A DNA stretch of 64,000 nt from Candidatus Saccharimonadota bacterium (lineage in GTDB: Bacteria > Patescibacteriota > Saccharimonadia > Saccharimonadales > UBA10212). The notes beneath the pieces are model-generated. The model saw only the letters and a list, made by a program, of their open reading frames with translations, made no database searches and was not told the DNA's origin. Both the position numbers and the translations under genes were made by a program. Below, piece after piece: positions 1 through 64,000 of the stretch (position 1 is the first letter of the stretch; each line of letters starts with the position of its first letter). Location of the stretch: positions 126,846-190,845 of the forward strand of contig JACOWW010000002.1 in NCBI GenBank assembly GCA_016176605.1. Direction: 5' to 3'.

Positions 1-1128
1 CCTCTCTTACCTCTCGCCCGCGCCCTTAAAGACAAAAATCCCAGCTGCAAAGTCGTATACATTGGCTTAAAAGGGGATAAGATGGAAGCCGGCGTTCGCT
101 ACGATATTTTCGATAAGGCTGTTTACGTTTCTTCGGGCAAATTCCGCCGTTACCACGGCGAGAGCTTAGTGTCACACCTTATCGACGTTAAGACACTATT
201 GCAAAACTTTAGGGACTTTTTTAGAGTCGTGTCGGGCACAATTTCCGCTTGGAAGTTACTGCGAAAATACAAACCTAGCGTTGTCTTTAGCAAAGGCGGC
301 TACGGGGTAGTGCCGGTTGGCCTCGCGGCGCGCCTACTTGGTATCCCGATTGTTACGCATGATTCAGACGCCGCTGCTGGCTTGGCTAATCGGATTATTG
401 GTCGCTGGGCGAAACTTCACGCCACTGGTATGCCCTCGCGCTATTACCCATACGCCAAAGCCAGCACTCACTACGTCGGCATACCAGTAGATGAGAGAGT
501 GAAACCGGTAAATGAGGCGCTCAAGCGTTCGCTAAGAAACCAAATTGACTTATCGGCTGATAGCTTAGTTCTCCTGGTGGCCGGCGGCGGCTTAGGCTCA
601 CAAAAATTAAATGAATTAGTGATCCGAGTAGCGCCCCAGCTTCTAAAAAAGCACCCCAAATTGCACATTGTCCACTTCAGTGGTTCCGGGCATCAGGATT
701 CGGTTGCTGAACATTACAGACGGGAACTGGGGGCGCAAATGCCCGATAAAGTTAGGGTTATCGGTTTTTCCAGTGACTTTTATGCTTACACCGGCGCGGC
801 TGATGTGGTTTTAGCCAGGGCAGGGGCGACCACCCTAGCTGAGTTAGCCATCCAGCGCAAAGCGGCCGTCATTATTCCCAGCCCCTTTTTAACCGGCGGC
901 CACCAATTGCGAAATGCTGAGCAATTAACAACATTAGGTGCAGCCAAAGTTCTGCCTAACGACGTAAGTCCACAAAAGTTATTCAAGGTTTTAGACGAGC
1001 TACTAGAAAATAAACAGATGAGGGCCGGACTAGCGCACAAAATTGGTTCGCTAGCCCGTCCTGATGCGGCTGACAAGTTAGCCGACATTTTATTGCAAAT
1101 AAGCCTGCGCAATGCGGTTGCTCAGTAG
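1..1128 (+). CDS. murG: MurG, UDP-GlcNAc:lipid I GlcNAc transferase, 5' end cut by window
   Basis: Membrane-associated glycosyltransferase that adds GlcNAc to lipid I to make lipid II for peptidoglycan. The frame is open from base 1, and codons before the first Met at 82 read as normal MurG sequence, so the gene begins outside the window. The middle has the glycine-rich GGGLGSQKL turn of the C-terminal Rossmann domain. The UDP-GlcNAc site follows as RAGATTLAELA, then a HQLRNAEQL helix, both typical of the family. The last 17 bp overlap ftsQ, the usual order in a dcw cluster. Function is firm; only the start is missing. Confidence 0.95.
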   Translation, partial: PLLPLARALKDKNPSCKVVYIGLKGDKMEAGVRYDIFDKAVYVSSGKFRRYHGESLVSHLIDVKTLLQNFRDFFRVVSGTISAWKLLRKYKPSVVFSKGGYGVVPVGLAARLLGIPIVTHDSDAAAGLANRIIGRWAKLHATGMPSRYYPYAKASTHYVGIPVDERVKPVNEALKRSLRNQIDLSADSLVLLVAGGGLGSQKLNELVIRVAPQLLKKHPKLHIVHFSGSGHQDSVAEHYRRELGAQMPDKVRVIGFSSDFYAYTGAADVVLARAGATTLAELAIQRKAAVIIPSPFLTGGHQLRNAEQLTTLGAAKVLPNDVSPQKLFKVLDELLENKQMRAGLAHKIGSLARPDAADKLADILLQISLRNAVAQ

Positions 1129-1990
1129 AAAAAATCGGCTGAATCGGCGTAAGTTTTCTGCCCAAGGTGGTCAAAAGCCGGCGCCGCGTTACTACTTTAG
1201 ATCATCTGGGCCAGCCGCTGCCAGCCCGTTTCAGAGACGACCAGCTGCCACTAAACCACGAAGCGGCATTCTTAAACGGATCAAAAATGCAGTTGTGGCG
1301 ATAGTTTTGGTTGCCGGCCTCGTATACAGTCTGATTATCAAACCTCGTCCTGAAGTGTTGGTGGCTGATACCAGCTATCATCCAGCCAGCGTCTATCAAT
1401 CGGCGGCCCAAGCGACGTTAATGCCACTGCGTAATCGCAATAAATTGACTTTGGATAAAAACGCCATCAGTTCCGCCATGAAGCGGCAATTTCCAGAAAT
1501 TTCCTTTGTCGAGTTGAAACTGCCGCTGCTGCGTCAAATACCGACTTTTAAAATTGACATTGCCGCGCCAACCTTCAATTTAAGCAGTGCCAATAATCTA
1601 TATATCGTCGGCGCTAATGGCGTCGTAGTAGCCGCCAGCGGCCAATTGCCAAATTTATCGAAGTTACCAACGGTCATTGACCAGTCGGGTTTTGAGGCCA
1701 GCCCTGGTAAGCAAGTGCTAAGCACCGAAGCGATCGCCTTTATCAACACCATACTTGTCCAGTGCCAGCGGGCCGGTGTTAATGTTCAATCGCTGACTTT
1801 ACCGGCGGCGCCCCAAGCCCTCGAACTGAGGGCCAGCGGCAGCCCCTATTTTGTTAAATTCGACCTTGGCGGTGACGCCACGCTCCAGGCAGGGCAGTAC
1901 CTAGCCGCCAAGCACCAGTTTGACAGCGAAAATACTCAGCCCAGCCAATATCTAGACGTCCGTGTGGCTGGAAAGATTTATTACAAGTAG
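1112..1990 (+). CDS. ftsQ: FtsQ/DivIB-like cell division protein
   Basis: Bitopic membrane protein expected to link the early and late divisome. The 292-residue product has a basic cytoplasmic tail (about 1-58), one membrane span (about 60-76) and an extracytoplasmic part. That part ends in YLDVRVAGKIYYK, the strand pattern found at the end of FtsQ beta domains. A POTRA domain is expected just after the span (about 80-150), but it is divergent. The gene overlaps murG by 17 bp, which fits dcw order and translational coupling. Assignment rests on topology, position and the C-terminal motif rather than strong identity. Confidence 0.8.
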   Translation: MRLLSRKNRLNRRKFSAQGGQKPAPRYYFRSSGPAAASPFQRRPAATKPRSGILKRIKNAVVAIVLVAGLVYSLIIKPRPEVLVADTSYHPASVYQSAAQATLMPLRNRNKLTLDKNAISSAMKRQFPEISFVELKLPLLRQIPTFKIDIAAPTFNLSSANNLYIVGANGVVVAASGQLPNLSKLPTVIDQSGFEASPGKQVLSTEAIAFINTILVQCQRAGVNVQSLTLPAAPQALELRASGSPYFVKFDLGGDATLQAGQYLAAKHQFDSENTQPSQYLDVRVAGKIYYK

Positions 1991-2252
1991 ATCACATACC
2001 CTTCTTTAGTTCGTATTTTGTTCATATATAATCTAATTAAAACTACTAAGAAAAAACATACAGGGCAGTGTAATTTAGCAAATGTCAAATTTTTTGTTTA
2101 GAGCCGAAAAAGCAGGGGAAAATATACAAAAATATGAAAGACCCAAAAGTCAAGCCATTCGACAAGCTCAGGCTTGGGTGTGGATAACTTTTCACATTTC
2201 ACGACATAGTTAAAAGTCAGTGAGGCATTAACAATATAAACTTTTTTAATAT
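1991..2252. other. Gene-free stretch with a -10 box and a small hairpin
   Basis: AT-rich stretch without a credible ORF. It has a TATAAT at 2027-2032 on the plus strand with a poor -35. It also has a hairpin with arms CAAGCC (2151-2156) and GGCTTG (2171-2176). A TATAAA at 2235-2240 lies directly upstream of the RNA candidate that follows. Confidence 0.4.
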
Positions 2253-2433
2253 GCGGGCTGCTATTGCAGAGCACTGAACAACAGCTAAATATGATAAATT
2301 GTTAAAAGTACCCTGCCTGAAAGGGGTATTGGTGAACATCCTAGTTCCCAATATGGCGCGTCGTGAAATCTATCTTGTGCGACGTGTGGTCTAAGTCTCA
2401 AAAACTATATTCCCTCCGCTTGTCGGCGCCTGC
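2253..2433 (+). ncRNA. Candidate structured RNA of about 180 nt (6S-like in size)
   Basis: This stretch has no reading frame but contains ordered stems. The ends pair (GCGGGC at 2253-2258 with GCCTGC at 2428-2433, one G-U). Inside are GTACCC with GGGTAT, TATTGG with CCAATA, and GCGTCG with CGACGT. A -10-like TATAAA lies at 2235-2240, and a T-rich run follows the closing stem at 2434-2447. Length and a closed rod with internal loops recall 6S RNA, and the stretch TTGGTGAACATCC resembles part of it, but I see no decisive signature. SRP RNA, RNase P RNA and tmRNA motifs were looked for and not seen. Confidence 0.35.
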
Positions 2434-2564
2434 AATTTTTGTTTTTCGATTTTTTAAATAATTAACTATTTTTATTATTGCTACCCGCCTGCCGTAGTGG
2501 TATGCCAATCCCTCTACACCATACCAACGAACCTTGTTCGTAAAATGTTCGATAAGTTTTAATA

Positions 2565-2570
2565 TATAAT
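2565..2570 (+). promoter_or_regulatory. -10 box for the gene at 2580
   Basis: Perfect TATAAT nine bases before the ATG at 2580. There is no Shine-Dalgarno between them, so the mRNA probably starts at or very near the start codon. No convincing -35 is visible. Confidence 0.6.
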
Positions 2571-2579
2571 TATTAACAG

Positions 2580-3251
2580 ATGATTACTGGTGTACGCATT
2601 AGTAAGGCTGGTGCGCAAGTTCCCTGGACCAAGGCTGAAGTGCTAGCGGGCCTAGAATATTTCTTCAAGCTATACTCTCGTTACCCTACGGCACGAGAAA
2701 TAGACGCATTCGAATATCTGCCGTCATCAAGGTCGATACAAAGACAATTTGGAGGCCTTGTAGTACTCAGAAGCGAACTCATACCAAATAGCCATAACAA
2801 TTTTACTAAAGGTTCTTATCGTTCGGCTCGTGCTAAAGAGTCATGGGACAGGGCTGCAAAATATGAGGAAGAGTTCTTTGGTTTTCTGTGTAAGCATTTT
2901 GAACCTGTAGCTGTCCACGAGCATAAAGTAATGAGGCCCGGAAACGTTAATAGCGACTATTATATTTACTTAAATGAGAATAGCGGGGTAGTCATTGACC
3001 TTTTCTATGCCAAAGACCTATTTTCCCTATCAAATGTTATAAATATAAAATTAAAAAGATATATGAATCTGCCAATTGAAACATATTTTATTCTGGTGGG
3101 CAATAGGCATATAACCCAAGAAAACATAAACAGCATGCTTTCGAACAGAAAAGTTGCCCTGCCCTCGCATATATCCATAAACACAGAAGAAAATTTTAAG
3201 AACTCAACTATACTCGACATCAAAAGCAGATCAATTTATTCTCGTAGTTAG
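2580..3251 (+). CDS. Hypothetical protein, possible nuclease with an N-terminal DNA-binding repeat
   Basis: 223 residues, not confidently recognised. Residues about 15-65 look like one unit of the helical repeat found beside homing endonucleases: a YPTAREID segment, then a RSIQRQFGGLVVLR segment. The second half has a strand VVIDLFYAK, then a helix with IKLKRY, then YFILVGN. This could be a PD-(D/E)XK-like core, but the catalytic set is not clean. ATG at 2580 fits the TATAAT just upstream. The last 4 bases overlap the convergent stop of the VirD4-like gene. Base composition is more AT-rich than neighbours, which suggests recent acquisition. Confidence 0.5.
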   Translation: MITGVRISKAGAQVPWTKAEVLAGLEYFFKLYSRYPTAREIDAFEYLPSSRSIQRQFGGLVVLRSELIPNSHNNFTKGSYRSARAKESWDRAAKYEEEFFGFLCKHFEPVAVHEHKVMRPGNVNSDYYIYLNENSGVVIDLFYAKDLFSLSNVINIKLKRYMNLPIETYFILVGNRHITQENINSMLSNRKVALPSHISINTEENFKNSTILDIKSRSIYSRS

Positions 3252-5815
3252 CGAAGTTTGATGATGTGTTCGTTGCTGGCCGGATTGTCAGTGGCCGGCT
3301 TTGGCGCGCTTGTAGGCTGTCCACTCGAGCCGCCGCCTCTGCGGCGCCTGGAGCGCTTGCGTTTAACCGGCGGCTGGTCTTGCACTCGACTTTGTATCTT
3401 TTGAGGGTGCGTGACGCCGGTAGCCAGCTTTATAAGCTGTTCGTTGGGTGATACTTTAGGTTTATTGGCCGCCGGTTCGGTCTTAGCCGCAGCAGCCAAG
3501 CCCGATGCTTCGCGGATAACCTTCTCAACCTCCTGCTTATCGCGGCCGTAGCGTTCACGTGTCCTAGCGATGATTTGGGCCGAGTTATCTTGCGGCGGAC
3601 TGGGCAAGTTAAGTGTCTTAGCCGAAAAGGCCGGCGCTTTCTCGTCATCGATCATCATGCTGATTACAAAAAAGCGCGAATGCTGCTGGATTAAATTGGC
3701 CGCCTCGAACTCGGGTTCAAAATATTTTTGCAAAAACGGCGCGTCATCGGGGCTGACCCTAAAGCTCATGACCGTACCGACGTTACCAAAGACGGCGCCG
3801 CGAACCTCCTCACTCATTTGCGATATGTATTGGTTGGCAACAGTCAAATTAAGCGCGTATTTGCGGGCCTCAGACAATATTGTGGCGAATGAATCGGTGG
3901 CAAAGTTCTGGAACTCGTCAACGTACAGATAAAATGACCGGCGCCTGTCCTCGGGTATTTCAGCGCGCCCCATGGACGCCAGCTGAATCTTAGTGACTAC
4001 CAGCGCGCCCAAAATACCGGCATTATCCTCGCCCATTAAGCCGCGGCTTAAGTTGACGACCAAGATTTTACCCTCGTCCATGATTTTACGGATATCGAAC
4101 GTGCTTTTAGGCTGGCCAACAATGTTTCTAATCATCGGATTGGCCGTAAAGGCCCCTACTTTATTAAGCACCGGCGCCACGGCCTCGGTGGCAAATTTAT
4201 CATTCCAGCTGGCGAATTCCACTGTCCAGAAGTTTCTGACCACCGGGTCGTCAATATATTTAATAACGTCAGCTCGAAAATGTCGGTCAGTCAGCATACG
4301 CGTGATGTCGAGCATGGTTGAGTTGGGAAAATCAAGCAGCGCCAGCAGCGTGTAGCGCAGTATATATTCCAATCTCGGGCCCCAACTTTCGGCAAACAGG
4401 CGTTTGAGTACGCCGACTACTTCCGAACTAATGTGGCCTTTGAGCGATGGGTCGGAAATTTCTAACGGATTAAAGCCGATAGGGTGCTCGGTGTCGGCTG
4501 GGTTGAAGTAGACAACATCATCGATTCGGTTTTTGGGTATAAAACTCAAAACGTGCTGGGCGTAATCGCCGTGCGGGTCAATAACGGCGAAGCCCTGGTC
4601 GTAATAAATGTCGGAGATTGTTAGCAGCTCTAGGGCACCGGACTTACCTGTGCCGGTTTGGCCCAAAATGTACATGTGGCGGCTGCGGTCGGCGCGGCGG
4701 ATACCAAAGACAGTGTTATCACCGCGGAAATTAGTTACACCAAACAGGCTGATTTCTTCTTCATGTCCCGGTTCGGCTATGGGGATATTAGCCGGCGGCT
4801 CGGCCGTTTTGGTGGTTGCCCAGACGATGCTGGGTGTTTCTACCGTAGTGTGCGGCAGGTGGAACAGGCTGGCTAATTCTTCTATGTTCAAAATAAAGCC
4901 GTGGTCAATAAAAAACCTGGCCTGGTATTCCAGCAGCTTATCGCGGTTAAAGCTCTCGGCTTTAGCTCTGAAGCCGTTAAGGTTAGTGGTATTGAACTGC
5001 TTAAAAGCACCGACCAGCGCTTGCATGCGCAGCCGGGCAGTCCGCTGGTCGTTGCCAGCATAAAGCAAGCGGATTTTGACCTGGTAGCCCAGTTTTTGGG
5101 TTTTGGTTTCGATGGCTGTAATACGGGCCTTGTCCCGTTCTGATAATTCCGGCTCGCTGCCGGCCTCCCTACCAGTGGCCGCCGGCGGGCGTGCCAGCGC
5201 CGCGAAAGCCTGCCCGGCGTAGCTTAAAGTTGCTGTCCCGCTACCGGACAAGATTCCCCTACCCCCTCGGATGCGAGCAATCGTTTTGGCGCCGCGCTTA
5301 TGCCAATCATCGGCGATTGGGCGGGCCATGATCTGGATCCACATCTCTTCGCTTTCCTTATCCAGTTTGGCCAGTGTGGCGGTAATGGCCGCCAGGGGGT
5401 CAACTTCAAAGCTCGGAAATGTCTTAATTGGCATTGTTTCGTTGTCGATTAGGGTCAGTTCGGTTGTGTGGATGACTGCCTGCTCAAAATCACGTTCGGC
5501 ATAGTCCGTTTCCGGCTCGGTAATCTGGACTGTCGGGTACTGGGCGTAAATTTGCCCCTCTACGAAGGCTTGCAAATGTTTTGGTGTCCAGATATAAAAA
5601 CGAATCCGCTGGCCTTTGGCGGCAATTTCCAGGCTGATATGCTCTTGCAGTGTGCCCGACAGGCGCAGTTCGCGCTTGGAGCGCAAGATACCGTGCAAGG
5701 CCGCCAGCATCTGCTCGGCAGCCAGCTCTTTCTTGTCGTTCTCGCGCGGGATCTCCAGCATTAACAAACAATGCTCGTGATGCATCCGCACTTTTTTACT
5801 TCGGCGTAATATCAT
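3248..5815 (-). CDS. VirD4/TraD-like DNA-pumping ATPase (type IV secretion family)
   Basis: Large soluble ATPase. After an N-terminal region of about 380 residues comes a Walker A (GQTGTGKS, near residue 385). A VIDPHGDYAQHVLSF segment follows, then a Walker B (SFYLYVDEFQNF, near 630) and ANQYISQM, the order seen in VirD4/TraD/DUF87 ATPases. The tail is Lys/Arg-rich (KRKRSRRRRGGG). Such proteins move DNA or proteins through membranes; no membrane span and no other secretion gene is nearby, so the partner machinery is unknown. An upstream TTG at 5830 is in frame, but a TATAAT at 5833-5838 points to ATG 5815 as the start of a near-leaderless mRNA. Confidence 0.8.
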   Translation of the reverse strand: MILRRSKKVRMHHEHCLLMLEIPRENDKKELAAEQMLAALHGILRSKRELRLSGTLQEHISLEIAAKGQRIRFYIWTPKHLQAFVEGQIYAQYPTVQITEPETDYAERDFEQAVIHTTELTLIDNETMPIKTFPSFEVDPLAAITATLAKLDKESEEMWIQIMARPIADDWHKRGAKTIARIRGGRGILSGSGTATLSYAGQAFAALARPPAATGREAGSEPELSERDKARITAIETKTQKLGYQVKIRLLYAGNDQRTARLRMQALVGAFKQFNTTNLNGFRAKAESFNRDKLLEYQARFFIDHGFILNIEELASLFHLPHTTVETPSIVWATTKTAEPPANIPIAEPGHEEEISLFGVTNFRGDNTVFGIRRADRSRHMYILGQTGTGKSGALELLTISDIYYDQGFAVIDPHGDYAQHVLSFIPKNRIDDVVYFNPADTEHPIGFNPLEISDPSLKGHISSEVVGVLKRLFAESWGPRLEYILRYTLLALLDFPNSTMLDITRMLTDRHFRADVIKYIDDPVVRNFWTVEFASWNDKFATEAVAPVLNKVGAFTANPMIRNIVGQPKSTFDIRKIMDEGKILVVNLSRGLMGEDNAGILGALVVTKIQLASMGRAEIPEDRRRSFYLYVDEFQNFATDSFATILSEARKYALNLTVANQYISQMSEEVRGAVFGNVGTVMSFRVSPDDAPFLQKYFEPEFEAANLIQQHSRFFVISMMIDDEKAPAFSAKTLNLPSPPQDNSAQIIARTRERYGRDKQEVEKVIREASGLAAAAKTEPAANKPKVSPNEQLIKLATGVTHPQKIQSRVQDQPPVKRKRSRRRRGGGSSGQPTSAPKPATDNPASNEHIIKLR

Positions 5816-5832
5816 AAATCGCTTATCCAATT

Positions 5833-5838
5833 ATACAC
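5833..5838 (-). promoter_or_regulatory. -10 box of the VirD4-like gene
   Basis: TATAAT on the minus strand. Transcription would begin near 5820-5826, downstream of the in-frame TTG at 5830. This argues for ATG 5815 as the start codon. Confidence 0.55.
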
Positions 5839-5871
5839 CTCAGAACGTAGCGGAATTTCTAATTGCCAAGA

Positions 5872-6909
5872 TTATTCGGCCAGGGCGTAAGTAGCCTTGG
5901 CGACGCGTTTGAATTGAGGCTTGCCTTGCAGGTTCAAAAGAATGGTCGTTTCTTTGACGTGGCGACTTTTAAGCACCCGGCGGACGATTTCGTCGCGGTG
6001 CAGCGGCCCGCTCTCTTTTTTGAGGACTTCGGCGATGACGTCGGCAACAGTTCCCTTTTTATAACCCCATTCTTTGAGGGCATAAATACCGCGGCCAATC
6101 AGTACAAAGCGCTTATCTTTGATTAGCTCGTTGTGGATGGCCTGAGTTGTTACGTCCTTGCGTTTAAAATCACTCTTTTTGATGGCCTCGGCAATTTCTG
6201 AAAAGTGCATTGGCTGACCGGTGTCGTGTAAGATAACGTAAATCTTGTCGCGGATATTCTTGGGATTGACCATTGGCCATTTCGTAAGGCCCCAGCGCCC
6301 GTGCAGGCTGGCGACATTCTTGGAAATGCTGGCCAGGGCTTGCACGTGCTTATGGTCGTTATTACCAACTTCTTTGGCGATGACGGCGATATTAGTCGGC
6401 TCGCCAATCTTACTTATGGCGTCAATGACCTTGCTTACGTTGTTACGAATGGCTTTTTCGCTGTGTTTGGCACTTAAACCAACAGCGTGGAAAAAGTGGT
6501 CGTTATCTTCAATCACGGCTATATTCGGCGCTAAATGGGCCAAAAAAGCCACGCGGGATTGATCAATCTTGTTATTTTCGGGGGTTAGGCGTTCGGTGAT
6601 TTCTCCGGTACGGGCTACATTACCCACTTTTTGGAGGTGGTCTGTCAAAACTGCCTCTACCTCTTTGATGTGCGGCAGATCTTCGCCGGCGGCTTTTAGC
6701 TTGGTGATGACCGCTTTTTCCAGTTGCCTAACCCGCTCGCGGGTAATACCAAGTAATTCGCCGATTTGTTCCAGGGTTTCACGGCGGTCAAACAAGCCAA
6801 ACCGGCGGGCAATAATTTCCCGCTCGCGTTCTCGGTCAATAGTACCAAGAATATCTTGGACTATGGCTTCGATGTCTAATTTGGTAATGGTTGCAGTAGT
6901 TTCTGCCAT
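5872..6909 (-). CDS. Sigma-70 region 4 / HARE-HTH fusion, putative transcription regulator
   Basis: 345 residues. The first about 75 are a sigma-70 region 4-like helix-turn-helix (ETLEQIGELLGITRERVRQL). There is no region 2, so this is not a complete sigma factor. Two later winged-helix stretches (about 215-270 and 280-345, for example QPMHFSEIAEAI and GPLHRDEIVRRVLKS) are HARE-HTH domains, as in RNA polymerase delta subunit and some restriction enzymes. It could bind RNA polymerase and the -35 region. A GGGAAGAG Shine-Dalgarno lies 5 nt before ATG 6909. Family known, role inferred. Confidence 0.75.
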   Translation of the reverse strand: MAETTATITKLDIEAIVQDILGTIDREREREIIARRFGLFDRRETLEQIGELLGITRERVRQLEKAVITKLKAAGEDLPHIKEVEAVLTDHLQKVGNVARTGEITERLTPENNKIDQSRVAFLAHLAPNIAVIEDNDHFFHAVGLSAKHSEKAIRNNVSKVIDAISKIGEPTNIAVIAKEVGNNDHKHVQALASISKNVASLHGRWGLTKWPMVNPKNIRDKIYVILHDTGQPMHFSEIAEAIKKSDFKRKDVTTQAIHNELIKDKRFVLIGRGIYALKEWGYKKGTVADVIAEVLKKESGPLHRDEIVRRVLKSRHVKETTILLNLQGKPQFKRVAKATYALAE

Positions 6910-7081
6910 ATTATCTCTTCCCTGTTAGCAATGGTTAATACGCTATAGGTTTCTATAATTATAAAACTTTAAATTTCAAAAGTCAAGAACACTTTTTCTG
7001 CTATTATTCTATCACGAATTAGACGGCCACGCACAATCCGTTTGTGTTTGAATTACTACAATATCGATTAGAATCTCTGTA
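6910..7081. other. Intergenic, possible plus-strand promoter
   Basis: No ORF. Near its end, TTGAAT and TAGAAT about 15 nt apart could drive plus-strand transcription into the hairpin-rich stretch that follows. Confidence 0.3.
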
Positions 7082-7449
7082 AATATGTGGATAAAATCGC
7101 TCGCCCTTATCTTTTTTGGCCGCGTCACCAGCCTGATGTACCTGTTGGTTTAAATTAGGCTCGCTCGAGAACTCCTCGCCCCGACGGTACCGTCGGGGCT
7201 CGTCAAACAGCTCTCACGCCCAAGGTCGCCTAATTTCAACAACATTTACTCAGGTTGGCTCCGATATCCAAAGAAAGATAAGGGCTTGCTTTACAACAAC
7301 TATTTTACTGTGTTAAGTGTAACGCTGCTAGCCGTGCGAACGTTTGTGAATAAGTGGGTCGGTCTGCTGAGTGCAGCCGGATCCGCCTGAGGCGGACCCG
7401 CGTGAAGCGCCCACTTATTCACAAATGTGAGTAACAGGCTAGCTTTTTT
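7082..7449 (+). ncRNA. Candidate structured RNA or repeat: long nested inverted repeats
   Basis: No gene, but two large folds. Fold 1 (about 7101-7285) is a rod. GCCCTTATCTTT pairs with AAAGATAAGGGC, AAATTAGGC with GCCTAATTT, and the tip is a perfect 20-bp palindrome CCCCGACGG/CCGTCGGGG. Fold 2 (about 7328-7442) has perfect 16-bp arms TTTGTGAATAAGTGGG and CCCACTTATTCACAAA, framed by GCTAGCC and GGCTAGC. It is followed by seven T, which are also the AAA codons at the end of topA. It could be one 365-nt RNA with an intrinsic terminator, a 6S-like rod plus a terminator, or a non-autonomous mobile element. Confidence 0.4.
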
Positions 7450-9736
7450 TCCCTCGGCGGAGGAACTTAGGTTTGTCTGGAGCATCGTCGAGCAATTTTT
7501 GGGCCTCGGCTTCGGCTAACTTCTCCGGGTCGGTGTTTTTGGGAATGCGCGCGTTCTTTTTACCATTTGTTACATATGGTCCGTAAGGACCGCGCAGTAT
7601 CTTTAGCTTGCCAAAATCAGCAATGGTTTTGTTGGCTGCCGCGCGGGTATGGGCGGCAATCACTTCCCTGGCCTCCGCCTCGCTAATGGTCAACGGATCT
7701 TTATCTTTAAGGCTAATAAATTGCTTCTCAACTTTGACGTAGGGTCCATAAGGGCCGATATCGGCCGTAATATCCTTACCGTCAGTTGTCTCCCCTACCC
7801 GCCGGGGGAAATTAAACATGGGCAGAGCTTGGGCAAGCGTCACACTTTCAATGGTGGCGCCTTCCGGCAGCGGCGCGAAGCGCGGTTTTGGCTCGTCTTT
7901 CTCACCACTGCTTGAGCTATTGCCCATTTGCAATACCGGCCCAAAGCGGCCAAAGCGCGCTTGAACTAGTTCGCCGGTCTTTGGGTCTTTGCCGATTTCG
8001 CGGACTTTCATGGCTTCGGCTCGGCTGGCGCCAGCGGATTTTTCCACCAAGGGGTGGAAAAATCCATAGAAAGCTTTTAGCATATCCTGCCAGACGCGCT
8101 TGCCTTCGGCGATGTCATCAAGTTCTTCCTCGGCTTTAGCGGTAAAATCATAATCGACGATAGCGGCGAAGTATTTGACTAAAAAGTCATTAACTATCTC
8201 GGCCAGTTCGGTCGGCAGCAATTTGGCGCGCTCAGCCCCTGATATTACCTCTTGAGTTTGTTCTTTGATGATACCTTCTTCCAGCCTGATTTCCCGTAGT
8301 CTGCGCGCCTCACCGTCCAAGTCTTTTTTCTCTATATAGCCTCGATCTTGGATGGTGCTAATAGTCGGGGCGTAAGTACTGGGTCGGCCAATGCCTAGTT
8401 CTTCGAGTTTTCTAACAAGCGTCGCTTCGCTGTAGCGCGCCGGCGGTCGGCTAAAGTTTTCCAAGGCCTGCGCGGCCTTAAGTTTCAGAGCTTGCCCCTC
8501 TGATAAGTCTGGCAAGATCTTGTCGTCTTTACCGCCGCCGTAAACCTTCAAAAAACCATCAAAAATTAGTATCTCGCCGCTGGCTATAAATTTCTCTGGG
8601 CGGGTGCTAATGCTTATTTGTACCTCGGTCTTTTCAATTTTGGCCGGCGCCATTTGGCTAGCCACGCTGCGGCGCCAGATAAGTTCATATAGCTTTTTTT
8701 GGCCGGAATCATCGCCAGCACTCAGTGTGCCAATGTGCGTCGGCCGAATGGCTTCGTGGGCTTCTTGGGCACCGCGGCTTTTGGTCTTGTATTGCCTGAT
8801 TTGAGCATAGTTTGCGCCAAAGCTATCAGTTATATATTTTTTTGCGGCATCAATAGCCAAGCCGGCCAAATTCACGCTATCGGTGCGCATGTAGGTAATG
8901 TGGCCATTTTCATAAAGTCTTTGGGCGAGGGTCATTGTCTGGCGAACGCTAAACCCTAAGCGACGGGCGGCCTCTTGTTGCAGGGTACTGGTCGTAAAAG
9001 GAGCGCCGGGAGACCGGCTGCCCGGCTTTTTCTCAACGGCCCCAACCTTAAAGCTGGCTTTTGTGAGTGCTTCCAGAAATTCTTTGGCAGTTTTATCGTC
9101 CGCCAACTTATCGCGTAGCTCGGCTGGAACTTCTTTACCTCCTGCGTCAAAAATGGCCGTTACTTTGAAGGAACTTTCCGGCTGGAAATCTTTGATTTCC
9201 CGCTCGCGTTCGACAATTAGACGGACAGCTACGCTTTGTACTCGCCCGGCTGATAATCCACTGCGGACCTTTTTCCACAGAACAGGACTTAACTCATAGC
9301 CCACTAGGCGGTCTAACACCCTTCTAGCCTGCTGGGCGTCGACCAGCCTGCGGTCGATATTGCGCGGTGCTTTTATGGCGGCCGTAATTGCTGGTTCGGT
9401 AATCTCATGAAAGACAATACGGTTGGTCTTTTCAGGCGACAGGTTAAGTAACGCGCAGACGTGCCAAGCAATGGCTTCGCCTTCACGGTCCTCATCACTA
9501 GCCAGCCAGACTACCGAACCTTTAGCAGCCGCCTTTAACTCCTTGGCGATCTTTTCCTTGTCCGGCGGCACTTGGTAAGTTGGCTCGAAGTTCTTTTCAA
9601 TATTTACCCCGATGTCTTTTTTGGGCAGGTCACGGATGTGGCCAAAACTGCTCATGACTCTGAAGTCTTTGCCTAAATATCTGGCGACGGTCTTGGCTTT
9701 GGCCGGACTCTCTACTATGACTAAATTTTTTGGCAT
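7439..9736 (-). CDS. topA: DNA topoisomerase I
   Basis: Type IA topoisomerase that relaxes negative supercoils. An N-terminal TOPRIM domain starts with VIVESPAKAKT and has DEDREGEAIAWH. The active-site Tyr lies in GHITYMRTDS near residue 280. The C-terminus lacks zinc fingers and has two GPYGPYV repeats of the Topo-C type, ending in a Lys/Arg tail. The length of 765 fits the family. A 24-bp perfect hairpin (8039-8062, arms TTTTTCCACC/GGTGGAAAAA) lies in frame within the region that follows the catalytic core. The stop lies in the plus-strand hairpin at 7430-7442. Confidence 0.97.
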   Translation of the reverse strand: MPKNLVIVESPAKAKTVARYLGKDFRVMSSFGHIRDLPKKDIGVNIEKNFEPTYQVPPDKEKIAKELKAAAKGSVVWLASDEDREGEAIAWHVCALLNLSPEKTNRIVFHEITEPAITAAIKAPRNIDRRLVDAQQARRVLDRLVGYELSPVLWKKVRSGLSAGRVQSVAVRLIVEREREIKDFQPESSFKVTAIFDAGGKEVPAELRDKLADDKTAKEFLEALTKASFKVGAVEKKPGSRSPGAPFTTSTLQQEAARRLGFSVRQTMTLAQRLYENGHITYMRTDSVNLAGLAIDAAKKYITDSFGANYAQIRQYKTKSRGAQEAHEAIRPTHIGTLSAGDDSGQKKLYELIWRRSVASQMAPAKIEKTEVQISISTRPEKFIASGEILIFDGFLKVYGGGKDDKILPDLSEGQALKLKAAQALENFSRPPARYSEATLVRKLEELGIGRPSTYAPTISTIQDRGYIEKKDLDGEARRLREIRLEEGIIKEQTQEVISGAERAKLLPTELAEIVNDFLVKYFAAIVDYDFTAKAEEELDDIAEGKRVWQDMLKAFYGFFHPLVEKSAGASRAEAMKVREIGKDPKTGELVQARFGRFGPVLQMGNSSSSGEKDEPKPRFAPLPEGATIESVTLAQALPMFNFPRRVGETTDGKDITADIGPYGPYVKVEKQFISLKDKDPLTISEAEAREVIAAHTRAAANKTIADFGKLKILRGPYGPYVTNGKKNARIPKNTDPEKLAEAEAQKLLDDAPDKPKFLRRGKKS
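8039..8062. repeat. 24-bp palindrome inside topA
   Basis: TTTTTCCACC, AAGG, GGTGGAAAAA. Eight codons long and in frame. It may be a small member of the in-gene palindromes described for dinB and der. Confidence 0.45.
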
Positions 9737-9884
9737 ATGACTGTCAGTCTACCAATAAATGCTCAATGTTCAAGTGTCAATGTTCAATGAATGCTGTTAA
9801 TGCTTTCAATGATTCAAAGCATTTAAATCATTGGCAAGTTGATTATTCATTGCTCATTGATCATTGCTCATTGATCATTGGCCG
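9737..9884. repeat. Degenerate CAATGATCATTG-type short repeats
   Basis: The gap between topA and dprA is built of imperfect copies of CAATG/TTGATCATTGCTCA units, some in inverted order. A related piece (CAATGATCAATGATCAATG) occurs at about 10845-10862 on the other side of dprA. No gene seen. Confidence 0.5.
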
Positions 9885-10742
9885 TCAGGCCAGGGTCCAG
9901 TTGCCGGCATCGGCTCGAATATAGCCGTTAATTTCTAACATTGTCAGTGTGCCCGAAAGGGTTGGCATGTCCAATTTGGCCGCGGCCGCGAGTTCATCTT
10001 GATTACATATTCCCTGTTTAATAAGGTCAAATAGCAGCTGCTCATTGGTGCTGCCACGGAATATCCGATCTATCCTTTTGGATGGCTTGATGTTTAAGGC
10101 TTGCAAGACATCCTCAACAGATGTGACAGGCGTAGCGCCATTTTTTATCAAATTGTTGCAGCCCTCACTCATGGGATTGTTTATATTACCCGGTACCGCC
10201 ATGACAGTCTTCCCCTGCTCTAGCGCAAAACCGGCGGTATGCATTGTGCCGCTGTTGCGCGCTGCCTCTGTTATGAGCAAAGCATCGGCAAAACCACTGA
10301 CTATCCGGTTGCGGGCAATAAAATTTGCAGGATACGCTTCGGTATCTGCCGGGTACTCACTAATCAGACAGCCACCAGTTTCAACTATTTGCCTAGCCAA
10401 GTTGAGATGCGATGGCGGATATATTTGATCCAAGCCAGTTGGCAGTACGGCGATGGTCAGGCCGCCGGCATCAATGGCCGCTTGGTGGGCGATGGAATCT
10501 ACCCCCAGCGCCAGGCCGCTGATGATTACGATCCCTTCTTTAGCCAGTTCGCCGGCTAGCTGCTGGGTGACTTGTCGGCCATAGCCTGTAACCTTGCGGC
10601 TGCCGACAATTGCTACCCTTGGCTGCCATGTCAGCTCATTAGGGTGTGTGCCGAGCCAAAAAAGCTGTCCCGGTGGTGTATGAAGGCGCGCTAAAAGCGG
10701 TGGATAATCAGGGCTATCATGCTTAAGGCTATTGACTCTCAC
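9885..10742 (-). CDS. dprA: DprA, DNA processing protein (natural transformation)
   Basis: Loads RecA on incoming single-stranded DNA. The Rossmann-like core has VAIVGSRKVTGYG, IISGLALGVDSIAHQAA, VLPTGLDQIYP and NRIVSGFADALLITEA, the DprA signature. The last about 65 residues form the DprA winged helix. The first SAM-like domain is absent, so at 285 residues it is a compact form. The start is GTG 10742 with AT-rich sequence (TATATA) directly upstream and no Shine-Dalgarno. Together with the type IV pilus-like leaders elsewhere it suggests DNA uptake. Confidence 0.93.
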   Translation of the reverse strand: MRVNSLKHDSPDYPPLLARLHTPPGQLFWLGTHPNELTWQPRVAIVGSRKVTGYGRQVTQQLAGELAKEGIVIISGLALGVDSIAHQAAIDAGGLTIAVLPTGLDQIYPPSHLNLARQIVETGGCLISEYPADTEAYPANFIARNRIVSGFADALLITEAARNSGTMHTAGFALEQGKTVMAVPGNINNPMSEGCNNLIKNGATPVTSVEDVLQALNIKPSKRIDRIFRGSTNEQLLFDLIKQGICNQDELAAAAKLDMPTLSGTLTMLEINGYIRADAGNWTLA

Positions 10743-10761
10743 AAATATATATTTCCTAGTA

Positions 10762-10790
10762 TTGACATAAGGTCACTTTTTTGCTAAAAT
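10762..10790 (+). promoter_or_regulatory. Consensus sigma-70 promoter
   Basis: TTGACA (10762-10767), a 17-nt spacer and TAAAAT (10785-10790) on the plus strand. It is one of only two near-perfect -35/-10 pairs I found in the window. It faces the 500-nt non-coding stretch before the gene at 11318. Confidence 0.75.
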
Positions 10791-10796
10791 TGCAAC

Positions 10797-11317
10797 TCGT
10801 AACGCGCTCTTTGTGCGCATTACGCACCTTATACCCCCAGAAACAATGATCAATGATCAATGTTTCACAAGTGTTTAAGATTTAGTGCTAAGTTGATACC
10901 CTCCACTTGCACCTTTCCCCAGCACTTAGCGTGCAGTAGAGATAAATCTCTATTTACTTCAATGTTACATTGTCGGGCGACAAACGTCCAGCATAAGCAA
11001 AATGTTAAATGCAATGGCGTTAGCCATTGTCTGCACACTAAGTGCTGGGGATCTTAAACAACTTATTCCCTTTAACCTTGCCCCACTCCGTTTTCGGACG
11101 GCAGTTGGGAGACACACGTTCAATGTGGGTCGGCGAGTCTAACGATGCTTCCTGGGTTCGCCCGGGGACGGCTCGATATCTAGCCTTCGTGCAGATTATT
11201 CGATGCTTCGCTTATGGTGGGGTTGAAGGGTGTAATGGGCTTCCAGCGGTGCCCACCCCCTCTGGAAGTCCTTTACAAGCTAATAACATTAATTGTAGTC
11301 GATAAGGAAGTCGAAAA
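10797..11317 (+). ncRNA. Candidate large structured RNA or long 5' leader with a pseudoknot
   Basis: Starts just after the consensus promoter with a hairpin (GTAACGCGC/GCGCATTAC). GTTTAAGAT (10873-10881) pairs with ATCTTAAAC (11051-11059), enclosing a CCCCAGCACTTAG...CTAAGTGCTGGGG arm (10917-11050). A UUCG-capped hairpin follows (TTCCTGGG/CCCGGGGA, about 11147-11166). Next is an H-type pseudoknot: GGTGGG 11216-11221 with CCCACC 11252-11257, interleaved with GGGCTTCCAG 11237-11246 and CTGGAAGTCC 11262-11271. No credible ORF. It could be a stable RNA or a riboregulator of the downstream gene. I could not match RNase P, tmRNA or a known riboswitch. Confidence 0.45.
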
Positions 11318-11608
11318 ATGGCCGAATGTTTATTAAAAAGATTAGCAAGTGCCACGGACCAGGGCGAAATGTATGATGCGCTTGATGGTGCAGTAATTGG
11401 GCCAGGCGACTTTTCAAAGACAGTTTATGTTTGTAGTAAATGTGCAGTAGCAGTGACTGTCGAGTATCCTAGTCTGATCGTGCCAATTGAAGAAACAGGG
11501 CTTTTTATAAAAGATGATGGTGAAGAATGCCCCGATTTAGACAAAAATAGTCTTGAACTACAAAGACTCAGAAGTTTTCCGGAAACAACCCCGACCCTTT
11601 TTGATTAA
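11318..11608 (+). CDS. Small hypothetical protein with CxxC
   Basis: 96 residues, acidic, not recognised. It has one CSKC pair and a later Cys in GEECPD, which could bind a metal. A Shine-Dalgarno-like AAGGAAG lies about 8 nt before the ATG. It is the only plus-strand gene between dprA and pth and lies downstream of the long structured leader, so it may be controlled by it. Its stop overlaps the pth stop by 4 bases. Confidence 0.55.
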   Translation: MAECLLKRLASATDQGEMYDALDGAVIGPGDFSKTVYVCSKCAVAVTVEYPSLIVPIEETGLFIKDDGEECPDLDKNSLELQRLRSFPETTPTLFD

Positions 11609-12237
11609 TAAACTTTGCGGGTGTCGTGGGGTAATTCGCCGCTGAAGATGAATTCGGTGATTAGGGCGTTTGTTTCGCGCAAAACCTGCGGCAATTTTCC
11701 TTTTTCTTCCTTAGTGAATTTACCTAGTACGAAATCTGCCGCGTCGGCCTTTTTCGCTATATTACTGCCAACTCCGATGCGCAGACGCCCAAAATCCTTC
11801 CCCAAATGCTGTATTAGCGACTTGACTCCGTTATGGCCGGCGTCAGAGCCCCCCAGGCGCGTTCTAAGCTGTCCAAATGGGATTGCCAGCTCATCGTATA
11901 CCGCTAACGTTTGATGGTTATAAACACGGTAGAAATGCTGTACAGCCTGCACGGCTTCACCGCTTAAATTCATGAATGTCGTTGGTTTGCCTAAAATGAC
12001 CCGGTTTTCGCCTAAATTAGCCATGGTCAGCTGGCATTTTAGATCTTTCCTAGTTGTCCAGCCGGGAAATTCATTTTTTTGGGCGAAATCATCAATTATG
12101 GCAAAACCAATGTTGTGCCTGGTGCCCGCATATTTTTTACCAGGATTGCCCAGCCCCAATATTAGGACTGTTCTGATATTTCCGATGGTGTAAAGCGGCA
12201 AAGTGACCGCAACCGGTTTTTTCTGAAACAGGCCCAT
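11605..12237 (-). CDS. pth: Peptidyl-tRNA hydrolase
   Basis: Frees tRNA from stalled peptidyl-tRNA. Family motifs: LGLGNPGKKYAGTRHNIGF with the catalytic His at 41, then KPTTFMNLSGEAV, YDELAIP (usually a DD/DE motif), and GGSDAGHNGVKSL. There is an N-terminal extension of about 25 residues before the usual start. It is supported by CATAAT placed 7 nt before ATG 12237, which makes a leaderless mRNA likely. The same 15-bp palindrome lies before smpB. Confidence 0.95.
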   Translation of the reverse strand: MGLFQKKPVAVTLPLYTIGNIRTVLILGLGNPGKKYAGTRHNIGFAIIDDFAQKNEFPGWTTRKDLKCQLTMANLGENRVILGKPTTFMNLSGEAVQAVQHFYRVYNHQTLAVYDELAIPFGQLRTRLGGSDAGHNGVKSLIQHLGKDFGRLRIGVGSNIAKKADAADFVLGKFTKEEKGKLPQVLRETNALITEFIFSGELPHDTRKVY

Positions 12238-12238
12238 G

Positions 12239-12253
12239 GCGCATATTATGCGC
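12239..12253 (-). promoter_or_regulatory. Palindromic leaderless promoter of pth
   Basis: Perfect 15-bp palindrome GCGCATAATATGCGC containing the -10 CATAAT, which ends 7 nt before the pth ATG. The same palindrome sits at the same distance from smpB (31553-31567). A TTTTCT 17-18 nt further upstream could be the -35 in both. The symmetry would also suit an operator. Confidence 0.6.
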
Positions 12254-12334
12254 CAGAAACAAGCAACTAGAAAATAGGAACTAGTAAATACTAATTCCTG
12301 ATTCCCAATTACTGTTTGTTGGCCGCTTCGCGGT
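12254..12334. repeat. Degenerate AACTAG/TAATTCC repeats, shared with 31568-31636
   Basis: Imperfect direct copies of a GAACTAGAAAATAG-like unit, followed by inverted copies (ACTAATTCCTGATTCCC). Together with the palindrome next to it, this arrangement recurs upstream of smpB, so a whole upstream region seems duplicated. Confidence 0.55.
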
Positions 12335-13822
12335 CTAGTGTTTTTCTATGAACCAGAATTTTAAGGGCGTACCGGCCAGCGGCCACTTTTCGCGGAAACT
12401 GCGTTCCAGATAGCGTATGTAGCTCCAGTGTAAAAATCTGGTATGGGCACCAAAGATTTTAAAACTGGGCTCCGAGGCACGCATCGCTCTCGCCTGCTTT
12501 CCAGCAGAGCCGGAAATTCTGCGAGAGCTTTTTGCGCTGCGCTGTGTTGCTGGCTCCGCTGCTCCTTCGTCGTATCGTCTATACGTCTCAGTTCGCTGCT
12601 CACCTGCGCCTTGCGCAGCATCAAAATGCGAGCCTCGGGGATAATCATAATATTCTAATTCTTGGACTATATAGTTAAGTTTAGGCTGCCGGCCCTTTAG
12701 GGCAGCCGGCGGGTGCTGGTTGAGCGCACCTTGCAGCCAGTTATTAAGCTCGGTAGTTTTAAATTTCTCACTGCGATTGGCGGTAATCTCTAATACCAGA
12801 TCGAATATCTTAGAAACGTTCTGGCCACTTACCGCGCTAGTGAAAATTAGCGGCGCCCAGGGCACAAAGGCGAATTCATGGGCAATCTGGGGAGCCAGCT
12901 GATCCCTGGTGAAGGCGTCTTTATCGATGGAGTCCCATTTACAGACAACGAGCACCAGCCCTTTGCCTGCCTCTTTAACCTGCCCGGCGATCTTTTGATC
13001 TAGCTGGACGTTTAGCTCACCGGCGTCCATTAGCAGCAGACCAATGTCGGACTCCTCAATAGCTGCCAGCGCCCGCAGCACGCTAAATTGCTCTACTCCT
13101 CGCTCTATTTTGCCGCTACGGCGGATGCCGGCTGTGTCCATTAGTTCGATTTCACGCTCGTGGTAGCGTACCACGAGCCTGTTGACATCGCGGGTGGTCC
13201 CTGCTCTCTCTGACACAATCGCTTGCTGCTTGGCGCCTAGCGCGTTAAAAAGACTCGATTTGCCAACATTCGGCCGGCCTAGCAGAGCTAGTCTAATCCG
13301 GTTACGGTCTTGCTTAATCCTGGCCTTTGGCAAGTTTGTACTAATAGCTTCCAAAAGTTCGGTAAGGCCTCTTTTTTGAGTTGTGCTAGTAGCTATGATT
13401 GGTTTGATGCCCAGTTTCTGCCAGTTGCCCAGATCGGCTTTTTGGTTTTTGTCGATCTTATTAACAACCAATATGACCGGTTTCTGGCTTTTTAGAGCCA
13501 ATGTCGCAATCCTGCGATCATCTTCGGTAATGGGCACGTCGGCTTCCACCACCACCACGATTAAGTTAGCGCTGCTGGCCGCTTCGGTAATCTGTTCTTG
13601 GATTGATAACTCAAATTTATCCTCGGCGGATTTCATTCCTGCGGTATCAACTAACCAAAAATCCTTGCCCCCGTAGCTAGCTCGGGCGGTAATACTGTCG
13701 CGTGTAGTACCGGCTTCTCTTGCGACAATAGCCTCCCGCCGTCCAATTACGGCATTAAACAAGCTGGACTTCCCCACGTTAGCCCGACCGACTATAGCCA
13801 CTATTGAGGCTGGTTTACTCAT
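12335..13822 (-). CDS. der: Der (EngA), double GTPase for 50S ribosome assembly
   Basis: Two tandem GTPase domains, each with a P-loop (GRANVGKSSLF and GRPNVGKSSLF), TTRD, DTAG and NKID/CKWD, then the C-terminal KH-like domain. Start ATG 13822 is chosen because TATAAT (13830-13835) ends exactly 7 nt upstream, inside an in-frame extension to 13849. The KH domain is split: between YYDYPR and PSFKIFG lie about 55 extra residues encoded by a 171-bp hairpin-rich repeat (12470-12640). The repeat also occurs at the start of xthA. The frame is intact, so the protein is probably made with a disordered loop. Confidence 0.95.
   Translation of the reverse strand: MSKPASIVAIVGRANVGKSSLFNAVIGRREAIVAREAGTTRDSITARASYGGKDFWLVDTAGMKSAEDKFELSIQEQITEAASSANLIVVVVEADVPITEDDRRIATLALKSQKPVILVVNKIDKNQKADLGNWQKLGIKPIIATSTTQKRGLTELLEAISTNLPKARIKQDRNRIRLALLGRPNVGKSSLFNALGAKQQAIVSERAGTTRDVNRLVVRYHEREIELMDTAGIRRSGKIERGVEQFSVLRALAAIEESDIGLLLMDAGELNVQLDQKIAGQVKEAGKGLVLVVCKWDSIDKDAFTRDQLAPQIAHEFAFVPWAPLIFTSAVSGQNVSKIFDLVLEITANRSEKFKTTELNNWLQGALNQHPPAALKGRQPKLNYIVQELEYYDYPRGSHFDAAQGAGEQRTETYRRYDEGAAEPATQRSAKSSRRISGSAGKQARAMRASEPSFKIFGAHTRFLHWSYIRYLERSFREKWPLAGTPLKFWFIEKH
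12470..12640. repeat. Multi-hairpin repeat inserted in der (copy 1)
   Basis: 171 bp (57 codons) bounded by CTCCGAGGC and GCCTCGGGG. Inner stems: GCTCTCGC/GCGAGAGC, CGTAT/ATACG, and an end motif GCATCAAAATGCG. The copy at 30921-31092 has the same order of stems with different bases but kept pairing (GCACCG/CGGTGC, CTGTAT/ATACAG), and shares stretches such as GCTGCTC and GCGCCTTGC. It is read in a different frame in each host gene. Confidence 0.8.
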
Positions 13823-13829
13823 CTCTGTT

Positions 13830-13835
13830 ATTATA
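13830..13835 (-). promoter_or_regulatory. -10 box of der (leaderless)
   Basis: TATAAT on the minus strand, 7 nt before ATG 13822; no Shine-Dalgarno. Confidence 0.65.
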
Positions 13836-13849
13836 CCCACGCATTTCAC

Positions 13850-14022
13850 ACTTAGCTATTAATGACAGGTTGCATCCAGGGCGAGCGAAAGCTTTCAATC
13901 CGAGGGAGGCATAACTATAGTTATGGTGAGCGAGGAGTGGAAGCTTGTAGCCGTTCAGGTGTGATCTGGGGCGGTGGAAAAGTTGAGTTGCCAGGCGCGG
14001 CTTCTTTATTAACGTATTTATT
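13850..14022. other. Gap between response regulator and der with palindrome
   Basis: Contains CATAACTATAGTTATG (a perfect palindrome, near 13910-13926) inside imperfect inverted GCGAGCG/AAGCTT arms. No gene seen. Confidence 0.4.
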
Positions 14023-14898
14023 TTACAAGCCAGGTGCTGGCGTTGGTGTTGTCGGGCCTTCAGTAGGCGCGCCATCGGGGTTTGGCGGCGTGGTTGGCGG
14101 TTCTGGTATCGGGCCTGGTGCCGGGGCGTCTGGCGCAGAAACCGGTGTGTCCGCCGCAGGCGGACTGCCAGGGACATCCGCGGTAGGCGGACTAGTTGGG
14201 GCGCTTGAGCTTCCAGCGAAGCTGTTGACTTGTTTGTTCAGATCGCTCTGTGCGTCGGCGGTACTCATTTGGCTATCGTCGCTTGGGACTGGACCGCTGA
14301 TTGGGTTAGTGTCGCCGCCCCCGACGCCTTGGTCGGGGCCCCGACTATCCGTCGGGGTTGGGGCTGATGAGCCGCCGGCTGGCGGGTTAGTTGGTGCGTT
14401 TGAATCTGCTGGGGGCATATTTTGCTCGCTTTCCTTATTGTTAGTTGTTTTATCGTCGGCCTCGACGCTCTGGTCGGGGCCCCGACTATCCGTCGGGGTT
14501 GTTTCGCTTTTGGCCGCGCCGCCGCTTTCGCCTGGCTGCACAACTTCTTTAACAACGCGTACGAAATCTTCGAGTGTGACCTGAGATTTCACTAGGTATT
14601 TTACCACGCCTAGCTTTTCGCCGCGAGCCTGGTCTTCGGCCTGGCCCAACGCAGTCATCATAACAACTTTAACGTCCTTCATATCTGGCGCCGCCCGCAA
14701 GGTTTCCAGCATCTCAAAACCGCTCATTTTAGGCATCATAATATCGGCGATAATTAAGTCCGGTTTTTCTTTCAAGGCTACTACCAGTGCTTCTTCGCCG
14801 TCGCTGGCGATCAGGGTCTCGTAGCCTTCTGCTTGCAGACGCATCTCAAAAATTTCACGCAGGTTATTGTCGTCTTCGACTAATAATACTTTTGCCAT
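14023..14898 (-). CDS. Response regulator, receiver domain with a long disordered tail
   Basis: Residues 1-122 form a CheY-like receiver: acidic pocket ED/D near 8-10, phospho-acceptor Asp52 (ADIMMPKMSG), Thr82 and Lys104 (YLVKSQ). There is no DNA-binding output domain. Instead about 165 residues rich in Pro, Ala, Ser, Thr and Asp follow. Much of this tail is encoded by palindromic repeats: a 13-codon double hairpin occurs twice (TPTDSRGPDQ repeated), and a GTCCGCC/GGCGGAC palindrome near 14149-14165. TATAAA and AAGGCGAG precede ATG 14898. Probably partners the histidine kinase just upstream. Confidence 0.85.
   Translation of the reverse strand: MAKVLLVEDDNNLREIFEMRLQAEGYETLIASDGEEALVVALKEKPDLIIADIMMPKMSGFEMLETLRAAPDMKDVKVVMMTALGQAEDQARGEKLGVVKYLVKSQVTLEDFVRVVKEVVQPGESGGAAKSETTPTDSRGPDQSVEADDKTTNNKESEQNMPPADSNAPTNPPAGGSSAPTPTDSRGPDQGVGGGDTNPISGPVPSDDSQMSTADAQSDLNKQVNSFAGSSSAPTSPPTADVPGSPPAADTPVSAPDAPAPGPIPEPPTTPPNPDGAPTEGPTTPTPAPGL
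14319..14357. repeat. Double-hairpin element in the response regulator, copy A
   Basis: Two adjoining hairpins, CCCCGAC-6-GTCGGGG and CCCCGAC-TATCC-GTCGGGG, 39 bp or 13 codons, in frame. Confidence 0.7.
14460..14498. repeat. Double-hairpin element in the response regulator, copy B
   Basis: Same 39-bp layout as copy A, with the first arm decayed to CCTCGAC; the second hairpin is identical. Also in frame. Confidence 0.7.
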
Positions 14899-15020
14899 AC
14901 TCGCCTTAATTTTATACGCTTATGCTTCAATTTAACAACACAATGCTAGTAAAAGCTAGCCCTTTACTATTTACCATGCCCTTACCTTTAGCTATTAACC
15001 CTAAACCATGGATAACGGTA

Positions 15021-15070
15021 AACCCAGCACTTAGCTTAAGTATCTTAGAGACTCGAGCTAAGTGCTGGGT
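15021..15070. repeat. CAGCACTTAG hairpin, copy 2 of 3
   Basis: ACCCAGCACTTAGCT pairs with AGCTAAGTGCTGGGT over a short loop. It is in the gap between kinase and response regulator, flanked on both sides by degenerate AACGGTAAAC units. Related arms occur at 10917-11050 and 16372-16441. Confidence 0.65.
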
Positions 15071-15108
15071 AAACGGATAATGTACGGTGAACGGTGAATT
15101 GTTAACGG

Positions 15109-16338
15109 TTAATGGGGTTCTAGTGGGCTGACTATATTGGCCTGGTTTTTCTGCATTTCTAACGCCTGCTGAGCAGTTAACCGCGGCAAGTTGATAAAAA
15201 ACGTGCTGCCTTTACCGATTTGGCTTTCTACCCATATGTGTCCATTAAACATTTCGATTATTTTCTTACCGATGTATAGCCCCAGGCCGGTACCGCCAAC
15301 AGTCCGTGTCATCGAGCTGTCCACGCGATAAAATTTTTGGAACAAGTGCGGTATGTCCTCTTCCGGTATACCTGTGCCAGTGTCTGCGACCTGTATCTGT
15401 ACTATCTTATCGTCGCCGGTTAATGAGACAGTGATGGAGCCTTGCTGCGTGTATTTGATGGCGTTGTCGATCAGGTTCTGCATGACCTCGCGTAAGCGGT
15501 TGGCGTCAACGAAAGCATAAAACAGAGGACGTATCACCTTGCCGCCCGTAACTTCACTATTACTGCTGAGCTGGAACTTAAGCTCCAGACCGTTTTTTCG
15601 GGCATTAAAGCGGCCGGCGTCGGCCGCCTGGGCGACGATTTCGCCAATTTCCACGACGGTTGGATAGCTAGCTACGCGGCCTTCTTCGGCCTTCGAACTA
15701 GTCAGTAAGTCTTGGAACAGGACGCCGAGATGCTGGGTGGCGACGTGGGCTTTGTCCAGGTAGCTTTTGGCGTGGGCGTCAATTTGGGATACTTTTGGGT
15801 TGAGCGCTAAGGATAAATAGCCTTCTACGGCCGCTATAGGCGTGCGCATTTCGTGCGACGCGGTATTGACAAACTCGTTGCGCCGGGCTTCCTCTTGTTT
15901 TTCTGTGGTAATGTCACGGAAAACACCAACCACCCCGCTAGGCCTGTTGTTGCCCGGCTCGGTCATCGGCGAAACTATCAAAGACACCGGTACTAGTTTG
16001 CCGCTTTTTGTTCGTAAATAGTTCTTGCTGTCGCGGGTGGCCCTGCCGCTCGAAAGGGACTGCGCAAAGGGGTTGGTTTGCGGTTGTAGCTGGTTGCTAC
16101 GCTCGTCGACTAGCTGCAGGACGCTACTATATTCCAAGTTAAACGCTTCATTAGCCGGCCAGCCGGTTATCACAGCGGCCGCTGGGTTAAAGAGGTGAAT
16201 TAAATTATCAGCGCCCACCATGACCACACCGTCTTCAATAGCATTGAGAATGAATCCGGAGTTAATGGTTTGATCTTTAGCCGAAGCCTTGCTCCCGCCG
16301 CTGCCTTGGCCTTCCGTTTTTTTACGCTTAAACCACAC
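15109..16338 (-). CDS. Soluble PAS histidine kinase
   Basis: 409 residues with no membrane span. A PAS domain (about 28-145) is followed by the HisKA dimerisation helix with SHEMRTP (His162). A HATPase domain follows with the N box (NLIDNAIKYT), G1 (DTGTGIP), F box (FQKFYRVD) and G2 (GTGLGLYIG). It should sense a cytoplasmic cue through PAS and phosphorylate the receiver protein encoded just downstream. Start GTG 16338 has AGGTGGG about 9 nt upstream and a TATAAT further up. Confidence 0.93.
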   Translation of the reverse strand: MWFKRKKTEGQGSGGSKASAKDQTINSGFILNAIEDGVVMVGADNLIHLFNPAAAVITGWPANEAFNLEYSSVLQLVDERSNQLQPQTNPFAQSLSSGRATRDSKNYLRTKSGKLVPVSLIVSPMTEPGNNRPSGVVGVFRDITTEKQEEARRNEFVNTASHEMRTPIAAVEGYLSLALNPKVSQIDAHAKSYLDKAHVATQHLGVLFQDLLTSSKAEEGRVASYPTVVEIGEIVAQAADAGRFNARKNGLELKFQLSSNSEVTGGKVIRPLFYAFVDANRLREVMQNLIDNAIKYTQQGSITVSLTGDDKIVQIQVADTGTGIPEEDIPHLFQKFYRVDSSMTRTVGGTGLGLYIGKKIIEMFNGHIWVESQIGKGSTFFINLPRLTAQQALEMQKNQANIVSPLEPH

Positions 16339-16371
16339 GTATTATGCCCACCTATGCTATTATAGCCGTTT

Positions 16372-16441
16372 ACCCAGCACTTAAGGCTGAGTGCTTCGCA
16401 AGTATCCGCCTATCGCGGATAGTCTCAGACCTAAGTGCTGG
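16372..16441. repeat. CAGCACTTAG hairpin, copy 3 of 3
   Basis: ACCCAGCACTTA and CTAAGTGCTGG enclose CTGAG/CTCAG and TATCCGC/GCGGATA stems. Lies directly upstream of the kinase promoter region. Confidence 0.65.
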
Positions 16442-16671
16442 ATTAATGCTTCCTATTATCTGTTGAGAGGCTGCTTTTTACAATAGACGTCTGTTCGCCT
16501 CGCGAAGCACACGCCTTCCGGGCCCACAGACCCTTTATCCATTAGCCCTTTACCTTTCACCATACATTATCCATTAACCTTTCACCATGAACCCCTGTAG
16601 CTCATGGTAAATGGAAAACGGGCCATGGTTAACGCACAGTAAACAGTAAATGGTAAATGGTGAACGGCGAA
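16442..16671. repeat. Degenerate AACGGTAAAC/CCATTAACC repeat tract
   Basis: Together with the hairpin before it this fills the 333-bp gap between dinB and the kinase. Copies of CCATTAACCTTTCACC on one side and GGTAAATGGTGAACGG on the other could pair over about 130 nt. A second fold around 16480-16530 has GTCTGT/ACAGAC arms. No gene seen. Confidence 0.5.
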
Positions 16672-18018
16672 CTATGCTCTATTGAGTAACAGCTCAAAGT
16701 ACCTGGTACTGCCAAAGGGTATTTTTTGTTTGACCACGTCTTTGGCATTCAGGCTGCTGGCATAGGTGACCGTAAACTCGCCAAATTGGCTGTTTATTTC
16801 ATCTATCGCCTGCGTCAGCCAGATTTCCTTGTTGACTTCGTCAAGTAAGCTGACTTGGCTTATATTTGAAGGCTCCAAGCCGTAGCAAGAAACAGCTATC
16901 ATGCGCACGAAGCCGTTTCTTGGTCGGCGGTTAAACAGCAGTGTTGCTCGCCGATGAACCTCGGCATTGCTGAAGAAAGTGCTTTTAAACATCCGGCGCT
17001 CGTACCAAGAATCACCGCTGGCGTACAGCAGGTAAATCATGATACCGCGGGCACAGAGGCCCTTATAGCGCAGCTTCATGGCCGTAGTTTCGCACAGATA
17101 GGCTAGGCGTGAGCGCAGGGTTTCTTCGCTGGGCTGCATATCGTCCAGCACATACTGCCGCCCGACAGTTTTGACCGAAGATTCAAAATCATCGACTTCG
17201 TAGCCGCGCAGCCGCTGGTACCAGTCTTCGCCGCAGACGCTTTTGAAAACGTGCCGGCGCAAAACATCGGCCGGGGCATCCAAAAACTGCAAAGGAGTGT
17301 AAATTCCGCAGGCATTAAGTCGAGCTTCATTGCGTTCGGCAATGCCTGTCAGATCAATTAATTTTAAGCTCGATAAAGTCTTGTGTAAGTTTCTATGGTC
17401 AATGATATCCAGACCGTCCGGCTTGTGCAGTGAGGCGGCGGTTTTGGCCAAAAAGCGGTTAGGCGCGATGCCGATGTTACAGCGCATCCAGCAGCCGACC
17501 TCGTCGCGCAGGCGCCGCTTTATTTCATAACCTATGTCGATTAACGATTGTGCCTTGACCCCAGTGGAATTTTCGCTTTGCGAATTCCACGGGGTCAATC
17601 CCGTGGAACTCCCGCCAGAGGCGGGACGGCTGAAGCCGGTTCCACTGGGATTGAAGTTAATAATGCCCTCATCAATACTTTTCATAATGACGTTGGGCGA
17701 ATAAGACTGCATGATATTCACTAATAATTGGTAGACCCAGTGGTACTTAGGCGGGTCGGTTTCCAGCATTATAAGATTTGGCGCCAGTACTTTGGCGTCG
17801 CTAAAGGTCATGCCTACCTTAACGCCGAAAACCTTGGCTTCGTAACTGGCGGCCACCACACAGGCGTTTTTGGTCAGGCGGTTAGTGATAGCCAGTGGTT
17901 TACCACGTAGCAGCGGCCTGGCCTGTTGCTCCACTGTTGCGAAGCAGGAATTCAGATCAATATGCATTGTCAAGGGCTCTGCTTTATTGATTGGTAACTC
18001 TAATTTAGGATGTGGCAT
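16672..18018 (-). CDS. dinB: Y-family DNA polymerase (DinB/UmuC-like)
   Basis: Translesion polymerase. Residues 18-28 hold the first catalytic Asp (MHIDLNSCFATVE). The SIDE motif sits at 114-117 (KSIDEGIINF). Thumb and little-finger parts follow, with NIGIAPNRFLAKTA and HhH residues. Directly after the SIDE strand, residues 123-154 are foreign: a Ser/Gly/Asn-rich stretch encoded exactly by a 96-bp double-hairpin element (17557-17652). Upstream and downstream sequence aligns to the family without it, so it is an in-frame insertion next to the active site. Whether activity survives is unknown. Confidence 0.9.
   Translation of the reverse strand: MPHPKLELPINKAEPLTMHIDLNSCFATVEQQARPLLRGKPLAITNRLTKNACVVAASYEAKVFGVKVGMTFSDAKVLAPNLIMLETDPPKYHWVYQLLVNIMQSYSPNVIMKSIDEGIINFNPSGTGFSRPASGGSSTGLTPWNSQSENSTGVKAQSLIDIGYEIKRRLRDEVGCWMRCNIGIAPNRFLAKTAASLHKPDGLDIIDHRNLHKTLSSLKLIDLTGIAERNEARLNACGIYTPLQFLDAPADVLRRHVFKSVCGEDWYQRLRGYEVDDFESSVKTVGRQYVLDDMQPSEETLRSRLAYLCETTAMKLRYKGLCARGIMIYLLYASGDSWYERRMFKSTFFSNAEVHRRATLLFNRRPRNGFVRMIAVSCYGLEPSNISQVSLLDEVNKEIWLTQAIDEINSQFGEFTVTYASSLNAKDVVKQKIPFGSTRYFELLLNRA
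17557..17652. repeat. 96-bp double-hairpin insertion in dinB
   Basis: Hairpin 1: GACCCCAGTGGAATT (17557-17571) with AATTCCACGGGGTC (17583-17596). Hairpin 2: AATCCCGTGGAAC (17597-17609) with GTTCCACTGGGATT (17639-17652), enclosing TCCCGCC/GGCGGGA and CGGCT/AGCCG. Both long arms share GTGGAA, so the two hairpins are relatives. Exactly 32 codons. Confidence 0.8.
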
Positions 18019-18147
18019 AAGTAAATCCGTTTTCCATTTTCAGTTCACAGTTTTCAATACGTTTTCGGTGATCCGTTTTCTGTTTCCATGGTAAACAGTT
18101 AATTGTAAACGCACGGTAAACGGTAAATAGTTAACGGTAAACAACTC
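18019..18147. repeat. Degenerate TTTTC and AACGGTAAAC repeats
   Basis: The gap between dinB and the small gene before it is made of TTTTCAGTTC-like units, then GGTAAACAGTTAATTG-like units. No gene or clear terminator. Confidence 0.45.
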
Positions 18148-18471
18148 CTAGGTCGCCGCAGTTGTTAGGTTAGCTGCAGTGTATTGTTCGTCCATTGGCC
18201 CAAAAACCTTGTCGGCTATGTAGACCAGCTTCCAGGTCAATTGCTCGGCGTCAAACTCTAGCCGGTAGTCGGCATTGCCGTCGGTCATATCAAATACGTG
18301 GATCATGCGCTGGCCCTGGCGCGTCGGGTGGCGCAGGCCTTGTTCGGTGAAAACTACGCTCTTGCCGTCGTATTCCATTTTCTTCGGGAAGCAGCGCAGT
18401 TTTTTTACGCCCTGCCTAAAGTAATAGGCTACGATATTTACGTCTTTGTTGATTTCGACTACATTTTCCAT
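18148..18471 (-). CDS. Conserved-looking hypothetical protein upstream of dinB
   Basis: 107 residues, predicted mostly beta, no known motif. It has CFPKKMEYDGKSVVF and HPTRQGQRMIHVFDM segments. A strong Shine-Dalgarno GGAGG lies 8 nt before ATG 18471; a GTG one codon earlier would be only 5 nt away. It lies in the same direction as dinB and could be co-transcribed; a DNA-damage role is only a guess from position. Confidence 0.6.
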   Translation of the reverse strand: MENVVEINKDVNIVAYYFRQGVKKLRCFPKKMEYDGKSVVFTEQGLRHPTRQGQRMIHVFDMTDGNADYRLEFDAEQLTWKLVYIADKVFGPMDEQYTAANLTTAAT

Positions 18472-18738
18472 CACATTATCCTCCTGATCGCTTATTGTTT
18501 ACTGTTTCTTGCTTCTTGTTTTTTGATTTGAGTTATAAAAAGAAAACCGATTGCCGCTTGAAACGACTCAGCAGACGGATTTACGCCCAGCTACCAGCTA
18601 AGAACAATGACCGTCTATCATAATTCCGTTACTGGGAGCAAATAGATTCGAGGACTAAGTAGGGACTGCCTGTTTGGCTGTGTACTTTCCTGATTTTAGC
18701 TAACAGCTAACCGCTATCAGCTAATGGCTATTAAAGTC

Positions 18739-18779
18739 TGTGAGGAGGAGTGCCCGCCGTAGGCGGATAGGCCCTCACA
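18739..18779. repeat. Nested hairpin TGTGAGG/CCTCACA
   Basis: Outer arms TGTGAGG and CCTCACA, inner CCGCC-GTA-GGCGG. It lies in the gap before the ilvA leader, which is otherwise filled with AGCTAACAGCT-like degenerate units (about 18690-18735). Confidence 0.5.
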
Positions 18780-18852
18780 TGGCTAAACTAATTCTATATT
18801 ATTGCGCTTCCGCTTTGCAACGGAAATTAATATAATTTTTTACGATTTGTGG

Positions 18853-18858
18853 TAGTAT
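18853..18858 (+). promoter_or_regulatory. Candidate -10 of the ilvA leader
   Basis: TAGTAT ends 7 nt before the leader ATG at 18866, the spacing seen for other leaderless genes here. TATAAT at 18831-18836 is an alternative that would give a short untranslated leader. Confidence 0.45.
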
Positions 18859-18865
18859 CAAGTTT

Positions 18866-18931
18866 ATGGCTAAGGGAATAATTTCGATTATCGGAATTAT
18901 TATTACCTCCTTCGGAGGTGCCTTAGCGTAA
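18866..18931 (+). CDS. Isoleucine-rich leader peptide of ilvA (21 aa)
   Basis: ATG to TAA, 21 codons. Seven are Ile (codons 5, 6, 8, 9, 11, 12 and 13, with ATA, ATT and ATC) and one Thr follows. The Ile run ends exactly where the first hairpin arm begins (ACC TCC, codons 14-15). Enzymes of branched-chain amino acid synthesis are classically controlled by such peptides. Ile is the end product of the pathway that the downstream ilvA begins. Too short for routine gene calling. Confidence 0.8.
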   Translation: MAKGIISIIGIIITSFGGALA

Positions 18932-18977
18932 TCCATTAAAAAGGATAGAAGGTGACCTCCCGTACGGGAGGTTTTTT
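18905..18977 (+). promoter_or_regulatory. Transcription attenuator of ilvA
   Basis: Arm 1 ACCTCC (18905-18910) pairs with arm 2 GGAGGT (18914-18919). Arm 3 ACCTCCC (18955-18961) pairs with arm 4 GGGAGGT (18966-18972), followed by TTTTT (18973-18977) to form the terminator. Arm 2 can also pair with arm 3. A ribosome stalled on the Ile codons would cover arm 1 and free arm 2 to trap arm 3, so transcription continues into ilvA when Ile is scarce. Confidence 0.8.
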
Positions 18978-19046
18978 AGTAAAGAAGAATGAGCAATTTT
19001 AAGGCGCGAAAATCGAAATTTCAGCAATAGCTTACCTGGGAGAAAG

Positions 19047-20297
19047 ATGAAAAACCTCGTCGGCCTACAGACAATTGATGAAGCCGCCCAAAGGCTAAAT
19101 AATGTGGCAATGAATACGCCGCTGCAATTTTCGCATCGCTTGTCAAAGCTTCATCGCGCCAAAGTCTATCTTAAGCGCGAAGACCTGCAGGACGTGCGTT
19201 CTTATAAAATCCGTGGCGCTTATAACTTAATTAAGTCGCTGCCGGCCAAAGAACAAAAAAAGGGGGTTGTTTGCGCCAGCGCCGGTAACCATGCCCAAGG
19301 TGTAGCCTACAGCTGTAACCGGCTAAAAATTAAAGGTACAATTTTTATGCCCGTTCTTACGCCGCTGCAAAAAATCAGCCGTGTGCGGCACTTTGGCAGC
19401 GGCTGGGTAGATGTTAAATTGGTTGGAACTACGTTTGATGAGAGCAATTCTGCGGCCCAGGAATTCTCAAAAAAACACAGCACCGTTTTTGTCCATCCGT
19501 TTGACGACCCGATAGTAATTTCCGGCCAGGGCACGGTTGGCAAAGAAATTTGGGAGAAGCTTGGCAAAAGCATCGATTATCTATTCTGCCCGGTTGGCGG
19601 CGGCGGCCTAATTTCAGGCGCCGGCACTTACCTTAAAGGTAAGAATAAGAAAGTTAAAGTCGTGGCTGTGGAAGCCAAAGGTGCCGCCGGCATGCACAAG
19701 TCGTTAAAGTTCGGTAGCATTGTAACTTTGGAAGAAATTGACCCGTTTGTGGACGGCGTGGCCGTAAAAACTGTCGGCAGCCATACCTTTGCCATAGCTT
19801 CGAAATTGATCGATAAGACAGTCGTTCTGGACGAAGGCCAAATTTGCTCGACGATGATTGATCTTTACCAAAACGAAGGGATTGTCAGCGAGCCGGCCGG
19901 CGCATTATCAATCTCGGCTCTAGACGAACTGGGTACGCATCTGAAAAATAAGGTGGTCGTTTGTATCTTAAGCGGCGGCAACAACGACATTTTGCGCTAC
20001 CCTGAAATAATGGAAAAAAGTTTGGTTTATAAGGGGCTTAAGCATTACTTCATCATCGAGTTCGCTCAAAGGCCCGGACAACTGAAAAAGCTGGTAGATA
20101 AAGTTTTAGGGCCGAGCGACGACATAGTCAGATTTGAATATATTAAGAAAAACTCCAAAGAAACCGGCCCGGCCTTGGTTGGTATAGAGCTGGTTGACAA
20201 AAAAGACCTGCGTCCGTTGATGAAAAAACTTGATACCGAAGGCATAAACTACACCGCCCTAGAACCAAAGGATCTTCTCTACAAATACCTGATATAA
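19047..20297 (+). CDS. ilvA: Threonine dehydratase (biosynthetic, ACT-containing)
   Basis: PLP enzyme converting Thr to 2-oxobutyrate, the first step to Ile. PLP Lys54 in RSYKIRGAYN; phosphate cradle ASAGNHAQG; GGGGLISG glycine loop. The last about 80 residues form one ACT-like regulatory domain (KHYFIIEFAQRPGQL), so feedback by Ile is likely. At 416 residues it is the shorter, single-ACT type. GGGAGA lies 5 nt before ATG 19047. The Ile-leader attenuator upstream supports a biosynthetic rather than a degradative role. No other ilv gene is in the window. Confidence 0.93.
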   Translation: MKNLVGLQTIDEAAQRLNNVAMNTPLQFSHRLSKLHRAKVYLKREDLQDVRSYKIRGAYNLIKSLPAKEQKKGVVCASAGNHAQGVAYSCNRLKIKGTIFMPVLTPLQKISRVRHFGSGWVDVKLVGTTFDESNSAAQEFSKKHSTVFVHPFDDPIVISGQGTVGKEIWEKLGKSIDYLFCPVGGGGLISGAGTYLKGKNKKVKVVAVEAKGAAGMHKSLKFGSIVTLEEIDPFVDGVAVKTVGSHTFAIASKLIDKTVVLDEGQICSTMIDLYQNEGIVSEPAGALSISALDELGTHLKNKVVVCILSGGNNDILRYPEIMEKSLVYKGLKHYFIIEFAQRPGQLKKLVDKVLGPSDDIVRFEYIKKNSKETGPALVGIELVDKKDLRPLMKKLDTEGINYTALEPKDLLYKYLI

Positions 20298-20388
20298 AAC
20301 TGGCAAATTTGGCCCCTGTCGTGCTATGCTTTTCAAGCAAAAACGCCTTCTTGGCCCCGTCGTCTAGCGGTTTAGCCCAGCCCTAAAT

Positions 20389-20463
20389 GGTCCCATCGTC
20401 TAGTGGTTAGGACACCGGGTTCTCATCCCGGCAACAGGGGTTCGACTCCCCTTGGGATCACCA
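20389..20463 (+). tRNA. tRNA-Glu (CTC)
   Basis: Full cloverleaf: acceptor GGTCCCA/TGGGATC, D arm GTC...GAC, anticodon stem CCGGG/CCCGG with loop TTCTCAT (anticodon CTC, reads GAG), T arm AGGGG-TTCGACT-CCCCT, encoded CCA. It lies inside the relic described above. Confidence 0.93.
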
Positions 20464-20507
20464 GTTATAAACAATTTAGGGCTGGGTCATCCAGCCAGGA
20501 AGGGTTC

Positions 20508-20548
20508 GCCATATCATTCGATATGGCGCCCTGTCGCATGACAGGGCG
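20508..20548. repeat. 40-bp double hairpin, copy 1
   Basis: GCCATATC-ATTC-GATATGGC then GCCCTGTC-GCAT-GACAGGGC. Copy 2 (27702-27742) is in inverse order and orientation. Differences fall in pairs that keep both stems. Confidence 0.8.
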
Positions 20549-20574
20549 AATCCCGCCGGGGTCACCAGGTGTTT

Positions 20575-21801
20575 TTATGGGGAATATTTGACTTGGCCGT
20601 CTTTTACGGCACTGACCCAGGTTTGGCCGGCATTTAGCTTAATCGGTTGGCCGTTCGTGTCTTTGAATTCAATTTGGCTGGAGCGGTCCGCCTTACTCCA
20701 CGTGCCTTGCACCACAAATCCGTCCTGGAATATGTATACAGTTCCACTGCCGGTTGTGCCGTAACCGCTGTGGCCGCTGCCATCGACAATGCTGTAGGGT
20801 ATAACTATCGCAATTACTACTTTGGGCGCTAATTGGACGCCTGTTTTATCGCTGGCGGAATTGGTAGAGATATGCGCTCCGCTCCCTTCGCTGCGGCGGT
20901 AGAAATTGTACGCCGGGTCGTGGTCGTAGTGGACATTGTAGGCCGCGCTGGAAATGGCCAGATCGATTGTCTTGGCTGTCGGAACGGCTAATTTTTGATC
21001 AATTTTGCGCGGCCAGGCAGTAAAGGAACTGCTGGTATAACCCTTGGATTTATTCAGCTCATCTAATTTATCGAAGCTGGTATAGACGTTATGAGGTGCC
21101 GGTCGGCTGCTTTCACGCCAATAACTGCCAGAGTTAAAAAACTGGTCCAAATCTTTGCCGCCATTTCTTATTTGTGCCAGTGCCTCAGGGCTGCCGCCAA
21201 CGTGGGCGATAGATGCGTCGAAACTAGCCGCCCAGTCAATGTAGTATGGCCGTAGGCTGCGTACCGGCCCTACATGCCCTGGTCGTGCTTCTTGGTACAG
21301 CGTAATAAAGCGGGTAATGCCACCCTCGGCTATGGCCTCAAAAATAACTCCGGCATCAGCGATACCCGATTGCGGGCGGGCATCTGGGCTGTTTTCGATC
21401 ATTATGGCTGTAACTGGCCGTTTAGCCAGTTCCGGGTCCACTTGCGTGCCGGTTAGCGGCGATGGGACGGTTAAAGCCTTTTTCTCATTTTTGCTAATAT
21501 CTATCGATGAATTAGCTCCCCCGCTAAGTAAGCTGCGGGCAGTTAAGCCCCCGGCTGCCACAATTAATAACGCGGCAAAAATTACTATGACTTTATGCCT
21601 TGTTCTGAGCGAACCCCATTTACTGCGCGGATCTAAAAAGTGGAGCTTAGAGCGTTTGGGGGGGTTGGGGGGCTCCGGGCCAGGCGGGCTGGCCGACGCT
21701 AGCCCACTGGGGCTATTGAAGGCTTGTCTTCTATTGAGCGAACGGTGTCTTAGGGCCGGCGGTATCTTAAAGTTGGGGTCTTGATTTTGCAGTTGCACCA
21801 A
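20575..21801 (-). CDS. DUF3048 membrane-anchored protein (YerB-like)
   Basis: 408 residues: a Pro/Ser-rich cytoplasmic head, one membrane span (about 70-87) and an extracytoplasmic DUF3048 domain. The domain is recognised by TAIMIENSPDARPQSGI, VIFEAIAEGGITRFITLY and GPVRSLRPYYIDWA. YerB-type proteins are surface proteins of unknown function, often in Gram-positive bacteria. The stop lies directly after the tRNA relic. Identification of the domain is firm; function is open. Confidence 0.85.
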   Translation of the reverse strand: MVQLQNQDPNFKIPPALRHRSLNRRQAFNSPSGLASASPPGPEPPNPPKRSKLHFLDPRSKWGSLRTRHKVIVIFAALLIVAAGGLTARSLLSGGANSSIDISKNEKKALTVPSPLTGTQVDPELAKRPVTAIMIENSPDARPQSGIADAGVIFEAIAEGGITRFITLYQEARPGHVGPVRSLRPYYIDWAASFDASIAHVGGSPEALAQIRNGGKDLDQFFNSGSYWRESSRPAPHNVYTSFDKLDELNKSKGYTSSSFTAWPRKIDQKLAVPTAKTIDLAISSAAYNVHYDHDPAYNFYRRSEGSGAHISTNSASDKTGVQLAPKVVIAIVIPYSIVDGSGHSGYGTTGSGTVYIFQDGFVVQGTWSKADRSSQIEFKDTNGQPIKLNAGQTWVSAVKDGQVKYSP

Positions 21802-21821
21802 AATATTATAGCACGAGCGTT

Positions 21822-23261
21822 TTAGAAGGTTTCGCGAGCTTTTTGGAGCCGCTTAAGCGCCTCTTCTTTGCCAAGTACCGCTAGCGTACCGAAGATCTCC
21901 GGCGACACGGCGCTGGCAGTTACGGCGATACGGATGATCGGGAAAAGAATAGCTGGTCTGGTACCAAGTGTGTCCAGTAACCTGTTCAGCCGGTTTTGGA
22001 TATCACGCTCCGAGAAATCACTGCCCTGCAGTTCTTTGATCACCGATTCTAGGTATTTCTTATAATCAGGTGGATTCTTTTTCAGCTGCTTATCCACTGG
22101 TTCTTTATATAGCTGGTTTACTTGCTCCGGCGTGGGCTCCGTGAAGAAAAAGCTTGTTAGCACCGGCAACTCGGCCAGAAATTTCAAACGCTCTCGGACC
22201 AATGCCAAGACCTTTTTTCGATACCCATCTGTATATTTGGATTTAAAAGCAGACTTTGGCCAGAATGCAGGTTTCTTCATATCGTTGAAGCCCAGAGTAT
22301 CGATATATAGGTGATCCAATGGCTTATCTCTTATATGGACGCCGTTCATCCATAATAATCTTTTTTCATCAAATTGGGCGCCCGACCTCTGAACGCGATC
22401 CAGACTGAACTTCTCAGTTAGCTCTCTAAGTGTAAAGATCTCCTTTTCGGTGCCATCGTTCCATCCTAGCAAAGCCATAAAATTGATGAGAGCTTCTTGC
22501 AAGTAGCCCTCCCGACGGTAGTCGAGAATGTCCTTTGCTCCATCGCGCTTGGAAAGTTTTTTCTTTCCGTCAGGCCCCATAACATATGGCAGCGTTACTA
22601 GTAACGGGCGCTCGATGTCAAGTGCTTCGTATAAGTTTAAAAATTTGGGAATTGAAGGTAAAAACTCCTGGCTGCGGATAACGTGGCTAATACCTATTTC
22701 GTGGTCGTCAATAATGTGGGCTAAGTTGTAGGTCGGATAACCATCGCTTTTTATGATTATAAAATCATCAATGACTTCCGGGCCTGATGCTAAATCCCCC
22801 ATAACTTCATCTTGCCATTTATAAGCCTTGGGTTCAGATTTGAAACGTAGCGGCATGCTGCCATCCCACATCGGCGAGTTTTTCGGTCTGTAATCGCGGT
22901 ATAAAAAAGGCTTTTTGGCGGCCTTGGCCTTTTGACGCATCTCATCGAGTTGCTCTTCGGTGGTCGGATCGGCATAGGCCCGGCCGCTGTCAATTAGTTT
23001 TTGGCCCCAACGCTTGTAAATATTAAGCCGCTGGCTCTGGCGGACCGGTTTTTCGTCAGGTTTAATGCCGAGCCAGGCCAGTGAATCAATTATATGTTGT
23101 TCGGCTTTCTCCACGTGGCGCATGCGGTCGGTATCTTCGATGCGCAGCAAAAACTGCCCGCGTGCTTGTTTGGCAACTAGCCATGCGAATAGGGCCGTGC
23201 GAACGCCGCCGACATGCATATACCCTGTCGGAGATGGTGCAAAGCGAGTCCTAACCTTCAT
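21822..23261 (-). CDS. gltX: Glutamyl-tRNA synthetase
   Basis: Class I synthetase of 479 residues with the HIGH-type motif PSPTGYMHVGG (10-20) and the KMSKS-type motif KKLSKRDG (about 238-245). An anticodon-binding helical C-terminus follows. Start ATG 23261 has TACAAT ending exactly 7 nt upstream and no Shine-Dalgarno, so a leaderless mRNA is likely. The promoter abuts the terminator of the previous gene. Whether it is discriminating or also charges tRNA-Gln cannot be judged here. Confidence 0.96.
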   Translation of the reverse strand: MKVRTRFAPSPTGYMHVGGVRTALFAWLVAKQARGQFLLRIEDTDRMRHVEKAEQHIIDSLAWLGIKPDEKPVRQSQRLNIYKRWGQKLIDSGRAYADPTTEEQLDEMRQKAKAAKKPFLYRDYRPKNSPMWDGSMPLRFKSEPKAYKWQDEVMGDLASGPEVIDDFIIIKSDGYPTYNLAHIIDDHEIGISHVIRSQEFLPSIPKFLNLYEALDIERPLLVTLPYVMGPDGKKKLSKRDGAKDILDYRREGYLQEALINFMALLGWNDGTEKEIFTLRELTEKFSLDRVQRSGAQFDEKRLLWMNGVHIRDKPLDHLYIDTLGFNDMKKPAFWPKSAFKSKYTDGYRKKVLALVRERLKFLAELPVLTSFFFTEPTPEQVNQLYKEPVDKQLKKNPPDYKKYLESVIKELQGSDFSERDIQNRLNRLLDTLGTRPAILFPIIRIAVTASAVSPEIFGTLAVLGKEEALKRLQKARETF

Positions 23262-23268
23262 TAATTAT

Positions 23269-23274
23269 ATTGTA
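23269..23274 (-). promoter_or_regulatory. -10 box of gltX (leaderless)
   Basis: TACAAT on the minus strand, 7 nt before the start codon; an overlapping TATAAT is too close to serve the same start. Confidence 0.55.
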
Positions 23275-23278
23275 CTTT

Positions 23279-23299
23279 AAAAAAGACCCCTTCGGGTCT
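23279..23299 (-). terminator. Intrinsic terminator downstream of the 388-residue-type envelope gene
   Basis: On the minus strand AGACCC-GAAG-GGGTCT followed by six T. It separates the gene at 23329 from gltX. Confidence 0.8.
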
Positions 23300-23328
23300 G
23301 TTCTTAGTCTTCTGCTCTTTGTTTTCTG

Positions 23329-24450
23329 CTAATCGCAGGCGTTTTTGGCAGCTTCCAAAAGTTCTGCGACGTTGAGGCCTATGCCTTCCACGCTGATGGT
23401 ATTACTGCCCTTTGTGCAAGCTGCAGTGCTTTTGTCCTCATCTTGCGATATCACATAAGTTTTATCCTGATCCTGAACGGTTTGGACCTGGGTGCTGGCG
23501 GTTGCTTTTGAAGTAGTGGCGGCTGCTAAAGAAGCCACCGGTTGGTTGGATGACTTCTCTGTTACAGTGTATTTTTTGGAGCTGTCGGTAGTTGATAAAA
23601 CTGTGGTAATGACGGCGTTCTCAGCTGCCGTGATAGGCCCGATCTTATAGCCGGAAATTGGCGCCGGCAGACTGGCATTAACGCCGGCTTTAGCAGCTGC
23701 CAATTTTAGTGAAGCTTGAGGCACCTTGCGCCAGACAATGAACCCAACTACGCCAGCAACTACTAAGACCACCAAACAAATAGCCAGCCATTTTGGCACG
23801 CGGCCAAACAGCCGGCGCCGGCTGCGCGCCTTTTTGTCTGATAACTTTTTATGAGCGTCGGCGTGGGCTAGCGCGTAATCGAGGAGACGCTCCAGCCGAT
23901 TATGTGAAGTTTGGCTAATAACTGTGGGCATGGCCACTGAAACGGCTGCGCTGCGGTGTGAGCGGGCGGTTTTTGACGATGATATGACTTCACCGCTTTT
24001 GGCCTCGGAATGGCGCGAAAAAGGCAGCAGACCAAAGCGCTGAACTTTAGAATTTTGGGCGACGCCGGCGGCGCGGGAGGCTCGGGCGTGATCAGGCGAC
24101 AAAGTGCGGGACGTGATTTTATCTTCTGATTTGACCTGGGCCGGTTTTTTGACGACGGAGCGCATCAGTGTCTTGGAGCGTTCCGGTTTGCGGTGCCACG
24201 TACCGGCTGGTGCCTGGCGCCCCATGGCATGAATAGAGCGCTTCAGCGCGCTCTTTCTAATGGCTCTAGCGGGCTTAGTAAAGCCGTCAATTGTCAGATT
24301 ACTGATGGGGTTTTTAATATGCTGGGCGGCTTTTTTGGCTGCCCCCAGTAGTCTTCCGCTTACCGCGTCATAGCGGTTGCCGTTGATTTCTATAATACTA
24401 GATGTTTTGCTCACTAATTCAGATACCCCTAAATGTGGTATAAAGCCCAT
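23329..24450 (-). CDS. Single-pass membrane protein, unknown function
   Basis: Long, basic, low-complexity cytoplasmic part with many Arg/Lys/Ser, then one membrane span (WLAICLVVLVVAGVVGFIVW). A Ser/Thr-rich outer part ends in a Cys-containing strand. No family recognised; the bitopic layout is common in CPR envelopes. ATG 24450 is preferred because GGAG lies 5 nt upstream; an in-frame ATG exists at 24495. A hairpin AGAGCGC/GCGCTCT (24235-24254) lies inside the basic part and may be another in-gene palindrome. Confidence 0.6.
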   Translation of the reverse strand: MGFIPHLGVSELVSKTSSIIEINGNRYDAVSGRLLGAAKKAAQHIKNPISNLTIDGFTKPARAIRKSALKRSIHAMGRQAPAGTWHRKPERSKTLMRSVVKKPAQVKSEDKITSRTLSPDHARASRAAGVAQNSKVQRFGLLPFSRHSEAKSGEVISSSKTARSHRSAAVSVAMPTVISQTSHNRLERLLDYALAHADAHKKLSDKKARSRRRLFGRVPKWLAICLVVLVVAGVVGFIVWRKVPQASLKLAAAKAGVNASLPAPISGYKIGPITAAENAVITTVLSTTDSSKKYTVTEKSSNQPVASLAAATTSKATASTQVQTVQDQDKTYVISQDEDKSTAACTKGSNTISVEGIGLNVAELLEAAKNACD

Positions 24451-24565
24451 GATACTCCGAATACAATTCTTATGCAAATGCTTACGCTCGGTCAACGGAT
24501 AACGCCTGGTGAACAGTAAACGGTGAAAGGTGAATTGCTTTAGGTGTTAAACTAAAGCTGATGGA

Positions 24566-24670
24566 TCCCGTTAGAACCCAAAAGACTTACAATGTTGATA
24601 TGCGTCTTGAAACATGCACACGTGTTCAAACGTTCACTTATGGTTATAAGTTAAGTGGGTTCTAACGGGA
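24566..24670 (+). repeat. 105-bp promoter-bearing repeat, copy 1
   Basis: Ends are mutual inverses: TCCCGTTAGAACCCA and TGGGTTCTAACGGGA. The inside has an ACACGTGT palindrome and TATAAG near 24645. Copy 2 (27534-27638) is the reverse complement with only about seven differences. The A of the downstream ATG is the last base of the repeat. Confidence 0.85.
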
Positions 24671-26151
24671 TGGATTTCTTAGACCCTCGTAAACGCCGCG
24701 CCCACACCGTAAGATTGGCAATTGGTTATTTTTTAACCGCCATAGCAATTGGCCTAACGTCGGTAATTTTGGTTTATGGTGCTTACGGTTACGGTATCAA
24801 TACCAAGACTGGCGACATTATCCAAAACGGCTTGTTATTTGTAGATTCCAAACCCAGCGGCGCCGACATTTATCTCAATGGCCAAAAGAACCAATCTGCG
24901 ACGGGGGCTCGGCTAACATTGCCGGCCGGCAATTACGAACTTTTGATTAAAAAGGCCGGTTACCGGGACTGGAGCCGCAAGTTTACTCTCGACGAACATA
25001 GCATCGTGCGTTATACGTACCCCTTCTTATTTCCGCTTAATTTACAGAGCCAGACTATCAAAGCCTATGAGGCGGCTCCATCAGTCGTGACGCAAAGCCC
25101 GGATAAACGCTGGTTATTTGTCCAAAAGCCAATAGCCGGCTCAAAAGAAATTACTTTCGACGTCTTTGACACCACTAAATTAGACCAACTGCCAGTGGCG
25201 ATATCTATGCCGGCAACGCTTCTGGGCGGCAATGGTGAAGGCGATAGTTTTAAGGTCGTGGAGTGGACTTCAGATAATAATCACTTGCTGATCGAGCATA
25301 GTTATCAAGGCGGCAGCGAATTTATTGTTTTCAGCCGGGTAGATCCCGCCACTTCGTTTAACGTTAATCGCACTTTTAACCTTTCGCCGTCACAGGTTGC
25401 CCTTCGCAACCAGAAAGTCGACCAGCTATACCTTTACCAATCAGAGGGCGGCCTTTTGCAAATAGGCGACGTAACTAAGGCTACGCTTGAGCCTCTACTG
25501 AACCGTGTCCTGGCTTTTAAACCTTACGGCTCGAATTTACTGACTTATGTAACCGACCAAAAGGTCGCTGCCGGCCAGGTAATGGCCCGTATCTGGGAAA
25601 ACGGCAAGACTTACCCGCTCTATACTTTCGCGGCCGGCACTAAATATTTGGTTGATGCCGCCCAATTCCAGGGACACTTTTATTACGTGGCCGGTAGTGA
25701 TATGGCCGACCGTATAAACATCTATAAAGATCCCCTTAGCGGCATTAAAGACCCGGCGACTGCCAAAGCTATCCCGCTGATCTCCCTGTCCGATTCCGGC
25801 GCTCTTATGCTGGCTTTTTCCGACAATGCCCGTTTTATCGGCGTGCAGGCTGGCCAAAAGTTCGGAATTTATGATATAGAAACGCAGTCGCGTTACCATT
25901 ACAGTCTATCGGCACCGCTTTCAGGGGAAATGCACTGGATGGACGGTCACCGCCTGATTGGGCTCTCGGGCGGCTCTATCATCGCCCTTGATGCCGATTC
26001 CAATAATCAGCAAACACTGCTGCCGGCAATTGACGCAGACAGCGTTTTCTTCGATAAAAACTACAATCAAATGCTTACTGTGGCGGCCACCGATAATGGA
26101 GCCGCATTGCAGCGTACAGATTTACGAGCAGGAACAGATCTCCCCAAGTAA
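24670..26151 (+). CDS. PEGA-domain membrane protein with propeller-like ectodomain
   Basis: 493 residues from ATG 24670 (a GTG five codons earlier lies in the repeat). One membrane span (about 16-39), then a PEGA domain (SKPSGADIYLNG ... LPAGNYELLIKKAGY). The remaining 350 residues form repeated beta strands with TDNNHLLI and DNARFIGVQAG, like a beta-propeller. PEGA proteins are surface-bound; binding partner unknown. It is driven from the same 105-bp repeat as the convergent sortase gene, which suggests joint control. Confidence 0.75.
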   Translation: MDFLDPRKRRAHTVRLAIGYFLTAIAIGLTSVILVYGAYGYGINTKTGDIIQNGLLFVDSKPSGADIYLNGQKNQSATGARLTLPAGNYELLIKKAGYRDWSRKFTLDEHSIVRYTYPFLFPLNLQSQTIKAYEAAPSVVTQSPDKRWLFVQKPIAGSKEITFDVFDTTKLDQLPVAISMPATLLGGNGEGDSFKVVEWTSDNNHLLIEHSYQGGSEFIVFSRVDPATSFNVNRTFNLSPSQVALRNQKVDQLYLYQSEGGLLQIGDVTKATLEPLLNRVLAFKPYGSNLLTYVTDQKVAAGQVMARIWENGKTYPLYTFAAGTKYLVDAAQFQGHFYYVAGSDMADRINIYKDPLSGIKDPATAKAIPLISLSDSGALMLAFSDNARFIGVQAGQKFGIYDIETQSRYHYSLSAPLSGEMHWMDGHRLIGLSGGSIIALDADSNNQQTLLPAIDADSVFFDKNYNQMLTVAATDNGAALQRTDLRAGTDLPK

Positions 26152-26277
26152 ATCCTTTAACCATTAACCTTTCACCATTTACCATGCATTAACCTTTATC
26201 CTTTAACATTTATTCATGGATAACGGTTAACAGATAACGTACTGTAAACGGTTAACGGTAAACGGTAAACGGCCGCT
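26152..26277. repeat. Degenerate AACGGTAAAC inverted tract between convergent genes
   Basis: CCATTAACCTTTCACC units on the left, GGTTAACGGTAAACGG units on the right; they could fold into one long imperfect hairpin. No run of T, so terminator activity is uncertain. Confidence 0.55.
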
Positions 26278-27534
26278 TTAGCGGCTCAGCCAGCCCCAGA
26301 TTCGGGACCATAGGCTGGGCGCATTGCTTGCCAATATGCGTGGTTGAGGCGCGTTTTGGGGCGCTTGACCGGTGTTTGTGCTGGGGTCGGGGCTTATCTG
26401 TTCGCCTACAACAACCAAGCGGTTAAGGCTGGTGCCCGGCGGATCGCAGGTAATCAGCGAGACCGTTGCCTGTTTGTCACGCGGCCCCAAAACCGCCACG
26501 TTGGTTGGCTCAACGACTTCTCTGAGGTAGACCTGGTAGGTATAACGTTTGCCGTCTTTTTGCAGATAAAAAACATCACCCTTTTCCAGCCGGTTTAAAA
26601 GCACAAAAGCAAACTTGTACTTGCCCTTATTAAAAATATTATTGCTGGAATGACCGACAATGGCCAGGTTGCCATTTTGCCCCGGCAAAGCTGTATTCGC
26701 ATAGTGAACCACGCCATTTTCCAGGGTTTTTTGAATGTCGCTTTCCTCGATAGAATTGACGCCGTAAACAACTGGTATCTGCACATTAATTTTGGGTATG
26801 ATTATTTCTGGAGCGCTCCCGACCGCCAGAGCTTCACTGATCAATGGTGTGTTTGTCACGTTGCGGCTGGGTTGAATAAAAGGCGCGATAAAACGTTCGT
26901 TAAAAAATCCGAATAGAACTATCAAAACGGCTCCGGTGCCGGCGGCCAGGCCAAAAAGCAATGATTGCAGCTTCTTGGGGGGCTGGCGTTTCGCCGGCTG
27001 GCGCGTTTTTTTCATTACGCGGCTGCGCAGCTCACCCAGTGTTTTCCTAACGGCCTTAACAGTCCTAGGCTGGCGATCATGATCCCTTACGGTTTGCACG
27101 GCTTCGGGTATGGGGGCTATTGGCAATACCTGGCCGGTAGCCGCGGCGAATTGCGAGGTCGCGGCATGCATTTTATAAAACTCATTCCAGACTTCATGTT
27201 TTTCCTCGTCAGGTAGTTTCTGGTAGTATTCGTGCCACTCGGTCTGGATTTGCGCCAAGCTCTTGCCGGAATTTGTTAGGCTGTTAACGAACTGCTGGTG
27301 TTTGGAAAATTTGGTTGTCGGGCTTAGTTGCTCGACTTCTTCCGCTTCTACGCTAGCATCTGGCTCGCCGGCGTAAGCGGCTGCGATCTTTTTACGGATT
27401 AAATCAGCCGCCGGATTTTTATCGTCATCCGGCTGCTCCGAGTACTGCCTAGTACCCGGCTGTGCCAGGTGCTGTCCAGTGCCTGGCAGCGGCAAAGCCG
27501 CATCAAACTGATTCTTTTTTTGCTCGTCATCCAT
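26278..27534 (-). CDS. Sortase-family transpeptidase
   Basis: Membrane enzyme that anchors surface proteins by cleaving a sorting signal. A long disordered N-terminus (about 180 residues) is followed by a span (SLLFGLAAGTGAVLIVLF) and a sortase barrel. His is in NLAIVGHSS, Cys in SLITCDPPGTSLNR, with Arg in the last motif, so the triad is complete. The class is not certain; ITCDPPGT resembles classes D/E. It starts at ATG 27534 in copy 2 of the 105-bp repeat. It converges with the PEGA gene. Confidence 0.88.
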   Translation of the reverse strand: MDDEQKKNQFDAALPLPGTGQHLAQPGTRQYSEQPDDDKNPAADLIRKKIAAAYAGEPDASVEAEEVEQLSPTTKFSKHQQFVNSLTNSGKSLAQIQTEWHEYYQKLPDEEKHEVWNEFYKMHAATSQFAAATGQVLPIAPIPEAVQTVRDHDRQPRTVKAVRKTLGELRSRVMKKTRQPAKRQPPKKLQSLLFGLAAGTGAVLIVLFGFFNERFIAPFIQPSRNVTNTPLISEALAVGSAPEIIIPKINVQIPVVYGVNSIEESDIQKTLENGVVHYANTALPGQNGNLAIVGHSSNNIFNKGKYKFAFVLLNRLEKGDVFYLQKDGKRYTYQVYLREVVEPTNVAVLGPRDKQATVSLITCDPPGTSLNRLVVVGEQISPDPSTNTGQAPQNAPQPRILASNAPSLWSRIWGWLSR

Positions 27535-27638
27535 CCCGTTAGAACCCACTTAACTTATAACTATTAATGAACGGCTGAACACGTGTGCATGTTTCAAGAC
27601 GCATATCAACATTGTAGGTCTTTTGGGTTCTAACGGGA
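27534..27638 (-). repeat. 105-bp promoter-bearing repeat, copy 2 (inverted)
   Basis: Reverse complement of 24566-24670 at over 90 percent identity. It holds the presumed promoter and the ATG of the sortase gene. The two copies enclose 2.9 kb as inverted repeats. Confidence 0.85.
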
Positions 27639-27670
27639 TTCATGAATTAGGCTAACCCTTATTGTACAAT

Positions 27671-27703
27671 GAGCGGGGCAAGCTGGTAGACATGCAGGAC
27701 TCA
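27671..27703 (+). pseudogene. 5' tRNA-Leu-like fragment
   Basis: GGGGCAAGCTGGTAGACATG then CAGGACTCA matches the D arm and start of the anticodon arm of a Leu-type tRNA. It stops in the anticodon loop, where the double hairpin begins. Confidence 0.5.
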
Positions 27704-27742
27704 CCCTGTCATGCGACAGGGTGCCCTATCGAATGATAGGGC
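27702..27742. repeat. 40-bp double hairpin, copy 2
   Basis: CACCCTGTC-ATGC-GACAGGGTG then GCCCTATC-GAAT-GATAGGGC. It is the inverse of copy 1 with compensatory changes, and again sits in a tRNA loop. Confidence 0.8.
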
Positions 27743-27775
27743 AAAATCAAATACAATATTTACGTAACTGAACGT

Positions 27776-27862
27776 GCCGGGATGGCGGAATTGGTAGACG
27801 CGCGGGACTCAAAATCCCGTATCCGCAAGGATGTGAGAGTTCAAGTCTCTCTCCCGGCACCA
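27776..27862 (+). tRNA. tRNA-Leu (CAA)
   Basis: Class II tRNA of 87 nt: acceptor GCCGGGA/TCCCGGC, anticodon stem CGGGA/TCCCG with loop CTCAAAA (anticodon CAA, reads TTG). It has a long variable arm (GTATCCGCAAGGATGTG), T arm GAGAG-TTCAAGT-CTCTC, encoded CCA. Confidence 0.95.
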
Positions 27863-27907
27863 TTGGGTAGCAATAGCGTGTCGGTTCGACTCCGACCTGC
27901 GCCACCA
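27863..27907 (+). pseudogene. 3' tRNA-like fragment
   Basis: Ends in a perfect T arm (GTCGG-TTCGACT-CCGAC), then CTGCGCC-A-CCA. No matching 5' acceptor GGCGCAG is present upstream. It could be the other half of the relic at 27671 or a tRNA 3' end left by an integrating element. Confidence 0.5.
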
Positions 27908-27995
27908 GACTGTGTCCCTCCTTGCCCACCAAAATAAGGCTGTTGCCTATTCTCGCTTTCTAGAGTAAATTTAAGTTGTTAAATAAAAACAAAAA
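27908..27995. other. Intergenic
   Basis: AT-rich leader of the lycopene cyclase-like pair; no clear promoter or Shine-Dalgarno recognised. Confidence 0.3.
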
Positions 27996-28331
27996 ATGCC
28001 TCGACCACACACCGCATATTTAATCTGGGTCTTTATCTTTTTGGTCATACCCGGAGCTATTCTGTGGTTTGCGGCTTGGCAAACTTTTTGGAAATATCGC
28101 AAGGCTTTTACTCAGTGCATACTTATTGCACTCATAATAGGGCTGGCGTGGGACTTTTTTGCGATAAAAACTGAAATCTGGGGTTGGCCCGAACAGTGCT
28201 GCGCCCTGCCCAGGGTCTATGGCCTCCCGTTAGAAGAAGTGCTATTTATTGTTTTTACAGCCAATGTCATATGTGCTACCTCTCTCATCGCTAGGGAAAT
28301 TTATTTAAACCACAGGAAGCAACTAAGATGA
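27996..28331 (+). CDS. Lycopene cyclase domain protein, first half (CrtYc-like)
   Basis: 111 residues, three membrane spans. It carries the small-cyclase signature: WDFFAIKTEIWGWP then YGLPLEEVLFIV. Heterodimeric lycopene beta-cyclases of Gram-positive bacteria are made of two such halves. ATGA overlap with the next gene shows coupled translation. Other carotenoid genes are not in the window, so the substrate is inferred; beta-carotene would be the precursor of retinal for the heliorhodopsin at 60.8 kb. Confidence 0.75.
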   Translation: MPRPHTAYLIWVFIFLVIPGAILWFAAWQTFWKYRKAFTQCILIALIIGLAWDFFAIKTEIWGWPEQCCALPRVYGLPLEEVLFIVFTANVICATSLIAREIYLNHRKQLR

Positions 28332-28726
28332 AGCTGGGACAGCTAACCTATATATTTTCCATATTTCTCTTCTCTGGCACTTTCGTCTTAGCCAAATGGC
28401 ATAAGGACAAAAAAATTCTAAAAAAGTATGAACTAGTAATCCTGTTGGTTATATTATTCTTTTTACCATTTACAGCTTTTGATTACTTTGCCCTGAAATG
28501 GGGCGCATGGTTTTATAATCCACAGCGGACACTTGATATAAAACTGTCAGCGGAAATAGAAACATATTTATTCGCAGTCGGAGTAACGTGCTCAATGGCT
28601 ATAGTCGCAATTGCTTCTGCCGTGAGAGTGGATCGCAGCTTAAAAGTTAAGAAAAAACAGATTCGTATGAAGCCGAAGTTAAAGCTTCGAAGGGCTTTTG
28701 GGGATTCTGGAGCCACCAGACGCTAG
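28328..28726 (+). CDS. Lycopene cyclase domain protein, second half (CrtYd-like)
   Basis: 132 residues with three membrane spans and the same signature in weaker form (FDYFALKWGAWFYNP then EIETYLFA). Ends in a basic tail. Starts in the ATGA of the previous gene, as expected for subunits made in equal amounts. The last 80 bp run antisense into the 3' end of the hydrate dehydratase-like gene. Known partner of crtYc in other taxa; here assigned by motif and pairing. Confidence 0.7.
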   Translation: MKLGQLTYIFSIFLFSGTFVLAKWHKDKKILKKYELVILLVILFFLPFTAFDYFALKWGAWFYNPQRTLDIKLSAEIETYLFAVGVTCSMAIVAIASAVRVDRSLKVKKKQIRMKPKLKLRRAFGDSGATRR

Positions 28727-29447
28727 CGAATGCCGCTAACTCTATTTGCCAGTTAGACTCCTGCGGGGCTGGCGTGGTACTTACCTGTCCACTGCTGGCG
28801 ACAATAAAATGATCGGCGTGTTTTATAATAATTTGTCCCAGGTTGCCGCTGGTCCAATCATGCAGTAAGAGGACAATATCGGCCAGCATCATGCTATTCA
28901 GCGCCGGTGTGGCTGGCCGATTAAACTTAGCTAGTTTTTGCAGTTTACCCAGGTTTATAACAGATGCAGTCCCTGGTCGGTTTATTAACGGGCTGTTAGT
29001 TGATATGAAATAATCCAATCCATCGCCGGCCACAGTTACCTGCCCCTTGTATTTATCTAATAATTTTTCAAGCAAAATTGCGGTTTCGGAGTTTCTGCCA
29101 AAATCACCGGCCAGCAAAACCCCGTCTGCCCATGCCGCTTCCTCTAGCAGCTTTGCAAGGCTTGGCCTTGCAAAGCTGCCGCTGGGCGTACTTGGAGCGA
29201 ACTGGGCTTCGGGCATCATTCTGCCGACCGTTTTTTGCAATTTATCTGGCAACAAAACACGGACTAATCCGATGCCAGCCCTTTCGGCTGCGGCGTAGGC
29301 CGCCGCCGGCGCAGCAAAACCGTGCAGATTACCGCCGACAATTAATAGCTTGCCGGCAAGGCGCTTATTCTCCGGCCGGCTCCAAAGCAGGTCCGGAAAT
29401 AGAGGGCTACCTTTAGTTTGTTTTAGCCAGTATGTATTTTCCATCAC
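28647..29447 (-). CDS. NAD(P)H-hydrate dehydratase-like (YjeF C-terminal/carbohydrate kinase fold)
   Basis: 266 residues. LLIVGGNLHGFAAPAAAYAAAERAGIGLVRV and WADGVLLAGDFGRNSET resemble the ADP/ATP-dependent hydrate dehydratase that repairs NAD(P)HX. A later DIVLLLHDW lacks the full GxGD signature, so activity is uncertain. Residues around SFARPSLAKLL are encoded by a perfect 33-bp palindrome (29147-29179), an in-frame insertion candidate. Start overlaps the HAD gene by 35 bp; likely last gene of the smpB operon. Confidence 0.6.
   Translation of the reverse strand: MMENTYWLKQTKGSPLFPDLLWSRPENKRLAGKLLIVGGNLHGFAAPAAAYAAAERAGIGLVRVLLPDKLQKTVGRMMPEAQFAPSTPSGSFARPSLAKLLEEAAWADGVLLAGDFGRNSETAILLEKLLDKYKGQVTVAGDGLDYFISTNSPLINRPGTASVINLGKLQKLAKFNRPATPALNSMMLADIVLLLHDWTSGNLGQIIIKHADHFIVASSGQVSTTPAPQESNWQIELAAFASVWWLQNPQKPFEALTSASYESVFS
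29147..29179. repeat. 33-bp palindrome inside the hydrate dehydratase-like gene
   Basis: GCAGCTTTGCAAGG, CTTGG, CCTTGCAAAGCTGC: 14-bp perfect arms, 11 codons, in frame. Confidence 0.65.
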
Positions 29448-30141
29448 GCATTTCTAGTTCATAAACTATGTTTTTGCGTTCGATAACAATTTTCCAGCCC
29501 TTAGTTTTGGCGTGTTCGAAAAGTTTTTGTTCAGGATTAAAAGCAATCGGAGTCTTGACTATTTCCATCATTGAGATATCGCCGGCGCTGTCACCTACGG
29601 CAATACTGTCAGCTATACTGGCGCGATGTTTATCGATCAGCTCTTGTAAAACTACGTGCTTGCCGCCCAAATGGGCGGTCATCGCCCCTGTGAACTTGTC
29701 CTTTTCATGTTCGTAAATCGTACCTACGCAATCATCGAAACTGTAATGTTTAGCAATTTTACTGACAATTTCCATCTGTGAGCCGGAAATGGCGAACAAT
29801 AAATAATCTTCTTTTTTTAGCCGTTTTACAAGCTCCCGTGTGTAGATATAAATCTGGTCTTTGTATTCATCAAAAACTGCATTAACCGCTTTTTTAAAAT
29901 CTTTATAACTTAGATCCAGCAGTAACTTTTCATAAGCCACGACCAGCTCCGATTGGTAAGCGCTAAAGGCCTCGCTGTGGGTACGTTGTTTCCACACCAT
30001 CCGCGCGTCGCGAATAGATTGGTAAGTCTTGGCATCAATCAAACCGCGCTTGGCCAGCGCATCAGCGATAGCGTGGTAAAGCTGCCACCTAATTAGCGTC
30101 CCGTCAATATCAAAAACCGCAAAAGGTCTCCTTGTGCTCAT
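29413..30141 (-). CDS. HAD-family phosphatase (SerB-like)
   Basis: 242 residues. HAD motif I FDIDGTL at the start, motif II SGSQ (IISGSQME position near 115), motif III Lys in KDKFTG, motif IV GDSAGDISMM. The helical cap after motif I fits HAD-IB enzymes such as phosphoserine phosphatase, but the substrate is unknown. Overlaps xthA by 4 bases and the next gene by 35, so it is in a tight operon. Confidence 0.85.
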   Translation of the reverse strand: MSTRRPFAVFDIDGTLIRWQLYHAIADALAKRGLIDAKTYQSIRDARMVWKQRTHSEAFSAYQSELVVAYEKLLLDLSYKDFKKAVNAVFDEYKDQIYIYTRELVKRLKKEDYLLFAISGSQMEIVSKIAKHYSFDDCVGTIYEHEKDKFTGAMTAHLGGKHVVLQELIDKHRASIADSIAVGDSAGDISMMEIVKTPIAFNPEQKLFEHAKTKGWKIVIERKNIVYELEMRDGKYILAKTN

Positions 30142-31073
30142 ATATCTAGTGTAATACTAACTGGGGCATGATCGGAACCCATGACCTCAGAATGGATCTC
30201 GGCTTTCTTTATCTTAGGAGCCAGTTTTTTGGAGACTAGAAGATAGTCAATGCGCCAGCCGACGTTTCGAGCTCGGGCGTTGGCCCAGTGTGTCCACCAG
30301 CTGTAATGGCCATTGCCTTTGTGGAACAGACGGAATGTATCTATAAAACCGGCGTCGATATATTTTTGGAAGCCTTCGCGCTCTTCATTAGTGAAACCTT
30401 TTTTGCCCTTATTTTCTTTTGGCCGGGCTAAATCATCCTCGGTGTGGGCGACATTTAGGTCACCGCAAAAGACCACTGGTTTGAGCTCCTCCAGTTCCTT
30501 CACATAAGCTAAAAAGGCCGGATCCCAGTGTTCGTATTTCAGTGGCAGGCGGCTCAAATCATCCTTGGCATTGATGGTATAAACATTTACCAGCCAAAAC
30601 TTGTCGAACTCTGCGGCGATGACCCTGCCCTCGTTAGCTGAATCGCGAGTTTTATCATCTATAAAATTGTATTTTTTAGCAAAACTTTCAGGGAAACCAT
30701 CAATTACCTTGAGCGGTTTGATTTTGGTAAAAATGGCGGTACCGGAATAGCCAGCCTTATGGGCTGAGTTCCAATACTCTTCATAGTCGGGCAAGTCGAT
30801 TTCGGCCTGTCCTTGCTGGGCTTTAGTTTCTTGCAGGCAAACGATATCCGGCTTACGTTTAGCTATAAAATCTTGAAATGCACCTTTGCGTACTACCGCC
30901 CTTATACCATTCACATTCCACGAATAAATACGCAGCGCACCGCCCTGCCGCCTGGCTGAGCCAGTCGCACCGTCGGTGCTTTTGGCGCTCTGCGGCGTTG
31001 CCGGCTGTGCTGCTCGCGCGCTGTATTTCTTCATACAGCTTGCTCCGCTTCTCGCCAGCGCCTTGCATAGCAT
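30138..31073 (-). CDS. xthA: Exodeoxyribonuclease III, repeat-derived N-terminus
   Basis: AP endonuclease/3'-5' exonuclease for base excision repair. Typical motifs: IYSWNVNGIRA, CLQETKA with the catalytic Glu, CGDLNVAHTEDDLA, WRIDYLL and GSDHAPV. The normal protein would start at about residue 48 (LRIYSW, where the family has MRIYSW). The codons before it come from the 172-bp hairpin repeat at 30921-31092. So a start inside the repeat (ATG 31073 or 31034), or non-canonical CTG initiation, must be used. It follows smpB by 23 bp. Confidence 0.92.
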   Translation of the reverse strand: MLCKALARSGASCMKKYSARAAQPATPQSAKSTDGATGSARRQGGALRIYSWNVNGIRAVVRKGAFQDFIAKRKPDIVCLQETKAQQGQAEIDLPDYEEYWNSAHKAGYSGTAIFTKIKPLKVIDGFPESFAKKYNFIDDKTRDSANEGRVIAAEFDKFWLVNVYTINAKDDLSRLPLKYEHWDPAFLAYVKELEELKPVVFCGDLNVAHTEDDLARPKENKGKKGFTNEEREGFQKYIDAGFIDTFRLFHKGNGHYSWWTHWANARARNVGWRIDYLLVSKKLAPKIKKAEIHSEVMGSDHAPVSITLDI

Positions 31074-31092
31074 CCAAATGCGTATCTATTCG
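30921..31092. repeat. Multi-hairpin repeat at the start of xthA (copy 2)
   Basis: Ends CGAATAAATACGCA and TGCGTATCTATTCG pair over 14 bp. One end is the host sequence coding RIYS, so the outer arm looks like an inverted copy of the target. Inner stems match those of the der copy by position with base changes in pairs. Confidence 0.8.
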
Positions 31093-31095
31093 TCA

Positions 31096-31551
31096 TCAAA
31101 TTCTACCTTCCCGGGCGATGTCGCGTTCTTGTTGGCGGCGTTTGAGGGTTTCGCGTTTATCATAGCGCTTTTTGCCGCGGCCGAGGGCGATTTTGAGCTT
31201 AATATAACGCCCACGATTTAAAACCTCCAGCGGTACGATAGTCATGCCTTGCCGCTTGGCGGCTAGTAAATTTTCAATCTCCGAACGTTTGGCCAGCAGT
31301 TTGCGGCTGCGGGTTCGTGCCGATTCATCAATTGGCACACCGCTGCTGCCGGTAATTTGGGCATTGATCAGCCATAGCTCACCACCTTTGTCTGTCACGT
31401 AGGCACCGCGCAGTTGGCCGTGGCCGAGGCGCAGGGCTTTGGTTTCCGCGCCGGAAAGAGCCATGCCTACAATTAAAGAATCACCCAGCTGATAATCATA
31501 GCGGGCTCTTTTATTGGTGATATGTCCGGTATTGCGGAGCTTCTTGGCCAT
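31096..31551 (-). CDS. smpB: SsrA-binding protein SmpB
   Basis: Partner of tmRNA in ribosome rescue. The 151-residue OB-fold protein has NKRARYDYQLGDSLIVGMALSGAETKALR and the basic tail GRGKKRYDKRETLKRR that enters the decoding centre. CATAAT ends 7 nt before ATG 31551, inside the same 15-bp palindrome found before pth. No tmRNA gene was recognised in the window. Confidence 0.96.
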   Translation of the reverse strand: MAKKLRNTGHITNKRARYDYQLGDSLIVGMALSGAETKALRLGHGQLRGAYVTDKGGELWLINAQITGSSGVPIDESARTRSRKLLAKRSEIENLLAAKRQGMTIVPLEVLNRGRYIKLKIALGRGKKRYDKRETLKRRQQERDIAREGRI

Positions 31552-31552
31552 A

Positions 31553-31567
31553 GCGCATATTATGCGC
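31553..31567 (-). promoter_or_regulatory. Palindromic leaderless promoter of smpB
   Basis: GCGCATAATATGCGC, identical to the pth element and equally placed; TTTTCT 17 nt upstream of the -10. Confidence 0.6.
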
Positions 31568-31636
31568 TGAAACTAGGAACTAGAAAATAGAAACTAGTTA
31601 AGAGTTCGGCTCAAGCTAATTCCTAATTTCTAATTC
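31568..31636. repeat. Degenerate AACTAG/TAATTCC repeats
   Basis: Same arrangement as 12254-12334: GAACTAGAAAATAG-like units, then TAATTCCTAATTTC-like inverse units. Confidence 0.55.
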
Positions 31637-32731
31637 CTATTTACTGTCACTTTGAAGTTTGGAGTTTGCGGCATTGGCGTCAGCCACTGCCTGCTTGACC
31701 ACATTCCAAACGCTAGGATCGTCTTTCTTAGTTTTTACCCAATACCACCACTCGACCCCCCAGAGGTCTATGGTGCGCATGCCGGTACTTTTGCCGTAAT
31801 CAATTCGGTCTTTCAATCTTTTGGCATCCAGTGATTTGAATTGTTCGGTCAGAGTCGCTTCGTGGATATCGTTTGGCGACCACGGTTCGGCTTGAAGCTC
31901 GTGAATTATCATGTCCTTACCCGTTAGTAGTTCGCCGCCGCCGGCCAAAGCCGCATAAAACCAAGCTGGTAGCGGGTATTCAAAGTAACGCTTAGTAACT
32001 GTCTTATCCCAGACGCGTTTGTAAACGGAGATGCCAAATTTATCAGGGCGCGGCTGCCCCAGCGGCAAGCCTATCCAATTGTTGCTGCGGCTGACTATAA
32101 CCGGATGGTATGGGTCCCACTGTTTCACCAGTTTGTATTCATATATTAGACGGTGGCGGTTAAAGTCCTTACACTCGCCAAAAACCTTCATAAAGAACTC
32201 ATTTTCCAGCTCATAAGTGGACAGGGCCGGATTATTTTTATAGCGCTCGACCACAGCCTCTATGTACTTATACAGCTTTGGCTCCCATTCCTTATCAGCA
32301 AAGCTGACCCAAGCTGGCTCATGGCATTCCGGCCAGCGCGGCTGGCGCAGGCCGATGGCTAAACTAACTTTAACACCGTATTTATTAGCCAGCGCAAATT
32401 GCCAATCCAAATCCGAAAAATCATATGTTCCCGGTGCCTGCTCGATATGTTTCCAATAACTCACCAGCCGCACCTGGCGCATGCCTAACTCGTCAAAAAT
32501 GGCCTCCAAAGTCTGACGAGGGTCGAGGCCAAAACTACGCGCATAATCCGGCACAAAAGTAGTCCCCATCACCAGCGGTTCGTCGTTGTGTTTGGCGATG
32601 TACCACTGCGCGACACCGTAACTTACGGCCGTAAAAGCGATTACGAAAGCTAAAATCACCGTCAGGATACGCTTCCAAAGCGGCTCTGGCCACAACTTCT
32701 TTAAGGTAGGTTTGAACTTCAAAAAGTGCAT
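31637..32731 (-). CDS. Membrane-anchored clan A glycoside hydrolase
   Basis: 364 residues with a span at about 21-40 and an outer TIM barrel. SYWKHIEQAPGTYDFSDLDW is typical of beta-galactosidase-like (GH42-type) enzymes. Acid/base Glu178 follows Asn (ELENEF) and a second Glu at 278 (IIHELQAEPW) fits the nucleophile after strand 7. The exact family and sugar are unknown. It may trim host or environmental glycans, or its own surface polymer. Divergent from the glycosyltransferase next to it. Confidence 0.72.
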   Translation of the reverse strand: MHFLKFKPTLKKLWPEPLWKRILTVILAFVIAFTAVSYGVAQWYIAKHNDEPLVMGTTFVPDYARSFGLDPRQTLEAIFDELGMRQVRLVSYWKHIEQAPGTYDFSDLDWQFALANKYGVKVSLAIGLRQPRWPECHEPAWVSFADKEWEPKLYKYIEAVVERYKNNPALSTYELENEFFMKVFGECKDFNRHRLIYEYKLVKQWDPYHPVIVSRSNNWIGLPLGQPRPDKFGISVYKRVWDKTVTKRYFEYPLPAWFYAALAGGGELLTGKDMIIHELQAEPWSPNDIHEATLTEQFKSLDAKRLKDRIDYGKSTGMRTIDLWGVEWWYWVKTKKDDPSVWNVVKQAVADANAANSKLQSDSK

Positions 32732-32758
32732 TAACTGTTATTCTATTAACTGACTAAT

Positions 32759-33559
32759 ATGTCCAATAAATCGCTTACGCTTAGCATAATAATACCTGCT
32801 TACGACGAAGAAGACTACATCGGTGCCTGCCTTGACAGCATTGTCGCCCAGACTGTCAAACCGCTAGAAGTCATAGTAGTTGATAATAATTCCACCGATA
32901 AAACTGTCCAAATTGCCCAAAGATACCCGTTCGCCAAAGTTCTGCATGAAAAGCGCCAGCATCAGGTATTTGCCCAGGCCGCTGGTTTTAATGCGGCCCG
33001 CGGCGATATATTGGGCCGGATTGATGCCGATAGCATTTTGCCGAAAGAATGGGTAGAAAAAGTGACCGCTGCCTTCGTGGCCGACCAAAAACTAGTAGCC
33101 GTAACTGGTGGTGCCGACCCTTACGACGTCCCGATAAGATGGGCTGGCTCGGCAATTTTCCATGGTTACATCTTTTTGGCCGGCTTAATCGGCGGGCAGC
33201 GCATGCTGTTTGGTTCGAACTGCGCGGTCACGGCCAGCGCTTGGCGAAAAATCAAGAATAAGGTGCTAATGCGGCCGGACATTTGGGAAGATTACGATAT
33301 GGCCTTCTGCCTCAAGCCGTACGGTAAAATCGGCTATATTCCGGACAATTTAGTCGGTGTGTCCTTCCGCGCCATGCACACAAATTTTAAGCACCACGTT
33401 TCATACCAATTCCGTTCTGTCCGGACGTTTTATTACCGCGCCAACCCGCTGCGTTTAGGCTTTTTTATTTTGTTGTGGATTTGGACTTTCCCAGTCTACC
33501 CTTTAGCTGCCATTGACGATTGGCTTCTTAATCAAAGAACAAAGAACAATAAACAATAA
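32759..33559 (+). CDS. Family 2 glycosyltransferase
   Basis: 266 residues. LSIIIPAYDEEDYIGACLDS starts the GT-A fold, VVDNNSTDKT follows, and RIDADS carries the metal-binding acidic motif. A C-terminal hydrophobic stretch (LGFFILLWIWTFPVYPL) should anchor it in the membrane. Likely makes a surface glycan or glycolipid; acceptor unknown. Only 27 bp separate its start from the start of the glycosidase on the other strand, so they share a promoter region. Confidence 0.88.
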   Translation: MSNKSLTLSIIIPAYDEEDYIGACLDSIVAQTVKPLEVIVVDNNSTDKTVQIAQRYPFAKVLHEKRQHQVFAQAAGFNAARGDILGRIDADSILPKEWVEKVTAAFVADQKLVAVTGGADPYDVPIRWAGSAIFHGYIFLAGLIGGQRMLFGSNCAVTASAWRKIKNKVLMRPDIWEDYDMAFCLKPYGKIGYIPDNLVGVSFRAMHTNFKHHVSYQFRSVRTFYYRANPLRLGFFILLWIWTFPVYPLAAIDDWLLNQRTKNNKQ

Positions 33560-33595
33560 GCAAAACTTATGACAATACTATTTATTGTTGACTGT
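33560..33595. repeat. Degenerate AACAATAAAC repeats
   Basis: Gap between convergent genes. Units like AGAACAATAAACAATAAG (begun inside the coding end) and an inverse CTATTTATTGTTGACTGTTTATTG could form a hairpin. Confidence 0.45.
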
Positions 33596-34180
33596 TTATT
33601 GAGCGGGGTTAGTGTGTTGGGAGCCGTTAGATTCGACCGTTACTTGGCAGGCGCTCCATAAACCCTTGTTCGCTGATTTTGCCTGTTGTTCGTAGGCACT
33701 GAATTCGACAGTTTTGCTAAATGGGAAAAAGGTGTAGGCGAAGCCGTATCCCTCGGTAATTAATTTTTGCTCTAACAGCGTGTTATCTGGCAAATAAACG
33801 TAGCGCAGCAGCCGGCCGTAGCGGTCGCGGTTGGTGTTTAACGGATCGGCCTGTAAGCGGACTCGCTGGTCGCCGATTAACCGCTTAGTATACTCTGCCG
33901 CTTCACGGCCGTAACATTCCACTGGCCGCTCCGGATGCTGCGTTTCGGGCGTGTCGACGCCGATAAAGCGCACCGTTTCGACCGTGCCGTTCATATCGAC
34001 GGTTATAGTGTCGCCGTCATCGAATTTCACTACGCCGTAAAGCCCGGGCTGACTGGTTTGCAGTAATCTTTCATGTCCGGTTAGCTTGAAGGCAAAATAA
34101 ATGCCGATGGCGACCAGCAAAATAAATACCAGCCACCAAAACCACAACCTCTTACGGTTTGGCGAATTAGTCGATTTCAA
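33596..34180 (-). CDS. Membrane-anchored thermonuclease (SNase family)
   Basis: 194 residues: an N-terminal span (about 13-30), then a staphylococcal nuclease fold. DDGDTITV and VRFIGVDTPETQHP carry metal ligands and the first Arg; NRDRYGRLLRYV has the catalytic Glu position replaced by local variation, and LLEQKLITEGYGFAY closes the barrel. It probably degrades DNA outside the cell and could feed uptake through the competence system. Its start overlaps the CobO-like gene by 4 bases. Confidence 0.85.
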   Translation of the reverse strand: MKSTNSPNRKRLWFWWLVFILLVAIGIYFAFKLTGHERLLQTSQPGLYGVVKFDDGDTITVDMNGTVETVRFIGVDTPETQHPERPVECYGREAAEYTKRLIGDQRVRLQADPLNTNRDRYGRLLRYVYLPDNTLLEQKLITEGYGFAYTFFPFSKTVEFSAYEQQAKSANKGLWSACQVTVESNGSQHTNPAQ

Positions 34181-34746
34181 TAGTCTATGCCTTTGTTGGC
34201 TAAATATTTTTTGTCGAAGTGGTGCTTAATTTTAGTCATATTGGTAGCAATATCGACTTTTGGCAGCAAATCTTTGGGAAAATCGCGGCCAGTTAAACAC
34301 AAACTGGTTTTAGGCGAGCGTTTTTTAGTAAGTTCAGCCAGTTGTTTTTTGGTTACTAATTTATGATTGACTGCATTATTAATCTCATCGCAAATCACCA
34401 GATCGAACTTACCGCTGGTAGCCGCCTGCAGGGCTTTGTTATAGGTGTCTTGGGCGGCCTTTTTATGCTGGGCCGGTGTAACATCCTTGGCGCTTAAGGA
34501 GCCGGCCTTATAAAAACCTTTGCCGCCTTTGTAAAACAGCAGCTTACTTTTATAAAGCGGCTGTATCTGGTCAATAAAGTCGTGTTCGCCGACATTCCAG
34601 TGTTTGATGAACTGGATAAAAGCCACCTTCCAACCATTGCCCAGTGCCCGGGCCATCAAGCCCACACTGGCGCTAGTCTTGCCCTTACCTTCACCAGTGT
34701 AAACCACGACAACCGATTTTTTTGTCTTATAGTCCTCAAACACCAT
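34177..34746 (-). CDS. CobO/BtuR-like corrinoid adenosyltransferase
   Basis: 189 residues with P-loop YTGEGKGKTSASVG, GNGWKVAFIQFIKHW, and a Walker B-like DLVICDEINNAV. These are hallmarks of the CobA/CobO/BtuR family that adenosylates cobalamin. Cobalamin biosynthesis is not expected in CPR and no other cob gene is here. It may salvage corrinoid or have another nucleotide-dependent role. Co-transcribed with the nuclease (4-base overlap). Confidence 0.8.
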   Translation of the reverse strand: MVFEDYKTKKSVVVVYTGEGKGKTSASVGLMARALGNGWKVAFIQFIKHWNVGEHDFIDQIQPLYKSKLLFYKGGKGFYKAGSLSAKDVTPAQHKKAAQDTYNKALQAATSGKFDLVICDEINNAVNHKLVTKKQLAELTKKRSPKTSLCLTGRDFPKDLLPKVDIATNMTKIKHHFDKKYLANKGIDY

Positions 34747-34755
34747 AAAGTTATT

Positions 34756-35253
34756 CTACAGCTTTGATGCACTTTGTTTTATATGAACGCCCCTGACAAT
34801 TGCATCCAGCATAGTACGGGTTTCATAGTTGATAGCACCTGCTTCTTGCATTGCACGCAAGGCCTGCATAACCGGAATTTCGACAGCGGGGCCCATAGGC
34901 TCATCAATACGCTCTTCGGCTATTTGTTTGATATCTTCTTTGCGGTGAAGTTCACCCATTTGGGTAATGGTATCTACCGTTTGGTCTATCAAGCCGCGCC
35001 TGATTTGACCAACTAGATCGGAATCGTTTTCTATGGCAGGGTTGACGTATTTTAGAGCAAAAATGAGAAGTTCAGTATAGTAGACTCTGCGCTGCATTTC
35101 TTTTACGATGTGGACAGCCGACATGTCCTCAATGATCTTGATTCGTTGCCTATTAGGAAAGTCTGGCGAAGGCTCAAAGCGACCATCCAAAACTGACCAT
35201 GTCCGACTTCTCTGTCCTGGCTCCTGACGATCCACTCTCGAAGGCTTTTCCAT
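34756..35253 (-). CDS. Hypothetical helical protein
   Basis: 165 residues, no family recognised. After a polar head of about 40 residues it is predicted to be all helix (IVKEMQRRVYYTELLIFALKY, MQALRAMQEAGAI), soluble. Nine bases before the CobO-like gene, so probably the first gene of that small operon. Confidence 0.5.
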   Translation of the reverse strand: MEKPSRVDRQEPGQRSRTWSVLDGRFEPSPDFPNRQRIKIIEDMSAVHIVKEMQRRVYYTELLIFALKYVNPAIENDSDLVGQIRRGLIDQTVDTITQMGELHRKEDIKQIAEERIDEPMGPAVEIPVMQALRAMQEAGAINYETRTMLDAIVRGVHIKQSASKL

Positions 35254-35318
35254 ACATATATAATAAAATAAAACTGCTAAAAACGCTAGATGTAGCGCCG
35301 CTTATGGTTATACTTACG

Positions 35319-35564
35319 CTACCTATAGCGCGCTAACGCCGCATCAATGCGCGGGCGGTCAAAACCCAAAATTAATTCGCCACCTATTTCTATCTGCGGC
35401 ACTCCCGCACTGCCGCTTTTGGACATTATGTAATGCATGGCTGCGTGGTCTTGCTCGAGGTTGATTTCTTTGTACGATATCTTCAGCTTATCGAAGTATT
35501 CTCTGGCCATCCGGCAATAGACGCACCATGAGGTCGAATAAAGTTTCACAATCGGGCTCACCAA
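35319..35564 (-). CDS. Glutaredoxin-like protein
   Basis: 81 residues, thioredoxin fold. CVYC redox pair at 13-16 after VKLYSTSW, cis-Pro in AGVPQIEIGG, and GFDRPRIDAAL at the end. Small NrdH/Grx-type reductant, likely serving ribonucleotide reductase or thiol repair. Stands alone between intergenic gaps. Confidence 0.88.
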   Translation of the reverse strand: MVSPIVKLYSTSWCVYCRMAREYFDKLKISYKEINLEQDHAAMHYIMSKSGSAGVPQIEIGGELILGFDRPRIDAALARYR

Positions 35565-35646
35565 CTAATTATATCATTACCCCTGTTTTGCATTTTGCAC
35601 TTAAGCGTACTATAGTTAAACAATAACTAAAGGAGGTTCGCTAAAA

Positions 35647-36339
35647 ATGAGACCTATTAATATTAACCGCGCGCTGGTTGCGCCGCTGCTGGCCGAGTTC
35701 TTAGGTACTGGCATCTTGGTCATGGTGGCACTGGTGTTGTCCCAAACGACAGCCGTACCTTATTTCATCGGTACAAGCGTAGCCGCCACGCTGGGCTTAA
35801 TTTATGTCTTTTTCAATAACCTTTCAGGCTCGCATTTCAATCCGGCCATTACTATTGGCGTCTGGACCGCCCGCAAAATCAGCACGCTCTGGGGCATAGG
35901 CTATATAATCGCCCAGGTCTTAGGCGCTGTCGGTGCTTGGCAGTTGTACCAATATTTCATCAATCAAACCCTTCCGGCAAAGACTACGCCATTTGCTACG
36001 CCTTCGTTTATCGCCGAAGCCGTCGGTGCGATGATTCTGGCGATGGGTTTGACCGCCGCCTTTGTTAAAGCCCTGGACACGCTAACATCGGCTTTGACTT
36101 ACGCCACGTCATTCTTCGTTGGTATCTTGGTCGCCGCTACGGCCTCAGCTGCCTTCTTAAACCCGGCCATAGCGTTGGCCATGCGCAACGTTAACTTGGT
36201 TTACGTTCTCGGCCCGATTATCGGTGCCATTGTAGGAGTCAACTTGTACATCTGGGTCTTTGGGCCGGCACCAGTTAAGGCCAAAGCCAAAGCCACTACT
36301 GTCAAAGTATTCCGCCGAGGCCGAAAAGCCAAAAAATAA
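35647..36339 (+). CDS. Aquaporin/glycerol facilitator (MIP family)
   Basis: 230 residues with six spans and two re-entrant loops, each with NPA: GSHFNPAIT (65-67) and AAFLNPAIA (172-174). The selectivity-filter positions suggest a water-type channel but are not decisive. A strong AGGAGG lies about 10 nt before ATG, and TATAGT upstream. Ends in a Lys-rich tail. Followed by degenerate AACTAGAAATTAG repeats (36343-36418). Confidence 0.92.
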   Translation: MRPININRALVAPLLAEFLGTGILVMVALVLSQTTAVPYFIGTSVAATLGLIYVFFNNLSGSHFNPAITIGVWTARKISTLWGIGYIIAQVLGAVGAWQLYQYFINQTLPAKTTPFATPSFIAEAVGAMILAMGLTAAFVKALDTLTSALTYATSFFVGILVAATASAAFLNPAIALAMRNVNLVYVLGPIIGAIVGVNLYIWVFGPAPVKAKAKATTVKVFRRGRKAKK

Positions 36340-36342
36340 AAA

Positions 36343-36418
36343 ACAGTAACCAGAAATTAGGAACTAGAAATTAGAGCGCAGTCCACATAGCTATTTACTA
36401 ATTGCTATTTGCTTTTTA
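36343..36418. repeat. Degenerate AACTAGAAATTAG repeats between convergent genes
   Basis: Same style as 12254 and 31568, with an inverse part TAGCTATTTACTAATTGC. No other content. Confidence 0.5.
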
Positions 36419-39400
36419 CTAGACTTTTCCGGTTATAAGGTCGTTTTCGAAGGCAATCATGCCGGCCAGATCCGGCGAGTAGCGTGACGCGTCAGGCAGA
36501 TCATAGCTAATAATTTTTGCATAGACTGCTTCAATAAGCTGCCTAAGCCTCTGCATGTCGTCTTTGGTGGGCACATAGCCGCGTAGTATGGCTTTTTGGC
36601 TTTCGGCTTCTAGATAGACCATTTGCCCTTCGGCGGTCCCTGCTTCAGCGCCAAGCAGCAGCGTGTAAAAAATTAACTGGGTTTTGTGGTTGTGGGCTTT
36701 TAGGGCCAAGTTTTTGTCTTTGGTGTCAAAACTTCGTAGGACTGAGCCGGTTTTATAATCAACAATGCGTATATCAGCGCCGATTTGGTCGACCCGGTCC
36801 AGTTTGCCACTTAGGTAGGCGCTGCCCATCCTGACATCTTTTAACTTTTGCTCGCTTTGGCTGCCTTTGGGCAGCGTGTAACCAAAATCACCAAACAGCC
36901 GTGACAGCGTCTTTTGGCCTTTTTGTAGGTAGCGTTTGTGCTGTGCTGGCTCCATCTGTTCATTTTTCAGGCTGATTTTAAATTCAGCCACAACCTCGTC
37001 CAGGTCAAAGTTGCTCTGGTTGGTCAGTTTTTGGCCAAGGTCCAGCGCTGCGTGTATGGCGGTCCCAAAAGACAGATGCGGCGCTTTAGCTTCGGGTAAG
37101 TTCAGTAGATTTCTTTCTTTGAAATATTGCGGGCCGCCCTTTTTGATATCTAAAAAGTTTTGCAGGTGCGTGGAACTTAAATTGTATTCTTCAAGCCGGG
37201 CTTTGATAATTTCTTTTTCTTGGCCGCCTTCAAGTGCCGGCCAGCGCAGGTTCTCTTCCAGCACCTCAAGTAGCTTCAGATTGTCAGTTTGCTCAATTTT
37301 CTTGATCGGAAATGCGCTTTGCACTATCGAGCTGGCAGCAACCTCCTGCCCGCTATGGTCTTGGTAATAGCTGCTGATGCATAGGCCCGATTTTGCCCGG
37401 GTGGCGGCTACATACATCAGCCGTACAAAATCGTCGGCGTCGTCGCCGTTTGGCTGCAGCGGCAGGTTGGCCGGCGGGATGCGGCGGCCTCCGCGCGGCC
37501 GCCAATTACGCTCAATTGCGTCGACTACAAAAACCTGATCGAACTCCAGGCCCTTGGCCTTGTGCACGGTTAACAGCTGTACAGCGTGGTTGCCAGTGAC
37601 GAATGGCGATTCGTCAGCAACTACCACGCCGTTTTGCTTGTTAATTTCGATAAATCTTACCAATTCGCTAAGCGTTGGTTCAACATGAGCGCCAAATTCG
37701 TGCACCGTCGCCCTTAGCAGTTGGATTGCTGATAGGCCGTGGAAATAGCGCTCGACATTTTGGTTCTTCAAAAAATAATCGCGGATTGGCGAGTTTAAGT
37801 CCAAACTGGTTCGCAGGCCGATTATTTGCTCCAGGGTTATTGCTAACGGCTGGCTGCTTTCGGCAGCCGCTAGCCATACAAACCAGTTGCCCAGTGCTTT
37901 GATTTTGGCTGATTTGGAATTTAGCAGTGATGGTAGCCACGGCTTGTTGGGGTAATTGTGCTCAGCAAGCCGCCAAAGCTCAACCGGGTCAAGCTCCCAC
38001 GCCGGCCAGCGGATTATTTGGGGAATCAGCGCGTTGCAGGCGTGTTTATCGCCATTTTGGATTGCCAGCAGCAGCTTGGAAACAAGGTAAACTTGTTCCA
38101 CGATCTCGTGGTCCAGGCTGTTGCTGGCCTGTTCATATCGTACTGGCACATCAAGCTTTTGCAGCAGCGCCGCCATCGTCCGTAGGCTCTCATGCCCGCG
38201 GGCCAAAACGGCGATAGTTTGCTTGGGGCTATACATTGTTTTAATCGCGCGGGCGGTTTCGCTCAACTGCAGCTCGCGCGAAGCATAGCTAAACGCCCCA
38301 ATTTCGCCGGCTAGCGGCGGGTCTGCGGCCACTAGGTTTTTATCTAGCGATTTATCGGTGTTAACCAGCCGGCTGCTGGCTTGTTTGATAATTTTTCTGG
38401 CCTGGTCCAGCAATTTTTGGGTGGAGCGGTAGTTTTGGGTCAAAACGATGATTTTGGCTGCCGGGTAGTGTTTTTTAAATCCCAGCATGTTGCTAAGCTC
38501 GGCACCGTTAAAACGGTAAATGGTTTGGTCATCATCGCCAACTGCCATCAGGTTGGGCCGGCCATTGTCACTTTCGTGTTCGGCAACCAGCCTAGCCAGG
38601 CGCAGTTGGGCCGGCGTGGTGTCTTGGAACTCGTCAATCAGGACATAGCTAAATCTTTCCTGGATATCAGCCAGCATCTGTGGCTTAGCGTTCAGTTGGC
38701 TCAGAACCTCAACCAGCATATCGGCAAAGTCATAGTACCCGCGCTGATGCAGGGCAAAGCGGTACTTTTCGTAAACATCTGCCAGCCGCAGCCACCAGTT
38801 ATTGCGCTGGCGTTCTTTGTGCATACCGCGCTGGCCCGCGACGCTCTGCACCCAGCGGCTTTTCCACTTGCCCGCGAAGGTAGTTTTTCCGCTCTCTTCG
38901 TCAGCGGCGATGGCTTCACCCAGGCTGCCAGCAATGATAGTTGAAAGCGACTTAAGCGGGTACAGGGCTTCGTCAACGTTTTGCTTTGTTAATTCATTAA
39001 CCTTAGCCTGCAGCTCGCCAAGTTTTTTAAAGGACAGACTGGCTGCGGTAATATCTGCTAATTCGGTCTCAATTTCATCTATGTAAGCCAGATTGTGATT
39101 GATTACCGTGCGCAGCTTCTTCGGCGTTAGGCCGGCCTCTTTTACCAGTTTTATGGCATCCTTGATAGAACTAAGCAGCGTATACTGCCCGGCAAATTTT
39201 TGGGCCAAGGGGTTGTCGAATGGCAGCTTGCTTACTATCGAGTCAATAACATCCAGCTGCAGCGCCTCCGGTGCCGCCGACAACTGTGCCGAGCTCCAAA
39301 AGTAATCCGGGTAAAGGTTCATGATTTCCGCAGCAAAACTATGAAAGGTGCTGGCCTGTACTCTCGCGCCTTCCGGGCCGGTCAGCTCAATAACGCGCTC

Positions 39401-39619
39401 TTTCATGTTAATGGCGGCCTTATTGGTATAAGTCAAGCACAAAATATTGTTTGCCTGGGTATCAGTATTTTTTAAGATGTACGCCACACGGGCCGATAAC
39501 AGCTGCGTTTTACCTGTCCCCGGCCCGGCCACAACCAGCAGCGGGCCATCAATGGCCTTAACCGCCCGTTGCTGCTCATCGTTCAACTTCTCAAAGGCAC
39601 TCCCAAAAGCTGTTTTCAC
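36419..39619 (-). CDS. UvrD-type helicase with RecB-like nuclease domain
   Basis: 1066 residues. Superfamily 1A helicase motifs in order: Walker A AGPGTGKTQ (31-39), TYTNKAA, LIDEFQDT, GDDDQTIYRF, QNYRS, LLTVHKAKGLEFD and VAATRAK. A C-terminal PD-(D/E)XK nuclease follows, with IHAALDLG, GKLDRVD and VDYKTG. This makes it an AddA/RecB-like end-processing enzyme, probably acting alone or with an unseen partner in double-strand break repair. Confidence 0.93.
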   Translation of the reverse strand: MKTAFGSAFEKLNDEQQRAVKAIDGPLLVVAGPGTGKTQLLSARVAYILKNTDTQANNILCLTYTNKAAINMKERVIELTGPEGARVQASTFHSFAAEIMNLYPDYFWSSAQLSAAPEALQLDVIDSIVSKLPFDNPLAQKFAGQYTLLSSIKDAIKLVKEAGLTPKKLRTVINHNLAYIDEIETELADITAASLSFKKLGELQAKVNELTKQNVDEALYPLKSLSTIIAGSLGEAIAADEESGKTTFAGKWKSRWVQSVAGQRGMHKERQRNNWWLRLADVYEKYRFALHQRGYYDFADMLVEVLSQLNAKPQMLADIQERFSYVLIDEFQDTTPAQLRLARLVAEHESDNGRPNLMAVGDDDQTIYRFNGAELSNMLGFKKHYPAAKIIVLTQNYRSTQKLLDQARKIIKQASSRLVNTDKSLDKNLVAADPPLAGEIGAFSYASRELQLSETARAIKTMYSPKQTIAVLARGHESLRTMAALLQKLDVPVRYEQASNSLDHEIVEQVYLVSKLLLAIQNGDKHACNALIPQIIRWPAWELDPVELWRLAEHNYPNKPWLPSLLNSKSAKIKALGNWFVWLAAAESSQPLAITLEQIIGLRTSLDLNSPIRDYFLKNQNVERYFHGLSAIQLLRATVHEFGAHVEPTLSELVRFIEINKQNGVVVADESPFVTGNHAVQLLTVHKAKGLEFDQVFVVDAIERNWRPRGGRRIPPANLPLQPNGDDADDFVRLMYVAATRAKSGLCISSYYQDHSGQEVAASSIVQSAFPIKKIEQTDNLKLLEVLEENLRWPALEGGQEKEIIKARLEEYNLSSTHLQNFLDIKKGGPQYFKERNLLNLPEAKAPHLSFGTAIHAALDLGQKLTNQSNFDLDEVVAEFKISLKNEQMEPAQHKRYLQKGQKTLSRLFGDFGYTLPKGSQSEQKLKDVRMGSAYLSGKLDRVDQIGADIRIVDYKTGSVLRSFDTKDKNLALKAHNHKTQLIFYTLLLGAEAGTAEGQMVYLEAESQKAILRGYVPTKDDMQRLRQLIEAVYAKIISYDLPDASRYSPDLAGMIAFENDLITGKV

Positions 39620-39645
39620 TCTTTAATTCTAACTTATGGCAACAA

Positions 39646-39672
39646 AAAAAGAGCTTTTTATGGCTCTTTCTT
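39646..39672 (-). terminator. Hairpin terminator after the metalloprotease-like gene
   Basis: AAAGAGC and GCTCTTT arms with an 8-nt loop. On the minus strand it is followed by seven T. It lies between the helicase start and the end of the next gene; it can also work on the plus strand less well. Confidence 0.7.
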
Positions 39673-39777
39673 TGCGTAACGGTGTCACCGAAGTGGGCCG
39701 CTACTAACCACCTCACGATGGCTGATTTTATGTTAATGCCGAAGCTAAAAAATAGTCAGTGAAAATTCTTACAAAGT

Positions 39778-40536
39778 TTAGTAAGTGAATACGAAGGTGA
39801 CGACTTTTTCGCGCTGTCCGCGGTTCAGCTCATAAACCTCCGATTTACCATGTTTCCTTACTTGTTTGCCCCAGGATTTCGGGTTGTCCCCAGGATCTGT
39901 TTGCCGGACTCTTTGCGGCTTGGCCTGGCCGACAGTAGTGGTGCTGTCCAGATGGGCGTAGATTAATTCTAGCTGATCATAGTCGTGCTGGTTGGGGTGC
40001 TGGTTTGGCGTGGGATCAATGCTGTAATCCATGCAAGTGCCCAGCGGCGCATTGTAAAAATCCTCATCTTGGTGGTCTAAGCCCAAGGTGTGGCCGGTTT
40101 CCTGGCAAAGAACTGTATTCTTCCAAGCCGCAGTGTTGTACGTGGTTGTTTTAAAATAGCTATCATTTACCTTAACTATTCCTTGGTAGATATGGTCGCC
40201 GCTTATCCAAATCCGGGCCATACCCAACCAGCCGTTGCGGCCGTAGGAATAGTTGCAGACTTCAACGCGTCCGGCAGTTGGTTTGCATCTGTTGGCGGTT
40301 GTGCCGCCGCTAACAATCGAAGTGTCAAGCACGGCTGACAGGCTCCAGTCAGCTGATGAAGTCGCCAAATACGGATCCCAGCTAGAAGACATATTGTCAC
40401 CTAGCTTTAGGGTAAAAGGATTGACGGTGCGGGCCCAATGATAATTGCCCCATGAATGGCTGGCATAGGCTGGCAAAGGCGCTAACGCCAAGAACATTGA
40501 TGCGCTTACGAGGCTAAACAGAAGTTTTTTAATCAC
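39778..40536 (-). CDS. Secreted matrixin-like metalloprotease homologue with altered zinc site
   Basis: Start GTG 40536 is chosen: GGAAAG lies 4 nt upstream, and the product then begins with a clean signal peptide (IKKLLFSLVSASMFLALAPLPAYA). The zincin helix reads CQETGHTLGLDHQDE: where metzincins have HExxHxxGxxH, the first His is Gln. A CMDY segment follows about 15 residues later, like the Met-turn. Four Cys suggest disulfides. It may be a weak protease, use another ligand, or be a binding protein. Confidence 0.72.
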   Translation of the reverse strand: MIKKLLFSLVSASMFLALAPLPAYASHSWGNYHWARTVNPFTLKLGDNMSSSWDPYLATSSADWSLSAVLDTSIVSGGTTANRCKPTAGRVEVCNYSYGRNGWLGMARIWISGDHIYQGIVKVNDSYFKTTTYNTAAWKNTVLCQETGHTLGLDHQDEDFYNAPLGTCMDYSIDPTPNQHPNQHDYDQLELIYAHLDSTTTVGQAKPQRVRQTDPGDNPKSWGKQVRKHGKSEVYELNRGQREKVVTFVFTY

Positions 40537-40706
40537 GCTACTTTCCAAGTTTAATAGCTTAAGTATAGCACTTTTTGACTTTGTCAATAGGAAAAAAGAT
40601 ACAAAACCACTTTGGTATGCCTTGCCCGCGAGCTGAATAAATGCCTATAGCATCAAAGGCCACGCGAGTGTATGATAGGGTCAATAACTAAGGAGGTGCT
40701 CGAGCT

Positions 40707-41423
40707 ATGAGAATATTTAAACAATTATCAAGTAAGTCTAAGCTAGTACTGCTAGTGGCGGCCGTAATTATTGTCGGCGGCGGAGCCTATCTGGTTACCA
40801 AAGACGAAGGAAAAGTAAGTGTTAATAAAGAGCTCCAGAGCAAATGTACAACCCAGGTCAATGACGAGACATTCTGCAAGTTTGCCGGCGCATTTGCTAA
40901 TGCCGGCGATTACAAAGTAAGTGTGAGCTCAAGCGACCAAAGCGGCGCCTCGACCATAGAGCTGGCCAGCGACAGCAAGGGCAATAGTTCAATGGTCGTC
41001 ACGCAAGGCGGCCAGGAACAGGCCAACATAATAGTATTCAACGGTGTTACTTACCTTAAAGATTCCACTGACGGCCAGTGGTTCAAATTCAGCTCAACCG
41101 ACGCCAACAAGCCCGAAGTTCTGGATCTAAAAAAAGAAATCGCCAAGGGCGACTTTAAGGGCGATGCCGGCCAGGCGCTGCAATACAAGCAAATCGGCAC
41201 CGAAGCCTGTGGTAACTTGACTTGCTTCAAGTATCAGGTCATCGACCCCAACAAGCCTAACGAAGAAGGCTTTCTCTGGTTCGATACCAAAGATTACCTC
41301 CTGCGCCGCGTAACCGCTAAAAGCAACGGCAGCACTACCGACATGAACTTAACCTACACGAAGGTCTCTATCAGTGAACCTTCGTCGACTAAAGACTTGC
41401 CATCGGTTAGCCCTGCGCAGTAA
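40707..41423 (+). CDS. Single-span extracytoplasmic protein, LolA/LppX-like fold possible
   Basis: 238 residues: short basic head, span (LVLLVAAVIIVGGGAYLV), then a beta-rich outer domain with paired Cys (CTTQ/FCKFAG and ACGNLTCFKY). The order of strands (NIIVFNGVTYLKD ... GFLWFDTKDYLLRRV) resembles lipid-carrier domains. No lipobox is seen. AGGAGG lies 11 nt before ATG. Function unknown. Confidence 0.6.
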   Translation: MRIFKQLSSKSKLVLLVAAVIIVGGGAYLVTKDEGKVSVNKELQSKCTTQVNDETFCKFAGAFANAGDYKVSVSSSDQSGASTIELASDSKGNSSMVVTQGGQEQANIIVFNGVTYLKDSTDGQWFKFSSTDANKPEVLDLKKEIAKGDFKGDAGQALQYKQIGTEACGNLTCFKYQVIDPNKPNEEGFLWFDTKDYLLRRVTAKSNGSTTDMNLTYTKVSISEPSSTKDLPSVSPAQ

Positions 41424-41429
41424 AAAGAC

Positions 41430-41688
41430 CTATTCTCTGCTTCGGCCGGCTGGGCGTCCAAAGGCTTTACGCAGCTGCGTTTTGGCTTTTTCTAAAATTT
41501 GCTTTTGCCCGGCCGGCAGGTTTATACCGGCACGGTTGATATGGGCCGGCCTGGCGTCGTGTGCTCTGCTCGGCTGATCTTTTTAGCGACAGAGCTATTC
41601 GGTGCGGGTCGCGCCAAGTAAAGACGCTCTTCTCCAAATCAAGCGCATCGCTGCCTTTGGTAACCTTGTGCGACCACTTCTTCACCAT
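41430..41688 (-). pseudogene. DUF3175 gene with an internal deletion and frameshift
   Basis: The first 54 codons read like DUF3175 (KKWSHKVTKGSDALDLEKSVF, SLKRSAEQSTRR). The family then has a short helix before an INRAG motif. Here that helix is missing, and HINRAGINLPAGQKQ appears one frame over, running to a TAG at 41430. From memory about 30 bases are lost. The frame as read continues to 41467 with unrelated residues. Small, basic, possibly DNA- or RNA-binding family of unknown function. Confidence 0.65.
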
Positions 41689-41744
41689 ACTCCTAATTTA
41701 CTCCTTAAAAATTAGCTGATTATGAGAGACTAATCGACTAGTGA

Positions 41745-42122
41745 CTAGAGAACGGAAACTACAAGCTTCCTTTCTCTTGGGCCATCCAGTTCGATTAAGA
41801 TAACTCTTTGCCAGGTGCCGAGCACCAACTTGCCGGTGCGTACCGGAATTATGACGCTGGGGCCTACTACCGAGCTGGCGATATGAGCCGGCATGTGCGC
41901 CGGGTTATGATGGCGGCTATAGTCTAACTTTGGAACCATCTCCCAAATAGCCGCCGCCAAATCTTCGCCCGCGCCCGGGTCTAAATCTGCAGTCGTGACA
42001 GCGCAAGTGGTATGAGCGGCGAAGACAGTTACCGAAGAATTGTCAGAACTGACGAGCTTTTGGACTTCGTCAGTTATGTCAATAACCTGCCGTTCTCTGT
42101 CAGTATGAATCGTCAGTTCCAC
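41745..42122 (-). CDS. YjbQ/UPF0047 family protein
   Basis: 125 residues, matching the family along its length: VFAAHTTCAVTTADLDPGAGEDL, HMPAHIASSVVG, and LGTWQRVILIELDGPR. Members have been described as secondary thiamine-phosphate synthase-like; the true role in cells is not settled. His residues in HTT and HMPAH form the presumed metal site. Stands alone. Confidence 0.88.
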   Translation of the reverse strand: MELTIHTDRERQVIDITDEVQKLVSSDNSSVTVFAAHTTCAVTTADLDPGAGEDLAAAIWEMVPKLDYSRHHNPAHMPAHIASSVVGPSVIIPVRTGKLVLGTWQRVILIELDGPRERKLVVSVL

Positions 42123-42162
42123 AGCTTTATTTTACTTCAAAAAATTTCGGCGATATTCCACT

Positions 42163-43053
42163 CTATTCTGATTTGCAGAAATCACTTGTCGTGCCGCTGT
42201 CAGAATCAGAGGCTGGCAGAGCTCTTACTTTGGCTTCTTCATCAGCACTCAGTAGATCGAACCAGCAAACACCGTGCTGGGCATTGCTGAAGGGGTGGGC
42301 GGCTGCCCAAGCGGCATCTTTTGAAGCCTGGTTTTTAGACCGCATGTCGTATAAACCCCAGTCGAAAAAAACATTCAGTCTGTCCTTATTCATGCCTACC
42401 TGCGTGGCGATGGTTTCGCCGGCCTTAACTGGCACTTTTGGGTTGACTGTGCTAGTTCTAGAGTCGTTTTCTTTAGCTGGCGGTAATTTATCAGCCACTG
42501 CCTGGAACTGCGGGCCCAGTGCCAGTAAATGGTCGAAGCGATAGGTGTAGCCGCAAGGCGCGATAAAATCAAACATATATTGCAGTTCGCCCATTTCGGT
42601 GTAGCGGGAGGCGTATGCCAGCTCGGCATCCAGTGGCGCGGTAACGCTTACACTGTTATCTTTTTGATTATCAAATCTAAAGCCGCCGTGGGGCTTATAG
42701 TCGCCGCCTCTGGTTTGCCCGGGATACAGGATTGATGTTGCCAGGCTGATGTCAACTGGCAATTTCACCAGCGGCTCCGGACAGGCCGGCGGCGTGCCGC
42801 TAACTTTCCAGCCGTCCTGTGTCCGTGCCCATGTAACCTTTTCAGACTTCCCAGTTTGTGAATCTGTAACCTGAAAAGTCGTTTCGCTTTGTGATTTTAA
42901 TTTATAGACTCGCCAGCCGCCAAAACCAACTAAACCAATCACAACGACGCTAACAATCAATATCACATGATGAAACCCGCTCTGATTTTTATGCTCTCGG
43001 CTCACGGCTCTATGCTCATTTATTAACATTAGCACATTCGGGCTTTGTGCCAA
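42163..43053 (-). CDS. Prepilin-like leader plus M23-like outer domain
   Basis: About 296 residues from the first ATG; an ATG at 43029 is possible. NQSGFHHVILIVSVVVIGLVGFGGW looks like a class III leader and span, comparable to the protein at 61955 (both have NQ-GF then a GF/VG-rich span and WxVY). The outer part has DYKPHGGFRF and YTYRFDHLLAL, like a degenerate M23 peptidase where metal ligands are only partly kept. Probably exported; cell wall binding rather than cleavage is possible. Confidence 0.55.
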   Translation of the reverse strand: MAQSPNVLMLINEHRAVSREHKNQSGFHHVILIVSVVVIGLVGFGGWRVYKLKSQSETTFQVTDSQTGKSEKVTWARTQDGWKVSGTPPACPEPLVKLPVDISLATSILYPGQTRGGDYKPHGGFRFDNQKDNSVSVTAPLDAELAYASRYTEMGELQYMFDFIAPCGYTYRFDHLLALGPQFQAVADKLPPAKENDSRTSTVNPKVPVKAGETIATQVGMNKDRLNVFFDWGLYDMRSKNQASKDAAWAAAHPFSNAQHGVCWFDLLSADEEAKVRALPASDSDSGTTSDFCKSE

Positions 43054-43159
43054 GACCTCTATCTATCAGATCCCAAAATTGCGCTTTTTTGTAGGATTTT
43101 CCATAGTTTTTTGAATAACTTGGGCGTATAAATAGAAATATTATAAAAAAGGAGGATTT

Positions 43160-43534
43160 ATGGCTTTAGCAAATTCAAAAATTATGCCGACATTGCCGGC
43201 TGCCGATATGGAACGGGCAAAAAAGTACTACCGGGAAAAATTGGGGTTTACACCTGTCAAAGAAATGCCTGAAGGGGTGTTTTATGAGTCCGGCGCTACC
43301 AGCTTTATGCTTTTTCCTTCGCCAAACGCTGGTAAATGCCCAACTACCTATGCTGGTTGGGAAGTAAATGGCATAGAAGCTACGGTCGCCGATTTGAAAG
43401 CTAAGGGCGTAGTTTTTGAGGAGTACGATACCCCCAGCTACATGACAGTCAACGGCATTGCCACTATGGGGTCAGTCAAAGCTGCTTGGTTCAAAGACTC
43501 TGAAGGCAATATTTTAGCCATTTCCCAAATGTAG
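43160..43534 (+). CDS. VOC-family (glyoxalase fold) protein
   Basis: 124 residues with two beta-alpha-beta-beta-beta units: MPTLPAADMERAKKYYREKLGF and VADLKAKGVVFEEYD, ending WFKDSEGNILAISQ. Metal-dependent isomerases, dioxygenases and resistance proteins share this fold; the substrate is unknown. AGGAGG lies 6 nt before ATG and TATAAA upstream, so it is well expressed. Confidence 0.85.
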   Translation: MALANSKIMPTLPAADMERAKKYYREKLGFTPVKEMPEGVFYESGATSFMLFPSPNAGKCPTTYAGWEVNGIEATVADLKAKGVVFEEYDTPSYMTVNGIATMGSVKAAWFKDSEGNILAISQM

Positions 43535-43545
43535 TAGGACTCCGG

Positions 43546-44970
43546 TTATTTTCCCTGGCTGGTTTTAGCCTTTTTAAGGTTACTCAAACCTAAGGATATT
43601 GCTGCCCCCAAAAAAGCCAGGCCGGCAACCATGTACGTACCGTAGCGAAAGGCCTTAGTTGAAGCTAAGCGCAGCGCCGGCTGGCTTTGATGGAGGTCAA
43701 GTGGCACGGCGCTCCTGTCTGAAACATCGCTGAAGAATACTAAGGAAATAACCATTCCGACTACGGCAACTGCTACCAATCCACCGACACGGGCCATGGT
43801 GTTATTGGTGCCCGAGGCCAGCCCGGAAAATGAAACCGGAACTGACTTTAAAGCTAAGGTTGTAATCGGCGCGACCATTATCGCCAGGCCCAAGGAGAAA
43901 AAAGCTATTCCTACCCCGCCCCACAACCAAACGTTGGCTTTAGCGGTAATTAGGGTGAAGAACAGTGTGCCTATCCCAATAAGCCCCGGTCCGATGATCA
44001 GAAGTAGTTTTGGCCCTATGCGATCAGCCAAACCGCCAAAGTACGGTGCCAGCAGTATCATGACTATACTGGTCGGTATATAAAAAAGGCTAGCTGCCAG
44101 CGGCGACAGGCCCAAAAACTGCAGGTACAGACTAAAAAACAGCAGGCTGTTGAGGGCTCCATAGACAAAGAATGTTGCCAGATTGACTAGTGTGAAATTA
44201 CGGATTTTAAAGAGATTCAAGGGCAGCATCGGCTGCCTGGCGCGCAGCTCAGTAACGATGAAGCCTATAAGTGCTCCTATGCCGGCCAGCAGAGCCCAGC
44301 TTAGATGCTCAAAGCCGGTTTCAGCGCCTTGAACTAGATAGTAAACAATGAAGCTAAGAGCTGTCGCTATCAAAACGCTGCCAGGGATGTCAAGTTTGGC
44401 ATTTTTGCGCTCAGGCTTATCTTTTGTGGCTTGAGCAGACCAGTAAAGGACTAGTGCAGCCAGCGGCAGGTTAATGAAGAATATCCAGCGCCAGCTTAAC
44501 CACTGTGTCAATGCCCCACCCAACGGCGGGGCGATGACGATGGAGATGCTGGTTAGCGATGTCCACAGCCCGACCGCTCTGCCGGCGCTGTCGCCGTAAG
44601 CTTTTCTTAACCAGGCTAGCGAATTAGTCGTCACTAGTGCCCCGAAAATTCCCTGCAAGACCCGGCTGGCTATCATCCAGGCACTGTTTGGTGAAACTCC
44701 AACTAAGGCAGAGGCCAGCGCGAAGCCAACGACTCCCAAAGCAAATACTTTTTGATGGCCATAACGGTCGCCGATGGCGCCGCCTATCAGATACAGGGCG
44801 GCAAGGGCTATGGAATAAGATAAAAACACCCACTGTATGCCATGGAGGCCTAAATGAAGCTGGGACTGGATGGTGGGCAAAGCCACAGTCACAGCAGTGG
44901 CATCGATAAAAGCCAGTGACGAACCCAGGGACGTAGCGGCCAACGTAGACTGACGAGGCTTCAGTATCAT
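43546..44970 (-). CDS. MFS drug exporter, DHA2 (14-span) type
   Basis: 474 residues, 13-14 spans. LAFIDATAVTVALPTIQ is motif D1 of the DHA2 family, GGAIGDRYGHQKVFALG is motif A, and RVLQGIFGALVTT/GLWTSLTSISIVIAPPLGG is motif C. Proton-driven efflux of toxic compounds is expected. TATACT ends 8 nt before ATG 44970, which again suggests a leaderless mRNA. Stands alone, convergent with the VOC gene. Confidence 0.92.
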   Translation of the reverse strand: MILKPRQSTLAATSLGSSLAFIDATAVTVALPTIQSQLHLGLHGIQWVFLSYSIALAALYLIGGAIGDRYGHQKVFALGVVGFALASALVGVSPNSAWMIASRVLQGIFGALVTTNSLAWLRKAYGDSAGRAVGLWTSLTSISIVIAPPLGGALTQWLSWRWIFFINLPLAALVLYWSAQATKDKPERKNAKLDIPGSVLIATALSFIVYYLVQGAETGFEHLSWALLAGIGALIGFIVTELRARQPMLPLNLFKIRNFTLVNLATFFVYGALNSLLFFSLYLQFLGLSPLAASLFYIPTSIVMILLAPYFGGLADRIGPKLLLIIGPGLIGIGTLFFTLITAKANVWLWGGVGIAFFSLGLAIMVAPITTLALKSVPVSFSGLASGTNNTMARVGGLVAVAVVGMVISLVFFSDVSDRSAVPLDLHQSQPALRLASTKAFRYGTYMVAGLAFLGAAISLGLSNLKKAKTSQGK

Positions 44971-45052
44971 CTACCTACAGTATAGTGATTCCATATAGAT
45001 TTACTTCCTTCTTCTCTTATCTCGAGTCCGAATTTATACACGGTGTTGGTGA

Positions 45053-45058
45053 TATAAT
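45053..45058 (+). promoter_or_regulatory. -10 box for the gene at 45069
   Basis: TATAAT ten bases before ATG 45069, inside an in-frame upstream extension that begins at 44985. Confidence 0.55.
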
Positions 45059-45068
45059 ATCGGCACTT

Positions 45069-45398
45069 ATGGAAGAGTTTGATCCGGGGACCCCGATTCA
45101 CCCCTCTACCGAGCACCCGGTTGGTGAAGGTTTCGAAACTGATATGAGAAAACCCATGGCGCTTCGGGCTAATAGGTTGCTCAGGAAGTTGACTAAGGCG
45201 GGGGCCAACGCCGAAATAGAGCTTGGCGAACATGGAAGCGTTGATATCGATAATGTTCGATTCCGAGATGCAGTAAAAGAAGGCCAACTTCTAGCTTACA
45301 TACGCCAAGAAACAGGCGAACATAAAGTTATAACGGCAACGGTGGCGCTAGGCATCGTTGCCGCCGGCGTTTACGCCATAAAGCACCGCAAAAAATAA
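45069..45398 (+). CDS. Hypothetical protein with C-terminal membrane anchor
   Basis: 109 residues from ATG 45069, chosen because TATAAT lies just upstream. Polar body with LRKLTKAGANAEIELGE, then one span (ITATVALGIVAAGVYAI) and a basic end KHRKK. Tail-anchored layout. Not recognised. Confidence 0.5.
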   Translation: MEEFDPGTPIHPSTEHPVGEGFETDMRKPMALRANRLLRKLTKAGANAEIELGEHGSVDIDNVRFRDAVKEGQLLAYIRQETGEHKVITATVALGIVAAGVYAIKHRKK

Positions 45399-45428
45399 TC
45401 TGTTTTCTTTCGAGTCCGAATCAGAAAC

Positions 45429-45737
45429 TTAATTAAGATTAGGGTCACCCATTTCGGCGTGCGGGTTCCAAGATGAACTCCAGCGTCGGAAGCCTACGGA
45501 TCTACTGCGGCCGGTGGTTCCGGATTTTGACGGGCTAAGATAGATGTTCTCTGGTCCAACTCCGTGAGCTTCAGCCATGATGTCTCTAACTTCATCCTCC
45601 GACATATTCAAAGAGTTCACGTGGCCCTCGGTAATCCTTCTGCCATCTGCTAGAAATGTAACTTGCTCAGCTTCGGCGCGTAGAGCCTTGGCTTCTGCCG
45701 GGTCGGGAAATCCTTCTTTCATAAAATATAGCTTCAA
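45429..45737 (-). CDS. Hypothetical protein
   Basis: 102 residues; begins with MKLYFMKEG and could start at Met6. Central TFLADGRRITEGHVNSL and a Ser/Arg-rich, Trp-containing end. No family, no spans. First of a run of small minus-strand genes of unknown function. Confidence 0.4.
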   Translation of the reverse strand: MKLYFMKEGFPDPAEAKALRAEAEQVTFLADGRRITEGHVNSLNMSEDEVRDIMAEAHGVGPENIYLSPSKSGTTGRSRSVGFRRWSSSWNPHAEMGDPNLN

Positions 45738-45792
45738 CTATTTTATTACTACTGTCAACCTCTTTATTTTTAGGTTCGGGGGAGAGAAATTG

Positions 45793-46173
45793 CTAGTTTT
45801 GATCTTGAAGTGAGGTGTCGGATATTACATCTTCTAAAAGTCTTTGGGCTGCGCTTCGAAGCATAATCGTCTCTGTATTAAGGCGATGGGGTCTTTCTTC
45901 TAAGCCTGTTTTCAGCCCGTAAACTTCGTAGCCGTCTAAATCGTTTCCTTTTATATAGCCTTTCATTTCGCTATCTTTATAAAATTCAAGTACTATGCCC
46001 GGTTCCATAAAGTCTTGGGCCTCAAGACCACTTAGCATCCATACCGGCATGCCTGCATTTTTAAAGCTCACGCGTTCATCTTTGTAACGCTGTCGGCACC
46101 CTGGGTCGTTGATTGCGTCATCATGGCTGACGGTAAGTCTGGGTACTTCGGGTGTAGTCGGATATTCTTCCAT
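45793..46173 (-). CDS. Hypothetical protein
   Basis: 126 residues, acidic, soluble. Segments MPVWMLSGLEAQDF and KGNDLDGYEVYGLKTG. Not recognised. Followed on its upstream side by the first copy of a TGACGTCA repeat (46242-46269). Confidence 0.45.
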   Translation of the reverse strand: MEEYPTTPEVPRLTVSHDDAINDPGCRQRYKDERVSFKNAGMPVWMLSGLEAQDFMEPGIVLEFYKDSEMKGYIKGNDLDGYEVYGLKTGLEERPHRLNTETIMLRSAAQRLLEDVISDTSLQDQN

Positions 46174-46241
46174 ATACTATTAAATTTATACAGAGTTCGT
46201 AGCTCACGCAAGCACAAGCGGTTTTTCTTGGAGTCCGATCT

Positions 46242-46269
46242 GTAACGTTGTGACGTCAAGACGTCATGG
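46242..46269. repeat. TGACGTCA repeat, copy 1
   Basis: GTAACGTTGTGACGTCAAG then ACGTCATGG. Three copies of AACGTTGTGACGTCAAGACG in 1 kb flank the small antitoxin-like genes. Confidence 0.7.
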
Positions 46270-46506
46270 CTTGATGTTGCGGTTTTTGTCGAGCCCGCTT
46301 TTCACAATTTCCCATTCAGCGACAGATGGGTGTTTTTTGCCATGGGCCGTTTTTTTCGAAGTTTCAAAATTCTTCACAAGCACCTCAAAACGCTCGTTGA
46401 TTATTTGCGATATGGACTTGCTTTGCTGCAAGGCTCTAAGTTGCAAAAATCTCTTTACGTATGGCTCTAGGTAAATTGTGGTCTTCTGGGTTAGTTTACT
46501 CGCCAC
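46264..46506 (-). CDS. Ribbon-helix-helix antitoxin-like protein
   Basis: 80 residues; TTIYLEPYVKRFLQLRALQ then SISQIINERFEVLV is a CopG/RHH DNA-binding unit. The rest is a basic tail. No toxin gene adjoins it, so it may be an orphan or a regulator. GTG start at 46506. Its end overlaps copy 1 of the TGACGTCA repeat, and copy 2 lies upstream. Confidence 0.65.
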   Translation of the reverse strand: MASKLTQKTTIYLEPYVKRFLQLRALQQSKSISQIINERFEVLVKNFETSKKTAHGKKHPSVAEWEIVKSGLDKNRNIKP

Positions 46507-46542
46507 TGTCTACTCCATTCATCTACTTTATTTTGTTTCACA

Positions 46543-46583
46543 GTAACGCGGTGACGTTGTGACGTCAAGACGTCGTTGCGAGC
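46543..46583. repeat. TGACGTCA repeat, copy 2
   Basis: GTAACGCGGTGACGTTGTG then ACGTCAAGACGTCGTTGCGAG. Overlaps the stop of the 39-residue gene. Confidence 0.7.
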
Positions 46584-46684
46584 CAATATTTTCTTTTGGT
46601 GGCGTACTTGGAATTGCCCTGGGATTTCCAGGGTTTGCAGAGTTTGCAGCCTCGGTAGCCTGGTTTTTTCTTATGATGGGCCAT
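46565..46684 (-). CDS. 39-residue basic CxxC protein
   Basis: ATG 46684 to TGA 46565. His/Lys-rich start (MAHHKKKPGYRGC), then CKLCKPWK and a basic end. I recall similar tiny proteins with a CLMCKP motif beside DUF4258/DUF2283 genes in other bacteria, the same setting as here. Could bind zinc or RNA. Too short for standard gene calls, hence easily missed. Confidence 0.6.
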   Translation of the reverse strand: MAHHKKKPGYRGCKLCKPWKSQGNSKYATKRKYWLATTS

Positions 46685-46704
46685 GATGAGTTAATCCTTT
46701 GATA

Positions 46705-46911
46705 TTAAGCAGCTTGAACGGGGATTTTATCTGTCAGCTTAGGCAATACAGTGTTCTCGGAAGCGGCTAACACCTCAACGCCAACTACCTTGCCGTCTTT
46801 AGCATAATCTACCAATACATCGTCGGTGACTTTGCGAGTTTTATGGTATACCGCCTTGTCATTCAACTTTATGTACATGGCATCAGTTTTTTTGTCGTAT
46901 GTAATCTTCAT
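46705..46911 (-). CDS. DUF2283 protein (antitoxin-like)
   Basis: 68 residues: KITYDKKTDAMYIKL at the start and DGKVVGVEVLAAS are the DUF2283 signature. Such genes pair with DUF4258 genes in presumed toxin-antitoxin modules. Start overlaps the DUF4258 stop by 4 bases. Confidence 0.85.
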   Translation of the reverse strand: MKITYDKKTDAMYIKLNDKAVYHKTRKVTDDVLVDYAKDGKVVGVEVLAASENTVLPKLTDKIPVQAA

Positions 46912-47138
46912 GGGTTCTCGTCCAAAAAATATTGCGTTATCACTATTATTGTATCATCCTCGCTGACAGTCACAACCTCTAGAGTTTCTCCTTTGAAGTT
47001 TTTACGGTAAAGCGTCCTATTTCGGTAAGAAACTGTTGCCCCATCTGGTAATTGTATCGCTTCTATCACCATATCCCGTTTAATCCTCGGGCGGTTGCCG
47101 AGTTGTGCGATCGCGTGATCAGAAAACTCAATCTTCAC
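46908..47138 (-). CDS. DUF4258 protein (toxin-like)
   Basis: 76 residues: SDHAIAQLGNRPRIKRDMV, then RKNFKGETLEVVTV, a short BECR/RelE-like alpha-beta fold. GTG start at 47138 with AGGA upstream. Lies directly before the DUF2283 gene. An RNase toxin role is inferred from family pairing only. Confidence 0.8.
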   Translation of the reverse strand: MKIEFSDHAIAQLGNRPRIKRDMVIEAIQLPDGATVSYRNRTLYRKNFKGETLEVVTVSEDDTIIVITQYFLDENP

Positions 47139-47200
47139 AGAGTTATCCTATCATATCCCAAAGATAGTTCTTGATCTGACTTCACGACGGTGTAGCGTCA

Positions 47201-47231
47201 TAACGTTGTGACGTCAAGACGCCATTGCGAG
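47201..47231. repeat. TGACGTCA repeat, copy 3
   Basis: TAACGTTGTGACGTCAAGAC then GCCATTGCGAG. Marks the upstream border of the DUF4258-DUF2283 module. Confidence 0.7.
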
Positions 47232-47260
47232 AGAGGGGCAAGTGGGTAATGATTGTGTTA

Positions 47261-47956
47261 TTAGGCGGGAACTCCGGAATCCATTGAGTGTTCGAGAAGG
47301 CGGATGGTGCGGGTTAGCGCAGTTAGGCCAAGACGGCGCACGCGGTCGGCGTGGATGTCGATTACCTCGACTAGGGTCGGCAGCTGTTCGTAATTAATAG
47401 TGTTTTTTGCCCGGGCCGGGTCTACTCCAGCTCTTTTGGCAAGACGGCGCTGCGTTATTTGGGCGAGTTTTTCCGGATCACTATAGTTAGCGAGTACACT
47501 TCTATCAAAATAATCCTCAATGAATCGGGTGAATCCATGGGGAAATTTTCCTTCGTGTAGCGCCGATTCTTCATCCAACACATATTCGGCCAGTGTTTCA
47601 AAAGCCGTCAGCGGTTCGCTCTGCTCGGCCAGGGCGCCATCAAGCATCATGTCCGCCAGCAAGTGGGCGCTCAGGCGCGCAGTTCGGCGGCTGATACCAG
47701 CAGCAGACAGATGATCGGCTAATCCGGTGGTTATCTTGAGCTTTTCAGGCTGAGCGTCAAAAACTTGGTCGGTCCTACGGTGAAGATAGATGCCTAGATC
47801 AAGTGTTGGGCTTATTCTTCTAATGTCTACACGTTCGCCTTCGTAATCGCGGTACATCCCGGCAAAGTCCGGCAGCACGCTGCCGAGCGCCAAATTAGGC
47901 GTAGCTGTACGCATGACAACATCCGTCACATAGTTATGCGCCAAAACATTAGGCAT
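47261..47956 (-). CDS. AcpH/DUF479-like protein
   Basis: 231 residues. NVLAHNYVTD, GSVLPDFAG and LGIYLHRRTDQVFD resemble acyl-carrier-protein phosphodiesterase (DUF479), whose conserved His and Asp residues bind a metal. AHLLADMMLDG further on supports the HD-like helical fold. Similarity is partial, so substrate is open. No other fatty acid gene is near. Confidence 0.5.
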   Translation of the reverse strand: MPNVLAHNYVTDVVMRTATPNLALGSVLPDFAGMYRDYEGERVDIRRISPTLDLGIYLHRRTDQVFDAQPEKLKITTGLADHLSAAGISRRTARLSAHLLADMMLDGALAEQSEPLTAFETLAEYVLDEESALHEGKFPHGFTRFIEDYFDRSVLANYSDPEKLAQITQRRLAKRAGVDPARAKNTINYEQLPTLVEVIDIHADRVRRLGLTALTRTIRLLEHSMDSGVPA

Positions 47957-48050
47957 TGGCTAATTATATCCTGCCGCTACTGTTTTTGACCCTACCAAAA
48001 TACTTAACCGGTCAAGTGTCCCCTGCTTTATTCAGAAATCGGTCCCAATT

Positions 48051-48536
48051 TTATTGGTCGCGTGGTGGTTTGAAATCTGGAGATAACAGCTTACTAATAT
48101 CCTCGTCTGTCACAACGGCCTCTACCTCTACGTCTTCAATTCCTTGAATTTTTGGTTTAGGAGCCTTTTCACGAATTTGCTGTGCTAGTGCAACTGCTTT
48201 CTTGCCCAATCGATATCGCTCGCCTATGTCATCGCTCGCAAAAGCAGGTACTCCTGTTTCTTCAGGAATACTTTGTATGACCTCGTCTGTATGTTCGGCA
48301 AATTCATCAAGTACCTCAACAACACTCTCGTAACTGATTGGAGTAACGTAGTGCGGTTCGCCGTCTTCCTCCCAACCAGCTATATATGCTTCAAAATCAG
48401 ATATAGATCCCGTGTTCCCCTTGAGAGCGAGATTATAAATGTACTCCCTGTAGGCTGCTCTGACGGCCTCGGGCTCATCGCCATGAAAAGCAAGCTGGTA
48501 AGGATGCGAACTTCTGCCCGTTTCACGAAACTCCAT
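48051..48536 (-). CDS. Hypothetical acidic protein
   Basis: 161 residues, soluble, acidic, predicted helical. GRSSHPYQLAFHGDEPEAVRAAYREYI near the start. Not recognised. AT-rich sequence upstream contains TATT-type -10 boxes but none at a typical distance. Confidence 0.45.
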   Translation of the reverse strand: MEFRETGRSSHPYQLAFHGDEPEAVRAAYREYIYNLALKGNTGSISDFEAYIAGWEEDGEPHYVTPISYESVVEVLDEFAEHTDEVIQSIPEETGVPAFASDDIGERYRLGKKAVALAQQIREKAPKPKIQGIEDVEVEAVVTDEDISKLLSPDFKPPRDQ

Positions 48537-48655
48537 ATACTTGATAATACCTCAAATTTAATTCTAAATCATAGTAGGATTCAAGATTCGATCCGCTCGA
48601 CTAGCTCGGGATAAATCCATTCGATCCGCTCAGGACGGGAGAGAGAAATTTCTAG

Positions 48656-49249
48656 CTATTCGCAGGCGATGCCATCCCCGTCGCGGTCAAGGTCGTAAAT
48701 ATCAGAGCCTCTGACGGTAATTGGGCCGCTTACGTAAGCTGGGCCGTTACCGCTTCCTCCGGCACAATCGACATCTGATGCAATCGGCACACACCCTGAA
48801 TAATTAGAGTCGCAATTCGAGGGTTCTGGAGCCGGAGCTGGCGCTGGTTTTGCAACTTTAGTGCCCTTTGCTATAACTTTTGCGACTGGTTGAGTTGTTA
48901 TCTCTTCTTTAACTAGAACTCGGTTGGTTTCTTTATCATTTGTATAAGTAACGTCAAAAGTTTTTGTTTTTACTCCGTTAACTCCTTCTGTCCGTACTTC
49001 TTCTTTGCCGGAAGTTAAGTTAGAGTCGTTGATAGTTTTGGTTTCGAATGGAATTTCATCGGTCGTTTTTTCAGTTTTAACTTCTATTTTATCGCTCTGG
49101 ACCTGAGGCGGCGGTTCTATAGGCGGCTCTGTCTTTACCGGGTTACCTACTGCATTAACAATTGCGCCAGTTGAGATCACCGCTAAAATAAACCCCGTTT
49201 TTCCAACTAGAGATAGCGCCGAAAACCAGCCCTTGAATCTACCAAACAT
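48656..49249 (-). CDS. G5 plus excalibur surface protein
   Basis: 197 residues. Span at about 12-32, then a G5 domain (EIPFETKTINDSNLTSGKEEV ... TEGVNGVKTKTFDVTYTND) that binds GlcNAc-containing polymers. A Pro/Ala linker leads to a C-terminal excalibur domain with DLDRDGDGIACE and three Cys, which binds calcium. Likely held to peptidoglycan. GGGGGTGG precedes ATG 49249 and TATAAT lies upstream. Confidence 0.9.
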   Translation of the reverse strand: MFGRFKGWFSALSLVGKTGFILAVISTGAIVNAVGNPVKTEPPIEPPPQVQSDKIEVKTEKTTDEIPFETKTINDSNLTSGKEEVRTEGVNGVKTKTFDVTYTNDKETNRVLVKEEITTQPVAKVIAKGTKVAKPAPAPAPEPSNCDSNYSGCVPIASDVDCAGGSGNGPAYVSGPITVRGSDIYDLDRDGDGIACE

Positions 49250-49274
49250 ACCACCCCCTTTTATCTAATTCTGA

Positions 49275-50993
49275 TTATACGCTTCCTTTAATAGCGGTTC
49301 TGAAGGATTCTTCCGTTTCTTTATCCATGAAATACACATAGACTCCGAGGTGGGCGCGGCTGAGCAAGACTCTGTAAACATGCTTTAGATGTCGGGCGAA
49401 CTGGTCATTGCCCCGTTTGGCTTGTGAATCATGGGAGTTCTCAGGCTGCGCGATCCAGCCAATGTTTTTACGATATACAAGGTCTTTGCCGAAAATTACT
49501 CCAATGTAATCGAATTCAAAACCCTGAGCTGTGTAAACTGTTCCGACCTGCTCCATTCCGCTGTCATCAGTTGCCCATTTCCAAAACATATCCTTATTTT
49601 CCCAAGGCATCTCAAAGTTCCCAATCTTTACATCTTTGACTAATAATCCATCTTGATTAGGCTTGCTCCATGGCCAACAGAATCCGGCGGCAATTCGTGC
49701 AGAGTTTGTCTTTTCTTCATTGCGTCGACGGATCTGAGCCATCATCTTTTGTGGATCATCAAAAATTTTAAACTCCATTTTTGGATCAAATCTGGCAATA
49801 TCCGATGGCCGAATATCTAAAGCATCATCAAGCCATTGAAGATATGCATCGGACCCTGAACATCGAAACTGGGTAGTGAGCTCGAATTCTTCAATATCTT
49901 CAGGATCTATACCAACATTTGCTGCCGCTTCTTTAACTAGTTTTACGCTACCAATTTCATTTGGTCGAACTATTTGATATTCATCGATAAAGAATACTGA
50001 TAGTTTGGCTGCTTTGATTATGCTATCGACTTGCGGGTCTTTAGATTTATATACCGCAGGCACCCTAAAGTCACTGCTATCTTTACGAAGCCGATGGGCT
50101 TCATCGCAGATTATAACTTCTACAGAATTGGGTTCTTGATTATTAAACGCGTAAAAATATTTAAAGAGTTTGCTTGCTCGAGTGCCAACAATTTTTTGTA
50201 AAGTTTTAGTAAAAGCTGCAGCTCCGGTCGCATGAAAAACTGTGCGGCCTTGGCGCATTAGTTCTCCCATTACCTCAAGTGCGATTACGGATTTGCCGGT
50301 ACCCGGGCCTCCTAATAGTTTCTTCGATGGACCGATTGGACTTCTGGCAAATCTTTCGTATAGCAATTGCCCGCCACCTCCACGTAATCTTGCTTGCAAA
50401 TATCTTGCGAGTTCTATCGAATCCTCTTTTGCAAAGACAGGGAATTCTTTAACAATTGCCTTAAAGTTGTCTGATAGTAAAATTGAAGCACCCTTTTTTG
50501 AATAGTTATGAGCGTATACGGATGCACTTAACCTTGGTGCGTCTTTTTCGCTAAAAATTTTGATAAAGTCTCTTAGGTGAAAGTAGTAACCTTGAACTTG
50601 TAGCGATGGATGCGGCATCTCGCCCTTAAAATAGCCATAATTAACTATCAAATTACCTTCAGATTCAGCAAGAATAACATTTTCATTTGACCATTGTTTC
50701 AATTCAAGTATTACGACATTATCTTGATCTTCTGTATCTCTGCCGAATAACAAAACATCGATTCTTAGCGAGGCATAAGGCAGCTCGTATTCGACAATTA
50801 TATGATTATCCTTAAGCTGGGCATATTGGAAGGAGTTGTTAAGGATGGCGAGGGAGTATTGCCATGATCGATACTCTGAGTCACCAGGGCTTCTGTTGTA
50901 GTAGGTTCTATATCTTTCAGCTGCTCTATCAGCGATAGCATTCTGCATTACGTCTTTTTGGAATCGCTCAATTGTGTCTTCGTAAAGAATCAT
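49275..50993 (-). CDS. DUF2075 helicase with N-terminal nuclease-like domain
   Basis: 572 residues. The first about 190 contain IDVLLFGR...NVVILELKQW, the D...ExK of PD-(D/E)XK nucleases. Then comes a Schlafen-like superfamily 1 helicase: P-loop GGPGTGKSVIALEV (near 229), ICDEAHR, FFIDEYQIV, TTQFRCSG, VGTVYTAQGFEFD and VLLSRAHLGVYVY. Proteins of this kind occur in defence islands, here between MazG and surface genes. Seven bases after the MazG stop, so co-transcribed with radC and MazG. Confidence 0.85.
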   Translation of the reverse strand: MILYEDTIERFQKDVMQNAIADRAAERYRTYYNRSPGDSEYRSWQYSLAILNNSFQYAQLKDNHIIVEYELPYASLRIDVLLFGRDTEDQDNVVILELKQWSNENVILAESEGNLIVNYGYFKGEMPHPSLQVQGYYFHLRDFIKIFSEKDAPRLSASVYAHNYSKKGASILLSDNFKAIVKEFPVFAKEDSIELARYLQARLRGGGGQLLYERFARSPIGPSKKLLGGPGTGKSVIALEVMGELMRQGRTVFHATGAAAFTKTLQKIVGTRASKLFKYFYAFNNQEPNSVEVIICDEAHRLRKDSSDFRVPAVYKSKDPQVDSIIKAAKLSVFFIDEYQIVRPNEIGSVKLVKEAAANVGIDPEDIEEFELTTQFRCSGSDAYLQWLDDALDIRPSDIARFDPKMEFKIFDDPQKMMAQIRRRNEEKTNSARIAAGFCWPWSKPNQDGLLVKDVKIGNFEMPWENKDMFWKWATDDSGMEQVGTVYTAQGFEFDYIGVIFGKDLVYRKNIGWIAQPENSHDSQAKRGNDQFARHLKHVYRVLLSRAHLGVYVYFMDKETEESFRTAIKGSV

Positions 50994-50999
50994 CTTGAT

Positions 51000-51347
51000 T
51001 TACAACTTATCGTATTTTGTGTGCTTGCCTTTCGACTTCTGCACCGGATATCTTTTCTCATTTTCTTTGAGCTTCATCTCGAGGGCCTGCCTTATATCAA
51101 TTCCCAAATCATTGCACATCAACAGAACCCAGTACAAAACGTCGGCTAGTTCTTCGCCAACCTCACTTTTACTTGTCTTAAGATATTTTTTGATTTCCTC
51201 TTGGTTTTTCCATTGGAAATGCTCAAGTACTTCTGTAGCTTCGAGGACTAGGGAGAGAGCAACATCTTTCGGATTGTGAAACTGTTTCCAGTCACGCTCA
51301 TCGCGGAATTCTTTTATTCTCTCGGAAAGTTCTTTTAAATCTGACAT
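51000..51347 (-). CDS. MazG-like nucleotide pyrophosphohydrolase
   Basis: 115 residues, single MazG-type unit of the dCTPase/RS21-C6 kind: HNPKDVALSLVLEATEVLEHFQW gives the first acidic pair and VGEELADVLYWVLLM the second. Removes unwanted (d)NTPs. Lies three bases after radC and six before the helicase. Confidence 0.88.
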   Translation of the reverse strand: MSDLKELSERIKEFRDERDWKQFHNPKDVALSLVLEATEVLEHFQWKNQEEIKKYLKTSKSEVGEELADVLYWVLLMCNDLGIDIRQALEMKLKENEKRYPVQKSKGKHTKYDKL

Positions 51348-51350
51348 ATC

Positions 51351-52067
51351 TTATATCAAGTCTTTATCCTTCAAACTCTGAAATCCGTCAGTTGTAACAA
51401 TTATGTGATCAAGAAGTTCGATCCCAATAACTCTTGCTGTTTCAGCAAGGCGCCTTGTTAGTGCCACATCTTCCGGTGAAGCCTCTGGATCTCCAGATGG
51501 ATGATTATGCGCAATTATAATTTGAGAGGCAGATGCCTGGATGGCTTCTTTAAATACCTCGCGTGGATGGACAACGCTTGCGTTAACCGAACCCAATGAA
51601 ATGTTACTGATTTTGATCAAATTGTATCTGGAGTCCAATGACAACATAACAAAATGTTCTTTTTTCTCTCGGCCGATGAATTTTTGTAAATATTCTGCGA
51701 TCGCTTGAGCTGAGGACATCGAAACTTTACTTCGAAGAGTCTCCTTAGAATATCGCTCGGATATAGCTTGGAACAACTTTATTCCGAATGCATTAGATGG
51801 ACCAATGCCATTAATTTTCTGTAATTCCTCAATGGATGCATCGAGTACTTCGCGCAATCCTCCAAACTCTTTTATTGTTTCCTTTGCAATCTGCTTGCAG
51901 TCTTTTCTTGGAGTGCCCAAAGTTAAAAGTAGTTCGACAATTTCATAGTCGTGAAACCCAGCAAGTCCCGACTGTAGAAACTTATCTCGAAGTCGTTTTC
52001 TGTGCCCCTCAACAGTATTCTTATTTCCTAGAACAATTTTATCGGACAAATTTAAAATATGCGGCAT
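51351..52067 (-). CDS. radC: RadC-type JAB domain protein
   Basis: 238 residues: an N-terminal helix-hairpin-helix part (LQKINGIGPSNAFGIK), then the MPN/JAB domain with AHNHPSGDPEASPEDV as metal ligands. Long called a repair protein, but it is often found on mobile elements and its role is unclear. GGAG lies 6 nt before ATG, and TATAAT at 52088-52093. The stretch just before the ATG recurs before two other genes. Confidence 0.93.
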   Translation of the reverse strand: MPHILNLSDKIVLGNKNTVEGHRKRLRDKFLQSGLAGFHDYEIVELLLTLGTPRKDCKQIAKETIKEFGGLREVLDASIEELQKINGIGPSNAFGIKLFQAISERYSKETLRSKVSMSSAQAIAEYLQKFIGREKKEHFVMLSLDSRYNLIKISNISLGSVNASVVHPREVFKEAIQASASQIIIAHNHPSGDPEASPEDVALTRRLAETARVIGIELLDHIIVTTDGFQSLKDKDLI

Positions 52068-52093
52068 TCAAAACTCCAATTGACTAGATTATA
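52068..52093 (-). promoter_or_regulatory. Promoter and ribosome site of radC, repeated cassette
   Basis: TATAAT, then TTGGAGTTTTGA directly before ATG. Near-identical TTGGAG-TTTTGA sequence precedes the genes at 52582 and 55004, each below a GGGTATAATTAG box. Confidence 0.6.
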
Positions 52094-52231
52094 ACCCGAA
52101 ATTAGCTGATAGCTAAAAGCTAACAGCTGGTAGCTTATAGCAATGCCAACAACCATGACCAGCGGAGTCACTAGTCCCTAGCAAAAAACAAAAGCCACAG
52201 GGGCAGGCTGTTTTGGGAAGAGCATAGCTGG

Positions 52232-52582
52232 CTAGTTCGTTGTGATGCTAAAAGGCAAAGTGTGTTTCATGATTAAAATAGACACTTTGCCGTGGCGGTC
52301 AGACAATTCGACAGAATGGGTCCCATCTGGCGGAATCCAGCCTACCCCAGTTTTATCAGAAAAAACATCGGATATATTTGCTGGACAAACTGTTTCCAGG
52401 ACTTCTTTGTCGTCCACAATATGTACGATGGCACCTATGTCATGGAGGGGCGCTTCAATTCCAATAACCCGTTTCAAGGCGCCATTTGCAAAATCCATGA
52501 ACCATGTAAGCTCACCGGGATCAGTAGCAGGAAGTTCTTGTAAACTCGTTTCTTCGTTTTCCATGAAATATTCAATCGGCAT
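52232..52582 (-). CDS. Hypothetical protein, cupin-like beta fold possible
   Basis: 116 residues, mostly beta. IGAIVHIVDDKEVL, VGWIPPDGTHSVELSD and VSILIMKHTL suggest a small jelly-roll; the PPDGTHSV turn recalls cupins but metal ligands are incomplete. GGAG before ATG, in the repeated promoter cassette. Upstream of radC on the same strand. Confidence 0.45.
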   Translation of the reverse strand: MPIEYFMENEETSLQELPATDPGELTWFMDFANGALKRVIGIEAPLHDIGAIVHIVDDKEVLETVCPANISDVFSDKTGVGWIPPDGTHSVELSDRHGKVSILIMKHTLPFSITTN

Positions 52583-52766
52583 TCAAAACTCCAACCTGTG
52601 GTGAGCTCGTCGAACCATTGGGCTAATTATACCCTCCTTCGCTCGCTAGAGCTACGGAGGACAGGCCCCCTCGTCGCCTATTCTGGCGACGGACAGATCA
52701 TTCGTTCACCGTTTACTGTTCACTGTTGGGCAAAGTTGTTCGAGCGAAGAATACAGGGTACAAGGC

Positions 52767-53114
52767 TTAGCCGTATTGGGCAGCGAAAAGTTGTGCAGCA
52801 TGCTTTACTTGCGGATCTGGATCTGACATTAGTGTTCCCAGAAATCGATCTGCTGTTTTTTGGTCCACTGCGCCTAACCTGTCTAGGCCATCCAATGCTT
52901 TAATTCTTGCCTGCGGGTCCTCGCTACTGACGAGTGCTTCGTATAGTCTGAGTGCTTGCTGAGGATCTTCAAAAACCCGATTAAAAATAAAATCCTCCTC
53001 TGTTCCTATCCAACCCTCTTCTTCACCACTCCGCTGAAGTTGAAGTGATCTTGCATACCCATCAACAACAGTCGACCAATCAGTTATGGTTGCGGCTTCT
53101 TCGGGTCTTCTCAC
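52767..53114 (-). CDS. HEAT-repeat-like hypothetical protein
   Basis: 115 residues. Two helical units, DPQARIKALDGLDRLGAV and DPDPQVKHAAQLFAAQYG, look like HEAT repeats, preceded by an acidic part. Protein-protein contact is likely; partner unknown. AGGAGG lies about 8 nt before the start, with ATATAAT upstream. Confidence 0.5.
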   Translation of the reverse strand: MRRPEEAATITDWSTVVDGYARSLQLQRSGEEEGWIGTEEDFIFNRVFEDPQQALRLYEALVSSEDPQARIKALDGLDRLGAVDQKTADRFLGTLMSDPDPQVKHAAQLFAAQYG

Positions 53115-53267
53115 TCCAAACCTCCTTAGTTAAATTATATCCCTGTTCTTGCCGATTCGCTAGGGGCGGAAGGCGGGCAAAGCGGGCGGAGAATACAGGG
53201 GGTTGTTTTGTGAGCTGGTTTATTTATATAGACTGATGTTGCCACTGGCCGAACCGGCAGAGCCGGA
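53115..53267. repeat. GGCGGAAGGC repeat, copy 1, within a gap
   Basis: AGGGGCGGAAGGCGGGCAAA then GCGGGCGGAGAATAC, at about 53152-53193. A near copy occurs at 56949-56984, again just below the stop of a minus-strand gene. Confidence 0.55.
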
Positions 53268-55004
53268 TTAGCGGGCACCTGGGACGTAAACCGTACCACC
53301 TGATATTGTCCAGCCAAGGCTTATGGCTTCTTCCGTCAATGATGCTACGTTAGTCGGACCGTTATAATTGGCTACCGTTAGACTTTCACCGTTTTCAAGC
53401 CAAACAGTGAACTGATAGGTACCCCTGCCACCGGAAATCTTCGGCGTAAAACTTGTTCCGCTGGCCCCGACGTTTGCCCGCGCTCTGCCATAACTCCATT
53501 CTTTAGAAACTTTTTTTCCGGTACTACAATCTGTATACGACGTAAGCTGCCCCGCGGAACAAGCCTTAATAATTTTCACTGTCGCTGGTGTTTCGGAGGC
53601 CGGCGCTGGGGCGGACGAAGCCGGCGCGGTGTAGGGCGTAAATAGTCCGGGTACGGCCTGGGCAATCAGGGCTATGGGCACGCCATTGTTGGCATCCAGT
53701 TTTACCATAGGCAAAGTCTGGTTGATTTGGCTGAGGTCGGTAGTGTTTAGGCCAATTGTAGAAGGCCCGGGTTCCTGGAAGAGCTTGGCAATATCTGTGG
53801 TTTTGTCGCCCGCCCAACTGGTCCAGTCATAAAGCGTCTGCATATTACCAATGCCATTTTCCTTCAAATTGTCGGCAACTTTTTTGACTTCATCGCTCTT
53901 GCCCATGAATTTTTTAATAGAGTCAAAAGTCAGTTTTCCGCTGTCATCACTTAACGCTTTTTTGATATTGGCGAAATTAGACAGGGCCTTACCCAGATCT
54001 TTGATACTGATAAGCGTGTTGGCATATTTCAAAAACGCCGCGTCTTTGGCTTTGGCGAATGTTGCACCGGTCTCTTTACTAAATAGACCGAGATCGGCGC
54101 CGTTTTGAACAATATCAAGTGTCAGATTAGCCCCGGCGACTGAAGTGACGATGATGTTAACGGCGTTAGCCAGTTTTTGGGCGCTACCTAGTAGGGCCAA
54201 TTCGCTGGCACCGGTATAAAGCCCGCCGACGAATAGGGCGATATTGCTACCAGTGGCGATAGCTTGGGAGGCCACTGCCGCCTGCCCGGACATATTAGCG
54301 TAATCGACAGCGTTAGTGGCGACCTGGCTGTAGAAATTATCGACGATATCCTTGGCGTGCTTTATGTCAGTATTGAACAGTTTGGCGGCCGTTTTTATTC
54401 TTTCACCTTGGGGCGCCACATCGATGGTGTTGAGCTTATCCATGTACTCTTGGTCTTTTTGAATAGCGTCGCGGTGTTTATAGAACTCTTTGTATGACGG
54501 ATCAAGGGCATAGGCCTTTGGGAAAAGCCAACTATCGCCGCTAGAAAGTTCTGGCTCAACATAGTTAGGTATAGCGGCGGCCACAGCATCGAAGTTTTTG
54601 CTGGCATCTTCGGCTGCCAGCCATTTATCTTTAACCGTCTGGCCGAGTTTTAGCCAATCATCACGAGACATTTCGCCCGGGTTGGCTTTTAGCCAGGCGT
54701 CACTATAAACCTGGGCTTCAGCATATTTAATAGCCGTGTCGGCCAGAGCTCCCTCAAACAACCGCCCATATATTACATCTTGGTCGGTAGTCGGTTTGGT
54801 AATAACTTTGGCGTTATTATTTCCCATGTTGAGCAGCCCAATCAATATAAAGATGATGACAGACAATAACGCAAACAAACCGCCACTAACGGCTCGCTTA
54901 GCCCTGCTTTTAAAAACTGGCGCGAATACCGTAGGCCTGATGAAACCGATGGTCATCAACACTAGGCTGACGAGTAGTAAGGCTACGAGTGCTGTGTTCA
55001 TCAA
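53268..55004 (-). CDS. Large membrane-anchored hypothetical protein
   Basis: 578 residues. Two spans at the N-terminus (about 4-22 and 38-60), a long helical middle rich in Ala/Lys, and a C-terminal beta part (about 480-578) with two Cys. GTYQFTVWLENGESLTVANY there could be an Ig-like or carbohydrate-binding domain. No family recognised. Starts from the repeated GGAG-TTTTGATG cassette. Confidence 0.5.
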   Translation of the reverse strand: MMNTALVALLLVSLVLMTIGFIRPTVFAPVFKSRAKRAVSGGLFALLSVIIFILIGLLNMGNNNAKVITKPTTDQDVIYGRLFEGALADTAIKYAEAQVYSDAWLKANPGEMSRDDWLKLGQTVKDKWLAAEDASKNFDAVAAAIPNYVEPELSSGDSWLFPKAYALDPSYKEFYKHRDAIQKDQEYMDKLNTIDVAPQGERIKTAAKLFNTDIKHAKDIVDNFYSQVATNAVDYANMSGQAAVASQAIATGSNIALFVGGLYTGASELALLGSAQKLANAVNIIVTSVAGANLTLDIVQNGADLGLFSKETGATFAKAKDAAFLKYANTLISIKDLGKALSNFANIKKALSDDSGKLTFDSIKKFMGKSDEVKKVADNLKENGIGNMQTLYDWTSWAGDKTTDIAKLFQEPGPSTIGLNTTDLSQINQTLPMVKLDANNGVPIALIAQAVPGLFTPYTAPASSAPAPASETPATVKIIKACSAGQLTSYTDCSTGKKVSKEWSYGRARANVGASGTSFTPKISGGRGTYQFTVWLENGESLTVANYNGPTNVASLTEEAISLGWTISGGTVYVPGAR

Positions 55005-55124
55005 AACTCCAATTGGGCTAATCCTGTAGTGAGCCCGCCATAGGCGAGTCTACGTACGGGGCTAATTATACCCCTTAAATAGCCGAAAGCCGAAAGCTAA
55101 CAGCTGGTAGCTCGTAGCTTAGAC

Positions 55125-56027
55125 TCAGGAATCCTCGTCTTCTTCTGTCTCTTCTCCCATCCAGCCCTGTTCTTGCCTATCAAAATGCTCTGTGCAAAAG
55201 GTTTCGTGAATATCATTGGCTACAGAAACCCCCATAGCATGTGCTACATGCTCGTTTACCAGAGACAGGTCACGCTTATTTTCCAAGTACCTCTTGAAAC
55301 GATCTCTTAGCGCAAACGCAGTTAAACCGGAAACGGTTAAAAGCCCCGCAGCTGTTGTTGCTGTCACGAAATCTGATTCATGGTATGCGACTTCTAAGCC
55401 AACCAAATAAGCAGTGGTAAGTAAGGTAACTCCGCCAATTTTTGTCATTGATTTAATGAATTTTTCGTCTGCCTTCCTGTCGCTCCACTCCACTAAACAC
55501 TGGGCGACCGGCTCAGCCATAAACGCATGGAGAGCGTAAACTATAAATTGCGATGTCTCTTGGCTTACGGCTTCCGGCAAAGGTATCCCGTGTTCCTCGA
55601 CAATATTTTCCGCAAGCTCTTCTTCGTCCATGCCGGTAGTTTCCATAATGCCGGCAAGGACTGTCTGTCTGATCTCCTCAGTTGATTTGGTAGAACCCAC
55701 TGCAATATTTATTCTCCCTGTATAAACGCTTTTGGTAGCCCAAACGCCAGCAGTGGTACCGGGGACCTCTTCCCACATATAAGGGGGAGTCTCAGATGGA
55801 CCAACTAACGTAACAGCGATATATGGCCTATCTGGGTTTTCCGCAGGCGCCTCTGCCTTGCCCTTAACTACCTCTGCGGTCAAAGGAACCAATCCCAGTT
55901 CGCTGTCGGCCTCCTCGGTCACACTTAAAGAACCCCAAGGGTAAGAAATGTGGTACTTGATTGGCAGATCGCGTTCAGCCGGATTTTCTGCTGCCGTGAC
56001 CTCGACTGCTTTCTCACGTCCAGACAT
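55125..56027 (-). CDS. Hypothetical protein with two central spans
   Basis: 300 residues. Soluble first 190, then two hydrophobic helices (GGVTLLTTAYLVGLEVAY and TAAGLLTVSGLTAFAL), then a charged tail. The acidic end has QGWMGEETEEDED; the 52767 protein has EEGWIGTEEDF, so the two may share a short motif. Not recognised. Confidence 0.45.
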   Translation of the reverse strand: MSGREKAVEVTAAENPAERDLPIKYHISYPWGSLSVTEEADSELGLVPLTAEVVKGKAEAPAENPDRPYIAVTLVGPSETPPYMWEEVPGTTAGVWATKSVYTGRINIAVGSTKSTEEIRQTVLAGIMETTGMDEEELAENIVEEHGIPLPEAVSQETSQFIVYALHAFMAEPVAQCLVEWSDRKADEKFIKSMTKIGGVTLLTTAYLVGLEVAYHESDFVTATTAAGLLTVSGLTAFALRDRFKRYLENKRDLSLVNEHVAHAMGVSVANDIHETFCTEHFDRQEQGWMGEETEEDEDS

Positions 56028-56211
56028 ATCAATATCATAGAATAATTTAATAAGAATGTCTATATACGGGAAGCTAGGACCTGGTGCTTGTTAAGAGACA
56101 GTAGTGCTAGGGCGTTTGAGAAGTGACCTTTAACATCCCTTTGCATTCTCTCCCGACGTTATAACTTTGTTATAACACCGGCTCCGCTTCTTTTGCCAGG
56201 GGTTATGACCA
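56028..56211. other. Intergenic with a perfect palindrome
   Basis: GTTATAAC-TTT-GTTATAAC (about 56158-56176) is a perfect inverted repeat upstream of the small RNA promoter and may be an operator. No gene seen. Confidence 0.4.
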
Positions 56212-56299
56212 TTGACAAGGCAGCTAATAGGGTGTAGTATATAAGTACAAATGGCCGTCAGGCCCCTGAGGCTCCGCGTAAGCGGGGCCGTTTGTTTTT
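56212..56299 (+). ncRNA. Candidate small RNA antisense to the end of the MazF-like gene
   Basis: TTGACA (56212-56217), a 17-nt spacer and TAGTAT (56235-56240) predict a start near 56248. The RNA would be about 52 nt: CAAATGGCC (56248-56256) pairs with GGCCGTTTG (56286-56294), with two small hairpins inside, then TTTTT (56295-56299). It overlaps the last codons of the toxin gene on the other strand. It could be an antisense regulator, or the hairpin may only terminate the toxin mRNA. Confidence 0.5.
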
Positions 56300-56689
56300 C
56301 AGAGACAAACTTCTACTACTTTCTTTATTTATTTGCTCGAACAAATTCTTATTGATGCGTCGTACTCTTCTAGAAAAACGTTTGGTGCTGAGTAGACGGA
56401 TTTGTGAAAGAACTGCGGCAAACTGTACGTTATCATGCTCAAAATTAAAGTAGTATTTATTATCCTTGAATTTTGTAGTTAAAGGGACGGCCAAGACTAT
56501 ATGTCGATTGAATTTCTTAATTATCAGTACTGGCCGTTCAAATTGTTCATTTTTGCCATCTTCTTCGTCATCGATGTTTAGTCCAATCGAACACCACCAA
56601 ATTTCACGTTCGTGCACAAATTTCTGAAATTCGCCAGATTGAATTAACTTCTTTCGTATATTCCAAGAATCATAATCTTTGGTGCGCAT
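56258..56689 (-). CDS. MazF/PemK-family toxin
   Basis: 143 residues. EIWWCSIGLNI, then ERPVLIIKKFNRHIVLAVPLTTK and AAVLSQIRLLSTKRFSRR follow the barrel of MazF-type endoribonucleases. The start of the barrel is unusual in having an acidic insert (DDEEDGKNEQ). The last 12 residues are read from the GC-rich hairpin of the antisense RNA region. The AbrB-type antitoxin gene lies directly upstream. Confidence 0.85.
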   Translation of the reverse strand: MRTKDYDSWNIRKKLIQSGEFQKFVHEREIWWCSIGLNIDDEEDGKNEQFERPVLIIKKFNRHIVLAVPLTTKFKDNKYYFNFEHDNVQFAAVLSQIRLLSTKRFSRRVRRINKNLFEQINKESSRSLSLKNKRPRLRGASGA

Positions 56690-56724
56690 AGAAAATCGTA
56701 ATAATCTTTCTAGCCCACCCGGAT

Positions 56725-56907
56725 TTATTTTTTATTATAGTCCGTATGTTTAATCTTTTGCAGTACGATAGTAACTTTGATATCTCTGCCTTCTCTGCCG
56801 GCAAAAACTTCAACCGGATCACCAATCTTAATTTTATTTTTCTGAACTGTGCTCTTTGGAATTGTGACGCCAAGGGAATCGCCGATTTTTATAACTTTTT
56901 GAACCAT
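56725..56907 (-). CDS. MazE-like antitoxin (SpoVT/AbrB domain)
   Basis: 60 residues: VQKVIKIGDSLGVTIPKSTVQ then IKIGDPVEVF is the swapped-hairpin AbrB fold that binds its own promoter. TATAAT ends 6 nt before ATG 56907 with no Shine-Dalgarno, so leaderless. The toxin follows after 35 bp. Together they form a type II module. Confidence 0.9.
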   Translation of the reverse strand: MVQKVIKIGDSLGVTIPKSTVQKNKIKIGDPVEVFAGREGRDIKVTIVLQKIKHTDYNKK

Positions 56908-56948
56908 AACTTCATTATAATGGAATTATAATATAGCGTCAACCCGTT

Positions 56949-56984
56949 TAGGGGCGGAAGGCTGATAAAGCGGGCGGAGAACAC
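56949..56984. repeat. GGCGGAAGGC repeat, copy 2
   Basis: TAGGGGCGGAAGGCTGATAA then AGCGGGCGGAGAACAC. About 85 percent like the copy near 53152; both lie just downstream of a minus-strand stop codon. Confidence 0.55.
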
Positions 56985-56988
56985 TGAG

Positions 56989-57195
56989 TTAGCGGCCGTA
57001 TATGGATTTACGCCGGTCTAAAAGTTCATTCCGCCGCCTCTCGGCCTCTGCCAGCTCCGCCCGTTTCACTTCCACAATCCGATCGGCGTCCCATATATCA
57101 AGATCTAGCCTGATTCTTTCGGCTTTTGAGGGTACGGCCGGGCCTGGTTCAACATCTGCTCCTCCCAAACCAACGTTTTTAATGGCTTCGCTCAT
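56989..57195 (-). CDS. Small coiled-coil protein
   Basis: 68 residues. Second half is one charged helix (VEVKRAELAEAERRRNELL). CGGAGGT lies 6 nt before ATG and TATAAT above it. Not recognised. Confidence 0.5.
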   Translation of the reverse strand: MSEAIKNVGLGGADVEPGPAVPSKAERIRLDLDIWDADRIVEVKRAELAEAERRRNELLDRRKSIYGR

Positions 57196-57260
57196 AAGTA
57201 CCTCCGATTGCCTAAATTATAACCCGCCGGAGGCGGGAGTTACTAGTTTCTAGCAGAAGG

Positions 57261-57467
57261 TTATTGCGACAGTTGGTCTTGGGCCCCGGAGTTGATTTTG
57301 TCTTGGAGGTTTTGGGTTTGCTGGACGGCGTCGCCGGCACTCTCGATGGCATCGGCGGCGTTTTGAATCTTGTTAGCTCCTTGTTGCACCGGGTTACTTT
57401 GGGTGTAAAGATAAACACCAACGGCAATGACACCGGATACCAAGGCGGCAATTATCAGCTTAATCAT
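57261..57467 (-). CDS. Small single-span protein
   Basis: 68 residues: N-terminal span (IKLIIAALVSGVIAVGVYLY), then an Ala/Gln/Asn-rich helix. Looks like a small membrane-tethered coiled coil. Function unknown. Confidence 0.5.
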   Translation of the reverse strand: MIKLIIAALVSGVIAVGVYLYTQSNPVQQGANKIQNAADAIESAGDAVQQTQNLQDKINSGAQDQLSQ

Positions 57468-57486
57468 CGGGCTTTTTTAGTTAAAG

Positions 57487-57735
57487 CTACTCTAACACCT
57501 TAACTTCGATGACTTCCTTGAGCGGTACGTTGGCTTCTTCATGCGCGGCCCGTACTTCATCAGTCGATGGTGCTTCGGTAACGCAGAAAGCCCGGCCTTG
57601 CTTAGCATTATAGTGTGCCCTCAGCGGTTGGCAGTTGTGGTTACCGCAAGCAGTTTTGTAGCCGGACCAGCTGCTTTGAACAGCTTCGTCTGTAGTTGCC
57701 TCGCCCATTTCGTGTACTCCTAAAAATAAGGCCAT
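57487..57735 (-). CDS. DUF4242-like (SCO4226-type) protein
   Basis: 82 residues, ferredoxin-like fold. GRAFCVTEAPSTDEVRAAHEEA is the end signature of the DUF4242 group, in which a member binds nickel. Here His/Cys in CGNHNC could bind metal. AGGAGGG precedes ATG. Confidence 0.65.
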   Translation of the reverse strand: MALFLGVHEMGEATTDEAVQSSWSGYKTACGNHNCQPLRAHYNAKQGRAFCVTEAPSTDEVRAAHEEANVPLKEVIEVKVLE

Positions 57736-57831
57736 AATTACTCTACCCTCCTAATTATTTATGTCTATATTATACCCCAATTTTTGGAGGATTTTTCGAG
57801 AGTGCTTTTCCTAGGGAAAAGGAGGCAAGTA

Positions 57832-58476
57832 TTAATTACTGGCTGGGTTATATAAAGTCGCTCTGTGTAAGTCTACGGTTTGCGGCAAGGCCTGCGCTAT
57901 GTTATATCTTACCTCTGCAGTAGCTTTTTCTACTTGCGAGGCGGTCATTCGGGCCAAGGATATACACGGGCGCTTATGTACTTTCCAGTTAAATACATCG
58001 GGTGTTTCGGCCATTCCTTCCAAGACTTCCAGGATCTGAGTACGCTCAGCGGCCAGCTGGCTTTCAGTCTCCTCTTCAAACATAGCAACCAGCACTTTGT
58101 TTTTGACTTTGCTACTACCGAGGAACTGAATTCGCGAGGGTATGGCCTCAATTTCCTGACGCAAAGTTTCTACAGAATGATAAAGCTCGTTTAAGGCGTC
58201 TTTAACAGATACACGCCCTAATGTTCTTTGTCTTCTTACTTCATCTATCTCGAGCAGGCTGACCCCGGGCGGTTTTTCCATTCCTTGCCCTCGTACACGT
58301 ATAACAATGCCCCCCAACTCTTCTTCGAGTGTTTTAAAAACAGGGTCGAGTTGGCCTGGTTCGAAACTTCTGAATACAGATAGCCCAACCCAGCCTAACT
58401 GATCGACTGTCGGCCGATGGCCAATATATGAAGAATACTCTGAATTTGATCTGTTACTTCTTGACATAGTATTCAA
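57832..58476 (-). CDS. Hypothetical helical protein
   Basis: 214 residues, soluble. Polar head, then FKTLEEELGGIVIRVRGQG and several helices (LNELYHSVETLRQEIEAI). Could start at Met4. Not recognised; no links with neighbours. Confidence 0.45.
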   Translation of the reverse strand: MNTMSRSNRSNSEYSSYIGHRPTVDQLGWVGLSVFRSFEPGQLDPVFKTLEEELGGIVIRVRGQGMEKPPGVSLLEIDEVRRQRTLGRVSVKDALNELYHSVETLRQEIEAIPSRIQFLGSSKVKNKVLVAMFEEETESQLAAERTQILEVLEGMAETPDVFNWKVHKRPCISLARMTASQVEKATAEVRYNIAQALPQTVDLHRATLYNPASN

Positions 58477-58603
58477 TTAATAGTTTATCTTATATAACCC
58501 CATCTACTTTGATTATACGTACTAAAGAGAGCCACAGCCCATCCATGGTGAGCTGGATCATAAGATATTTTGAAAACAAATTTAGCGGGATCTGCAAGTT
58601 TGG

Positions 58604-58981
58604 CTATTCTCTCCGTTCAAGTTCGTGAATACGCCGATGATCTAGTCCATAATAGTGGGCAACTTCGTGCCAGACGGTGTGTTTGATGTTTTTGGTGAGT
58701 TCGCCGATATCTTTACTGATTGACATCAGTGGTTTCTTAAAAAGAGTAATTTTATCGGGCAGAAGTTTTGTATCACTCAGACGCTGGGGCAAGGGCACGC
58801 CCTCGTACAAGCCAAACAAAAGATCACGGCAGCGCAGCCCAAGGGCTTTAGTCTGCTGGCGGGTTGGTTCCTCTTCGAGGATGAAGGCGACGTTTTCCAG
58901 GCGGTCGATGTAGGGCGGCGGGATGCCGTCAATAGCCTCAGCAACGATTTTATTGAACTGCTTGTCACTGATTTTAACCAT
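58604..58981 (-). CDS. Zincin-1 family metallopeptidase (MMP-like domain)
   Basis: 125 residues. HEVAHYYGLDH at 105-115 is the full zinc site HExxHxxGxxH. FNKIVAEAIDGIPP at the start and GVPLPQRLS are family features (PF06262). Small cytoplasmic protease of unknown substrate. Divergent from thrC. Confidence 0.88.
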   Translation of the reverse strand: MVKISDKQFNKIVAEAIDGIPPPYIDRLENVAFILEEEPTRQQTKALGLRCRDLLFGLYEGVPLPQRLSDTKLLPDKITLFKKPLMSISKDIGELTKNIKHTVWHEVAHYYGLDHRRIHELERRE

Positions 58982-59033
58982 AAGATAATGTTACTACTTT
59001 TTGCCGCTGCGGCTGGCAGGTTTAAGGATGGTT

Positions 59034-59039
59034 TATAGT
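59034..59039 (+). promoter_or_regulatory. -10 box of thrC (leaderless)
   Basis: TATAGT ends 7 nt before GTG 59047. The spacing favours GTG over the in-frame TTG at 59041. Confidence 0.5.
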
Positions 59040-59046
59040 ATTGACT

Positions 59047-60387
59047 GTGCAGAGACTACATTTTTGGCATCAATGTATCGCTTGCAAACAACGTCACGCG
59101 GCTGACAACTTCCACTACACCTGCCCCAGCTGTGGCGGCCTGCTGCTAGTCCAACGCGACGAAGATTACGTCAAAAAAGTCGTTGGCACCGGCAAAACCG
59201 CCCAAAAACACTTTGACAATTTACGTTTTGGCCAAGACAGAAAGAAATACCCCAATGACTCGGGCGTGTGGTTATGGCGACATTTTTTACTACCTGGCTT
59301 CCCGCGCTCAGAAATTGTAGCCCTAAAAGAAGGCCAGACTGATCTGTTTGAGGTGCCTGGCTGGCTAAAAACTGAACTAGGTTTTAAAAATCTTTTTATT
59401 AAACTGGAGGGCCAGGCGCCGTCCGAAAGCTTTAAGGACCGCGGCATGCCGGTGGCAATTTCTGATTCCCTGCGGCTCAAACATAACTACCCTCATCTGG
59501 GTATCAAAGGAGTTTGCTGCGCGTCGACTGGCGATACCTCGGCCTCAGCGGCAATTTATTCGGCCTATGTGCGTGATGAAATCAGCTGCTTAGTGCTAGT
59601 GCCGAACGATAAGATCTCTGATCCTCAGCTGTTTCAGGCTATGGCCCACGGTGCGGTTGTCCGGCTTATTGACCACCGCGACGGCTTTGACGGCTGTATG
59701 CGCATCGTCGCTGAATTTACCTTACGGCACCCCGAATTCGTCCTGGTGAACAGTAAAAACGACCTAAGAATTGTCGGCCAGGAATCCATTGCCCTGGAAA
59801 TTTTACAGGACCTGGCTTGGAAAGCCCCGGACTGGGTATCTATACCGATCGGTAATGGCGGTAACCTGACTGCCCTGCTAATCAGCCTGCTTCGGGCCAA
59901 GCAGTTTGGTCTAATTGATAAATTACCCGGCGTAATCGGCGCCCAAACAGCCGCCGCCGACACCCTAGTGCGCTGGAGCGAGAGCGGCTACACCACTTAC
60001 CAGCCTGGTAAATATAAAGAGACGGTGGCCAGCGCAATGAACATTAATGACCCTGTCAGCTTCCCCAGGATCCAAAACCTGATTGGCGAATTTGATATAT
60101 ATTTTTACCGTTCGTCCGAAGCGGAGATTTTGGGCACCTGGGCGCGGTTTACGCGCAGCGGCGCTAACATCTGCCCGCAGGGGGCGGTGGCTCTGCACGC
60201 CGCCATCCAGGCTCGCCGAGCGGGCGTGATTAAACCAAATGATCTGGTGGTGACTATTTCTACGGCTTCGGCTATTAAATTTACCGAAGCCGGGATTGCT
60301 TATCATAAAAACGCCGCTAAGCCGGCCTACGCCAACCCTTATGTCAGAGTTAACGGCACAATCCAAGCCCTAGAAAAATCACTCTGA
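59047..60387 (+). CDS. thrC: Threonine synthase
   Basis: PLP enzyme making Thr from O-phosphohomoserine. N-terminal zinc ribbon with CIAC and CPSC pairs, then LEGQAPSESFKDRGM with the PLP Lys and CASTGDTSASAAIY for the phosphate. The GNGGNLTALL loop also fits. With ilvA it would lead from homoserine phosphate toward Ile, yet other pathway genes are not in the window. GTG 59047 is chosen from the -10 spacing. Ends 9 bases into the convergent neighbour. Confidence 0.92.
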   Translation: MQRLHFWHQCIACKQRHAADNFHYTCPSCGGLLLVQRDEDYVKKVVGTGKTAQKHFDNLRFGQDRKKYPNDSGVWLWRHFLLPGFPRSEIVALKEGQTDLFEVPGWLKTELGFKNLFIKLEGQAPSESFKDRGMPVAISDSLRLKHNYPHLGIKGVCCASTGDTSASAAIYSAYVRDEISCLVLVPNDKISDPQLFQAMAHGAVVRLIDHRDGFDGCMRIVAEFTLRHPEFVLVNSKNDLRIVGQESIALEILQDLAWKAPDWVSIPIGNGGNLTALLISLLRAKQFGLIDKLPGVIGAQTAAADTLVRWSESGYTTYQPGKYKETVASAMNINDPVSFPRIQNLIGEFDIYFYRSSEAEILGTWARFTRSGANICPQGAVALHAAIQARRAGVIKPNDLVVTISTASAIKFTEAGIAYHKNAAKPAYANPYVRVNGTIQALEKSL

Positions 60388-60636
60388 GGAATATACTTGG
60401 TCGCCCTCACGGACAGCCTGTTCAACCTTTAGGCCAAAGTCGTCACCGGCTTTGACTTGGCCGACGTCGGCGTGGTCGACTTGCAGTGAACTGACCTCTT
60501 GGCTGAAGTCTGTTTTGTTGCCCTTGAATTTGATCTGATCGCCCTTTTTTAGGCTAACTCCTTTCCCCAAATTGATGACCGCCACCCCCAAATGGTCGAA
60601 ATAATGGGTTACCTTGCCTAAAATTTTTTGTGCCAT
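60379..60636 (-). CDS. EF-Tu domain 2-like small protein
   Basis: 85 residues from ATG 60636 (GTGGAG 7 nt upstream, TATAAT above). KVTHYFDHLGVAVINL, KGDQIKFKGNKTDFSQEV and VREGDQVYS follow the beta barrel of translation factor domain 2 without a GTPase. Such stand-alone barrels occur in archaea and CPR; role unknown. Confidence 0.75.
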   Translation of the reverse strand: MAQKILGKVTHYFDHLGVAVINLGKGVSLKKGDQIKFKGNKTDFSQEVSSLQVDHADVGQVKAGDDFGLKVEQAVREGDQVYSSE

Positions 60637-60811
60637 AGCTTTACTCCACTTACACTTAAAATTATAACGCCATTTACGCAAAGAATACAGGTCGGTCTAG
60701 GTTTTTAGGGACGAAGGCTGTCGGCGAAAACCTGCCCCCGTACCAAATCTTGATACTCCGCAATCTGATTACAGACCACTCCGTTCAGGATTTGAAGCGG
60801 GGCAAGCACGC
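60637..60811. other. Gap with palindrome at the end of the heliorhodopsin gene
   Basis: CTAAGGCCTTAG (about 60803-60814) overlaps the stop and may act in termination. The AGCGAAAACCTGCC of the gene end is echoed as GGCGAAAACCTGCC at about 60723. No gene seen. Confidence 0.35.
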
Positions 60812-61573
60812 CTAAGGCCTTAGCGTTCCAGCGAAAACCTGCCACGCTAAGACGCTTTTGGCGATCAGGCTGAGCCAGATGTATGCCCGCTCGCCGTAGA
60901 GATAATCAGCCCACTTGCCGATACGCTTGTATTGCAGCAGCATGTTGATGGCGAAACAGTTGAAAAAGACAAAAATCGAGACAAAAATAAAGTAAACGAA
61001 AGTTGGCGCACTACTGCCCTGACTGGCTCCCAGCCATAGGTAAAAGGCTATGACCAGCCACGGTATCAACCCGGCAAAAGAGCCGATAAAATATGACAAC
61101 CAGCTAACTTTCTCCCTATTTTGGTTATAAAGTTCCATAGCTAAACCCATCAGGTTCATGATGGCGGTAAGGCCGAATATCATAGTTAGGCTGGAAGCGT
61201 CATAAACACCGACCAGCATAGCGATAGCCACCATCATCGTGCTGGCGGATAGGCCGTACTCAATCCAGCGGACTTTATTAATACCCAAATTAAGGTTGCG
61301 GTTATAGCTGTGATTATAAACTGTGGCGATGAACAAATGAGCTGCAGCCGAGAGCAAGAAAAAGCCGACAATCAACCAAACATAAGGCATCTGGAACAAT
61401 GTCTTTGTAGCCGGCACTAGTTGCTTAGTGGCTTCATCATATCTAAGGTAGCTGCCAGTTACCGGTAAGTAAAAATCTTTAGATAAAACTAAAACAGCAG
61501 CGGCCTGCACGAAATGCAGGCCGGCTGCTATTAAATTAAATTTTCGCAACGACCTTTTTGTTATTTTAGCCAT
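60812..61573 (-). CDS. Heliorhodopsin
   Basis: 253 residues, seven spans. KFNLIAAGLHFVQAAAVLVLS, KVRWIEYGLSASTMMVAIAML and GSFAGLIPWLVIAFYL match the heliorhodopsin pattern. The retinal-binding Lys239 lies in the last helix (SLIAKSVLAWQVF). Unlike type 1 pumps, the N-terminus is inside. Photosensing or signalling is thought likely for the family; no pumping is expected. Starts 4 nt after the DUF378 stop, so the two are translated together. Retinal supply could come from the lycopene cyclase route at 28 kb. Confidence 0.93.
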   Translation of the reverse strand: MAKITKRSLRKFNLIAAGLHFVQAAAVLVLSKDFYLPVTGSYLRYDEATKQLVPATKTLFQMPYVWLIVGFFLLSAAAHLFIATVYNHSYNRNLNLGINKVRWIEYGLSASTMMVAIAMLVGVYDASSLTMIFGLTAIMNLMGLAMELYNQNREKVSWLSYFIGSFAGLIPWLVIAFYLWLGASQGSSAPTFVYFIFVSIFVFFNCFAINMLLQYKRIGKWADYLYGERAYIWLSLIAKSVLAWQVFAGTLRP

Positions 61574-61577
61574 GTTT

Positions 61578-61790
61578 TTAGGCCGGCTTTTGGTTCATTT
61601 TGGAAAACCAAGAAACAACCATATAAAGCGCGGCTAAGCCGACGATGGCATAAACTACCCTTGCGGCGCCCGAACCGGCGCCGAAAATTTCACCAACCAG
61701 GTTCCATTCAAAGAAGCCAATCAAGCCCCAGTTAAGGCCGCCGACCAGTACTAGTAGCATCGACACATTATCTGCCGCGTTCATTTTCAT
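61578..61790 (-). CDS. DUF378 membrane protein, heliorhodopsin operon
   Basis: 70 residues, two spans: VSMLLVLVGGLNWGLIGFFEWNLVG and VVYAIVGLAALYMVVSWF are the DUF378 signature. ATG 61790 has GGGGGG 7 nt upstream. Its stop is 4 nt before the heliorhodopsin ATG, which ties the two in one operon. Function unknown. Confidence 0.85.
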   Translation of the reverse strand: MKMNAADNVSMLLVLVGGLNWGLIGFFEWNLVGEIFGAGSGAARVVYAIVGLAALYMVVSWFSKMNQKPA

Positions 61791-61954
61791 ATTATTACCC
61801 CCCATTTAGTTGATAAACTAATTTTAAGCATAAGCCCAATACATAAAAATGTCTACACGCATGTCATGTTAAGAACATAAAGACGATGCGGCTTGTCAAC
61901 GAGAAAGCTTAAGCGTTATGTTAGAATTAACCTATAAAAACAGGGGAAATTTTG

Positions 61955-62953
61955 ATGAATAAAATTAGCCGTTGCTTTAAAAACCAACAAGGATTCATAG
62001 GGGTGGCGGAAGCCATTATAATTTTAATAGTACTGGGTGTGATTGGGTTCGGCGCCTGGAAGGTCTACTCCAGCCGCAGCGATAAAAACGCATCTCAGAC
62101 CACTACTCCATCTGTTAGTGCGCCTAGTCAAAACTCCCAAGCTTGGCAGTCCGGCGGCGTGGCTGTGGCCGGCAATTATGCTGACGCCGATGTGGTTGAT
62201 TTGGGTGATGGGCGGTATCGCCTGTATTATTCGCTGGAACCGGAAGTGGACGGATTCAACGGGCAAGTTTATTCCGCCCTTTCTTCCGATGGCAAGAATT
62301 GGACCAAGGATGAGGGCACCAGGATTGAACAAGCAACCTTTCCGTCTGTCCTTAAGTTGCCTGACGGCAAGTTCAGGATGTACTACCAAAATGCCGGCGC
62401 GATTAAAAGTGCTGTTTCTTCGGACGGTCTGGTTTGGAACGCAGAGTCCGGAACAAGAATTGATACCGGAAGTTCCGCAGGCCTTTCCTTGACGAATGTC
62501 GGTGCCCCTACGGTGGCAAAAATTGGTGACAGATACGTTATGGTTTATTTTGGCGCGATAAACGAAAAATACACCGCCGCGGGAATGGTTCCAAATAATG
62601 AAACTCATCCTCTTTTGTGGGCGACCTCCAAAGACGGCCTGGCGTATGAGCAGAAAGGAATAGCCCTTGACAGCAGAAACAGTGTGTTTAAAGGCTGGAT
62701 GGATGGACCGGAACTGGTGGCGTGGGACGGCAATGAGAATCGCCTTTACTTCTGGGGATATAAAGGAATTTATTACTCTGCCTTCGACAATGATAAGTTT
62801 TCTGAACCGAAGCTGACTTTTAGCACAGCTACCGGCAATCAGGACTTTCCCGAAAACCCCCCAGGCGACCCGACGCTGCTGAAAGTCGGTGGCACCTGGT
62901 ACATGTACTATGGCCAACACACCAAAGGTATCTACTACGCAACCCTTAAGTAA
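61955..62953 (+). CDS. Prepilin-like leader plus glycosidase-type beta-propeller
   Basis: 332 residues from ATG 61955 (AGGGGAAA 7 nt upstream). NQQGFIGVAEAIIILIVLGVIGF is a class III leader-like N-terminus with a Gly-Phe processing site and Glu soon after. The outer part repeats a motif of the GH43/GH32 five-blade propeller: VVDLGDGRYRLYYS, LPDGKFRMYYQN, LTNVGAPTVAKIGDRYVMVYFG and VGGTWYMYYG. It likely binds or cleaves sugar at the cell surface. Confidence 0.7.
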   Translation: MNKISRCFKNQQGFIGVAEAIIILIVLGVIGFGAWKVYSSRSDKNASQTTTPSVSAPSQNSQAWQSGGVAVAGNYADADVVDLGDGRYRLYYSLEPEVDGFNGQVYSALSSDGKNWTKDEGTRIEQATFPSVLKLPDGKFRMYYQNAGAIKSAVSSDGLVWNAESGTRIDTGSSAGLSLTNVGAPTVAKIGDRYVMVYFGAINEKYTAAGMVPNNETHPLLWATSKDGLAYEQKGIALDSRNSVFKGWMDGPELVAWDGNENRLYFWGYKGIYYSAFDNDKFSEPKLTFSTATGNQDFPENPPGDPTLLKVGGTWYMYYGQHTKGIYYATLK

Positions 62954-62991
62954 GACAAACTTTCAGCAGCTGCCAAAGGCCTATGGTCTAT

Positions 62992-63642
62992 TTACAACAA
63001 GTCAGCACTGACGGTCATGAAGATGCCGCTGATCTTGCCGCTGGAATCAAACTGAAACGATACAACATAATCATTAGCCGATTGGCCGACTAACGCTGTG
63101 GCCGGGAAATACTGCTTGTAATCGCCGGATTGGTATTTAGCAAGCGTAGCACTAGCTAGGGCAAAGTCCCAGGGGTCCGTGGCGTTATTAAGATATTCGA
63201 GGTCTTTGATGGCCTGCGTTGGCGTCTGTGGGCCGTAAGCTTCCGAAGCCGCCAATATTACATTGACACTAGGAGCCATATAGCCTTCCAGGGCCGCGGT
63301 ATTGCCGGATTTAATGGCGTCTTTGATACTATCCAGCACCGCGGCGCTGGGCGCAGTACTTTCACCAGTAGAACTACTAGCGGCAGCCTTTTTCTTGGCC
63401 TCGGCCAGGTCATTTTCCAGATTGGTATTTTTTTGCTTCAAGCTGGATATTTCATCGGTGCGAAGTTTATCCAGATTGTTAGCTTCGCGGTCGCGCCAGA
63501 TATAGCCGCCGGCGGCGCCAAAGGCCAGCATCACCAGTGCCAAAACGATCATTTTTGCTATTTTCTTAGCGTCCTTATCGCTGCCCTGCGGCTTTGGCGG
63601 CTGAGGCAGCTCCTGCCCCCGATTTTCCGTTTCCATCTCCAC
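62992..63642 (-). CDS. Single-span protein with coiled coil and small outer domain
   Basis: 216 residues: polar head, span (KMIVLALVMLAFGAAGGYIW), coiled coil (ISSLKQKNTNLENDLAEAKKK) and a C-terminal domain of about 100 residues with a DPWDFALASATL helix. Not recognised, typical small envelope protein. Confidence 0.55.
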   Translation of the reverse strand: MEMETENRGQELPQPPKPQGSDKDAKKIAKMIVLALVMLAFGAAGGYIWRDREANNLDKLRTDEISSLKQKNTNLENDLAEAKKKAAASSSTGESTAPSAAVLDSIKDAIKSGNTAALEGYMAPSVNVILAASEAYGPQTPTQAIKDLEYLNNATDPWDFALASATLAKYQSGDYKQYFPATALVGQSANDYVVSFQFDSSGKISGIFMTVSADLL

Positions 63643-63699
63643 ACCCTCCGTTAATACTGTAATTTTACATTAACATAACAAATATCAAAAATGCCCGCT

Positions 63700-64000
63700 T
63701 TAGCGCGCGGCTTTATAAGCCAGCCAAAAGGCCAGCGCACCTAGTGAGTTAGCCAGCAGGTCCCACCAGGTATCCCAAGACCCGACATAGGTAATACCGG
63801 TTTTTTCGATTAAGAGTTCAAATAGCTCGTTGGCGACACCCAGTCCACTGACCAGGAAATAAAGGCTGGTCAGCTCTAGCCAGGCGGGCATTTTCCACCT
63901 GAGGCTTTGCTTAAGGTATAGCCACAAAAAGCCGCTAAAAAGCCCGCCGCCCACAAAATGGGTGGCAAAGGAAGTGTCCTGACCTTCTATATGGAAGGTC
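63700..64000 (-). CDS. Membrane protein, 5' end beyond the window
   Basis: The frame is open to base 64000 and upstream codons read HIEGQDTSFATHFVGGGLF, so the gene starts outside. Three spans follow; GVANELFELLIEK, then WDTWWDLLANSLGALAFWL. The WDxxxDxxAN pattern is found in DUF2238/VanZ-like membrane proteins. Function not assigned. Confidence 0.6.
   Translation of the reverse strand, partial: TFHIEGQDTSFATHFVGGGLFSGFLWLYLKQSLRWKMPAWLELTSLYFLVSGLGVANELFELLIEKTGITYVGSWDTWWDLLANSLGALAFWLAYKAAR

Follow-up and report, generated by a model that had tools for sequence, protein, structure and literature searches.

The closest described counterparts of the element reported here are the leader attenuators of Proteobacteria (trpL, ilvL, thrL and hisL; Rfam families Trp_leader, Thr_leader, Leu_leader, His_leader and Phe_leader), with which it shares a short open reading frame (ORF) rich in the cognate codon, mutually exclusive pairings, a terminator and a cognate gene. 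It differs from them in having no Rfam match, in being very short and apparently leaderless, and in standing in front of a single ilvA without the rest of the pathway. In the rnTrpL/peTrpL system of Sinorhizobium meliloti, the 5' end of the leader mRNA is the ATG of a 14-codon ORF, which makes it leaderless (PMC7298713). Our element resembles this system in its transcription attenuation and in its leader ORF, which is leaderless there and predicted to be so here, whereas the S. meliloti leader concerns Trp instead of Ile, belongs to an alphaproteobacterium and controls trpE(G). The actinobacterial leaders of ilvB and ilvBNC (PMC1262725, PMC11857589, PMC10272879) also carry branched-chain codons in a short ORF that overlaps or precedes a terminator, but they are located upstream of acetolactate synthase operons; one of these studies, from 2005, called the exact mode of ilvB regulation unclear. 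When a broad screen for attenuators appeared in 2010, those who ran it had known of no leader-peptide systems beyond Proteobacteria and Actinobacteria before their own Firmicutes cases (PMC2965389). We found no published attenuation or leader peptides in CPR, Patescibacteria or Saccharibacteria in a literature search that excluded preprints and most subscription papers, in line with an earlier note on this DNA, whose author knew of no report from a CPR genome. Mechanisms of this kind are known; new are the setting and the probably leaderless design.

The window, i.e., the whole stretch of 64,000 nucleotides that was analysed, comprises bases 126846-190845 of a 401-kb contig from a genome of 728 kb that is 89% complete. 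It derives from Candidatus Saccharibacteria, a placement based on the kinship to other genomes in our set and on the 16S gene, which contains an exact match to what we take to be the target of the Saccharibacteria probe TM7-305; the earlier note had rightly assigned the DNA to the CPR. The 16S gene (L153, contig C3) is also interrupted by a few hundred inserted bases, in which a 100-aa ORF (757-1059, minus strand) resembles, by eye, a GIY-YIG endonuclease. The ilvA gene of the window (19047-20297, plus strand) encodes a threonine ammonia-lyase of 416 aa with a C-terminal regulatory domain, as identified with NCBIfam (NF006390 at 607 bits and TIGR02079 at 580 bits, both above cut-off) and Pfam (PF00291 and PF00585). 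A tRNA-Glu (CTC) is located on the same strand at 20389-20463, 92 bases 3' of the ilvA stop codon.

Upstream of ilvA, on the plus strand, lies a leader peptide ORF (MAKGIISIIGIIITSFGGALA, 18866-18931) that starts with ATG, comprises 21 codons and ends with TAA at 18929-18931; an Ile-rich leader is likewise placed in relatives. Its regulatory stretch ATA ATT TCG ATT ATC GGA ATT ATT ATT (18878-18904) holds seven Ile codons in nine positions (18878-18883, 18887-18892 and 18896-18904) and ends right at arm 1 of the RNA structure, 9 nt 5' of arm 2, exactly as the earlier note had placed it. Given the size of a ribosome footprint, a ribosome stalled in this stretch would be positioned to mask arm 1 but not arm 2. 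Arm 1 (ACCTCC, 18905-18910) pairs with the GGAGGT core (18914-18919) of arm 2 (GGAGGTGCCTT, 18914-18924) in a hairpin spanning 18905-18919 (-7.4 kcal/mol). Arm 2 also forms the 5' half of an antiterminator, in which it pairs with arm 3 (AAGGT plus ACCTCC, 18949-18960, assigned by folding energy). Arm 3 in turn pairs, through ACCTCCC at 18955-18961, with arm 4 (GGGAGGT, 18966-18972) in an intrinsic terminator at 18954-18977 (GACCTCCC-GTAC-GGGAGGTT followed by a T tract) that has an 8-bp stem, a GTAC loop and U6, corresponding to six T at 18972-18977 (-13.3 to -13.8 kcal/mol). While the 1:2 and 3:4 pairings proposed earlier were located correctly, with a T tract of six rather than five, the proposed 2:3 pairing is present but was understated. 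The antiterminator joins 18914-18924 with 18949-18953 and 18955-18960 over 11 bp, encloses an inner hairpin (18931-18946, with 18931-18934 pairing with 18943-18946) and reaches -17.6 kcal/mol, which is stronger than both the terminator and the 1:2 hairpin. The three pairings exclude each other. As a whole, 18866-18985 folds at -44.2 kcal/mol, compared with -27.3 ± 3.7 kcal/mol for dinucleotide shuffles (z = -4.6; 0/200). The ACCTCC/GGAGGT arms look like an anti-SD/SD pair, but such a relationship as their cause was rejected, since other loci have CCCGC/GCGGG and similar arms.

In order to place this locus among its relatives, ilvA genes with their upstream DNA were taken from the window's order, a Levybacteria order, a phylum sample and a named-genome scan, giving 80 ilvA-type loci, nearly all from CPR. 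A detector for short ORFs with at least three Ile per ten codons, accompanied within 60 nt by a terminator stem of 6 bp or more, was positive at 26 of the 80 loci, compared with 0.6 expected from dinucleotide shuffles. With at least four Ile there were 20 positives (0.125 expected) and with at least five there were 14 (0.025 expected). Among 3,200 dinucleotide-shuffled ilvA-upstream sequences, at least five Ile per ten codons together with a terminator occurred once; the window has seven. When any amino acid was allowed to supply at least four codons per ten, Ile did so at 20 of the 80 loci, Leu at four and any other at no more than one. Examples are MSTNQQIIISIIIPPSTRC, MKTSQMIITSIIIIPRGDAL and MTQQGIISIIIMPPQARR from Saccharibacteria, MKKFSSIQIISIISIMES and MNMKFAGIIGIIITR from Levybacteria, and MTRRTIIISIIIPRSARG from another CPR family. 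The conservation of Ile codons upstream of ilvA, proposed earlier as a check, is thus borne out by the 26 positive loci, and the leaders have the Ile codons in common but little else. For closer comparison we curated a set of 26 leaders, one per genome (15 from the window's order, eight from the Levybacteria order and three others including L072), which overlaps with the 26 detector positives but differs from them; L004, a detector positive that looks weak, was for example omitted. The window element is one of many of its kind in CPR.

Two further features of these loci deserve mention. In many Saccharibacteria, the ilvA-like gene with an Ile leader has ribosomal protein genes, those of L10 and L7/L12, as neighbours (L212, L210 and L213, confirmed with Pfam; also L148, L202, L203 and L211). 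A second leader subtype, with a conserved (G/Q)LCFxxVEA end, few Ile codons and GGCTTC/GAAGCC terminator arms, is found upstream of ilvA-like genes in L203, L208, L211, L134 and L009.

The arms change together between loci. Across the 26 curated leaders, the complementarity of arm 2 to the 5' arm of its own terminator totalled 358, compared with 292 ± 11.6 when the arms were swapped between loci, and none of 10,000 swaps scored as high. The same is seen in a pair of Levybacteria loci, L050 and L065, whose IlvA proteins are 90% identical: both keep the leader, while arms 2, 3 and 4 have changed from GGGTTGT/ACAACCCC/GGGGTT to GGGAGGT/ACCTCCC/GGGAGGT. Covariation of the 2:3 and 3:4 stems, the other support that had been looked for in relatives, is therefore present in the swap test as well as in this pair. 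In L148, L020, L209 and L213, arms 1 and 2 are short by ungapped score.

The position of the promoter also recurs among relatives. In the window, the -10 hexamer TAGTAT (18853-18858, plus strand) noticed earlier ends 7 nt before the leader ATG and is part of an extended -10 element (TGGTAGTAT, 18850-18858), whose spacing to the leader start is shared by most relatives. No convincing -35 box was seen at this promoter, and several leaders among the 26 have TTGACA at a spacing of 16-17 nt. The distance from the end of a -10-like hexamer to the leader start is 6 nt in nine of the 26 and 7 nt in six (15/26 together), corresponding to 7.5 hexamers per position at 6-7 nt as opposed to about 0.9 per position at 11-39 nt. 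Transcription usually starts about 7 nt past the -10 box, which would put the first codon of the leader ORF at, or close to, the RNA 5' end. This recurrence across relatives lends support to the earlier suggestion that the leader mRNA is leaderless, which we consider probable. A TATAAT located 29 nt upstream, the top single hexamer of the scan of the window, was rejected because the spacing across loci favours a box at 6-10 nt. The intergenic DNA upstream of the attenuator contains repeated AGCTA-type words at 18590-18735 (gctaacagctaaccgctatcagctaatggcta), and similar runs are found upstream of ilvA in L049.

We also applied the detector to 309 further genes of the retrieved loci, with downstream genes named by NCBIfam or Pfam. 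Besides several unconvincing positives, it returned convincing CPR leaders upstream of ilvB, leuA, thrS, thrC, cysK and a ridA-ilvA pair. A Levybacteria acetolactate synthase is preceded by MNLRTISIIIGIIVVPDGGSFA, a 2-isopropylmalate synthase (leuA; L158, gene at 2108) by the Leu-rich MKTNQNILLTIDLLLTEI with a terminator, a threonyl-tRNA synthetase (thrS; L187, minus strand, gene 1-598) by the Thr-rich CTTTTISS with a terminator, and a cysteine synthase (L036, gene at 1471) by the Cys-rich CCCKDPPCC with a terminator. Such agreement between codon and gene is to be expected under attenuation. Within the window's own genus, the acetolactate synthase large subunit of genome G002 (L127, 1486-3285; TIGR00118, 645 bits) follows the short leader MLGMRNQLISEVIIINPA, which contains an Ile run, and a terminator. 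Since this genome has neither ketol-acid reductoisomerase (KARI) nor dihydroxy-acid dehydratase (DHAD), the enzyme is a second orphan pathway enzyme of the genus, apparently under Ile attenuation.

L029 encodes (790-2727, minus strand) a threonine synthase-like PLP enzyme fused to the allosteric (dimerisation) domain of LeuA, with an Ile-rich leader upstream, which suggests that Ile or Leu controls threonine synthesis there. The fusion is based on a Pfam match in L029 and on C-terminal matches to the LeuA family in L025; similar proteins occur in L025 and L026. In L048, the product of the gene at 4793-5713 (306 aa) weakly matches a nucleotidyltransferase; this gene lies behind a terminator and an Ile/Leu-rich leader (MQKSKISNLWHNLIYIILIINEN), and a -10 box is found 8 nt upstream of the leader.

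We therefore consider it very likely that the window element controls ilvA through ribosome-mediated transcription attenuation, with charged tRNA-Ile as the signal that is sensed, based on the anatomy of the locus, the conservation in relatives, the covariation of the arms, the promoter spacing and the match between leader and gene. The locus combines a leader ORF with a cognate codon run, a terminator, exclusive 1:2, 2:3 and 3:4 pairings and ilvA downstream, as in classical attenuators, and the reading as an Ile leader-peptide attenuator given in the earlier note is thus supported. Against it count the leaderless-gene case of the closest IlvA relative (L042), which has no such element before ilvA, the absence of a clear -35 box in the window promoter and the short arms 1 and 2 of L148, L020, L209 and L213. 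From the features of the locus we infer where transcription starts, that the ribosome stalls, that termination takes place in vivo and that Ile controls the outcome. Transcription would start at or next to the leader ATG, and a ribosome would load on the leaderless mRNA. Under a shortage of Ile-tRNA, the ribosome would stall in the Ile run and mask arm 1, leaving arm 2 to pair with arm 3, so that no terminator would form and the polymerase would enter ilvA. When Ile is plentiful, the ribosome would reach the stop codon and cover arm 2, and the 3:4 terminator would end transcription near 18977. Without translation, the 1:2 and 3:4 pairings would form and transcription would also end.

The gene under this control appears to be an orphan. 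Family-by-family profile searches of the window's genome (89% complete) did not find IlvB, IlvC, IlvD or IlvE, with no match to PF02776 (acetolactate synthase N-domain), PF01450 (KARI), PF00920 (DHAD) or PF01063 (class IV aminotransferase). The earlier note had described the leader as standing in front of the first enzyme of Ile synthesis; ilvA is indeed downstream, but the implied pathway is apparently missing. Since the rest of the pathway was not found, the 2-oxobutyrate made by IlvA is probably not turned into Ile in the cell. The two same-genus genomes (G001 and G002) also have no KARI, DHAD or class IV aminotransferase, acetolactate synthase being present only in G002. Among the 18 tested CPR genomes outside the Levybacteria with a leader or leader-like element, 14 of which are at least 90% complete, DHAD (IlvD) was found in none and KARI likewise in none (0/18 each), while both were detected in all 14 reference genomes used as controls. 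DHAD is present in six of the nine remaining genomes (eight Levybacteria and that of L072), and because of this an Ile switch fits normal Ile synthesis there. In several Saccharibacteria, IlvA is cut down to its catalytic domain and the Ile leader is kept. Most bacteria of the group with the ilvA switch, including that of the window, seem to be without the rest of the Ile pathway.

A FastTree phylogeny groups the window IlvA with a Daviesbacteria protein as its sister (support 0.99), within a mostly Microgenomates clade and apart from other Saccharibacteria IlvA, and because of this position we suggest that the gene was horizontally acquired from Microgenomates. The sister, L042, is also the closest IlvA relative (71%); it has no leader, so that the leader of the window may or may not have arrived with the gene, and ilvA sits behind a ridA-like gene there. 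This origin, together with the lack of ilvA in both same-genus genomes and the missing downstream pathway, would suit a decayed relic, i.e., a leader that arrived with the acquired gene, neither of which works in its orphan context. We consider this very unlikely, as nothing is disrupted in the ORF, the arms, the terminator or the 416-aa IlvA, and other Saccharibacteria with unrelated ilvA types and no IlvD still have intact Ile leaders.

Slightly less probable again is that the ORF, which is hydrophobic and followed by a terminator on its 3' side, represents a gene for an Ile-rich, membrane-like mini-protein with its own terminator, incidental arm pairing and a separate ilvA promoter downstream. 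The promoter scan lists no plus-strand site in the interval from the terminator to the start of ilvA, and the relatives' leaders retain Ile codons rather than a common peptide, while arm 2 tracks arm 3 and the cognate amino acid follows the downstream gene (Leu for leuA, Thr for thrS, Cys for cysK). In Firmicutes, T-boxes are common regulators of genes for branched-chain amino acids and for aminoacyl-tRNA synthetases, and we likewise considered a T-box, or another riboswitch that binds tRNA or a ligand, in place of a translated leader. Over the window, however, only two tRNAs reach an Rfam gathering score and no known leader or T-box does; the best leader family at the attenuator is Phe_leader with 17.8 bits against a cut-off of 55. 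With about 110 nt from the probable start to the terminator end, over half of it coding, we give a riboswitch next to no chance.

Gene regulation in Patescibacteria/CPR is almost unknown. Our data indicate wide use of classical leader-peptide attenuation in CPR, with probably leaderless leaders and Ile, Leu, Thr and Cys as cognate codons, and its attachment to a threonine deaminase that is apparently without its downstream pathway. In a modelling study (PMC6609349), isoleucine ranked at the top of the metabolites that are missing in oral Saccharibacteria strains and that their hosts are able to produce. With a switch for Ile starvation placed on an orphan enzyme of the Ile pathway, the exchange between epibiont and host becomes directly testable. 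We put forward, as a speculative and rather doubtful idea, that Saccharibacteria hold orphan first-step enzymes (IlvA, and the acetolactate synthase of G002) under Ile attenuation not for Ile synthesis of their own but so as to provide their bacterial host with an intermediate, for instance 2-oxobutyrate, in return for which the host gives back Ile. If true, this would be a pathway across two organisms, turned on by the epibiont's own Ile starvation.
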